Shown here: positions 1 to 40,335 of the stretch, one piece after another | How the letters are laid out: each line of letters starts with the position of its first letter | How positions within the stretch are numbered: the first letter of the stretch is position 1 | Assembly: GCA_017646625.1 (NCBI GenBank) | Contig: JAGCMF010000034.1 | Location: 1 to 40,335, forward strand | Reading direction: 5' to 3' | Origin: Alistipes sp. | GTDB lineage: Bacteria > Bacteroidota > Bacteroidia > Bacteroidales > Rikenellaceae | DNA: 40,335 nt | Made by a program: the position numbers and the translations under genes | The notes under the pieces: generated by a model | What the model was told of the DNA's origin: nothing | Databases searched by the model: none | What the model saw: only the letters and a program-made list of their open reading frames with translations

Positions 1-2
1 AC

Positions 3-1367
3 GGTAACTACTACGAGTTCGCTGGCACTATCACTATCGATGGTAACTCACGTTATACAGATGAGACTGTTCTTATCAAGAATGTAAACTTCGTAAATGA
101 CAACGATGAAGAGATCAGCTTCGTTGAGATGAACAGCACAGATGGTGCAGTTCGTTATGCACACAACGTAACTATCGAGGCTTGTACATTTACTGGTGGC
201 AAGAACTCTGTAGCTGCAAAGTTCCGCCAGTCACACAACATCACTATCAAGGATTGTGCTGTTGTTAGTGGCCACTCTTTGGCACAGTTCTACGGTTGCG
301 AGAACATCCTTATCGAGGGTACTACAGTTAACGCTGACCGCGGTGTATCATTCGGTACTTCTACTATCTGCGCAGTTAAGGGCTCTACATTCACCGCTAA
401 ATCATACGGTTTGCGCGCTGATGGTACAGTAGCTACAGCCCTCAACCTTGAGAATGTAACTATCACTGCAGAAAAGCCTGTTATCGTTCGTAAGACTAAT
501 AATGCTTATAATGTTAACTTCACTGGCACAAACGAATTGAACACTACAGGTTATCAGGTAGTATTCACAACTGGTGATGATGAGGCTGCATTCGTGGCTC
601 CTACAAGTGCATTTGCAGTTACTGGCGCTGATGACTTCAAGGTATTCCCACGCGACGCCGCTACAAGTGGCTACGTATACAACGTAGATGAGCTTAACGC
701 TGCACTCAACAATCCAAGCATCAGCACTATCACTCTCCAGACTGGTGAGTATGGTACTATCGTAGCAAAGAGCAACAAGACTATCATCGGTACTCCTGGT
801 GCAAAGGTTGACTGCGTAGACCTTAATGGCGCAGATAACCTAACATTAAAGAATATCAACTTTGATGCTGCAACAGCGAAGATGGGTTATGATGGCAAAG
901 GCACTGCAAAGCAGCCAGCCAACATTATCTCTGGTAGCACATCAAAATGTAACAAAGGTGCACATAATCTAGTAATTGAGGGCTGTACTTTCACAGGCAC
1001 ATTCGCTGATGGTGGCGTTGCAATCGCCTTCACTGATCAGAACCGCGGAGGTGGCGCTTCTGGTAACATCACAATCAAGGACTGTACATTCAACACACGT
1101 GGAGGTTACTGTGATATATATGGCTACTATACTGGTAATGGCAGAAATGGCTTCGGAAACTTTGCTATTGAGGGCAATGAATTCAATACAGAGTATCTAT
1201 CAGGAGGCAACCCAATTTACTTGGGTAGATATGCATCAAGCACACCTGTTGTAGTTAAGGGTAACGAATTCAATAATGTTACAACACTTAACGAGGCTGT
1301 ATATCTTCAGGATCACAGCAACTATGGTGTATCTGTAGATGCAGCTAACAACACATTTGCAAACTAA
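3..1367 (+). CDS. Surface beta-helix repeat protein, C-terminal part (5' truncated)
   Basis: The reading frame is open from base 3 with no start in view, so the gene begins upstream; 454 codons are visible. The protein is rich in Asn, Thr, Gly and short hydrophobic beta-strands of the form NVTIEACTF and NITIKDCTF, typical of right-handed parallel beta-helix (pectate-lyase-like) folds. Two similar halves can be seen: a segment with HNVTIEACTFTGG and HNITIKDC near the start, and HNLVIEGCTFTGT followed by GNITIKDCTF about 270 residues later. This suggests an internal domain duplication. There is no catalytic motif I recognise and no C-terminal sorting domain. By analogy with the lipoprotein at 33113 it is probably an exported surface protein, but its N-terminus is missing. 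A strong hairpin follows the stop. Function is unknown; adhesion or glycan binding are only guesses. Confidence 0.75.
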   Translation, partial: GNYYEFAGTITIDGNSRYTDETVLIKNVNFVNDNDEEISFVEMNSTDGAVRYAHNVTIEACTFTGGKNSVAAKFRQSHNITIKDCAVVSGHSLAQFYGCENILIEGTTVNADRGVSFGTSTICAVKGSTFTAKSYGLRADGTVATALNLENVTITAEKPVIVRKTNNAYNVNFTGTNELNTTGYQVVFTTGDDEAAFVAPTSAFAVTGADDFKVFPRDAATSGYVYNVDELNAALNNPSISTITLQTGEYGTIVAKSNKTIIGTPGAKVDCVDLNGADNLTLKNINFDAATAKMGYDGKGTAKQPANIISGSTSKCNKGAHNLVIEGCTFTGTFADGGVAIAFTDQNRGGGASGNITIKDCTFNTRGGYCDIYGYYTGNGRNGFGNFAIEGNEFNTEYLSGGNPIYLGRYASSTPVVVKGNEFNNVTTLNEAVYLQDHSNYGVSVDAANNTFAN

Positions 1368-1389
1368 TTAGATTGCGAATGATTCTAAA

Positions 1390-1423
1390 AATATTAGGGT
1401 TGCCGTATGGCAGCCCTAATATT
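1390..1423 (+). terminator. Hairpin after the beta-helix gene
   Basis: A 15-bp stem (one G-U pair) with a four-base loop: left arm 1390-1404, right arm 1409-1423. It lies 22 bases after the stop codon. It is not followed by a T-run, so it may be an mRNA 3'-end stabiliser or a weak terminator rather than a classical intrinsic one. Confidence 0.55.
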
Positions 1424-1596
1424 AAGGTAAAGATGCAAAAAGTGGCGATATGCTGCCGGCATCCCTTTAACAAGGGGCTGCGGCCCAAAGATATGTAACC
1501 CGAATGCAGGGTTACAACAAGACATTTTGCTATTGTAAAATGTGAATTAGTTGTGTGAGAGTGCCCCGCCGTGATGGCTCGGCACTCTTTTTTTTT
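1424..1596 (+). ncRNA. Candidate structured RNA or long 3'UTR
   Basis: This non-coding stretch contains a chain of hairpins ending in a strong intrinsic terminator on the plus strand. The hairpins are GCCG/CGGC enclosing CCCTT/AAGGG (about 1457-1484), GTAACCC/GGGTTAC (about 1495-1515) and ACATTTT/AAAATGT (about 1522-1543), then the terminator at 1558-1596. No open frame crosses it. I see no good plus-strand promoter of the TAnnTTTG type, so it may be processed from the upstream surface-protein mRNA. On the minus strand there is a TATCTTTG at 1486-1493, so antisense transcription is an alternative. I do not recognise it as tmRNA, RNase P, SRP or 6S RNA. Confidence 0.35.
1558..1596 (+). terminator. 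Intrinsic terminator with nine T
   Basis: The stem AGAGTGCC (1558-1565) pairs with GGCACTCT (1581-1588). An inner GCC/GGC helix lies inside, and the T-run extends to 1596. It is a classical Rho-independent terminator reading rightwards. Confidence 0.85.
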
Positions 1597-1641
1597 AGCA
1601 CCGACACACCAACAACATACCGACCACTATACATAGGTGAG

Positions 1642-1668
1642 GTTGCCAAACAGAAGCTGTCTGACAAC
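1642..1668 (-). other. Hairpin downstream of the coiled-coil gene
   Basis: A 12-bp hairpin with two G-U pairs: arms 1642-1653 and 1657-1668, three-base loop. It lies 26 bases past the minus-strand stop codon at 1695. It is flanked by a short complementary pair, GGTGA (1636-1640) and TCACC (1689-1693). No T-run follows on the minus strand, so it may protect the mRNA 3' end rather than terminate transcription. Confidence 0.35.
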
Positions 1669-1694
1669 ACCACCATTAATACGATATATCACCT

Positions 1695-2159
1695 CTAATT
1701 GGTCACACTGCGCGACTCATGCTCCGCAGCCCTAACACGTGCTATCTCCGCCTTGGCACGCGACACAGCACTCTTATGCTCCGCCTGAACAGCCTTTCTG
1801 CGAGATCGAGCAGAGGTAACCTCCTGCTTCGTACGTGCCTTCTCCTGGCGATAGTATACCTCTGCATTATCGAGTCTCTGCTTCGCATCACGCAACACAC
1901 GGCGTTGCTCCTCGACAACACGTCGATACTCATCCCTAACAGCATCATACTGGCTACGCGCCTGCTCCCTACGGCTATAGGCAGCATCTGTGATACGTCT
2001 CTCCTCATTACGCGCCTCATCGACAGCATCACGCTGCGCAGCAACAGCCCTATCGTACTCTATCTGTGCCTCGGCCAAACTCTTGCCTGGGCGCTGCGCA
2101 TAGAGACTACACACGGCAAGCATGGCGACAATAGTGACAACAACTCTTCTCATAGTCAT
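1695..2159 (-). CDS. Small exported coiled-coil protein, unknown function
   Basis: 154 residues when started at the ATG at 2159; an in-frame ATG at 2153 is equally possible. The N-terminus MTMRRVVVTIVAMLAVCSLYAQ is a typical signal peptide with a probable cut after YAQ. The upstream in-frame extension (to 2234) overlaps the rpsU terminator and the promoter, so it was rejected. The mature part is almost entirely a charged Ala/Arg/Glu/Gln-rich helix with heptad-like spacing, predicted as a long periplasmic coiled coil, with no cysteine or enzyme motif. A TATATTTG promoter element lies about 24 bases before the start. The gene stands alone between rpsU and the window's first locus. I do not recognise a family; it could be an envelope structural or OmpH/Skp-like chaperone protein, but there is no direct evidence. 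Confidence 0.75.
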   Translation of the reverse strand: MTMRRVVVTIVAMLAVCSLYAQRPGKSLAEAQIEYDRAVAAQRDAVDEARNEERRITDAAYSRREQARSQYDAVRDEYRRVVEEQRRVLRDAKQRLDNAEVYYRQEKARTKQEVTSARSRRKAVQAEHKSAVSRAKAEIARVRAAEHESRSVTN

Positions 2160-2182
2160 AAAAGTTTTATACTCACTTACCA

Positions 2183-2190
2183 CAAATATA
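2183..2190 (-). promoter_or_regulatory. Bacteroidetes -7 element for the coiled-coil gene
   Basis: The minus strand reads TATATTTG, an exact TAnnTTTG match. It lies 24 bases before the chosen ATG at 2159. A weak -33 match (CTTG) lies about 18 bases further upstream. Confidence 0.6.
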
Positions 2191-2221
2191 CAAAACTTTT
2201 GACAAAAACAAGAATGAGAAA

Positions 2222-2253
2222 GCCCGCCTAACATTTTTTCATGTTAGACGGGC
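2222..2253 (-). terminator. rpsU terminator
   Basis: A 13-bp stem (arms 2222-2234 and 2241-2253, one G-T pair) sits 23 bases past the rpsU stop. On the minus strand it is followed by CTTTCT. It separates rpsU from the downstream coiled-coil gene. Confidence 0.7.
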
Positions 2254-2276
2254 CGTAAACTATTATCGAGCTCGTA

Positions 2277-2468
2277 TTACTCCTCCTGACGGTAAGTGTG
2301 CTCAACGTAGACTGCGCGCTGCATAGCCTCACGCTTTACTACTGATGGCTTTGTGAAGTACTGACGGCGACGAAGCTCCTTCAAAACGCCAGTTCTCTCG
2401 TACTTTCTCTTAAACTTCTTGAGGGCGCGCTCGATGTTCTCTCCCTCCTTTACGGGCATGATAATCAT
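2277..2468 (-). CDS. rpsU: 30S ribosomal protein bS21
   Basis: 63 residues, the normal family length. The N-terminus MIIMPVKEGENIERALKKF and the following basic helix with RTGVLKELRRRQ are diagnostic of bS21. It is a small-subunit platform protein. In Bacteroidia, bS21 with bS6 and bS18 is known to sequester the 3' tail of 16S rRNA, which explains the missing Shine-Dalgarno use in this phylum. The start ATG at 2468 is preceded by an A/T-rich stretch without an SD. The second in-frame ATG (codon 4) would cut the conserved first strand, so the first was chosen. A 116-bp upstream region holds a GC-rich, possibly structured leader, and a hairpin terminator follows the gene. Confidence 0.95.
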   Translation of the reverse strand: MIIMPVKEGENIERALKKFKRKYERTGVLKELRRRQYFTKPSVVKREAMQRAVYVEHTYRQEE

Positions 2469-2584
2469 AATTCTATTCTTTTTTTATAATTTAAAACTCT
2501 TTACTGGGTGACCTTTTAGGGCTGGTCGTGCCACATCTAAAGTGCCTTCAGCCGCCTGGCGACCTCCGCGCGGTACATTACAAT

Positions 2585-3679
2585 CTACTCGGGGCGTGTA
2601 CCAAAATCAAGATAGGGAGCAATACGTGCTGCCTCATCTTCCGAAAATATGTCATCTTCAATCATCTCTTCGATGGTACTCCAACCTCCTTTCAATTCTC
2701 TGTTGTTAATAATACGCTTGAGCATGCGGTTCGTAACATACGGATGAACCTTTAACTCATTCGAGGTCGCAAAGTTAATATTTATTTTTTTAATTTTAGC
2801 ACTATCACAACAAATTTGTGGTAAAATTATCGCAAAATTCTCCTCCGTAACCCATGCAAGCTCCGAAATCTGCTCACACGAGTAGTAACCACCGAGTAAT
2901 TCCCTATAACGGAGGATGTGAACAACACTCTTCTCACCAATGCCCCGAACACGTATCAGCGTTGCCGAGTCGGCACTATTAATCTCAACAGGAAAGATGG
3001 ACTCCTCTGCATCATACATAACCATCGGCTCAACAGCAGGAAAGATGATATAGGGCTCGAGGCGCGCAGCCATAGCACTATCGACAGCATAACACTCCGC
3101 AAACTCCTCAATACTCCTATAGCCACCAATCATATCTCTGTAGCGCACGACAAGCTCCGCCTGGCGAAGAGTGAAGCCCAACGTGCGAAGGAAAGAAGAG
3201 GTAACAGTATCGAGCATAAATGCCCTATACTCCACAACAACACTATCGCGCACAGCAATACTATCATGATGCGAATAATCATCATATGCGACCCTATGGT
3301 AGCGATACTTTTCACCTATATTTATATATGGCTCGAGAGCAAAATAGAGGGAGTCCGTAATGCCATGACACAGCGCTACATCCTCCTTGATGCGATATAC
3401 CTTACCTGCCTCGCGCCAACGAATGATGCTCACTGCAACACCCCTATCCACACCCGCATCAAGAAGCGTGCGTAGGTCAGCCTCATTAGGGTCAAAGGGT
3501 TGCAACACGCGAATAACGGCACTATCGCCAACATGAGTAGTATCACGCAACGGCGCATATACATCAGCACGTCTATAGCGCGGTGACGGCTCGGCAAGGT
3601 ATGCAAGGAGGAGTATCACCACAAGAAGTGGGATAAGATATATCAAGCCCCTGATATGTTGCTTCGACGCCTCGCCCAT
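2585..3679 (-). CDS. Membrane-anchored helix-hairpin-helix (ComEA-like) protein
   Basis: 364 residues. An N-terminal membrane segment (about residues 10-27, rich in Leu/Ile/Val) is followed by four HhH-like repeats. Each has a hydrophobic helix, a G-containing turn and a closing GG(Y/W)xSxE-type motif: LGFTLRQAELVVRYRD, VRGIGEKSVVHILRYRELL and VTNRMLKRIINNRELKGG are the clearest. HhH motifs bind the DNA backbone non-specifically. ComEA-type proteins receive incoming DNA in the periplasm, and such multi-HhH anchored proteins are common in Bacteroidetes. The repeat number exceeds that of classical ComEA. It is the last gene of the Kdo/ubiD run, six bases after ubiD. A real role in DNA uptake is inference only. 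Confidence 0.8.
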   Translation of the reverse strand: MGEASKQHIRGLIYLIPLLVVILLLAYLAEPSPRYRRADVYAPLRDTTHVGDSAVIRVLQPFDPNEADLRTLLDAGVDRGVAVSIIRWREAGKVYRIKEDVALCHGITDSLYFALEPYINIGEKYRYHRVAYDDYSHHDSIAVRDSVVVEYRAFMLDTVTSSFLRTLGFTLRQAELVVRYRDMIGGYRSIEEFAECYAVDSAMAARLEPYIIFPAVEPMVMYDAEESIFPVEINSADSATLIRVRGIGEKSVVHILRYRELLGGYYSCEQISELAWVTEENFAIILPQICCDSAKIKKININFATSNELKVHPYVTNRMLKRIINNRELKGGWSTIEEMIEDDIFSEDEAARIAPYLDFGTRPE

Positions 3680-3685
3680 AGTAAA

Positions 3686-5530
3686 CTACCACTGTGCCTC
3701 ATCCGAGAGCCACAACCTGCGATACCTACGCGAGGGCGACTCCATAAACTCACCAATGCCATACTGCGCCCATCTATCATCGACATACTTTATAGTATCG
3801 GGGTGCGAGGTGACAACATTCGGAAAACGAGAGGGGTTGTCGCCGTAGCCCGGGCGCTTGGAACGTGCATCGACAATAAGAGTATCACCCACAAGGCGTA
3901 TATCGCGGCGAGGGTCTGTATTAGCTGCTGCAAGCCACAATAGATCCGAAGCGGTCATACCCTCCGAGGCACCATAGTCGAAGAGTGCGACATACTTGAC
4001 ACCCTCCATGCCGTTACTCTTGAGGTACATATCTACATCTACACTCTCCCGCCACTCCTTATCGGCAAAGAGGACAACGAGACCGAGGCTCTGCACAAAA
4101 TCGCCACTGAAGCATGCTACGCCACCACAGGGCACCACACTATCGGGAATAACGACATCGGGGAGCACACCATCAGCAGCTACATCCGTAAGGTCGATAG
4201 CCATCTTCGAGCCATAACCCAAGGTTGGCGTCGCATGGTCCAAGACATCGAGGATGCCCTCCGACCATATTATACTCCTACGCACATCGAGACCCCTGAA
4301 GAGTCTACACATATGCTCCTTGGACCTTATATCTACGCCCTCATCAGCTATGACAAGGTACTTATTGAACATCATCTGACCTGCGCCCCACAGACCCTGT
4401 GCAACCTTATTAGGCTGGCCGAGATAGCGCTTCGCAATAGATACAAAGGCTATATTATGGGCAGTACCCTCGACAGGCATATACAAGTCACGCACCTCGG
4501 GCTGTATAGCAAGACGTATAGGCGCAAGGAAGATACGTTCCGTAGCCTTTGCGATATATGCATCCTCCATAGGTGGCACGCCAACAATAGTGGCACCATA
4601 GACAGCATCGCGGCGCATAGTAATGGCCTCGACATGGAACTTGGGATACATATCGGTAAGCGAGTAGAAACCCGTATGATCACCAAAGGGGCCCTCAATG
4701 GTGAGCTCCTCACTCGGATCTACATATCCCTCGATGATAAAGTCGCAGTCGGCAGGAACCCACAAATCGTTAGTGAGGCACTTAACGAGCTTAACAGGCC
4801 TCTCACGCAGCATGCCCGCAAGCAACATCTCATCCATATTATCGGGCATAGGAGCAGTGGCAGAGTATATATACGCAGGGTCGCCACCAAGAGCAATGCT
4901 CACAGGCATACGTCGACCAAGGCGCTTATATGCATCATAATGGCGGGCACCTGTCTTATGTCTATGCCAATGCATACCCGTGGTCTTACCATCAAAGATC
5001 TGCATCCTATACATACCCATATTAGGAATACCCGACTCGGGGTCAACAGTACACACCATGGGGAGTGTGACAAAGGGACCTCCATCACATGGCCACGACG
5101 TAAGGATAGGAAGTCTACTCAAGTCGGCATCATCGCCCCTCCACACAACCTGCTGGCACTCACCACGCCCCGATGACTTACGCGGAAACCAGCGCGACAC
5201 ATCCTTAAGCAGTGGCAACATCTTAAGCTTATCCCACAACGACTCCTTGGGCGACATTACACCCTTGAGCATAGCATCTATACGTCTCGAGATATCATCA
5301 AGGTTCTCGACACCAAGAGCCATAGCCATACGTCTGTCCGAGCCCATCATATTCATCAGCACAGGAAATGATGTCCCCGTATTCTCAAAAAGGATAGCCT
5401 TACCGCCACCCTCCGCCTTCGACATACGATCCGTAATCTCCGCAATCTCGAAACGCGGTGACACCTCCGTCTTAACCCTCACAAGCTCGCCAGCAGCATC
5501 AAGCTTATCGATAAACTCCTTAAGTCTCAT
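3686..5530 (-). CDS. ubiD: UbiD-family decarboxylase
   Basis: 614 residues, within the larger UbiD subgroup. UbiD enzymes use prenylated FMN to (de)carboxylate aromatic or alpha,beta-unsaturated acids in ubiquinone, menaquinone or aromatic metabolism. The core motif is visible: IEGYVDPSEELTIEGPFGDH, carrying conserved glutamates. ALGGDPAYIYSATAPMP and the upstream WPCDGGPFVTLPMVCT block are also typical. In an anaerobe of this type a role in menaquinone side-chain chemistry is likely, but the substrate cannot be read from the sequence. The prFMN synthase partner UbiX is not in the window. Start ATG at 5530; kdsD ends ten bases upstream, so co-transcription is likely. Confidence 0.9.
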   Translation of the reverse strand: MRLKEFIDKLDAAGELVRVKTEVSPRFEIAEITDRMSKAEGGGKAILFENTGTSFPVLMNMMGSDRRMAMALGVENLDDISRRIDAMLKGVMSPKESLWDKLKMLPLLKDVSRWFPRKSSGRGECQQVVWRGDDADLSRLPILTSWPCDGGPFVTLPMVCTVDPESGIPNMGMYRMQIFDGKTTGMHWHRHKTGARHYDAYKRLGRRMPVSIALGGDPAYIYSATAPMPDNMDEMLLAGMLRERPVKLVKCLTNDLWVPADCDFIIEGYVDPSEELTIEGPFGDHTGFYSLTDMYPKFHVEAITMRRDAVYGATIVGVPPMEDAYIAKATERIFLAPIRLAIQPEVRDLYMPVEGTAHNIAFVSIAKRYLGQPNKVAQGLWGAGQMMFNKYLVIADEGVDIRSKEHMCRLFRGLDVRRSIIWSEGILDVLDHATPTLGYGSKMAIDLTDVAADGVLPDVVIPDSVVPCGGVACFSGDFVQSLGLVVLFADKEWRESVDVDMYLKSNGMEGVKYVALFDYGASEGMTASDLLWLAAANTDPRRDIRLVGDTLIVDARSKRPGYGDNPSRFPNVVTSHPDTIKYVDDRWAQYGIGEFMESPSRRYRRLWLSDEAQW

Positions 5531-5540
5531 ACCCCAAATA

Positions 5541-6164
5541 CTACTCTACCTCTCTATCCGTTGTCATCTTTATACGACGTTCTATATATCCTCCTGGGTG
5601 AAAATAGCCGAAGTCATGCGCCTGGAAGTTACGTGCATACATCATGGCTGTAGCAATGGCATCGCCCATGGCCAACTGCGCCGTAGTAGATGCTGTAGGC
5701 ACGATATTCAGCACGCTATCCTCCTCCTTAACCATTATGTCGAGGTGCACATCGGCAAGCGTAGCAAGTGACGACGTAGCATCTCCTGTCATGGCAACAA
5801 GACCATTACCACACCTCCTGACAAAGCGTGCAACATCCACAATCTCATTCGTCTCACCCGAGTACGATAGCGCCACGATAACATCACCATCAGCAATGAT
5901 ACCAAGGTCGCCATGTGCCGCCTCGGCAGGATGCAAGAACACCGAGGGCATGCCTGTACTAGTAAGCGTAGCAGCTATCTTACGCGCCACATATCCCGAC
6001 TTACCCATACCCGTGAGTATAATCTTACCCCTACACTCCATAAGCATGGTCACTGCCGACATAAAGTCTTCGCCAAGCGACGACGCTATAGTAAGAAGCG
6101 CCTGCGCCTCTGTAAATATCATCTTACGACCTACATCGAGTAATGCCTCATCATTGCGTGTCAT
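5541..6164 (-). CDS. kdsD: Arabinose-5-phosphate isomerase, SIS domain only
   Basis: 207 residues. Converts ribulose-5-phosphate to arabinose-5-phosphate, the first step towards Kdo. The SIS domain is complete: ILTGMGKSGYVARKIAATL, the LHPAEAAHGDLG block with the catalytic-region His, SYSGETNEI and a C-terminal HPGG. The two CBS domains of E. coli KdsD (about 330 residues) are absent: the protein ends shortly after HPGGYIERRI. CBS-less versions are known in Bacteroidetes, so this is probably native rather than truncated. It sits directly between kdsA and ubiD, which supports the Kdo assignment over a GutQ-like role. Confidence 0.9.
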   Translation of the reverse strand: MTRNDEALLDVGRKMIFTEAQALLTIASSLGEDFMSAVTMLMECRGKIILTGMGKSGYVARKIAATLTSTGMPSVFLHPAEAAHGDLGIIADGDVIVALSYSGETNEIVDVARFVRRCGNGLVAMTGDATSSLATLADVHLDIMVKEEDSVLNIVPTASTTAQLAMGDAIATAMMYARNFQAHDFGYFHPGGYIERRIKMTTDREVE

Positions 6165-6169
6165 ATATA

Positions 6170-6931
6170 TTATTCTTTTATTAGTCCTTTAATAACACCC
6201 TCTAACTCACCCAAAGGCAACATATTATCACCATCGCACATAGCCTCTTTAGGGCATGGGTGCGTCTCGAAGAAGTAACCACAAGCGCCAAAGGCCTTGG
6301 CAGCATGTGCCATAGCGGGAGCTAATGCCGCATCACCGCCACTACTTCCTCCCACAGCACCTGGGCGCTGCACAGAGTGCGTGCAATCCATAATTACCGT
6401 ATCGGCAAATGTGCGCATATCGCTAATATTACGGAAGTCGACGACAAGATTATTATATCCATACATGTTACCTCTCTCCGTCAACCACACCTCACAAGCA
6501 CCACTATCAATAGCCTTGCGATAGGGGTAGTACATATCTCTGCCAGATAGAAACTGTGCCTTCTTAATATTCACAATCCTTCCCGTACGCGACGCAGCAA
6601 CGATAAGGTCTGTCTGACGGCACAAGAAGGCGGGAATCTGTATGACATCCGCCACCTCGGCAACCTCCGCAGCCTGCCACGCCTCATGAATATCGGTGAG
6701 TATGCGCAGTCCATAGCGACTCTTAATGTCGGCAAGCATACACAGACCCGCCTCCATGCCTACACCCCTAAATGAGTCTAACGACGTGCGGTTGGCCTTA
6801 TCGAACGACGCCTTGAAGATGGCATCTACGCCCAAGCGTTCGTTTATAGAGACAAGCGTACGTGCCACACTATCGAGAAGCTCGGCACTCTCAATAGCAC
6901 AGGGGCCTGCAATAATCTTTGGACTACACAT
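6170..6931 (-). CDS. kdsA: 3-deoxy-8-phosphooctulonate synthase
   Basis: 253 residues. Condenses arabinose-5-phosphate with phosphoenolpyruvate to Kdo-8-phosphate in the cytoplasm. Diagnostic blocks: IIAGPCAIES at the N-terminus, FKASFDKANRTS, GLRILTDIHE, DVIQIPAFLCRQTDL, NIKKAQFLSG, MDCTHSVQRPG and the C-terminal ETHPCP. Length is slightly below the 280-residue E. coli enzyme, as is usual in Bacteroidetes. The Cys in IAGPC suggests the metal-dependent class, though that Cys occurs in both classes and the call is tentative. It lies five bases upstream of kdsD and 27 downstream of kdsB. Confidence 0.95.
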   Translation of the reverse strand: MCSPKIIAGPCAIESAELLDSVARTLVSINERLGVDAIFKASFDKANRTSLDSFRGVGMEAGLCMLADIKSRYGLRILTDIHEAWQAAEVAEVADVIQIPAFLCRQTDLIVAASRTGRIVNIKKAQFLSGRDMYYPYRKAIDSGACEVWLTERGNMYGYNNLVVDFRNISDMRTFADTVIMDCTHSVQRPGAVGGSSGGDAALAPAMAHAAKAFGACGYFFETHPCPKEAMCDGDNMLPLGELEGVIKGLIKE

Positions 6932-6958
6932 ATCTATAGTTTATTTTACTCATTGACC

Positions 6959-7714
6959 CTAAACACTACCTTCGGCGATATACTCCTCGGCACGACGTAG
7001 GTCATCGGGCGTGTCTATGCCTATGCCACGATGGTGCGTGACACCCACACCTATGGTATACCCCGCCTCCAGCCATCGCAACTGCTCGAGACTCTCAAGT
7101 CTCTCGAGAGGTGAGGCGTCGAGGGCTACGACATCACACAGCGTAGAGGCACGAAAGCCATATATGCCAACATGACGATGGTATACACCACACCTCAAGG
7201 CATCATCCACGGCAACATCGCGAACAAAGGGTATCGGTGAACGTGAGAAGTAGAGGGCACGACCACCACGCGTCATGACAACCTTAACGACATTACTATC
7301 ATTAAGCGTAGAGAGACCATCCTCCCCCGTAATGGGAGTGGCGAGGGTGGCTATATCGACACTCTCATCCTCAAACATTGCCACAAGCGCGCGTAGCTGC
7401 TCGGCAGCAACAAAGGGCTCATCACCCTGCACATTTATAACAACATCATATCCATCGCCCACTTTGCGTAGTGCCTCGGCGCAACGTTCTGTACCACATC
7501 TATGCTCCGACGATGTCATGACGACACGGCCACCGAAGGCCTCAACAGCATCGGCTATACGACTATCATCCGTTGCTACGACAACATCATCGATAACTGC
7601 ACTTACGGCTCGGTATACCCACTCGATGATGCACTTACGGCCAAGCACCGCAAGGGGCTTGGCCGGAAATCGTGTCGAGGCGTAGCGCGCGGGGATGATG
7701 GCTATGACTCTCAT
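6959..7714 (-). CDS. kdsB: CMP-Kdo synthetase (3-deoxy-manno-octulosonate cytidylyltransferase)
   Basis: 251 residues. Activates Kdo with CTP for transfer to lipid A. The nucleotidyltransferase signature is clear: IIPARYASTRFPAKPLA, VVVATDD, EHRCGTERCAEA, VINVQGDEP, YFSRSPIPF and HVGIYGFR. Together with kdsA and kdsD it makes three consecutive Kdo-pathway genes. The Kdo-8-P phosphatase (kdsC) is not in the window. Start ATG at 7714, only 11 bases after the lon stop, so it can be read by lon transcription. Confidence 0.95.
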   Translation of the reverse strand: MRVIAIIPARYASTRFPAKPLAVLGRKCIIEWVYRAVSAVIDDVVVATDDSRIADAVEAFGGRVVMTSSEHRCGTERCAEALRKVGDGYDVVINVQGDEPFVAAEQLRALVAMFEDESVDIATLATPITGEDGLSTLNDSNVVKVVMTRGGRALYFSRSPIPFVRDVAVDDALRCGVYHRHVGIYGFRASTLCDVVALDASPLERLESLEQLRWLEAGYTIGVGVTHHRGIGIDTPDDLRRAEEYIAEGSV

Positions 7715-7725
7715 ATCAGTATACT

Positions 7726-10149
7726 CTACAACAGCGCGATGCTCAACACCTCGTCGTTGGTATTTACATAGTGGAAACTCAAACCTGCAACATACTCCGG
7801 CTTAATCTCCTCTATATCCTTGCGGTTCTCCTCCGAGAGTATCAACTCCTGGATGCCGGCACGCTTCGCAGCAAGAATCTTCTCACGGATGCCACCAACA
7901 GCAGTAACCCTACCACGAAGTGTAGTCTCACCCGTCATGGCGATGCGTTCCTTGACCTCACGGCCTGTATATGTCGAGGCGATAGATGTCACAAGCGTGA
8001 TACCTGCCGAAGGACCATCCTTGGGAACTGCGCCCTCGGGGACATGGATGTTGAGATCATACTCCTCAAACATCTTGCGGTCAATGCCGAGCTTCTCGTG
8101 GTGCGCCTTTACCCACTCGTAGGCGATGGTTGCAGACTCCTTCATCACATCACCAAGGTTACCCGTAAGCGACAACTTACCCTTACCTGGTGTCAAGATA
8201 GACTCTATATAGAGGATGTCACCACCAACCTGTGTCCATGCCAAGCCCGTTACGACACCACGCATACCTGCAATATTATATCGGTCGTTGCGATATGTAG
8301 GCTTACCCAGGATAGTCTCAAGAGCATCTACACCAACCTCCGCTATAACCTCCTCATCGAAGGCTAACGCCTTGGCCCTGTTACGCGCAATCTTGGCGAT
8401 ACTCTTATCCAAGCCACGAACGCCCGACTCACGTGTGTAGTCCTCAATGATACGCACAACAGCATCACCCGACAGCGAGAGCTTATCCTCGGGTATGCCA
8501 TGCGCCTCACGCTGCTTGGCAACGAGGTGCTTCTGTGCGATATGCACCTTATCCTCGAGGACATAACCTGGAATATTTATCATCTCCATACGATCACGCA
8601 ACGCCGCAGAGATATTCTCCACATTGTTTGCCGTAGCGATGAACAACACCTTCGACAGATCATACTCCATATCGAGATAGTTATCATGGAATGTAGTATT
8701 CTGCTCGGGGTCGAGAACCTCCAACAGAGCACTCGATGGATCGCCATGATTTGAACGTGACACCTTGTCTATCTCATCGAGGATGATGACAGGGTTAGAG
8801 GCGCCACAGCGCTTAATAGTCTCGATGATACGACCAGGCATAGCACCGATATATGTTCTACGGTGACCACGAATCTCCGACTCATCGTGCAAACCGCCTA
8901 ACGATATACGACCGAACTTACGACCCATAGCCTCGGCAACAGACTTACCCAACGACGTCTTACCGACACCTGGAGGGCCATATAGACAGAGGATAGGAGA
9001 CTTAAGATCGCCCTTGAGCTTGATAACAGCAAGGTGCTCGAGGAGTCTCTCCTTAACCTCGTCGAGGCCAAAGTGATCCTTATCGAGCTGCTCGCGAACA
9101 GCAGCAAGATCCAATCTATCTTCAGTAACATCGTTCCATGGCAAGTCGAGCATAAGTTGCAGATAGTTCATCTGCACAGAGTACTCCGCAACAGCGGGGT
9201 TAAGACGTTCGAGACGCTGCACCTCCTTATCGAATAGCTCTGCCGTAGCCTCCGACCAATTCTTGGTCTTGGCACGTTCACGAAGCTTCTCCACATCGGC
9301 ATCCATGCCGTCACCAAGCTCATCCTGAATGACACGCATCTGCTGCTGTAGGTAGTAGTCCTTCTGCTGCTTATCTATATCCTGCTTAACCTTATTCTGA
9401 ATATCATTCTTAAGCTCGGCAAGCTGCTGCTCGCGCACAAGAATCTCAAGAAGACGACGCGAACGAGCCAAGAGACCTGGAGCCTCAAGCAGATACTGAC
9501 GGTCGTCATCCGTAAGATCCATATTCGAACATATGAAGTTCACGATAGCACGACTCGAGTCGAGGTTCTTGATAGCAAAGGCCGCCTCCTTGGGCATCGT
9601 GGGCGAGATATTAATGATATTCAGCGCCACCTCCTTTATTGACTCCACAATAGCGGTGAACTCCACATTCTTCGGATCGGGCGTAGTATCCTGGATAGGT
9701 GTCACCGTAGCCTTGAAGTATGGCTGCGTAGTGATATACTCCTGCACCTCAATCTTCTCCAGACCCGTAAGGATTACCGTAAGGTTTCCATTAGGCATCT
9801 CCAGAATCTTAAGGATACGAGCAGAGGTACCTATCTTATGCATATCATCTGGCTTTGGATCCTCCACAGAGCCATCAACCTGGAGCACAGCACCAAGAAG
9901 ACCATCACCAGCCTCCACAGCACGTACCAGCGCTATAGACTTCGCACGACCAACCGTAATAGGCGTAACCGAGCCTGGAAATATCACCGAGCTACGCAAC
10001 GTAAGGATAGGCAACACCTCGGGGAGGTTAACCTCCTCAATGACATCGTCACCACCCGAAATAATAGGTATCACCTGGTGCTTGCCATCAAACAGCTCGG
10101 GCACCAAGCCAATCTCATCAAACTCTTTATCGTTATTTTTCTTACTCAT
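7726..10149 (-). CDS. lon: ATP-dependent protease Lon (La)
   Basis: 807 residues from the ATG at 10149 ([10 protein letters not shown]). An in-frame ATG 11 codons upstream is less likely, as it adds only a short non-conserved stretch. The order is LON substrate-binding domain ([15 protein letters not shown] onward), coiled-coil region, and AAA+ module with Walker [15 protein letters not shown] and the Walker B region [10 protein letters not shown]. The C-terminal serine-lysine protease follows: GPSAG with catalytic Ser about residue 714, and the Lys in REKILAAK about residue 757, 43 residues later as in E. coli Lon. It degrades misfolded and regulatory proteins. A TAACTTTG -7 element lies 93 bases before the ATG, giving a leader of about 85 nt. 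The Kdo genes follow immediately. Confidence 0.97.
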
Positions 10150-10241
10150 AGTCAACACTATTTTGTTATCGTCTCTTGCCACAGAGTATTAAACACATCA
10201 AGCAAACCTCTGGCCAAAGAGACATCGGCAATAAAACGCAA

Positions 10242-10249
10242 CAAAGTTA
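10242..10249 (-). promoter_or_regulatory. lon -7 promoter element
   Basis: The minus strand reads TAACTTTG, an exact TAnnTTTG match. The -33 region is A/T-rich without a clear TTTG. No CIRCE-type heat-shock inverted repeat is visible. Confidence 0.5.
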
Positions 10250-10328
10250 GATATTATTTCATAGAAATAATGACTATTCAACAAAATATTTATAACATTT
10301 TATTGACAAAGGCATCGCCACACACCAC

Positions 10329-10361
10329 AAAAAAAAATGAGGAGCACACTCCGCACCCCTC
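10329..10361 (-). terminator. manC terminator
   Basis: On the minus strand GAGGGG pairs with CTCCTC (about 10339-10361, with wobble pairs), followed by a run of nine T. It lies 29 bases past the manC stop. Confidence 0.75.
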
Positions 10362-10390
10362 GTTAAGAATATAGACTCCGACAATCCTAT

Positions 10391-11464
10391 CTATATGCTC
10401 TTATCGCCAGATTTATACTTAACATCCTCAATAAAGCTCTTAATATTCTGCTCATCGCCTCGTGGACACACCATAAGCACATCAGAGGTATCCACCACGA
10501 TATAATCCTTCAGGCCACTAATCACCGCCGTTTTACCCTTCGGCATGACAATAAGCGAATTGCGAGTATCGTAGATATAGACATCGTCGCTGGCAACTGC
10601 ATTGGCATACCTATCCTTACGTATGTGCTGGTATACCGCGCCCCAGGTTCCGACATCACTCCAGCCAAAGTCACCACTATGAACATATACATTCTCCGCC
10701 TTCTCCATAACACCATAGTCGATAGAGATAGCCTTCGACTCCGAGAATACCCTCTCTATAGCTGCAGCCTCACCCTCGGTGCCAAGTATATCCTCAACAG
10801 CCTTGAAGTGTGCAGCATGCTCCGGGAGGTAACGTTCCAGCGCCGTAATGATATCCTCAACCCTCCAAAGGAAGATTCCAGAGTTCCACAAAAATTCGCC
10901 ACACTCCAAAAATGCCTCGGCAATCTCACGACTTGGCTTCTCGGTAAAACACTTAACCTTACATATCTCCTCGCCACTCGATCTCTGGATATATCCATAG
11001 CCCGTTTCGGGGCGCGTTGGAGTGATACCAATAGTCATCAACACATTGCGATTCTTTATAAAATCTAAAGCACTACACGCCACACGCAAAAACTCATTCT
11101 CATTGAGTATCAAGTGGTCAGCGGGAGTGACTATCATCTCTGCATCTGGATTCACGCGTCGCAACGTATAAGCTGCATAGGCGATGCAAGGGGCGGTATT
11201 TCTGCCCACAGGCTCACACAACACCTGCGACGACTCAAGCTCTGGGATATGCTCCAAAACGAGACTTTTATAGCGACGATTTGTCACTACAATGAAATTC
11301 TCCTTTGGAACAATATTGGCAAATCGTTCGTATGTATGGCGTATGAACGATTTACCCGTGCCAAGTATATCAAGAAACTGCTTCGGACAACTCTGACGAC
11401 TCATAGGCCAGAAGCGCGAACCTATGCCGCCAGCCATAATCACACAGTATCGATTGCTGTTCAT
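10391..11464 (-). CDS. manC: Mannose-1-phosphate guanylyltransferase
   Basis: 357 residues from the ATG at 11464 (MNSNRYCVIMAGG). The upstream in-frame extension crosses the promoter and was rejected. Makes GDP-mannose from GTP and mannose-1-phosphate, feeding fucose- and mannose-containing surface glycans. The signature GGIGSRFWPMSRQSCPKQF is the nucleotide-binding loop with the activating Lys. TPADHLI, CFTEKPS and FLWNSGIFLW are also typical. It is a single-domain form without the C-terminal isomerase of ManC/AlgA fusions. Bacteroidetes use GDP-fucose heavily for capsule and protein glycosylation, so the gene is probably housekeeping. It has its own promoter and terminator, so it is monocistronic. 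Confidence 0.93.
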   Translation of the reverse strand: MNSNRYCVIMAGGIGSRFWPMSRQSCPKQFLDILGTGKSFIRHTYERFANIVPKENFIVVTNRRYKSLVLEHIPELESSQVLCEPVGRNTAPCIAYAAYTLRRVNPDAEMIVTPADHLILNENEFLRVACSALDFIKNRNVLMTIGITPTRPETGYGYIQRSSGEEICKVKCFTEKPSREIAEAFLECGEFLWNSGIFLWRVEDIITALERYLPEHAAHFKAVEDILGTEGEAAAIERVFSESKAISIDYGVMEKAENVYVHSGDFGWSDVGTWGAVYQHIRKDRYANAVASDDVYIYDTRNSLIVMPKGKTAVISGLKDYIVVDTSDVLMVCPRGDEQNIKSFIEDVKYKSGDKSI

Positions 11465-11500
11465 ACTACTTTTTGAGTGTTTAAATTTTACAAATTTACA

Positions 11501-11531
11501 CAAAGATAAAATTTTTTTGTATCTTTGCAAA
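11501..11531 (-). promoter_or_regulatory. manC promoter, full -33/-7 match
   Basis: On the minus strand TTTG (11528-11531), exactly 19 bases, then TATCTTTG (11501-11508). This is an exact match to the Bacteroidetes primary sigma consensus. It lies 37 bases before the manC ATG. Confidence 0.8.
11520..11527 (+). promoter_or_regulatory. pssA -7 promoter element
   Basis: The plus strand reads TATCTTTG, 57 bases before the pssA ATG. It lies inside the 19-base spacer of the opposing manC promoter. The -33 region is A/T-rich without an exact TTTG. Confidence 0.6.
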
Positions 11532-11583
11532 ATGTTTTGCACTTTTTAAGTGCTAATATTATGCCACAAATAGAGGATTATTT

Positions 11584-12309
11584 ATGGATAAAGAGTTGAA
11601 AATAAGATTATTCACAATACCTAACATGCTTACGTTAGCCAATCTTTTGGCTGGCGCAGCGGCCATCATATTTACTCTACAGCATCACGCATACGAGACC
11701 GCCTTCTGGCTAATCATCGCCGCTGCCGTATTCGACTTCCTCGATGGCTTCGCAGCACGCCTACTTAAGCAGACATCTCCATTAGGCGTTCAGCTCGACT
11801 CTCTCGCCGACGATGTTACATTCGGACTTGCCCCAGCAATGGTGATGTTCGATATCTACAACAACGCCACATCATACTACGCAATAAGCGACAACATAAT
11901 GGAGCCGTTGAAGTACGTCGTGCTCATCATCGCAGCATTCTCCGTACTACGACTTGCAAAATTCAACATAGACACAACACAGAGTACCGAGTTCTCGGGA
12001 CTACCAACACCCGCAAATGCACTCTTACTTCTATCTCTCGCACTCCTCGTAGAGCAGGGTAATGTGGTGTTGTATCGCGAGCAGATACTCGTAATAGCAG
12101 TGGCAGCATCACTGCTACTAATAAGCCCTATACGCATGTTTGCCCTAAAGTTCAAGGGCTTTGGCATACGTGGCAATGAGCTACGCTACGGCTTCCTACT
12201 CGCAGCATTAGCTCTCATTATTTTCGTTCCCACATACTCTATCCTCGCCATAATCGTTCTCTACATTGTGGTATCAACGGTGCGATGGGTAGCATGCCGT
12301 AATAAATAG
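11584..12309 (+). CDS. pssA: CDP-diacylglycerol-serine O-phosphatidyltransferase
   Basis: 241 residues, a multi-pass inner-membrane enzyme that makes phosphatidylserine, the precursor of phosphatidylethanolamine. The CDP-alcohol phosphatidyltransferase motif DGxxARx8GxxxDxxxD is complete: D54-G55, A58-R59, G68, D72 and D76. Hydrophobic segments flank it and fill the C-terminal half. It resembles the type II (Bacillus-like) PssA rather than the E. coli enzyme. It is the first gene of a run with the porin (9-base gap) and the lytic transglycosylase. No psd gene is in the window. Confidence 0.95.
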   Translation: MDKELKIRLFTIPNMLTLANLLAGAAAIIFTLQHHAYETAFWLIIAAAVFDFLDGFAARLLKQTSPLGVQLDSLADDVTFGLAPAMVMFDIYNNATSYYAISDNIMEPLKYVVLIIAAFSVLRLAKFNIDTTQSTEFSGLPTPANALLLLSLALLVEQGNVVLYREQILVIAVAASLLLISPIRMFALKFKGFGIRGNELRYGFLLAALALIIFVPTYSILAIIVLYIVVSTVRWVACRNK

Positions 12310-12318
12310 TCAAGAAGA

Positions 12319-14478
12319 ATGAAGAGATTGCAGTGGATAGTAAAAATGGTGTGTGTTGCGGTGGCATTTATGCTGCCCGCAGCGGCATACGCACAGCTTG
12401 ACGCAGCAACTCTTGCACGAGCACAGCGCAACGGCGACACATCGAGCATCTACGGCAACAACATCCCCGGCATGGATGGCACAGGCATGGAGGGTGAAGA
12501 GGGCATGGAGGGTGAAGAGGCCGACACAACAGAGACAAAGAAAAAGCGACAGAAGAGAGCTCTCGAGTCCTACTACTTTGAGGATACGGTACGAGCACTT
12601 CGCAACTGGAAGTGGACAGTTGATCGCGATTATAACCGCGTAAACATCATGCCTCTTGACACCACGCTTGCTGACTGGCGCATAGACTACGTATTCTACC
12701 GCGAGGGTGTTGGCGACATGGCCCTCGGTGGTCTCGGACAGTCATCGCAGCCAACAAACTGGTTTGACCGCCGCCAAGACCCCGACTTCACATTCGCACG
12801 TAGCTACGACGCCTACACAGCACGCATAGACAACGTGCCATTCTACAATGGCAAGACACCACTGACAAACCTCATGTACCTCGAGTCGGGACAGAAGCGC
12901 TACCGCGAGGAGCACTTCGAGATTGTGCATGCACAGAACATCTCACCATCTACATCTGCAAACGTGAGCTACAAGGCACGCAGCACGATGGGCCTCTACG
13001 ACTGGCAGCGCACAAAGAACCATGCTCTATCTGTAGGCTTTGCCCACACCGGCAAGCGCTACTCGATACATGCTGCCTACATGCACAACAACATCGACAC
13101 ACGCGAGAATGGTGGTGTTGTGGGCGAATGGGCAATTGCAGATACTACATTTGAGATGCCATCTGGCGTGCCTATGCGTCTTGCATCATCCGAGGCACAT
13201 AACCACTATCGCAACCACTCATTCTTCGTCAAGCAGGCATATGCCATACCTCTGCAGCGAGTAACAGAGTATGACTTCTCGATTGCCGACCTATCGGCAG
13301 TATATATAGGTCATCAGTTTGAATACAACACATGGTCGAAGGTATACACCGACAAAAAGTCTTCATACACAAACGAACGTGGCCACTACAACGAAGAGAC
13401 AGGTAAGTGGGAACCTGTGCGCGACATAGAGTACTACAGCGACTGGTTCATCGACCCCGAGACAACACGCGACTCTATATCCGAAAGACTCATATCGAAT
13501 AAGTTGTTTGTGCAGATTCAGCCATGGGATCGTAATGGCGTAATATCGACAATAGACGCAGGCGTAAGCATCGACCTGCACACATACTCATACCTACGAC
13601 TTGAGGATTATGTCCATGGTGGCATGACCAAAGATAAGCGCACCTCGTGGTACGTATATGGTGCTACGGGTGGCAAAATTAAACGATATGCCGACTGGGG
13701 TGTAGATGCAAAATACTACCCATCAGGATATCGTGGTGGTGATCTCTCTGTGGGTGCCGACATCACCCTCCGAGCCTTCATCCGTGAACATCCCCTGATT
13801 CTCACCGGACGCTTCCGCCAGGAGCTCCGTTCGCCAGGATACTGGCAAGAGAATCTATTCTCAAACCACTACACGTGGTTTAACTCCTTCAATAAGGAGT
13901 CTGAAACTCGATTTGAGGTTAACTTCTCGGTTCCCGACATTGCGCTGGAGATTGGCGCTTGGCAGGGTGTGATGAACAACACACTCTACTATGGCAACGA
14001 TAGCCGTGTGGCACAAAACAATGGAACCATTAGCCTGACGAGTTTGTATGCTCGCAAGGACTTCCGCTTCGCGGGATTCCATCTCGATCACAGGGCATTG
14101 GTGCAAATCACATCCGATGAGACTGTGCTTCCCGTACCTACGTTCAGCGCCTTCCTATCGTACTACTACGAGTTCTGGGTTAAGCGCGACGTGCTACGTG
14201 TGCAGATTGGCATAGACGGCCGCTTCAACACGGCATACTATGCTCCAAGTTACAACCCTGCACTCTCGACCTTCTTTAATCAGCGCGAGGCAAAGGTGGG
14301 CAGCTACCCATACCTCGATGCGTTTATATCGGCCAAGTGGAAGCGCATGCGTATCTTACTTAAGTTACAGCACTTGAATCAGAACCTGTTTGGCAATGGC
14401 GAATACTTCCAGGTAGCTCGCTACCCGCTAAACCCACGTATGTTCAAGTTCGGTATCTCCTGGTCGTTCTACGACTAA
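12319..14478 (+). CDS. Porin_10-family outer-membrane protein
   Basis: 719 residues. The N-terminus MKRLQWIVKMVCVAVAFMLP followed by AAAYAQ is a clear signal peptide. A low-complexity acidic stretch comes next (GMEGEE twice, encoded by an 18-bp tandem repeat) and then a basic KKKRQKR. The remainder alternates aromatic/Gly-rich beta-strands and polar loops, and ends in FKFGISWSFYD, an aromatic-rich beta-signal for outer-membrane insertion. This matches the 'putative porin' family of Bacteroidetes, which have no TonB box or plug domain. The transported solute is unknown. It lies between pssA and a lytic transglycosylase, all envelope genes. Confidence 0.85.
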   Translation: MKRLQWIVKMVCVAVAFMLPAAAYAQLDAATLARAQRNGDTSSIYGNNIPGMDGTGMEGEEGMEGEEADTTETKKKRQKRALESYYFEDTVRALRNWKWTVDRDYNRVNIMPLDTTLADWRIDYVFYREGVGDMALGGLGQSSQPTNWFDRRQDPDFTFARSYDAYTARIDNVPFYNGKTPLTNLMYLESGQKRYREEHFEIVHAQNISPSTSANVSYKARSTMGLYDWQRTKNHALSVGFAHTGKRYSIHAAYMHNNIDTRENGGVVGEWAIADTTFEMPSGVPMRLASSEAHNHYRNHSFFVKQAYAIPLQRVTEYDFSIADLSAVYIGHQFEYNTWSKVYTDKKSSYTNERGHYNEETGKWEPVRDIEYYSDWFIDPETTRDSISERLISNKLFVQIQPWDRNGVISTIDAGVSIDLHTYSYLRLEDYVHGGMTKDKRTSWYVYGATGGKIKRYADWGVDAKYYPSGYRGGDLSVGADITLRAFIREHPLILTGRFRQELRSPGYWQENLFSNHYTWFNSFNKESETRFEVNFSVPDIALEIGAWQGVMNNTLYYGNDSRVAQNNGTISLTSLYARKDFRFAGFHLDHRALVQITSDETVLPVPTFSAFLSYYYEFWVKRDVLRVQIGIDGRFNTAYYAPSYNPALSTFFNQREAKVGSYPYLDAFISAKWKRMRILLKLQHLNQNLFGNGEYFQVARYPLNPRMFKFGISWSFYD
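12484..12519 (+). repeat. Two 18-bp tandem repeats inside the porin gene
   Basis: The unit GGCATGGAGGGTGAAGAG occurs twice head to tail (12484-12501 and 12502-12519). It encodes GMEGEE twice, just after the signal peptide. Copy-number change would stay in frame and vary the length of the acidic linker. Confidence 0.9.
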
Positions 14479-14523
14479 CGGAGTGTTTTGTGCCCGTATA
14501 AGCAGCCCACAAACTACTATAAA

Positions 14524-15228
14524 ATGTTAAAAAGAGTATCGTTTGTGGTTCTTGCAACCGTACTTATTGCGGTGTATGAATCATCATTAGGTCAGAGTGC
14601 GCCTATAACCACACCTACTGTGGCACAGGCAATAGAGGCTGACCGCAACAGCAACGAGCAGATAACCGAGAGGGTTGAGCTGCCGTGTATTATCTCACGC
14701 TTCGACAACATAATGCGTCGTGTGGGAATGGAGGAGGGTCAGGATTGGCGACTAATGAGTGCTATAGCATATAGCGAGTCCCGATTCATCGAAGACCTAA
14801 AGTCGAGTCAGGGAGCAAAGGGTATCATGCAGATACGCCCCGTGGTTGCTCGACACTTTAACTATCCTGTCGAGAGCATTAACGACACGGAGACAAACAT
14901 TCGCCTTGCGGGCATGTTACTGACAGAGCTCGGAACAATGCTCCGCATACCAGCATCTACTCCCATAGAGGATCGCTTGAGCATTATCCTTGCGAGCTAT
15001 AACGCTGGCATAGGACATGTGTTAGATGCGCGACGCCTGGCGCGCGCCGAGGGTGCAAACCCCAACTCATGGGCTGATGTGAGTCGCTACCTTAAGCTTA
15101 AGGCAGAACCCGAGTACTACGAACGCGATGTGGTACAGAGTGGCAAATTCACAGGTAGCGGACAGACAATACACTACGTGGGCGAGGTGATGGGCAAGTA
15201 TAGACAATACTGCTCACTCGCATCATAG
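14524..15228 (+). CDS. Lytic transglycosylase (SLT domain, MltF-like)
   Basis: 234 residues from the ATG at 14524 (MLKRVSFVVLATVLIAVYES). An in-frame start 12 codons upstream would put hydrophilic residues before the signal peptide and was rejected. It is exported, by signal peptide. The SLT goose-lysozyme-like domain occupies about residues 80-225: the catalytic Glu lies in IAYSESRF, followed by GAKGIMQIRP, then ASYNAGIGHV and a C-terminal YVGEVMGKYRQY. It cleaves the MurNAc-GlcNAc bond, forming 1,6-anhydro ends, during peptidoglycan turnover. The N-terminal solute-binding domain of full MltF is absent. A hairpin follows the gene. Confidence 0.9.
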   Translation: MLKRVSFVVLATVLIAVYESSLGQSAPITTPTVAQAIEADRNSNEQITERVELPCIISRFDNIMRRVGMEEGQDWRLMSAIAYSESRFIEDLKSSQGAKGIMQIRPVVARHFNYPVESINDTETNIRLAGMLLTELGTMLRIPASTPIEDRLSIILASYNAGIGHVLDARRLARAEGANPNSWADVSRYLKLKAEPEYYERDVVQSGKFTGSGQTIHYVGEVMGKYRQYCSLAS

Positions 15229-15250
15229 ATATTGTAGTGCTTGAGAGTAT

Positions 15251-15285
15251 ATGGGATTATTCGACACATGGTCGAGTGATCCCAT
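15251..15285 (+). terminator. Hairpin after the lytic transglycosylase gene
   Basis: ATGGGAT (15251-15257) pairs with ATCCCAT (15279-15285), with an inner TCGAC/GTCGA helix. Only a short T stretch follows. It probably ends the pssA-porin-transglycosylase transcript. Confidence 0.5.
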
Positions 15286-15339
15286 TACTTTATATATAAA
15301 TAATGAGTCAAAGACTCTTCGCGTTTCGACATTTTTTAG

Positions 15340-15347
15340 TATCTTTG
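15340..15347 (+). promoter_or_regulatory. -7 element of the DPP-IV-like gene
   Basis: TATCTTTG, 32 bases before the ATG at 15379. An exact -33 TTTG is not seen at the normal distance. Confidence 0.55.
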
Positions 15348-15378
15348 CCTTGGTAGTAATATTGAGAATAAAACCTTT

Positions 15379-17820
15379 ATGAATATGAGACTAAAACTAA
15401 CCATTTTGCTTGCTGCCGTGGGCATTATCACCTCGGCACATGTTGCTACAGGCGCAGAGCCTGAAGCCGTAACACCCAACTATGAACTCGCCGAGAGGTT
15501 CTCACCCACAAAGGTGCGCCGTCTTGTGCCACAGACAAACGTACATGCCAACTGGTTTGAGTCGCACACGAAGTTCTGGTATAAGTGGCAGACAGTAGAT
15601 GCCATCAACTACTACATCGTAGACGCCACAACGGGCCGTAAGAGTGAGATGTGGTCAATGGCTGACCTAGCAGAGAAGGTTACCATGGCAACAAACTACC
15701 CTTTCGATGCACAGCACCTCCCCGTAAGCAACATTAAGCTCGAAGATGACAACTTCGTACTCTTCGACATTGAGCCAGGTAAGGTTATGGTTGAGAATAA
15801 CGACTACAGCCCAAAGGATGCCGAGGGTAACCCTCTTGTATTCCACTTCAAGTGGGACATAGCAAAGCAGACACTAACCATGCTTGACGACCGCCAGAAA
15901 CCTATCCCAAGCTGGGCTAACGTATCACCCGATGGCAGCATCGCTGTATACGAGAAGAACTATGACCTATGGTATATGTCGATGGAGGATGTAGAGAAGC
16001 TCGCCATAGACCCACAGGATAGCACTATCGTGGAGCATAGAATAACAACAGATGCCACAGAGGCGACTGCATACCACTGGTTTGAGGACTGCATAGAGCA
16101 GATTAAGCCCGACGAACGCTACCGCGTATTCTTGCAGTGGTCACCCGACTCGAAGCACTTCGCCACAGTGCGCAGCAACACCGAGATGCTCAAGGACTTA
16201 TGGGTGATTAACGTCCTCAAGGATCGCCCCGAGTTGTTCACATACAAGTATCAGATGCCTGGTGAGCAGAGCCCCGACTTCACTCTCGAGATCTTCGACA
16301 CCGAGAACTTCGAACGTCGTGAGGTGGAGATGGGAAAATACAAGGAGCAGATGCTCTTCATATGCAACAAGCCACACTCTCATGCCGACGTATACCAGCG
16401 CCCTATGCGTGACGTATGGCAGGGTGACAATGACAAGTTCTACGTCATCCGCCAGAGCCGCGACATACAGCGTGCTGACCTCTGCATAGTAGATGTGGCA
16501 ACAGCTACCGCCACCGACGTGGTATGCGAGGAGATGAACACATCTATCGAGTGGCAGATGCCTACTCTCATAAATGGCGATAAGGAGGTTATACAGTGGT
16601 CAGAACGTACTGGCTGGGCACACCTATACCGCTACAGCACAGACGGCAGACTCATCAACCAGATTACATCTGGCGAGTGGCACGTATCTAACGTACTCGG
16701 CGTAGACGACGCAAAGCGTGTAATATACTTCACTGCCACAGGCTACAACAAGGAGGAAAACCCATACTACCTACACCTCTTCCGCGTAAACTATGATGGC
16801 ACAGGCCTCAAGCAGCTCGACCCATCAGGTTTCCATGGCGACTTCTCGCTTTCTGACGACCGCCGTTACTTCACAACGACATACTCACGTGTAGACACAG
16901 CACCCGTTTCGGAGCTATACACAACAGATGGTCGCAAGGTGATGACACTCGAGACAGTAGACCTTGCACCACTCTTCGCTACAGGCTACCAGTTCCCCGA
17001 GACATTCGTAGTGAAGGCTGCTGACGGCATCACAGACCTCCATGGCGTGATGTACAAGCCTTACGACTTCGACCCTAACAAGAAATACCCTATCATCGAG
17101 TATGTATATCCTGGTCCGCAGACAGAGGCTGTAGAGCAGACATGGTTCCAGCCACTCATCCGCACAGATCGTCTCGCACAGATGGGCTTCATAGTGATCA
17201 CCGTAGGTAACCGTGGTGGTCACCCAGATCGTTCGAAGTGGTACCACAACTATGGCTATGGCAACCTCCGCGACTATGGTCTTAAGGATAAGGTTGTGGC
17301 AGCACAGCAGCTCGCAGCACGCCACAGCTTCATCGACATCACACGTGTGGGTATTCACGGTCACTCGGGTGGCGGTTTCATGTCGACAGCAGCGATACTC
17401 ATGTATCCAGACTTCTTCGACGTAGCAGTATCATGCGCAGGTAACCACGACAACAACATCTACAACCGTTGGTGGAGTGAGAAGCACCATGGCATCAGCG
17501 AGGTGGAGAGTGATGGCGAGATTATCTTCAACTACCACATATCGGCAAACCATGAGCTCGCATCACGCCTCAAGGGCAACCTTCTTCTTGTACATGGCGA
17601 CATTGACGAGAACGTACATCCCGGCTGTACACTGCGTGTTGTAAATGCACTGATACGTGCCAACAAGCGCTTCGACATGCTTCTTCTTCCTGGCCAGCGT
17701 CACGGCTTTGGCGACATGAATGAGTACTTCTTCTGGCGCATGGCAGACTACTTCGCAGAGCACCTCCTTGGCCAGAGAGAGACTACAACAGATATTCCGC
17801 AGCTAAACAACGATATTTAG
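15379..17820 (+). CDS. Dipeptidyl-peptidase IV-like serine peptidase (S9B)
   Basis: 813 residues with an N-terminal signal peptide (KLTILLAAVGIITSAHVATG). An eight-bladed propeller-type DPPIV_N domain (about 60-540) and an alpha/beta-hydrolase domain (about 560-800) follow. The catalytic triad is visible: Ser663 in GHSGGGF, Asp743 in HGDIDENVH and His775 in GQRHGF. It should release X-Pro or X-Ala dipeptides in the periplasm for amino-acid scavenging, as in other Bacteroidetes. The propeller's paired Glu motif of DPP-IV was not placed with certainty, so a related S9 aminopeptidase is possible. It is flanked by its own promoter element and a terminator, so monocistronic. Confidence 0.92.
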   Translation: MNMRLKLTILLAAVGIITSAHVATGAEPEAVTPNYELAERFSPTKVRRLVPQTNVHANWFESHTKFWYKWQTVDAINYYIVDATTGRKSEMWSMADLAEKVTMATNYPFDAQHLPVSNIKLEDDNFVLFDIEPGKVMVENNDYSPKDAEGNPLVFHFKWDIAKQTLTMLDDRQKPIPSWANVSPDGSIAVYEKNYDLWYMSMEDVEKLAIDPQDSTIVEHRITTDATEATAYHWFEDCIEQIKPDERYRVFLQWSPDSKHFATVRSNTEMLKDLWVINVLKDRPELFTYKYQMPGEQSPDFTLEIFDTENFERREVEMGKYKEQMLFICNKPHSHADVYQRPMRDVWQGDNDKFYVIRQSRDIQRADLCIVDVATATATDVVCEEMNTSIEWQMPTLINGDKEVIQWSERTGWAHLYRYSTDGRLINQITSGEWHVSNVLGVDDAKRVIYFTATGYNKEENPYYLHLFRVNYDGTGLKQLDPSGFHGDFSLSDDRRYFTTTYSRVDTAPVSELYTTDGRKVMTLETVDLAPLFATGYQFPETFVVKAADGITDLHGVMYKPYDFDPNKKYPIIEYVYPGPQTEAVEQTWFQPLIRTDRLAQMGFIVITVGNRGGHPDRSKWYHNYGYGNLRDYGLKDKVVAAQQLAARHSFIDITRVGIHGHSGGGFMSTAAILMYPDFFDVAVSCAGNHDNNIYNRWWSEKHHGISEVESDGEIIFNYHISANHELASRLKGNLLLVHGDIDENVHPGCTLRVVNALIRANKRFDMLLLPGQRHGFGDMNEYFFWRMADYFAEHLLGQRETTTDIPQLNNDI

Positions 17821-17841
17821 ACATAATATCTCCCTTACCAC

Positions 17842-17874
17842 TACCCTGCTTGCATCACAAGCAGGGTATTTTTT
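17842..17874 (+). terminator. Terminator of the DPP-IV-like gene
   Basis: A perfect 11-bp stem, TACCCTGCTTG (17842-17852) with CAAGCAGGGTA (17858-17868), a five-base loop, and a following T6 run. Confidence 0.9.
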
Positions 17875-17928
17875 ATCATCGACAGCACTAGTAATAGTCG
17901 CATAGTTACAAAATTGTCATTTTTTTAC

Positions 17929-17936
17929 TATCTTTG
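17929..17936 (+). promoter_or_regulatory. proS -7 element
   Basis: TATCTTTG, 59 bases before the chosen proS ATG at 17996. The -33 TTTG is not exact. Confidence 0.5.
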
Positions 17937-17995
17937 TCGTCTGATTATACACTATGTGTATATATGCAACTGAAAATTTAAAACGTTTACATCAT

Positions 17996-19480
17996 ATGGC
18001 AGTTGAACTAAAAGATTTGACCAAGAGTGACGAGAACTACTCACAGTGGTACAACGACTTGGTTATTAAGGCAGGCTTGGCAGAGAACTCTGCCGTGCGT
18101 GGTTGTATGGTTATCAAGCCTTACGGCTATGCTATTTGGGAGAAGATGCACGAGGTGCTCGACAGAATGTTTAAGGAGACAGGACACGAGAATGCCTACT
18201 TCCCACTATTCATCCCAAAGTCATTCTTCTCACGTGAGGCAAGCCACGTAGAGGGCTTTGCAAAGGAGTGCGCCGTAGTTACGCACTACCGCCTAAAGAA
18301 TGATGAGGAGGGCAAGGGTGTTGTTGTAGACCCTGCAGCACGTCTCGAGGAGGAGCTTATCGTGCGCCCCACATCAGAGACAATCATCTGGAATACATAC
18401 AAGAACTGGATTACATCATACCGCGATCTGCCAATCCTCTGCAACCAGTGGGCTAATGTCGTGCGCTGGGAGATGCGTACACGCCTCTTCCTCCGTACTG
18501 CCGAATTCTTGTGGCAGGAGGGTCATACAGCACACGCAACAGCCGAGGAGGCTATCGAGGAGACAGAACGCATGATTAACGTATACAGAACCTTCGCGGA
18601 GGAGTGGATGGGTGTTCCTGTAATCGTAGGTCACAAGTCGCCTAACGAGAGATTTGCAGGTGCCGTAGACACACTCACAATCGAGGCCCTCATGCAGGAT
18701 GGTAAGGCACTACAGAGTGGTACATCACACTTCCTCGGTCAGAACTTCGCAAAGGCATTCGACGTGCAGTACACAAGCAAGGAGGGTAAGCAGGAGTATG
18801 TATGGGCAACATCATGGGGTGTGTCAACACGTCTCATGGGTGCTCTCATCATGGCTCACTCCGACAACAACGGTCTTGTGCTTCCTCCAAAGCTCGCACC
18901 TATACAGGTTGTTATGGTGCCTATATACAAGGGCGAGGAGCAGCGTCTTGAGGTGGTTGCCCGCTTCGAGGAGATGGCAAAGGAGCTTCGTGCAAAGGGC
19001 GTGTCAGTGAAGATTGACAGCCGCGACAACGTACGTTCAGGCTTTAAGTTCGCAGAGTACGAGCTTAAGGGTGTGCCTGTACGCCTTGCGTTGGGTCCAC
19101 GCGACATTCAGAATGGCACTATCGAGCTCGCACGCCGTGACACACTATCAAAGGAGGTTGTATCACAGGAGGGTCTCACAGACCGCATAGTAGCACTCCT
19201 CGATGAGATCCAGGCAAACATCTTCCAGAAGGCTCTCGACTACCGCAACTCTATGATCACAAAGGTGGATACATGGGAGGAGTTCCAGCAGGTACTCAAC
19301 GAGAAGGGCGGCTTCATCTCGGCACACTGGGATGGTACTCCCGAGACAGAGCAGGCAATCAAGGAGGCTACAAAGGCGACAATACGATGCATCCCTATGG
19401 ATGTTGTAGAGGAGGAGGGTACATGCGTATTCTCTGGCAAGCCATCAAAGTTCCGCGTATTGTTCGCAAAGTCATACTAA
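17996..19480 (+). CDS. proS: Prolyl-tRNA synthetase, archaeal/eukaryotic type
   Basis: 494 residues from the ATG at 17996 ([20 protein letters not shown]). An in-frame ATG 14 codons upstream adds a non-conserved tail, so it was rejected. Class II synthetase charging tRNA-Pro. Class II blocks are visible: [20 protein letters not shown], the motif 2 region [20 protein letters not shown], and [15 protein letters not shown] with [13 protein letters not shown]. The insertion domain of bacterial-type ProRS is absent. The protein ends in the Zn-domain-like [18 protein letters not shown] with a C-terminal Tyr, as in archaeal-type enzymes. This type is usual in Bacteroidetes and is ancient rather than recently acquired. 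Confidence 0.96.
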
Positions 19481-19502
19481 TAGCAGCACACGCTATACCA
19501 AG

Positions 19503-19534
19503 AAAAATGTGCGGAGAATTCCGCACATTTTTTT
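19503..19534 (+). terminator. proS terminator
   Basis: A perfect 12-bp stem, arms 19503-19514 and 19521-19532, six-base loop, with a run of T extending to 19534. It lies 22 bases after the proS stop. Confidence 0.9.
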
Positions 19535-19545
19535 ATTTAAAAAAT

Positions 19546-19573
19546 AAAAGCCACCAATTGCTTGGTGGCTTTT
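19546..19573 (-). terminator. rny terminator
   Basis: A perfect 12-bp stem, arms 19546-19557 and 19562-19573, four-base loop, with A/T-rich ends on both sides. It lies 18 bases past the rny stop on the minus strand. The two convergent genes each have their own hairpin. Confidence 0.8.
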
Positions 19574-19591
19574 ACATTGTTTATGATAACT

Positions 19592-21124
19592 CTACTTCGC
19601 ATACGACACCGAACGTGTCTCACGAATTACAGTGATCTTAACCTGACCAGGATATGTCATCTCATCCTGAATCTTCTTTGCTATATCATGTGACAATGCC
19701 TCCGACTCCTGATCCGAGAGCTTATCAGCACCTACGATGACGCGCAACTCACGACCTGCCTGAATAGCATATGTCTTGATGACACCTGGATATGATAGCG
19801 CTATACCCTCCATCTCCTTGAGTCGCTTGATGTATGACTCAACAACCTCGCGGCGAGCACCAGGACGAGCACCAGAGATAGCATCGCACACCTGGATGAT
19901 AGGAGCTATGAGTGATGTCATCTCAACCTCATCATGGTGAGCACCGATAGCATTGCATACATCTGGCTTCTCCTTATACTTCTCGGCAAGCTTCATACCG
20001 ATGATTGCGTGTGGCAACTCTGGCTCATCATCGGGCACCTTGCCTATATCGTGCAAAAGACCTGCGCGGCGTGCCGCCTTGGGGTTAAGACCGAGCTCCG
20101 CAGCCATGATGCCTGCAAGGTTAGCAGTCTCACGAGCATGCTGCAAGAGGTTCTGACCATATGACGAACGATACTTCATCTTACCAATAAGACGTATAAG
20201 CTCGGGATGTAGACCGTGGATACCGAGGTCGATGGTAGTACGCTTACCAACCTCAACAATCTCCTCCTCGATCTGCTTCTTGACCTTTGCTACAACCTCC
20301 TCGATACGTGCGGGGTGGATACGGCCATCGGTAACAAGCTGGTGAAGAGCAAGACGTGCTATCTCACGACGTACAGGATCGAAGCCCGAGAGGATGATAG
20401 CCTCTGGAGTATCATCAACGATAATCTCAATGCCCGTAGCGGCCTCCAAGGCACGAATATTACGACCCTCACGACCAATGATACGACCCTTAACCTCATC
20501 CGACTCAATATTAAAGACAGTAACAGCATTCTCGATAGCAGTCTCTGTAGCTACACGCTGGATAGAGGCAACAACGATGCGCTTGGCCTCCTTCGTAGCA
20601 GAGAGCTTCGCCTCCTCTATGGTCTCGGCAACATATGCTGCAGCCTCCGCCTTCGCCTCATTCTTCATATTCTCGATTAGGACATTCTTTGCCTCCTCCG
20701 AGCTCATGCCCGAGATCTGCTCAAGGCGTGTATTCTGCTCCTTGATGACAGCTGCAAGCTCCTCCTTACGGCTCTCCACAGTCTGGAACTGCGCCTCGAG
20801 CTGCTCCTTACGCTTATCATAGTCTGCCGACTTCTTATCAAGCTCGCGCTCCTTATGCTGGAGGTTTGTCTCTATCTGCTTGGCACGCTGCTCACTCTGC
20901 TGAAGCTTATGGTTGCGCTCATTCACCTGGCGATCGTGATCGCTTTTAAGCTGGATGAACTTCTCCTTGGCCTGCAACATCTTCTCCTTCTTTATCATTT
21001 CGCCATCTGCCTCGGCCTTCGCTACGATGGCCTTGGCGCGTGATTTAGCCATGAAGTAGGCAAGAACGCCTCCTACGATAGCACCAACCACCAAACCGAC
21101 GACTGTCAAAATTACTGGTTCCAT
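19592..21124 (-). CDS. rny: Ribonuclease Y
   Basis: 510 residues, the family's usual length. A membrane-anchored endoribonuclease that starts mRNA decay. Order: N-terminal transmembrane helix (about 5-25, [17 protein letters not shown]), long Lys/Glu/Gln-rich coiled coil (about 30-190), KH RNA-binding domain with the [15 protein letters not shown] motif, then an HD domain with LLHDIGKV and GAHHDE. The C-terminus [17 protein letters not shown] is typical. It lies downstream of zapA and the 6S RNA gene on the same strand. An A/T-rich region at about 21130-21160 could hold its promoter, but no exact TAnnTTTG was found there. Confidence 0.97.
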
Positions 21125-21176
21125 AGTTGTAATTAGTATTATATAGTTTTAAAGTTTAGTTTACATACAAAAAAAA

Positions 21177-21372
21177 CCGCAAAGACTCCTTAACTTGTTT
21201 GACGAATCCGCAGATAAGTCATAGGTGGGGCTCCGAGGCTCGCAACAGTCCACTGGTGGCACTTACGCACCACACCCGAAGGTTGAGGCCTTGTTTTGAA
21301 AACACTTCTCGAGAGTTGTCCCAATGTTATATAAAATGTACAGTTCGCAAAGCTTTTAAGGAATCTATGCGG
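21177..21372 (-). ncRNA. ssrS: 6S RNA
   Basis: About 196 nt between zapA and rny. The ends form a 17-bp closing stem with a single mismatch (21356-21372 with 21177-21193). Inside lies one long irregular hairpin: GGCCTCAAC against GTTGCGAGCC, capped by GTGGTGC-GTAA-GTGCCAC. A central A/U-rich bulge lies on the 5' side. Size, a single rod with a central bubble, and linkage to zapA (as in E. coli ssrS-zapA) all fit 6S RNA, which mimics an open promoter and binds RNA polymerase holoenzyme in stationary phase. A run of eight T follows the 3' end and makes the closing stem a terminator. No promoter is obvious, so it may be processed from the zapA transcript. Confidence 0.8.
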
Positions 21373-21450
21373 GATAGATTTTATCTAAAGAACGCGACAC
21401 ACATAAGGCGTGTGCCAACCTCACTATCTCAAATATCGAGCCGTAACCTA

Positions 21451-21741
21451 CTACGCCTTTATATATTTGCGTATACGTTCCTCCAGGGCATACAACCCCT
21501 CAACATCCTCATCACCAAGTGACGAACTCTGCTCCGTGGTCAACGCAAGTATTGAGTATCGTAGTGCCGCCATGGCGATGCGATCCTGAATGTCGAACTT
21601 CGGAATCTTCGAATACTCCGTAATCTTCTCATTCAGACGCTTCGCAGCGACGCGATATAGCTCTTCATTTGCGGCGTCGATGGTCATAGGATAGCTCTTG
21701 CCAGCTATCGATATATTTATCTTTATCTTTCCTTCAGCCAT
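21451..21741 (-). CDS. zapA: Cell division protein ZapA
   Basis: 96 residues. Binds and bundles FtsZ at the division ring. The N-terminal strand KIKINISIAGKSYPMTID with the following EELYRVAAKRLNEKI helix is the ZapA signature. The rest is a coiled-coil helix (DRIAMAALRYSILALTTEQS). It lies five bases after a small coiled-coil gene with which it is surely co-transcribed, and is followed by the 6S RNA. Confidence 0.93.
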   Translation of the reverse strand: MAEGKIKINISIAGKSYPMTIDAANEELYRVAAKRLNEKITEYSKIPKFDIQDRIAMAALRYSILALTTEQSSSLGDEDVEGLYALEERIRKYIKA

Positions 21742-21746
21742 CGTCG

Positions 21747-22049
21747 TCAGTTATTCTCTTCTTCGTGTTTTATGGCGGCTATGCAGCGGTCAACCTCCCG
21801 CAATAAATTGTTGACACGCTGTCGCGCACGTTCAACATTGCCCGACGAGCTACGCATGACATTCGAGAGCTCAACACTCTTAAGTCGTGCATCCATCTCG
21901 CGTACCTTCTCCTCAAGACGTCGCTTATCTCCCAGCAACATGTCGCGTTCCTTGGTTAACTCACGACACTCGCGGGATACACGCTGATGGTCGGCAATAA
22001 GCCTCTCAACCTCATCATGCAGACGTCTTATGATATCCTTATCGGCCAT
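21747..22049 (-). CDS. Small coiled-coil protein upstream of zapA
   Basis: 100 residues, almost all charged helix: DEVERLIADHQRVSRECREL and RLEEKVREMDARLKSVEL have heptad character. No signal peptide, Cys motif or enzyme motif. A short protein of this kind precedes zapA in many Bacteroidetes. A ZapB-like or other division-accessory role is a guess from position only. It is the first gene after a perfect promoter at 22090-22120, with zapA five bases downstream. Confidence 0.8.
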   Translation of the reverse strand: MADKDIIRRLHDEVERLIADHQRVSRECRELTKERDMLLGDKRRLEEKVREMDARLKSVELSNVMRSSSGNVERARQRVNNLLREVDRCIAAIKHEEENN

Positions 22050-22089
22050 ACGCTTGGCAATGTTTGCTATACGCAGTTGCTATTATTGA

Positions 22090-22120
22090 CAAAGATATAA
22101 ATTTTTTGTCTTACTTCAAA
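22090..22120 (-). promoter_or_regulatory. Promoter of the coiled-coil gene and zapA
   Basis: The minus strand reads TTTG (22117-22120), exactly 19 bases, then TATCTTTG (22090-22097). It lies 41 bases before the ATG at 22049, right behind the rimO stop. Confidence 0.8.
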
Positions 22121-22139
22121 ATTTTCAACCAAAAAACTA

Positions 22140-23438
22140 CTATCTTAAAACTCGAGCATAGAGATCATAATCCTCACAGTCGGTAACCTCAACATCGTAG
22201 AAACGGCCTCTACAGAGTCGCTTACCAGCACTGTCGATAATAATCTCCTGGTCTACCTCCGGAGAGTCGTACTCCGAACGACCAATATAGAAATCGCCCT
22301 CCCTCCTGTCGATGATAGCACGCATCTTCTGACCTATGCGACGTGCATTATTAGCCAGCGACACTCGTTCCTGAAGACGCATAATGCGTTCAACACGTTC
22401 CTGCTTAACAGCATCCTCAACATCATCCTTAAGACGTGTAGCGGAGTATGTACCCTCCTCCTCGGAGTATGCAAAGACACCAAGGCGATCAAACTTCGTA
22501 GTCTTGACAAACTCCATAAGCTCCATGAAATCCTCCTCCGTCTCACCAGGATAACCCACAAGGAGTGTGGTGCGAAGAGCAATATCTGGGATGGCAGCAC
22601 GGAGCTTATTGATGAGAGTCAATGCCTCGGCCTTCGTATGGCGACGTTTCATCAGATTAAGCTGATTATCAGAGATATGCTGGAATGGAATATCGAGATA
22701 CTTGCATATCTTCTTCTCACGGGCCATAACCTCAATAACCTCATCAGGGAAGTCCGTAGGATAGGCATAGTGTAGACGTATCCACTCTATCTTCTCGATG
22801 CGACAGAGGCGTTCAAGGAGTTCAGCAAGCTTACGTTCACCATATATGTCGACACCATAGTACGTAGTATCCTGTGCTATGACCATAAGCTCCCTAACAC
22901 CCTTCTCGGCAAGCTTCTCGGCCTCGGCAACAAGATTCTCCATAGGCACCGACTTATGACGACCACGGATGAGGGGTATGGCACAATAACCACACATCCA
23001 GTTGCAACCCTCCGATATCTTAAGGTATGCATAGTGCGATGGTGTAGATATCTCTCTCTCGGTCTCATTCTCCGTTCTGTACTTTGCACCGAGACGTTCT
23101 ACGACACCTGCCCAGTCATTAACACCAAAGAAGTCATCGACCTCTGGTAGCTCGGGGCGCAGCTCATCAGCATAACGCTGCGAGAGGCATCCCACAACGA
23201 AGAGCTCGCTGATGGCACCCTCCTCCTTAAGCTGTGCAGCACGAAGGATAGTGTCGATAGACTCCTGCTTAGCATCGCCAATAAAGCCACAAGTGTTGAT
23301 TACAACAACATCGGCATCAAGACGGTCGCTATCGAAGACTATCTTATAGTCCATGGCCGCAAGCTGCGCGGCGAGGTGCTCCGAGTCAACAGTATTCTTC
23401 GAGCAACCGAGAGTGATGATATTTATCTTTTTAGACAT
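22140..23438 (-). CDS. rimO: Ribosomal protein uS12 methylthiotransferase RimO
   Basis: 432 residues. A radical-SAM enzyme that methylthiolates an Asp of ribosomal protein uS12. The N-terminal MTTase domain has cluster cysteines C12 (LGCSKNTVDSE), C50 (NTCGF) and C84 (VVGC). The radical-SAM cluster is C145-x3-C149-x2-C152 (GCNWMCGYC). A C-terminal TRAM domain is present (MRAIIDRREGDFYIGR onward). The ITLGCSKNTVDSE start and overall length favour RimO over MiaB or MtaB. It is the last gene of the prfB-namZ-ftsY-rimO run, eight bases after ftsY. Confidence 0.96.
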   Translation of the reverse strand: MSKKINIITLGCSKNTVDSEHLAAQLAAMDYKIVFDSDRLDADVVVINTCGFIGDAKQESIDTILRAAQLKEEGAISELFVVGCLSQRYADELRPELPEVDDFFGVNDWAGVVERLGAKYRTENETEREISTPSHYAYLKISEGCNWMCGYCAIPLIRGRHKSVPMENLVAEAEKLAEKGVRELMVIAQDTTYYGVDIYGERKLAELLERLCRIEKIEWIRLHYAYPTDFPDEVIEVMAREKKICKYLDIPFQHISDNQLNLMKRRHTKAEALTLINKLRAAIPDIALRTTLLVGYPGETEEDFMELMEFVKTTKFDRLGVFAYSEEEGTYSATRLKDDVEDAVKQERVERIMRLQERVSLANNARRIGQKMRAIIDRREGDFYIGRSEYDSPEVDQEIIIDSAGKRLCRGRFYDVEVTDCEDYDLYARVLR

Positions 23439-23446
23439 AGTAACAA

Positions 23447-24499
23447 CTATTTTGAGTCACCAAACAATGCGCGTACAAACTCTCTGCGGTCGAACATCTT
23501 GAGCTGGTCGATACCCTCACCGATGCCGATATATCGCACGGGGATATGGAACTTATCGCTAATACCGATAACCACACCACCCTTGGCCGTGCCATCGAGC
23601 TTCGTGATAGTGAGTGAGGTGACCTGCGTAGCCTCGGTAAACTGCTTGGCCTGCTCAAAGGCGTTCTGGCCTGTCGAGCCATCCAAAACGAGCATAACCT
23701 CGTGTGGCGCATCAGGGATAACCTTTGACATAACATTACGAATCTTCGTAAGCTCCTTCATAAGACCCACCTTATTATGCAGACGTCCCGCAGTATCTAT
23801 AAGTACAACATCGGCACCATTAGCAACTGCCGAACGTAACGTGTCGTATGCCACAGATGCTGGGTCAGAGCCCATATCCTGACGCACCATAGTTGCACCA
23901 GCACGTTCTGCCCACACACCAAGCTGGTCGATAGCCGCAGCACGGAACGTATCAGCAGCACCGATATATACCTTACGACCCGCCTTTGTAAGCTGCGCAG
24001 CGAGCTTACCGATAGTGGTAGTCTTACCAGCACCATTGACACCAACAACCATAAGTACATATGGCATACCCTCCTTGACCTCGATGCCGAAGTCGCGTGT
24101 AGAACGGTGAGACTCCTCCATAAGTGAGGCAATCTCATCGCGTAGGATGCCATGTAACTCTTCGGTATTCATATACTTATCGCGTGCCACACGTTCCTCG
24201 ATGCGCTGGATAATCTTCACCGTAGTGTCGACACCCACATCCGAGGTGATGAGCACCTCCTCGAGGTCGTCGAGGACATCAGCATCGACAGTGGTACGGC
24301 CAGCAATAGCACGCTTAAGCTTACCGAAGAAGCCCTCTTTAGTCTTCTCCAAGCCCGCCTCAAGCTCCTTACGTTCCGCCTCCACCTCTCTCTCTGCCTC
24401 GCGCTGTGCCTCGGCTTGCGCCTCCGCGCCACCCTGGTCAGCTGCAACATGAGCAGGCTCTACATCCTTCTTTTTCTTAAATAAGTCAAAAAATCCCAT
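23447..24499 (-). CDS. ftsY: Signal recognition particle receptor FtsY
   Basis: 350 residues. A GTPase that docks SRP-ribosome complexes at the membrane. An N-terminal charged region (about 10-60, rich in Glu, Ala and Lys) precedes the N domain and the G domain. G1 is GVNGAGKTTT (153-162), followed by DTFRAAA (183-189), DTAGRL (235-240) and TKLDGTAKGG (from 299). The MGFFDLFKKKK start is an amphipathic basic membrane-targeting sequence. Spacing is two bases from namZ and eight from rimO, indicating translational coupling. Confidence 0.97.
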   Translation of the reverse strand: MGFFDLFKKKKDVEPAHVAADQGGAEAQAEAQREAEREVEAERKELEAGLEKTKEGFFGKLKRAIAGRTTVDADVLDDLEEVLITSDVGVDTTVKIIQRIEERVARDKYMNTEELHGILRDEIASLMEESHRSTRDFGIEVKEGMPYVLMVVGVNGAGKTTTIGKLAAQLTKAGRKVYIGAADTFRAAAIDQLGVWAERAGATMVRQDMGSDPASVAYDTLRSAVANGADVVLIDTAGRLHNKVGLMKELTKIRNVMSKVIPDAPHEVMLVLDGSTGQNAFEQAKQFTEATQVTSLTITKLDGTAKGGVVIGISDKFHIPVRYIGIGEGIDQLKMFDRREFVRALFGDSK

Positions 24500-24501
24500 C
24501 T

Positions 24502-25692
24502 CTATTCTTTGTAAAGTAAATAATTTCTTCTCAACAACTTAAATACCTCAACATCCTCTCTCCAGCGCGCCTCGATAGCATCAGCATCCTCTCCAGCGAC
24601 AATCATCTCACGCACCCACGCAACACCGATAAGCTTCTCGAACATCGAGCTGAAGAACGCCTCACCCATGTTTAGGTTGCGGTAGGCATCTACAACATAG
24701 TCCAGGTTAACACCCTCGGCCCATATCTGCTCGTCGGCAACATCGCGCAAATCGACACCATAGCATACCTTACCGTTGTGTGGTGGTGTCTTCGACCCAG
24801 CATTAGGCTGTGGCGTGAACGAAAAGTCATAGCCTCGCATATCGGGGTGTCCATAGACCTCGAAGGGTGACTCCGTACCGCGCCCCATGCTCACCACAGT
24901 ACCCTCGAAGAGGCATGTTGAGGGGTAGAGGTAGATGGAGTGTTGTGTGGTGAGGTTTGGCGATGGTGCTATAGGCAGCACGTAGTGTGTTGTATGGTCA
25001 TAGTTACGACACTTTACAACACTCAACTTCGCACTCTTCGCCCAGCCCTCACCCACAGCCATCACAGCAATCTCGCCCATAGTAAGACCGTGGACAACAG
25101 GGATAGGCAGCCAGCCAACACCCGACTTATACTTCATGTCGAGTATCGGGCCATCTACATAGTGACCATTGGGGTTTGGTCTATCCAAAATAATAACCTC
25201 CCGACCAAAGTCGGCACAAGCATCTATCATGCGTAACATAGATATATAGTATGTGTAGAAGCGTAGTCCCACATCCTGCATATCTACAACCAAGACATCA
25301 AACGACGACATCACACCATCCGAGGGTCGCTGTGTCTTGCCATTATATAGCGATAATATAGCTATTCCGGTCTTCTCGTCGACACCATTATCGACCTTCA
25401 AACCCGCCTCTACACTACCGCGAAAGCCATGCTCTGGAGCAAAGATACCAACGATGTTGATACCCTCGCGGTGTAACATATCTACAACATGCTCCTCGGC
25501 ACTGTACATAGCCGTATGGTTGGCGAGTATGGCAACACGTCTGTCGCGCAACATGGGCATATATGTAGTAGTATCCGTAGCACCCACGAGCACCTCGGCA
25601 ACGTCATTCACACCATCGCCATGGCCCTCGGCAGAAGAGCTACACGCCGCCATGACAAGCATGACACACAGTATATACACTCTCTTAAGCAT
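24502..25692 (-). CDS. namZ: Exo-beta-N-acetylmuramidase NamZ (DUF1343), lipoprotein
   Basis: 396 residues from the ATG at 25692, which overlaps the prfB stop codon by one base (TGATG). A TTG one codon upstream is not needed. The N-terminus MLKRVYILCVMLVMAACSSS is a lipoprotein signal with lipobox MAAC. The body matches DUF1343, the family of NamZ (GH171), which removes terminal MurNAc from peptidoglycan fragments. Landmarks: ANHTAMYS, IFAPEHGFRG, VDMQDVGLRFYTYYISM, ILDRPNPNGHYVDGP, VHGLTMGEIA and SMGRGTESPFEVYG. Activity is known for relatives but not shown here. It is translationally coupled to prfB. Confidence 0.9.
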   Translation of the reverse strand: MLKRVYILCVMLVMAACSSSAEGHGDGVNDVAEVLVGATDTTTYMPMLRDRRVAILANHTAMYSAEEHVVDMLHREGINIVGIFAPEHGFRGSVEAGLKVDNGVDEKTGIAILSLYNGKTQRPSDGVMSSFDVLVVDMQDVGLRFYTYYISMLRMIDACADFGREVIILDRPNPNGHYVDGPILDMKYKSGVGWLPIPVVHGLTMGEIAVMAVGEGWAKSAKLSVVKCRNYDHTTHYVLPIAPSPNLTTQHSIYLYPSTCLFEGTVVSMGRGTESPFEVYGHPDMRGYDFSFTPQPNAGSKTPPHNGKVCYGVDLRDVADEQIWAEGVNLDYVVDAYRNLNMGEAFFSSMFEKLIGVAWVREMIVAGEDADAIEARWREDVEVFKLLRRNYLLYKE

Positions 25693-26792
25693 CAATATTG
25701 CAACAAGTACTCCTTAATAAAGTTATCGATGTCACCATCCATAACAGCATCTACGTTAGATGTCTGGTATCCCGTGCGGTGATCCTTCACGCGTCTATCG
25801 TCAAAGACATAACTACGAATCTGTGAGCCCCACTCTATACGCTTCTTTGTGGCCTCGAGAGCCTGTTGCGTAGCCATACGCTTATCAAGCTCGCGCTGGT
25901 AGAGTTTCGATCGCAGAATACGCATAGCATTCTCCCTATTCATAAGCTGCGATCGTGTCTCCATATTCTCGATGAGGAACTCAACAGGTTCGCCCGTATC
26001 TGCATCCTTACCGTGGTAGCGAAGGCGCACTGCCGTCTCCACCTTATTTACATTTTGGCCACCAGCACCACTCGAACGGAACGTATCCCACTCATAGTCG
26101 GCAGGCGAGATATTAATCTCTATGGTGTCGTCAACAGCTGGAGAGATAAATACCGAGGCGAAGGTCGTCTGTCGCTTGTTATTAGCATTAAAGGGTGACA
26201 GGCGCACCATGCGGTGCACACCACTCTCGCTACGTAGGTAGCCATAGGCATATTCGCCCTCGAACTCGAGGGTACAAGATTTGACACCCACCTCGTCGCC
26301 AGCCTGGTAGTTAGCAACCTTAACCGTGTAGCCATGAGCCTCGCCCCAGCGCGTATACATACGCATGAGCATCTGCGCCCAGTCCAAGGCCTCCGTACCT
26401 CCTGCACCAGCATTTATATCCATGATAGCACCAAGCCTATCCTCCTTACCCGAGAGCATCTGCTTAAGCTCGAGTTTCTCGATGAAGGTCACAGCATCGG
26501 CATACTGCGCCTCTGCCTCTGCCTCCGTGAGGACACCCTCCGAGACGAAGTCGGCTAACAGCTCAAGGTCATTGACAACACGTACTGCACCCTCACAATC
26601 CTCAATGACAGCCCTTATATCAGCAACCCTCTTTAGTTGCTTACGCGCCTCATCAGGGTTATCCCAGAAGTTTGGCTCCTCGGTACGTTCCTGCTCATTC
26701 TGCAGGTCTATGCGGCGCTGCTCGACATCAATAGATGCCGAGAGCTTATCCACACGAGACTTCAAATCGTTTATTTGGTCTACATTAACCAT
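25692..26792 (-). CDS. prfB: Peptide chain release factor 2, no programmed frameshift
   Basis: 366 residues from the ATG at 26792 (MVNVDQINDLKSRVDKLS), matching the 365 of E. coli RF2. Reads UGA and UAA stop codons. The recognition motif SPF is in RLSPFNANNKRQ, and the catalytic GGQ is in SSGAGGQNVNKVETAV. The usual in-frame UGA/CUU +1 frameshift site near codon 25 is absent: at the aligned place the frame reads continuously through Ala-Ser-Ile-Asp-Val. RF2 autoregulation by frameshifting is therefore lost in this strain. It lies between cysS (71 bases) and namZ (overlapping). Confidence 0.96.
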   Translation of the reverse strand: MVNVDQINDLKSRVDKLSASIDVEQRRIDLQNEQERTEEPNFWDNPDEARKQLKRVADIRAVIEDCEGAVRVVNDLELLADFVSEGVLTEAEAEAQYADAVTFIEKLELKQMLSGKEDRLGAIMDINAGAGGTEALDWAQMLMRMYTRWGEAHGYTVKVANYQAGDEVGVKSCTLEFEGEYAYGYLRSESGVHRMVRLSPFNANNKRQTTFASVFISPAVDDTIEINISPADYEWDTFRSSGAGGQNVNKVETAVRLRYHGKDADTGEPVEFLIENMETRSQLMNRENAMRILRSKLYQRELDKRMATQQALEATKKRIEWGSQIRSYVFDDRRVKDHRTGYQTSNVDAVMDGDIDNFIKEYLLQY

Positions 26793-26862
26793 TAACCAAC
26801 TACACTGAATATAGTTTCTTCCTAAATCCAAGTTTTACATCATCACTCCCCACACCAAGAGA

Positions 26863-28332
26863 CTACTCTATCTCCCAGTCAAAGCCATCCTTACGATCCT
26901 TAACGCGGATGCCGATGGCTGTGAGGTTATCACGAATCTTATCTGATGTCGCCCAATCTTTATTTGCCTTTGCCTCCATACGCATATTCAGAAGCATATC
27001 AACAAGTGGTGACACCATATCCTTACCGCCCACCTCGGCAGCCTTCTCGTTACGAAGACCCAGGATATCGAAGACATAGCTATTTACAGTGCTCTTCAAA
27101 GCCTCGAGATCCTCGGCAGTGAACGACTGCTGACCCTCGGCAGCCTGGTTGATGATGCGCACCCAGTCGAATAGTGCAGAGATAACCATTGGCGAGTTGA
27201 GGTCATCGGCCATAGCATCAGCACAACGACGTGAGAGCTCCGACACATCGGCAGTAGACTTATCCGCTGCCTTAAGCTTGCCAAGTGTCTCCACAGCCTT
27301 CATAAGTCTATCAAGACCCTTCTCTGCCGCCTGCAACGCCTCATTCGAGAAGTCGAGAGTAGAACGGTAGTGTGCCTGAAGAACGAAGAAACGGATGGTC
27401 ATAGGGGTATATGCCTGCTCGAGGATGGCATGTGAGCCTGTGAAGAGTTGCTCGAGGGTAATGAAATTACCAAGCGACTTACCCATCTTCTGACCGTTGA
27501 TGGTAATCATATTGTTATGCACCCAGTAGCGTGCAGAGTCCTTGCCCAGGGCGGCTGTAGACTGTGCAATCTCGCACTCGTGGTGTGGAAACATAAGGTC
27601 CATACCACCACCGTGTATGTCAAACTGCTCACCGAGATACTTTGTACTCATCGCCGAGCACTCCATATGCCAACCAGGGAAACCATCACTCCATGGCGAG
27701 GGCCAACGCATGATATGCTCGGGAGAGGCCTTCTTCCAAAGGGCGAAGTCGTAAGAGTGACGCTTATCACTCTGTCCATCGAGCTCACGTGTGTTAGTGA
27801 CGATATCGTCGAGATTACGACCCGAGAGACGGCCATAGCGGAAATCGCGGTTATATCTCTCAACATCGAAATATATAGAGCCATTTGACTCATAGGCATA
27901 ACCAGCATTGAGAATACGCTTAACCATCTCTATCTGCTCGATGATATGGCCCGAGGCATGAGGTTCGATAGATGGTGACTTAACACCGAGCTCACGCATA
28001 GCATCGTGATAGCGTTCTGTGTAGTAGTGCGCAATCTCCATAGGCTCGAGCTGCTCGAGGCGTGCCTTCTTTGCAATCTTATCCTCACCATCATCAGCAT
28101 CCTGCTCCAAGTGACCCACATCCGTAATGTTACGCACATAGCGCACCTTGTAGCCCAACGACTCGAGGTAGCGGAACAAGAGGTCGAAGGTCACAGCGGG
28201 GCGAGCATGACCGAGGTGTGGGTCGCCATATACTGTGGGACCGCACACATACATACCCACATGCTCGGGGTTTATAGGCTCAAACGTCTCCTTACGACGT
28301 GTAAGCGTATTATACAAAACTAATTTTCCCAT
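26863..28332 (-). CDS. cysS: Cysteinyl-tRNA synthetase
   Basis: 489 residues, class I synthetase. HIGH-like motif PHLGHARP (about 38-45), zinc ligand Cys30 in [12 protein letters not shown], the distal zinc region with WHMECSAM and HHECEIAQS, and KMSKS-type KMGKSLGN. It charges tRNA-Cys. The C-terminal DALR-like helical domain is intact. It lies between the DUF2723 gene (37 bases) and prfB in the same orientation. Confidence 0.97.
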
Positions 28333-28369
28333 TTTCGTTATCTTTTATCTGTTATAATTCATTGTTAGT

Positions 28370-31300
28370 CTAAATCATACCGTACATCTCAAGTACTCTA
28401 TATCCAGCATCCGATGTCAACAACTGCTCGGCAGCATTTATATACGAAGCATAATTCTCGCCCTCTGCCGTAGCACGTACCGCTGGTAGCGAGTTGTATA
28501 TCTCGAAGATGTTGCATATGTGACGTTCGATGACAATCATCTGTGGATCATTCTCATCATAAGTCGAAGGCGTGATGCGGCTAATTGCTGCGACGTAGTC
28601 CTGGGCCAAGGCATCGAAGTTAAGAGCCTCCTCAACAAGAGGTTCTGCAGCATCTCCATTAGCAACCCAGTCGAAGCTACCAGCTAGCAGATGGCTTGTA
28701 TCAAGCGTCTCGATGATGTCGAGCATAGCGTTGTATAGCTCATCACTGATACGCATCGAGAAGCTGTCATATGAGGCATACTGCAGGTAGTAGCGCACCC
28801 ACTCGCCACGCGACTTGATATACTCCGCAGCAAGGACATCGCCCTTACGGTAGCACGCCTCGGCATGGTTAAAGTAGTCATCGCTACGCAGCAGATACTC
28901 ATCTACCACCGAGGCATCCATACCTCTATGCATCACCGTAGCCTGAAGCTGTGCTGTGGCATCCGATAGCTCGTAGAAGTATAGGAAGTTGTCGCCCACA
29001 TGCTCTATAGTTGTGTTCATGCCAAGCATATCGTCGAACACGGCGATGGCAGCCTCGAGCTCCTCGGTAGCAAGTCCCAAGTAGTAGTTTGCAATGGTGT
29101 AGTAGCCACGCAAGAAGGGCTGCGTATTGCTATGCGAGAACTCTATCTTATGCGATGGTAACACCTCAAGGCCTCTATCCAGGAGGTTCTCAGCAGAGGC
29201 CACATCCTCGGCTGTGCCACGACGCAAGAACTCTGTAGCCACACGTGCGAAGTTCTCACGGAGGCGCGAGGCGCTGATGTTGTAGCGGTAGAAGTAGTCG
29301 ACAAGGACATCGTCATCGGCGAGGTTACCGAAGTGCAGCGGCTCACGCACAGATGCATCACCCATGAAGAAGGGATACAACGCATCGGCATTCAAGTAGC
29401 CCAACTCTGCACCCGAACGGTAGCGTGTATAGACGGGCACAAAGGTGAAGGCATAGCCATCGAAGCGTGCATAGTCAACAATACCATAGTCCTGCATAAG
29501 GTGAGCCTGGGTGAATGACAATGGGCGGTTCCAGCCGAAGTGAGCAAGGAGGTCGAGCATCATGAGGTGATCCTTCGTGATGAAACGCTTATCGCCGAGG
29601 CTTAAGCGCACCTCATCGACAATATCGCGCTGGTCGGCCTCTGTGAGTATACCCGAGGCGATGGCAGCCTCCCTATCTACTGGGATGACATACGTAGGCA
29701 CCGAGAGGATATAGTCAGACTCCTGACCATCTACAGAGCTATCAACCTTTGCCTTGAGGCGGCCAAGGATGGCATAATCCTCCTTGCGCATATCTGCCGG
29801 GATAATCTCACCCTCGCCAAGGATGTGCGACATACCATCATTGATGGCAATGGTCATAGATTCATCCGATGAGAAGAGGCGTATTACATCCTTAAGAGCC
29901 ATAGGCTTATCGGCAAGAATGTCGCTAAAGGCCCAGTATCTATCCATAATCTCGTAGTCGGTCATGAAGTCATCATTGCCGATTATAGCCTCGAAGATGT
30001 CGTATGCCTGGGCATATATTACGTAGGCATCGTAGAATGCCTCCGACTGCATATCGCCATTAGCGCTAAACTCCTCAATTATTGGCTGATACTCCTCGAT
30101 TATATCCTGTGCATCATTTATATTCGCCGTGATGTCGTAGTATGAGCCCGTGATACTCTTCTGCTCGCCAAACAAATCTGTGTAAGTGATGTTATACCTC
30201 TCGAGATTTTCGATACGGCGACGTTCAGCACGCAGGTTACGCGCCGCCTCCACATCGAGGACCTCAACGAGAGGTGCGACAATAACCCAGTCGTTCACGA
30301 AGCTATACTTCGTAGATGGGATGGTGAAGGGCACACCCGCAGCATCGTTTGCTGCGAGCTTCATCTCGTCGATATACCACTCGCCGCCGAGGTATGACGA
30401 GTTCATAACCCTGACATCGGGGCGCACACCCTCAACCTCCTGGCAGTACCACAATGGGAAGGTGTCGTTATCGCCAAAGTTTATGATGATGGCATTCTGT
30501 GGCACGCTATTGAGGTAGTTACGGCCTATATCGCGAGCCATATAACGGCCAGAACGGTCGTGGTCGTCCCAGTTCTCGACAGCGAGCACCGCGGGGACAC
30601 TCGAGGCAAGGAGCACCGACATTACAGCCGCCGTAACCATGGTGCGTGAGCTATGCTTTTTGAGCTTACGCGCTAATGTTGCGAATATGTCGCCAATGGC
30701 CATGACGCCGAGGCCGAGCCATATGCTGAAGGCATAGAAGGCGCCGGCATATACGTAGTCACGTTCACGTGGCTCATCGGGGGCGGTGTTGAAGTATACC
30801 ACGAGGGCTATACCCATCATCACGAAGAGGAGCATCACGACGATGAAGTTACGCCAGTCGGTGTTTAGCTGATAAACAAGGCCGAGGAGGCCGAGGAGCA
30901 GTGGCAAGAAGAAGTAGGTGTTGTGCGCAGCGTTGCTCTGCATATCTGTGGGCAACGATGTGCGGGCGCCAGCATATAGCTCATCGATGAAGTCTATGCC
31001 CGAGAGCCAGCCGCCATGTAGGTATATGCGGTTTTCGGGGTCTGACTGCAGCTGTCTATCATCCTGGCGACCCACGAAGTTCCACATGAAGTAGCGCCAG
31101 AACATATCACCCATCTGGTAGCCCAAGAAGTAACCAATATCCTCCATCGCTGTAGGCTCAAACCATACGCTGCCGTCATCACTCGTGCGACACACCGTAG
31201 GTCGGCCACCATTTAGTGCCACCCATCCCTCCTCGTAGCTTGCCTGCTTCGAGTAGTGCCACATACGGGGGAATAGTCTGTTAGCCTCGCTGGGATACGA

Positions 31301-32530
31301 GTAGCCATCGAACACTACCCTCTCCTCATACTCGCCAGTCTCGGGGTTGAGCCACATCATGCTCTTCGACACACAATCACCCGTAGGTATAAACTCGTCA
31401 TCAGAGTTGTAGTCGGGGTTATTAGCGACCACAGGCATAGGTAATGCCGAGTAGTAGGGGCCGTAGAGCAGTGGGCGGTTACCATACTGGTCACGGTTAA
31501 GCAGGCTCAACAACATATGGGGTGTTGAGGGGTTATTTGAGTTCATCGGAGGGTTCGCCATCGCACGTATTGTCACCGAGGCGTACGACGAGAAACCTAT
31601 GAGTATCACCGCCACAGCAAGTGCCACGCCGTTGAGCACACGGTAGCCCTTACGATGGGTGTAAAGGATGATTATGCCAAGGGCGGTGAAGATGAGCAGC
31701 AAGAATATCAGCATACCCATGTTCACAGGCATGCCGAGGCTATTTACCGCGAAGGTGTCGAATGCTGCGCCGAGAGCCACAGTATATGGGATGATTATTC
31801 CATTTATCGCGCCGAGGATTAGTAGCGAGACGACAAGGGCAAGCATCATCCTTATGACATAGCTCTTTGGGGTCTTTAGCTCGTTGCGGCGGAAGAACCA
31901 TATCATCACCAGCGCAGGTATTGTGAGCAGGTTAAGGATATGCACGCCTATAGATAGACCCATGAGGTAGGCGATGAGTATTATCCAGCGCATGGATGTG
32001 TGTCGGTGGGCATTCTCCTCCCACTTGAACATGAGCCATACCACGAGTGCCGTGAACATCGACGACATGGCATACACCTCGCCCTCGACAGCCGAGAACC
32101 AGAAGGTGTCGGTGTAGGCATACGACAGCGCGCCTATGACACCAGCGCCGAGTATGAGCACCATGCGGTGCAACGACATCTCACCCTTCTCATCCTCGCC
32201 ACGCGATGTCATGCGGCGTGCGAGGTGTGTTATTGTCCAGAAGAGGAAGAGTATACAGAGGCCCGATGCCACGCAGTTCATGGCATTTATCATCACGGGC
32301 ACACTCTCCGCCGAGGGTGCGAATATAGATGCCAGACGTGCCAGCATCATGAAGAGTGGCGCCCCGGGAGGGTGTCCCACCTCCAACTTATAGGATGTAG
32401 CAATAAACTCGCTACAGTCCCACAGACTCGCCGTAGGCTCCATGGTAAGCAGGTAGGAGATGGTAGCGATGACGAATACCGCCCAGCCTGCAATGTTGTT
32501 CCAAAGTTTGAATCTATTCATATTCTGCAT
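28370..32530 (-). CDS. Large multi-pass membrane protein, DUF2723 (TMEM260-like), with long soluble C-terminus
   Basis: About 1386 residues from the ATG at 32530; another in-frame ATG at 32521 is equally good. An upstream in-frame extension crosses the promoter and was rejected. The N-terminal half has about a dozen hydrophobic helices and the family hallmark EPTASLWDCSEFIATSYKLE, followed by VGHPPGAPLFMMLARL. This resembles GT-C-fold glycosyltransferases, which have early acidic residues after the first helix. A central YGNRPLLYGPYYSALP block follows. The C-terminal about 650 residues are soluble, helical and acidic, possibly TPR-like. TMEM260 is a eukaryotic O-mannosyltransferase, so a polyprenyl-sugar-dependent protein glycosylation role is plausible but not shown. 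It heads the operon to cysS. Confidence 0.85.
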   Translation of the reverse strand: MQNMNRFKLWNNIAGWAVFVIATISYLLTMEPTASLWDCSEFIATSYKLEVGHPPGAPLFMMLARLASIFAPSAESVPVMINAMNCVASGLCILFLFWTITHLARRMTSRGEDEKGEMSLHRMVLILGAGVIGALSYAYTDTFWFSAVEGEVYAMSSMFTALVVWLMFKWEENAHRHTSMRWIILIAYLMGLSIGVHILNLLTIPALVMIWFFRRNELKTPKSYVIRMMLALVVSLLILGAINGIIIPYTVALGAAFDTFAVNSLGMPVNMGMLIFLLLIFTALGIIILYTHRKGYRVLNGVALAVAVILIGFSSYASVTIRAMANPPMNSNNPSTPHMLLSLLNRDQYGNRPLLYGPYYSALPMPVVANNPDYNSDDEFIPTGDCVSKSMMWLNPETGEYEERVVFDGYSYPSEANRLFPRMWHYSKQASYEEGWVALNGGRPTVCRTSDDGSVWFEPTAMEDIGYFLGYQMGDMFWRYFMWNFVGRQDDRQLQSDPENRIYLHGGWLSGIDFIDELYAGARTSLPTDMQSNAAHNTYFFLPLLLGLLGLVYQLNTDWRNFIVVMLLFVMMGIALVVYFNTAPDEPRERDYVYAGAFYAFSIWLGLGVMAIGDIFATLARKLKKHSSRTMVTAAVMSVLLASSVPAVLAVENWDDHDRSGRYMARDIGRNYLNSVPQNAIIINFGDNDTFPLWYCQEVEGVRPDVRVMNSSYLGGEWYIDEMKLAANDAAGVPFTIPSTKYSFVNDWVIVAPLVEVLDVEAARNLRAERRRIENLERYNITYTDLFGEQKSITGSYYDITANINDAQDIIEEYQPIIEEFSANGDMQSEAFYDAYVIYAQAYDIFEAIIGNDDFMTDYEIMDRYWAFSDILADKPMALKDVIRLFSSDESMTIAINDGMSHILGEGEIIPADMRKEDYAILGRLKAKVDSSVDGQESDYILSVPTYVIPVDREAAIASGILTEADQRDIVDEVRLSLGDKRFITKDHLMMLDLLAHFGWNRPLSFTQAHLMQDYGIVDYARFDGYAFTFVPVYTRYRSGAELGYLNADALYPFFMGDASVREPLHFGNLADDDVLVDYFYRYNISASRLRENFARVATEFLRRGTAEDVASAENLLDRGLEVLPSHKIEFSHSNTQPFLRGYYTIANYYLGLATEELEAAIAVFDDMLGMNTTIEHVGDNFLYFYELSDATAQLQATVMHRGMDASVVDEYLLRSDDYFNHAEACYRKGDVLAAEYIKSRGEWVRYYLQYASYDSFSMRISDELYNAMLDIIETLDTSHLLAGSFDWVANGDAAEPLVEEALNFDALAQDYVAAISRITPSTYDENDPQMIVIERHICNIFEIYNSLPAVRATAEGENYASYINAAEQLLTSDAGYRVLEMYGMI

Positions 32531-32555
32531 AATTCTCTTTTCTCCAATTAATCTG

Positions 32556-32563
32556 CAAATATA
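32556..32563 (-). promoter_or_regulatory. -7 element of the DUF2723 operon
   Basis: The minus strand reads TATATTTG, an exact match, with a weak -33 (TTCG, 32583-32586) at the correct 19-base spacing. It lies 26 bases before the ATG at 32530. Confidence 0.65.
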
Positions 32564-32780
32564 ATAATATTTGATTGATAAACGAACATTTATTCCAATT
32601 ATTTTTTTCGCCACACTAAATATCACTCTTCCACTACCCCGCAACCACCACATGCGATACCGAAAAGAGCCAACATAAGAGGGTCATCAACAATTCCTAT
32701 ATAGCACAATTTTCCACTATTTGGAAATAATATACAATCCCCGAGCACCACAATTTAATTTAAATTTTTTTGGCGTTTGT

Positions 32781-32811
32781 TTTGCATAATTAAGAAATTA
32801 TCTTACCTTTG
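32781..32811 (+). promoter_or_regulatory. Promoter of the surface lipoprotein
   Basis: TTTG (32781-32784), exactly 19 bases, then TACCTTTG (32804-32811): a full match to the Bacteroidetes consensus. Predicted start of transcription is about 32815-32818, about 295 nt before the lipoprotein ATG at 33113, an unusually long leader. Confidence 0.8.
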
Positions 32812-32830
32812 TGATAGACTATCCAATAAG

Positions 32831-32923
32831 ATGATGTATTCGAAGATTACATATCGCAATACAATCCTCCTCCCAAGTTGCATCGGGGGGGGGATTTTTG
32901 CTGTGTATCAACGAATTACATAA
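32831..32923 (+). CDS. Candidate 30-residue leader ORF across the G-tract hairpin
   Basis: An ATG about 15 nt after the predicted transcription start opens a 30-codon frame (starting MMYSKITYRN) that ends with TAA at 32921-32923. It passes straight through the hairpin at 32864-32895 and the nine-G tract, encoding consecutive glycines there. Loss of one G would shift it to a stop shortly after (near 32930); gain of one G would extend it to about 32990. A ribosome reading it could open the hairpin. No homologue is recognised and it may not be translated. Confidence 0.3.
   Translation: MMYSKITYRNTILLPSCIGGGIFAVYQRIT
32864..32899 (+). promoter_or_regulatory. Terminator-like attenuator hairpin with nine-G tract in the leader
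   Basis: An 11-bp stem (two G-U pairs): left arm 32864-32874, ten-base loop, right arm 32885-32895, whose first nine bases are all G (32885-32893). Four further T follow (32896-32899), so this looks like an intrinsic terminator inside the 5' leader of the lipoprotein gene. Because one arm is a homopolymer, slippage would change the stem's length and register and the frame of the overlapping leader ORF. The regulatory role is inferred. Confidence 0.55.
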
Positions 32924-32962
32924 ATAAATCTTCCTATAATCCCTATAATATACAAAAGGTAT

Positions 32963-33036
32963 CCTCGCCTCCTTCGGTTGGCGGGGCGTAATGCGTTGTA
33001 TCTGTGGCATCTACTTGCAGCCACAACGCCATAGAG
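32963..33036 (+). promoter_or_regulatory. Further structured part of the lipoprotein leader
   Basis: Two more stems lie between the attenuator and the gene. CCTCGCC (32963-32969) pairs with GGCGGGG (32980-32986). A two-step hairpin follows, GCGTT...AACGC enclosing GTGGC...GCCAC (about 32993-33031). I do not recognise a known riboswitch consensus. The last 50 bases before the ATG are A/T-rich and unstructured, as expected for translation initiation without a Shine-Dalgarno. Confidence 0.4.
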
Positions 33037-33112
33037 AGTATCTCGCGCAATATTTTATCAAAACACAAAGAATACACAATTTTTCAATTAATTAATTTTT
33101 AACATTTTCACT

Positions 33113-35920
33113 ATGAAAAGATTTTTAGCTTTAGCGGCATTGGTACTCGGCGTGGTATCATGTCAGACAGAGCCCGAGGGTCTCGACGTTATCGTCGATG
33201 GCGAGGTTGACACTGTTATCACCGTAAACATTCCCGAATCGGAGACTCGTGCAAACGCAGGCACAAACAGCGCAGAGGGCGCATTTACTAATGGTGTACT
33301 CGGCACAGAGAGCGACAACACCACTATGCGCTACATCTTCCAGGTCTACTACAATGGCGAGACATCGGACGACAAGCACCATCGCCAGGTTGCATACAGC
33401 GATGGTACTTCTGTATCGTTCCCAGTACGTCTTATCCCTGGTCGCGACTATAGGTTTGTTGTTTGGGCAGATGTTGTTGCCGATGGCAAGAACGACACCG
33501 ACCTTCACTACAACACTGACGACCTTACAAACATTACTCTCGAGGGCGATTGGAATGCTATGGACGAGACTCGTGATGCTTTCACGGCTTACAAGGATGT
33601 TGTACAGTACAACGGCCAGCAGGCTATCAACATCGACCTCTATCGTCCATTTGCCAAGCTTCGCGTCTTGACTACCGATTTCGACGTGCTCGAGAGCTAC
33701 GGTGTTTCGGCCAAGTATGCCACTGTTGAGTATACCACCAAGCACCGCGCGGGCTTCAACGCGTATACTGGCGCGGCAGCAGCTGCTTCTGAGACCAAGA
33801 CTCACCGCTACGAGATTGCAAACTACTCTACCGAGACTAACGCATCGCGCACAATCTTCTCTGACTACTTCTTTGCCGAGAACGACGTTGTAAGCTTTAA
33901 TCTCTATGTATATGAGGATGAGGCTAGGACTAAGCTTATCAAGCAGATTGCCTTCAACACCGACATTAACGTTAAGCGCAACTACTTGACTACTTTGAAG
34001 GGTAATGTTCTTACCGATGGCAACAAGGTTAACATCGAGGTTAAGCCAGGATTGGGCGGCACTGACGATCCTGATTATAACTACAACGTTCTCACATCGG
34101 GCGACGAGCTTGTTGCAGCTATAGCTAACGGTGGTAGCTACAAGGTAGGTAACAATATCTACGTTGCTGATACACGTGCTGCGCTTGCTACTCGTGCTGC
34201 AGCTAGCCAGACTACTACCATCCTAAACCTCAACGGCTATAAGATCATCTTCGAGGAGGGCGCTACTATCGAGGTGCCTGTAGGCAAGACTCTTATTATC
34301 AACGATGAGACGGAGAACAACACCGGTGCTATCGAGGCAGGCAATAATGCAGGTTTCGACAACAAGGGTACTATAAAGATTGAGAGCGGTATCGTTGGCG
34401 AGAGCTCTATCGACAACAATGGTGGTACTGTAAACATCGAGGGTGGTGACCTTGCAACAGGTGCAGTCCAGAACAACAGCGGTACTGCTAACATCGTAGG
34501 TGACAACATCGACAAGAATGTTGTTAACGGCGAGGTAACTGACTACTATGCAGGCATTATCAAGGCATTTGCTGAGGGTGGCGAGTTCACGTTGGGTGCA
34601 AGCCTCAAGCTTGAGCAGCCTCTTACACTTGCTAATGGCAAGACTTTGAAACTCACAATCGCTGAGGGCGCAGTATTGAGCATCGTTGATACTACATCTA
34701 AGAACTTCCAGCTTATCGACAACCGTGGTACACTCACAGTTGAGGGTGCTGGTAAGATGACTGTTGAGGCTACTATCAATAGCGGCTGGAGTCGCTACTC
34801 AGCAGTTATCGCTAACAATCCTGGTGGTAACCTCACAGTTAAGGGTGTAACCCTTGAGCACCTCGGAGGTACGGATATGGCTTACGGTATCGATAACCTC
34901 ACAAATGGCAAGGGCACATCTGCTGTTGCGACTATCAACGAGGGTGCAGTTGTTAAGTCTACTTATCGTGCAGTTCGTATGTTCCTCAATGGTGTTGAGG
35001 CAAATAACAGCCTTACTGTAAATGATGGTGCTGTTATCGAGAGCACAGGTGGCAACAGGTCTATCTGGATGCAGGATCCAAGCGCAAATGCCAACACTGG
35101 TACATTGGTTGTAAACCAGGGCGCAACTCTTAAGGGTGATGCATATCTTTCAGTAACTGCTGGCTCTACAGAGTGGCCTGTAAGCGTTAAAATAGCTGAT
35201 GCTGCATTCGCTGAGGGTTACACAGTTGTAACCAGCAATGTTCCTGCTGACTATAAGGTGGTTGAGAAGAATGGTGTTTGGACAGTTGTTCCTAACTTCA
35301 ACGATAACTTCGCAGAGAACACTTGGGAGAATATTATCAAAGCTTGTCAAAATGATATCGTTCCAGAGACTTGGGAAGTAGGTAACAACAAGACAATGAC
35401 TATCGGTGATAAGGAGTACGCAATTCGCATTATTGGCAAAAACCACGATACCTACACTGCAGGTGGTAGGGCTCCTCTTACATTCCAAATAGCAGAGGTC
35501 TGTGGTTCTGCAGCGATGAATGCGACTCAAACCAACACTACTGGTTGGTCTGGCTCTCAGATGAGAACCGTTACTATGCCAGAGATTCTCGCAGCTATGC
35601 CAGTTAAGGATGCAATTAAGGCAGTTAACAAAGAGACTCTAAATGGTACAAGAGATGGTTTGGAGACTACTTCTGACAAGTTGTTCTTGTTGTCAGAGGT
35701 AGAGGTTAATGGCTCAGTATATTTCTCTAATAATTTTGCAGAGGGCTCACGTTATGCTTTCTATACCGGTCTCGACTCTCAAATTATGAATGCATCTTAC
35801 TGGCTCCGTGGTCCTGGTAAAAACAACGCTATTGGTTTTACTCAAATCAATAGTAGCGGTTATATGGCTAATGGCAGTGCAGAGTATGCTTGTGGTGTAG
35901 TATTCGGCTTCTGCTTCTAA
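33113..35920 (+). CDS. Surface lipoprotein: fimbrillin-like N-terminus, beta-helix repeats, C-terminal DUF6273-like domain
   Basis: 935 residues. Lipoprotein signal with Cys17 in LGVVSCQ. Residues about 30-310 resemble the DUF6562/fimbrillin-type beta-sandwich found in Bacteroidales surface lipoproteins (IPESETRAN, GRDYRFVVWAD, YRPFAKLRVLTTDF). Residues about 320-725 are Gly/Asn/Thr-rich short beta-strands (GTIKIESGIVG, GTVNIEGGDL, GTLTVEGAGKM), like a parallel beta-helix. Residues about 728-935 carry DUF6273 marks: an early Trp region (TWENIIKAC), GWSGSQMR, LFLLSEVEVNG, YWLRGPG and a hydrophobic C-terminal strand GVVFGFCF. The last domain's DNA is more A/T-rich than the N-terminal part, suggesting shuffling. 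Probably a surface adhesin or ligand-binding protein; function unknown. Confidence 0.85.
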   Translation: MKRFLALAALVLGVVSCQTEPEGLDVIVDGEVDTVITVNIPESETRANAGTNSAEGAFTNGVLGTESDNTTMRYIFQVYYNGETSDDKHHRQVAYSDGTSVSFPVRLIPGRDYRFVVWADVVADGKNDTDLHYNTDDLTNITLEGDWNAMDETRDAFTAYKDVVQYNGQQAINIDLYRPFAKLRVLTTDFDVLESYGVSAKYATVEYTTKHRAGFNAYTGAAAAASETKTHRYEIANYSTETNASRTIFSDYFFAENDVVSFNLYVYEDEARTKLIKQIAFNTDINVKRNYLTTLKGNVLTDGNKVNIEVKPGLGGTDDPDYNYNVLTSGDELVAAIANGGSYKVGNNIYVADTRAALATRAAASQTTTILNLNGYKIIFEEGATIEVPVGKTLIINDETENNTGAIEAGNNAGFDNKGTIKIESGIVGESSIDNNGGTVNIEGGDLATGAVQNNSGTANIVGDNIDKNVVNGEVTDYYAGIIKAFAEGGEFTLGASLKLEQPLTLANGKTLKLTIAEGAVLSIVDTTSKNFQLIDNRGTLTVEGAGKMTVEATINSGWSRYSAVIANNPGGNLTVKGVTLEHLGGTDMAYGIDNLTNGKGTSAVATINEGAVVKSTYRAVRMFLNGVEANNSLTVNDGAVIESTGGNRSIWMQDPSANANTGTLVVNQGATLKGDAYLSVTAGSTEWPVSVKIADAAFAEGYTVVTSNVPADYKVVEKNGVWTVVPNFNDNFAENTWENIIKACQNDIVPETWEVGNNKTMTIGDKEYAIRIIGKNHDTYTAGGRAPLTFQIAEVCGSAAMNATQTNTTGWSGSQMRTVTMPEILAAMPVKDAIKAVNKETLNGTRDGLETTSDKLFLLSEVEVNGSVYFSNNFAEGSRYAFYTGLDSQIMNASYWLRGPGKNNAIGFTQINSSGYMANGSAEYACGVVFGFCF

Positions 35921-35976
35921 TATTTCAAGGTATTAGAGAATCACTTTAATAATTTGCGATCGACTTTAAGTCGGGC

Positions 35977-36002
35977 ACTTGAGGATTGTGTAATCTTCGA
36001 GT
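35977..36002 (+). other. Hairpin downstream of the lipoprotein gene
   Basis: An 11-bp stem (35977-35987 with 35992-36002, two G-U pairs) with a GTGT loop, 57 bases after the stop codon. There is no T-run, so it is not a classical terminator. A second, long-range 9-bp inverted repeat (36023-36031 with 36063-36071) follows. Confidence 0.5.
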
Positions 36003-36074
36003 AAGCGATAGACACTAAACTACGCAACACATCGTTCTTTATTGCTTTCAGATTTGTTAATTTGTGTTGCGCAA

Positions 36075-36110
36075 GGAGCACCCATCTGCAGTTGGGTGCT
36101 CCTATCTTTT
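36075..36110 (+). terminator. Terminator of the lipoprotein gene
   Basis: A perfect 10-bp stem, GGAGCACCCA (36075-36084) with TGGGTGCTCC (36093-36102), an eight-base loop, then TATCTTTTT. It lies between convergent genes. Confidence 0.8.
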
Positions 36111-36133
36111 TATATATTACTACAAATGTAAAA

Positions 36134-37048
36134 CTACTTACGCCGAGTGATATTGCGCTTAATTCTCTCAAGGCCCGCACGGGGAATAGGCGTTGAGCTT
36201 GCAAGAGTAGCAAACGCCTCATCACTCATAGCAAGCCACGCATCGGCATCGAGAGCCGTAGGGTCGAAGAGTGGGTCAAAAGCTCTATTCCTATGCAGTG
36301 GCGCACGCATATTATAGGGACACACCGTCTGGCAGGCATCGCAGCCAAATATCCAACCATCGAGCTCAACAGCGCACTCACAGCCCTCCCTCTCGATAGT
36401 CCTACACGATATACATCGTCGAGTGTCGACATATCTAAACTCCGAAATAGCGCCATTAGGGCACGCCTCGACACATCGTCGGCACTCGCCACACCCAACA
36501 CCCTCCATAGGTGTATCATAGACATCTACATCCTCCGAGATGAGAAGCTCGCCAAGCAACACCATAGAGCCATAGTCGGGTGTCACAAGGAGTGAGTTCC
36601 TACCGCGCCAGCCGAGGCCCGCACGTATAGCATAGCTCTTCTCGGAGATAGGGGCCGAGTCGGTAAATGCGCGGTACTGCATATCGGGAGAGTGGGCCTT
36701 AAGGCGCGCAGCAAGCTCAAAGAGCATCTGCTTGATAGTGTGGTGATAATCACGAGCAAGAGCATACGATGCTATCTTCGTATCACAACCCTCTGCATAG
36801 CCCCTGCTATACTCCGAGAGGTACGAAACAGCACAAACAATAACACTACGACAACCCTCAACAAGAGCACCCGCATCGAAGCGCTTATCGCCATTTCTCT
36901 CGAGGTATTCAAGAGTAGAGTGGTTACCCGATAACAACCACTCATTGAACAACTTACGTTCCTCAACAAGAGGTGTTGCCATGGTAACACCAACAAGGTC
37001 GAAACCTACCTCTCGCGCAGCATTTATTATAACATTTCGGGATATCAT
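36134..37048 (-). CDS. queG: Epoxyqueuosine reductase
   Basis: 304 residues. A cobalamin- and Fe-S-dependent enzyme that performs the last step of queuosine formation on tRNA. The catalytic Asp130 is in FTDSAPISEKSYA, followed by GLGWRGRNSLLVTP. Two 4Fe-4S clusters: C186-x2-C189-x2-C192-x3-C196 (CGECRRCVEACP), and a second set including C212, C215, C236, C239 and C243 (GCDACQTVCPYN). The C-terminal HEAT-like extension of some QueG proteins is absent. A TAATTTTG element (37066-37073) precedes the start. It converges with the lipoprotein gene. Confidence 0.95.
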   Translation of the reverse strand: MISRNVIINAAREVGFDLVGVTMATPLVEERKLFNEWLLSGNHSTLEYLERNGDKRFDAGALVEGCRSVIVCAVSYLSEYSRGYAEGCDTKIASYALARDYHHTIKQMLFELAARLKAHSPDMQYRAFTDSAPISEKSYAIRAGLGWRGRNSLLVTPDYGSMVLLGELLISEDVDVYDTPMEGVGCGECRRCVEACPNGAISEFRYVDTRRCISCRTIEREGCECAVELDGWIFGCDACQTVCPYNMRAPLHRNRAFDPLFDPTALDADAWLAMSDEAFATLASSTPIPRAGLERIKRNITRRK

Positions 37049-37065
37049 TGATAATTATTTTATGG

Positions 37066-37073
37066 CAAAATTA
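37066..37073 (-). promoter_or_regulatory. Possible queG -7 element
   Basis: The minus strand reads TAATTTTG, a TAnnTTTG match 18 bases before the queG ATG. No -33 match at the standard distance, so only tentative. Confidence 0.35.
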
Positions 37074-37145
37074 GCAAATTTTAATAAATTATTGGTATCT
37101 TGCACCCGATTTGTGTAGCAAATCAATAACCTAAACAATTTAATT

Positions 37146-38804
37146 ATGATTTTTAACACTCTATATGAGATAGTTAAGCACAGCGTAGAGAAATTCTCTG
37201 AACGCATTGCCTTCACCATGATTGACGGCGAGGATGTGTCGTACAAAGAGGTAGGCGAACGCGTAGAGAAGGTGCAGGAGATGCTCATCAGCGCAGGCCT
37301 AAACGCCGGCGACAAGGTGGCAATCTTGAGTAGCAGCATGCCCAACTGGGGCGTAAGCTACTTCGCTGTGACAACAGCTGGCATGGTAGCCGTGCCTATT
37401 CTCCCCGACTTCACAGGCGCAGAACTCGACCTTATCATCGAACACTCCGAGGCAAAGGCAATACTTGTATCCGACAAGCTATACACGAAACTGTCGAAAC
37501 CTACACTCGACAAAATGAACATCGTGATACGAACAAAGGGCCTAAACGTAATCATGCAGAACGTAAAGGCTCAAGGCTCAATGTGCATACCAAAGCCCGA
37601 GGACCTCGCCGTGATAATATACACGTCGGGAACAACATCAAAGCCAAAGGGTGTGATGCTTACACACTACAACATTGCAGCGCAAACAACAATCATCCCA
37701 CCGCTGTTCGACTACAACGAGAATGACGTGCTGCTATCTATACTCCCACTTGCGCATACATACGAGTGTACCCTCGGCATGATATACCCATTCTCGCGCG
37801 GTGCAAGGATACACTACATGGATCGCCCACCTACAGCATCTGCCCTAATGCCCGCATTAGCAAAGGTGCGACCTACGGTGATAGCCTCCGTGCCACTAAT
37901 AATGGAGAAGGTATATCGTGGTAAGGTGCTACCTACATTCCAGAAGAATAAGCTTATGCGAACACTCTACGGTTGGAACTGGTCGCGTAAGATACTACAC
38001 AAAGTGGCGGGCAAGCAGCTAAAGAAGCTATTCGGTGGCCGCATACGCCTCTTCGCAATAGGTGGCGCCAAGTTCGACACCGACGCCGAACGATTCCTCC
38101 TCGAGGCCGGATTCCCATACGGCATAGGATATGGCCTGACAGAGACAGCACCTCTCATCGCTGGCGCTGTGGGCAAGATGGTACGAATAGGCTCTACAGG
38201 CCCATCACTGCCCGACGTGCAGATACGCCTCGACAACATAAACCCCGAGACTGGACAGGGCGAAATCGTAGTAAAGACACCTTGCTGCATGCAGGGATAC
38301 TACAAGAATGAGCAGGTGACAAAGGAGGCATTCACAGAGGATGGCTGGTTCCGAACAGGCGACCTGGGCGCTATAGCCGAGGACGGTTGGATATTCATAA
38401 AGGGACGCCTCAAGAATATGATTGTAGGACCTTCGGGCGAGAATATATACCCCGAGGACATCGAAGAGGTACTAAACAGCAACCGCTTCGTGGCCGAGTC
38501 GGTAGTGACAGAGGAGGATGGCAAGCTCATCGCCCTCGTACACTTTGACACCACAGCACTCTCCGAGGCTTATGACGAGTTTAAGCATAAGATGGCCGTG
38601 AGCAAGGAGCAGACGGCACTCAAGATGGAGGAGATAAAGAGAGAGCTTGTGGAGTATGTAAACTCAAAGGTCAACAGATTCTCGAAAATATCAAAGGTCG
38701 TGGACAACGGCGAGGAGTTCGAGAAGACCCCTACAAAGAAGATTCGTCGCTTCAACTACGATAAGCGCAACAAGGGTAACGACGAAAAGAAACCCGAGGC
38801 TTAA
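37146..38804 (+). CDS. Long-chain acyl-CoA synthetase (AMP-forming)
   Basis: 552 residues, ANL superfamily adenylating enzyme. It activates fatty acids to acyl-CoA via an acyl-adenylate. P-loop-like motif IIYTSGTTSKPKGVMLTH, then PLAHTYECTLGMIYPFSRGA, the A5 motif GYGLTETAPLI, and the A7/A8 region WFRTGDLGAIAEDGWIFIKGRLKNMI. The C-terminal domain has the catalytic Lys region in KTPTKKIRRFNYDKR. Length and motifs fit FadD-like enzymes; substrate chain length cannot be read off. It stands alone, with a hairpin just after the stop. Confidence 0.93.
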   Translation: MIFNTLYEIVKHSVEKFSERIAFTMIDGEDVSYKEVGERVEKVQEMLISAGLNAGDKVAILSSSMPNWGVSYFAVTTAGMVAVPILPDFTGAELDLIIEHSEAKAILVSDKLYTKLSKPTLDKMNIVIRTKGLNVIMQNVKAQGSMCIPKPEDLAVIIYTSGTTSKPKGVMLTHYNIAAQTTIIPPLFDYNENDVLLSILPLAHTYECTLGMIYPFSRGARIHYMDRPPTASALMPALAKVRPTVIASVPLIMEKVYRGKVLPTFQKNKLMRTLYGWNWSRKILHKVAGKQLKKLFGGRIRLFAIGGAKFDTDAERFLLEAGFPYGIGYGLTETAPLIAGAVGKMVRIGSTGPSLPDVQIRLDNINPETGQGEIVVKTPCCMQGYYKNEQVTKEAFTEDGWFRTGDLGAIAEDGWIFIKGRLKNMIVGPSGENIYPEDIEEVLNSNRFVAESVVTEEDGKLIALVHFDTTALSEAYDEFKHKMAVSKEQTALKMEEIKRELVEYVNSKVNRFSKISKVVDNGEEFEKTPTKKIRRFNYDKRNKGNDEKKPEA

Positions 38805-38822
38805 TATGATGTTAGTTTGTAG

Positions 38823-38854
38823 ACTTTTTGCATGATAGTTTTCATGCAAAAAGT
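38823..38854 (+). terminator. Terminator of the acyl-CoA synthetase gene
   Basis: A perfect 13-bp stem, 38823-38835 with 38842-38854, six-base loop. Its last base is the first base of the tRNA promoter's -33 box, so terminator and next promoter are fused end to end. Confidence 0.65.
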
Positions 38855-38884
38855 TTGCAGATTAAAAAATAATATGTACTTTTG
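38854..38884 (+). promoter_or_regulatory. tRNA-Thr promoter
   Basis: TTTG (38854-38857), exactly 19 bases, then TACTTTTG (38877-38884). This is a full consensus match, 33 bases before the tRNA. Confidence 0.8.
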
Positions 38885-38916
38885 CGCACTCTTTCATAGG
38901 AGTAGGGTTTATTATT

Positions 38917-38988
<72 letters not shown>

Positions 38989-38990
38989 CA

Positions 38991-39019
38991 AAAAAGGAAG
39001 TCATTCGACTTCCTTTTTT
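38991..39019 (+). terminator. tRNA-Thr terminator
   Basis: A perfect 12-bp stem, 38991-39002 with 39007-39018, loop ATTC, with the T-run to 39019, directly behind the tRNA. Confidence 0.9.
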
Positions 39020-39062
39020 GTTATCTGAACTGACGACCTCATAATATGGTATAAGCTCACAA

Positions 39063-40091
39063 CTACTTGCCGTTGATTGTTGCCGCCTGTGGATTCTTCA
39101 GATGCATCTTATAGTTAAAGGTTATCTGCTGCTTGCTGGTATTAGAGGAGCAATAGGTGCACATATGCATACACGTGTCCGACTGCCCTATATCCTTGCT
39201 AACAACACATCCACAGCCACCGCGACGCTGTCTGTCGCGATTATTCTTATGTCTGATACACAGCGACCCTGAATCAAAAAGATCTCCTGTGGCAACCTCA
39301 ACACCGAGGTGCTTCATAAGGAGTCTATCGTGAGAAAAATACTTAACTATAAGCTCATCGTCGATACACCTATTATGTTCGATACCATACTGTCCCAGGT
39401 CGATAGTCTCGCAGCACGAGGCGAGTCTAAAGCCGTAACTCATATTTAGTTGCTGAAGACCCAAGGCTATATCATGCATATCCCTCTCCTTAATCTCGTG
39501 CACCTTGATGTTTGCCCTCTTCATATTTGCCGACACATGACGCGCCCTCTTGATATTAGCAAAGCTAAAGACGAGTTTCTCGGAGTAGCCCTTAAGCTGG
39601 CATGCTACACCATCTACCCTATCAAGAAGCTCATTAACACCCATCTCCTTGGTCAGTATCATAGGGTCAAAGCGCCATATAACCCTACCATAGCCGAGTC
39701 TATCGACAAGGCGCTTGAAGGTATCTATGCGCTGCTGCAATGGCGGAATGTTAGGCTCAAGACCCAAGCCCTCATAATCGTTAAGAGTGAAGTGTATATA
39801 GCTATTTATGTCGTGCTCCGCAAGGTAGTCGAGGCATCCCCCAGAGGCGAGCAACGACTCCGGATTCTTCGACCAGAAGACAACAAGGCGCATATCCTGG
39901 AATGCTACATAGCTACGCTTGGCATTATAGGGATTACGCCACAACATATATCCCGCCTTCAGGCGCTGGAGAAACCAGTCGGAATACCACGCAGGGATAT
40001 CGGTGTATCTACTCGCCGAGACAATAACGGGAGCTTGCGCCTCGACAACATCACCACCTTGAAGCATCACAGAGACTCTCTTGCTTGACAT
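39063..40091 (-). CDS. DUF1848 protein (radical-SAM-like, unknown function)
   Basis: 342 residues from the ATG at 40091 (MSSKRVSVMLQGGDVVEAQA). An upstream TTG at 40112 would overlap the promoter. DUF1848 features: VIVSASRYTDIPAWYSDWF, an RxGYxxWRNPYN-like block (KAGYMLWRNPYNAKRSYV), VVFWSKNPE, FTLNDYE, VIWRFDPMI, and a C-terminal cysteine motif C-x3-C-x2-C (TCMHMCTYCSS) that may hold an Fe-S cluster. The family is thought to be related to radical-SAM/spore-photoproduct-lyase-like proteins but no reaction is established. Monocistronic by appearance. Confidence 0.85.
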   Translation of the reverse strand: MSSKRVSVMLQGGDVVEAQAPVIVSASRYTDIPAWYSDWFLQRLKAGYMLWRNPYNAKRSYVAFQDMRLVVFWSKNPESLLASGGCLDYLAEHDINSYIHFTLNDYEGLGLEPNIPPLQQRIDTFKRLVDRLGYGRVIWRFDPMILTKEMGVNELLDRVDGVACQLKGYSEKLVFSFANIKRARHVSANMKRANIKVHEIKERDMHDIALGLQQLNMSYGFRLASCCETIDLGQYGIEHNRCIDDELIVKYFSHDRLLMKHLGVEVATGDLFDSGSLCIRHKNNRDRQRRGGCGCVVSKDIGQSDTCMHMCTYCSSNTSKQQITFNYKMHLKNPQAATINGK

Positions 40092-40109
40092 ATTGGGTAA
40101 TTTGTTTAC

Positions 40110-40117
40110 CAAAGGTA
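40110..40117 (-). promoter_or_regulatory. -7 element of the DUF1848 gene
   Basis: The minus strand reads TACCTTTG, an exact TAnnTTTG match 18 bases before the ATG at 40091. No -33 TTTG at the standard spacing. Confidence 0.55.
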
Positions 40118-40193
40118 GTAATAAAAATTCAAATCACGCAACACCTACTACGTAATTTTACTCCCAATAGCCATTGCAGCAGCGCCGACATCG

Positions 40194-40335
40194 CTAATCC
40201 AACATTATGTATGCTGCCCAGTCGAGTGTTGGGTAGTTCTCGCGTGCCTTGCGTCGTGCCTCCCTGAAGGCATCGCGCTTCGTAACACCTGGCTGCGATA
40301 GTGCGCGGTAGAACTCCTCAACAAGGTATACCGAC
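40194..40335 (-). CDS. CHAT-domain (caspase-like) protein, C-terminal end only
   Basis: A minus-strand frame open from the right edge of the window to a TAG at 40194-40196, giving 46 residues. It reads SVYLVEEFYRALSQPGVTKR and then DAFREARRKARENYPTLDWA before ending AYIMLD. This is the classic end of a CHAT domain: a (L/F)xEEFYRAL helix, an ALREARRxLR helix, and the final YPxxDWAAYILxD strand. The catalytic His/Cys and any N-terminal repeats (often TPR) lie outside the window. CHAT proteases act in signalling, gingipain-like processing or, in some loci, defence; which applies here cannot be said. Confidence 0.75.
   Translation of the reverse strand, partial: SVYLVEEFYRALSQPGVTKRDAFREARRKARENYPTLDWAAYIMLD

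Follow-up and report, generated by a model that had tools for sequence, protein, structure and literature searches.

This locus raises the question of what a run of nine G residues is doing between the promoter and the start codon of a lipoprotein gene. Surface variation in gut Bacteroidales is generally attributed in the main to inversion of DNA. The window (the whole stretch of DNA that was analysed, 40,335 nt) is a 40-kb contig, C36, of an assembly of 1.87 Mb in 37 contigs, and the G9 tract is the sole run of at least six G or C across the whole of it.

The locus and its G tract

The leader and the gene that follows it comprise the following features:

32781..32811, + strand: predicted Bacteroidetes-type promoter, TTTG + 19-nt spacer + TACCTTTG (sequence)
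32831..32923, + strand: leader ORF in its present short form (G9), ATGATG...TAA, 30 codons, with the ATG at 32831 or 32834
32863..32896, + strand: hairpin H0, a pyrimidine stretch paired with the G tract, then ATTTTT (RNA folding)
32885..32893, + strand: G9 tract, the proposed slippage site (sequence)
32906..32919, + strand: conserved motif TATCAACGAATTAC 3' of the tract, which anchors the long frame through TAC = Tyr (leader comparison)
32921..32923, + strand: stop of the short frame (present state), 39 nt before H1 (ORF reading)
32924..32961, + strand: C-rich, G-poor unstructured stretch from the short stop to H1, putatively rut-like (composition, folding)
32963..32986, + strand: hairpin H1, with a 7-bp outer stem (folding, comparison)
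32989..32991, + strand: long-frame stop, 2 nt past H1, used when the tract gains one G (ORF reading)
33003..33025, + strand: hairpin H2, TGTGGC/GCCACA (folding)
33113..35920, + strand: lipoprotein gene, 935 aa, with DUF6562 (46-316) and DUF6273 (805-929) (domain matches)

The product of 33113-35920 matches DUF6562 with an E value of 1.3e-33, carries DUF6273 at its C-terminus and would be a lipoprotein, as read from its MKRFLALAALVLGVVSC start. Upstream of it, the TTTG box (32781-32784) and TACCTTTG (32804-32811) form a promoter whose consensus we take to be that of the Bacteroidetes type, and the predicted leader is 296 nt long, with the G9 tract 73 nt 3' of TACCTTTG and the lipoprotein ATG 219 nt beyond the end of the tract. 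This agrees with the preliminary description, which had proposed a full-consensus promoter and a leader of about 295 nt; the nine consecutive G (32885-32893) and the 30-codon ORF running across them (32831-32923) that it reported are likewise present. Most related leaders have a TAnnTTTG box 70-95 nt 5' of the tract and a TTG-containing box 18-20 nt before that. The named relatives that share these lipoproteins are for the most part metagenome-assembled genomes under the label Alistipes sp. or Rikenellaceae, and the titles of many of them name a ruminant host.

This arrangement differs from the more familiar types of phase switch. The tract is downstream of TACCTTTG rather than between the promoter boxes, where a promoter-spacing switch would have it, and it lies outside the reading frame of the surface gene, unlike a coding-region contingency tract. 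Promoter inversion was rejected on finding zero inverted repeats of at least 12 within 32450-33250. A known RNA family was rejected too, the Rfam search of 32600-33200 giving a single sub-threshold match, RsaJ. Over the same 32600-33200, a simple terminator scan allowing loops of up to 8 found no candidate.

In the genome of 1.87 Mb, distinct runs of at least seven G number 20 (12 G9, 3 G8 and 5 G7, none longer). Among the 8 DUF6562 paralogs listed (9 matches in total), 5 have G8 or G9 in the leader (on C15, C18, C34, C35 and C36) and 3 have a leader without a tract (on C23, C4 and C35:33159), a recurrence that, set against the 20 genomic runs, is more than chance. Across the genus, G9 occurs at least once in 101/101 genomes searched, and the paralog profile matched 38 of these 101. 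In 80 leaders that we selected from a longer list of genus matches, 36 have G8 or longer (G8-12) within 400 nt of the start codon; adding five leaders from the same genome as the window, chosen for having tracts, gives 41/85 tract-bearing leaders (23 G9, 8 G10, 8 G8 and 2 G12).

These 85 leaders, reduced to the 41 with a tract of at least 8, yielded 37 with a promoter match, 30 with a start codon at -66..-40, and 28 once L052 and L154, of different architecture, had been dropped. A second batch of 78 loci contributed 32 from unsampled records, with a tract in 12 and the ORF in 7 (5 of class B, described below, being dropped), and a third, of 28 places, had 14 that were used, 11 of them duplicates and 3 new, one with a tract (L301). 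The final set thus holds 36 leaders with an upstream ORF, with tracts of G8, G9, G10 and G12 in 6, 21, 8 and 1, and the removal of L131 and L270, which have no anchor, leaves 34 for frame tests. The variation in tract length is that seen between paralogs and species, with one genome per species. A search of 180 genus genomes found nothing closely related to the leader of the window itself, unlike the gene start.

Several other G runs deserve mention in their own right. In L049 (G000:C34:18188-18196) and in L280, L284 and L285 (all G040), G9 lies exactly between the promoter boxes (TTTG + 9-10 nt + G9 + TAA[AC]TTTG) before genes for other exported proteins, and these look like classic promoter-spacing slippage switches in the same genus. 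A dispersed repeat has six copies with G tracts in the genome (L038, L042 at 3223-3229, L045, L048, L050 and L053 at 3240-3247), with an end reading TTAT-G7-9-(T)CTGGCTA...CAGCC or near it, this end being a hairpin that carries a variable G tract of its own. Genome G076 has 219 overlapping G9 matches, far above other genus members, and in G063 very long G runs cluster on C2 near 769,062-769,134.

Reading frames on the two sides of the tract

As in a leader-peptide switch, the repeat lies within the predicted leader ORF, and in the window and the 34 related leaders a change of a repeat unit exchanges a short for a long leader peptide. The window ORF has 29-30 codons at G9, 52-53 at G10 or G7 and 31-32 at G11. 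In most tract leaders a start codon, ATG or GTG, stands some 50 nt ahead of the tract. Since the 36 leaders were chosen for an upstream ORF, both frame tests were repeated on an unfiltered set, namely all 54 tract leaders collected, with no ORF filter. An ATG or GTG lies exactly 15 nt before a conserved ACATAY in 20 of the 26 leaders of this set that have ACATAY, and in these 26 the interval from ACATAY to the tract has stops in frames 0/1/2 in 0/8/14 leaders; the corresponding count of 0/8/13 in the 36 leaders is conditioned by their choice.

On the downstream side, the frame set by the anchor is open for 60 nt in 30/34 leaders versus 4/34 in either other frame (34 anchored leaders of the 36), where composition predicts 37% open. 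The binomial p values of about 1e-9 for the open frame and 0.002 for each closed frame are too small owing to the relatedness of the leaders, which fall into 2 clusters by single linkage at 70% identity. With one leader per 80%-identity cluster, stops occur in 4/26/26 of 30. The unfiltered set gives open frames in 29/3/4 of 32 leaders with a TTAC anchor and 29/8/7 of 40 with TTA[CG]. The same leader also precedes another lipoprotein family (family 2, 12 leaders), where stops occur in 2/11/5 of 12. Simpler measures were weak: a naive open-frame shuffle, with a longest frame of at least 75 nt in 28/28 leaders versus 69% of shuffles, was replaced by the anchored test, and a leader ORF defined by ATG alone is present in 28/37 against 20.8 expected, weak on its own. 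Two of the five own-genome tract paralogs, L051 and L052, fit the ORF pattern poorly.

The two conserved half-frames are joined differently from leader to leader, because the distance from tract to anchor varies modulo 3 (13/8/6 of 27) and tract lengths differ; frames are consequently mixed. At present 16 of the 34 leaders are in the conserved frame (L151 scored among them, its longest frame being another), 13 are one G short and 5 two G short, the window leader being one of the 18/34 outside the conserved frame. By a longest-frame rule, 11 of the first 28 leaders are in it. The most direct comparison is between L120 and L132, which belong to one genome and are 88% identical outside the tract: the former has G10 and the long form (52 codons), the latter G9 and the short form (26). 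Among leaders without a tract, 41/44 have no long ORF; the other three (L123, L125 and L180) have an uninterrupted leader ORF of 45-64 codons, as though fixed in the long state.

Hairpins, stops and a proposed gate in the leader

The stops of the alternative frames are placed as a leader-peptide switch would place them, the short one before a hairpin and the long one past it: the long-frame stop is beyond H1 in 28/30 leaders, and stops of the other frames are ahead of H1 in 53/60. H1 itself folds at -6 kcal/mol or better in 32/36 leaders and starts 56-82 nt past the tract in the 35/36 where it was found, mostly at about 70 nt. RNAalifold on a MAFFT alignment of 28 DUF6562 leaders gave no common structure, and the analysis turned to single folds, shuffles and family 2. 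Against shuffles, the H1 region has a mean z of -1.94 (18/35 at the 5% level) and the H2 region, at +92..+140, one of -1.89 (17/35), while the stretch before H1 (+20..+64) is no better than shuffles (z -0.12, 2/35 at the 5% level); at +30..+68 the C/G ratio is 2.97, with C exceeding G in 35/35 leaders. In family 2, both sides of H1 have changed in 7/9 pairs, and 92.9% of its cells are paired, versus 79.4% in shuffles and 32-70% when slid, in 11/12 leaders (one identical window excluded) and for a structure read from these same sequences. No run of T follows H1 (T fraction 0.33 at +95..+110 over the 36 leaders). Lacking the U run of an intrinsic terminator, H1 does not evidently act as a terminator of the pil1 type, which would favour Rho; the genome encodes Rho.

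Building on the ORF, the frame choice, the stop geometry and H1, all shown by the comparison of leaders, we propose that the lipoprotein gene is subject to slippage-controlled, translation-gated attenuation through the leader ORF, the G tract being a contingency site in that ORF and not in the lipoprotein gene. We put the probability of this reading at roughly 0.6. Ribosomes would start at 32831 or 32834 and cross the G tract; at G9 they would stop at 32923, ahead of the bare C-rich stretch and H1, and with one G gained or two lost they would traverse H1 and stop at 32991. Early exit would leave the C-rich stretch bare and let H1 and H2 form, so that transcription would end in the leader, either by Rho loading on the C-rich stretch or at H1/H2, whereas ribosomes covering the stretch would allow the lipoprotein gene to be transcribed. 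Replication slippage in the population would flip single cells between the short and the long leader, and the window, at G9, would be OFF at present. We infer this direction, long being ON, by analogy with pil1 of S. gallolyticus, where the short leader gives low and the long leader high expression.

A different role for the tract was put forward in the preliminary description, namely that tract length tunes the strength of an intrinsic attenuator hairpin, H0, in which the tract supplies the 3' arm. That hairpin does exist in the window and is followed by ATTTTT, though folding gives its stem 12 bp (32863-32874 with 32885-32896, including several G.U pairs, and a 10-nt loop) where a terminator-like stem of 11 bp had been described. 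It is conserved in family 2 (z -3.07, 11/12 of the related leaders), which keeps the pyrimidine stretch in 12/12 and a loop of 8 nt in 11, and in the window the loss of one G weakens it, from -22.8 kcal/mol at G9 to -19.0 at G8. However, a further G is nearly neutral (-22.9 at G10, with -24.7 at G11), a translating ribosome would pass H0 whatever its frame, and in the 36 DUF6562 leaders H0 is not conserved, with a mean z of -0.75 versus shuffles, 3/36 at the 5% level and pyrimidine runs before the tract in 8/36 against 7.7 expected. Tuning of the hairpin is therefore not borne out, and we regard this attenuator as an unlikely explanation; the companion proposal, that tract length sets the leader frame, holds, in that the same arrangement occurs with G8, 9, 10 and 12 in the 36 leaders.

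Slippage might also be that of RNA polymerase, in which case each cell would mix short and long leaders and the tract would set a level of expression rather than a heritable switch. Homopolymers this long can cause transcriptional slippage, and the leader geometry would work equally well; nevertheless, the near-identical L120 and L132 differ in tract length, which slippage on DNA explains directly, making the polymerase version improbable. It is very unlikely that the G repeat is instead a length-dependent pairing site for a C/U-rich small RNA, as in the available accounts of RepG/tlpB of Helicobacter pylori: these do offer a variable G repeat at a like position in a leader, but the conserved open frames, the positions of stops around H1 and the mixture of frames would all be left unexplained. 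The least probable of these alternatives is that a small functional protein is made from the long leader ORF and is phase-variable independently of the lipoprotein. It would account for the single frame kept open on either side of the tract, but the differences per codon position (53/39/39 and 147/169/186 for DUF6562 leaders, 279/295/247 for family 2) lack a clear third-position bias, the sequence is little conserved beyond the motif, and H1 overlaps the final part of the ORF. These nearly flat differences suggest that the open frame has been kept rather than the peptide, as is expected of a cis-acting leader, and the leader peptide itself is probably unimportant.

Distribution and comparison with known systems

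The pattern of G8, 10-24 nt and TCANNNANTTAC was found in 40/180 genus genomes, a reversed-pattern control being absent from the matches listed. The search yielded 62 distinct loci that were examined, 59 of them new, with the leader ORF in 34 of the 58 that have enough sequence; the frame bias is weaker over the 59 motif-found loci (stops within 60 nt in frames 0/1/2 of 25/40/35). The genes downstream include those for fimbrillin-like (Mfa_like_1), BACON/LRR, Big_2, DUF6565 and DUF4988 proteins, as judged from 10 scanned proteins, 7 of which have a family at an E value of 0.001 or better (L343 falling below the curated cut-off).

A further group of ten leaders, class B (L121, L152, L154, L158, L162, L253, L259, L264, L268 and L272), has, immediately 5' of the tract, a box of the GTAAC or ATAAC type with TGA at its end, and the leader ORF is absent in 8/10. 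In several of these a pyrimidine stretch follows on the 3' side, placing the tract in the 5' arm of a hairpin, and the class B box (GTAACTC..TGA-like) looks similar to the class A motif when the latter is reverse-complemented. As a recombination or protein-binding motif in either orientation, TATCAACGANTTAC was rejected, with 79 genome-wide occurrences at up to 2 mismatches versus 61 for the control. Contigs end close to the leader and signal-peptide region in L264, L265, L268, L271, L272, L371 and L372, as expected if a near-identical leader and N-terminus are repeated within a genome; recombination between such loci is possible.

We tentatively extend translation-gated attenuation to a wider system in Rikenellaceae: a portable module of leader ORF, G tract, TCANNNANTTAC and H1 may stand before dozens of lipoprotein genes of several families, with independent slippage at each generating a combinatorial coat, and ribosome cover together with Rho, not an intrinsic terminator, may form the gate. 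The principle of leader-peptide phase variation is not new here, being already known from pil1. Among the titles and abstract openings listed by searches for phase variation through homopolymers or slipped strands in Bacteroidales, Bacteroidota, Rikenellaceae or Alistipes, in a largely open-access collection without bioRxiv preprints, none described such a system, and the absence of reports is accordingly weak evidence; the available text of a 2025 review of phase variation (PMC11868660) mentions neither leader peptide, attenuation nor gallolyticus. If the proposal is true, Bacteroidota would, within the literature searched, gain their first leader-peptide slippage switch, which would also be the first such switch on a mononucleotide tract. 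A slippage switch at many lipoprotein loci would then give gut Rikenellaceae a second way of varying their surface, with a state that could be read as tract length in ordinary metagenome reads. Leader-peptide phase variation, which we found described for one streptococcal pilus system only, would likewise become more general.

In Bacteroidales, surface genes are phase-switched via invertible promoters. The present locus is similar in that it concerns phase switching of a surface gene in the same order, and unlike it in having no inverted repeat of at least 12 in 32450-33250. The homopolymeric-tract contingency loci of Campylobacter and Neisseria are of the coding or promoter-spacer type, with mixed frames and surface proteins. 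Homopolymeric tracts, mixed frames and surface proteins are shared with our locus, where, in contrast, the tract lies in a separate upstream ORF instead of the surface gene or promoter spacer. The H. pylori RepG/tlpB system, from the accounts available, again has an mRNA leader with a G repeat of variable length; that repeat is read by a small RNA, whereas the present tract has a conserved reading frame on either side.

The closest parallel is the phase variation by leader peptide of pil1 and pil3 in Streptococcus gallolyticus, for pil1 shown by experiment (Danne et al., 2014; PMC3894217). In the available text of that study, GCAGA repeats lie in the pil1 leader ORF, and the long, highly expressed form blocks the terminator. 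As in the window, the repeat is inside a leader ORF with the gene of a surface structure downstream, and a frame change moves the stop from tens of bases before a hairpin to a position at or past it. The differences concern the repeat, a GCAGA pentamer in pil1/pil3 versus a G homopolymer here; the terminator, which in pil1 is intrinsic, has 6 T and was tested, versus H1 with no T run after it; and the loci, two described for pil1/pil3 versus many, before several lipoprotein families, here. The hosts too are far apart, a Firmicute for pil1/pil3 and a member of the Bacteroidota for the present leader.
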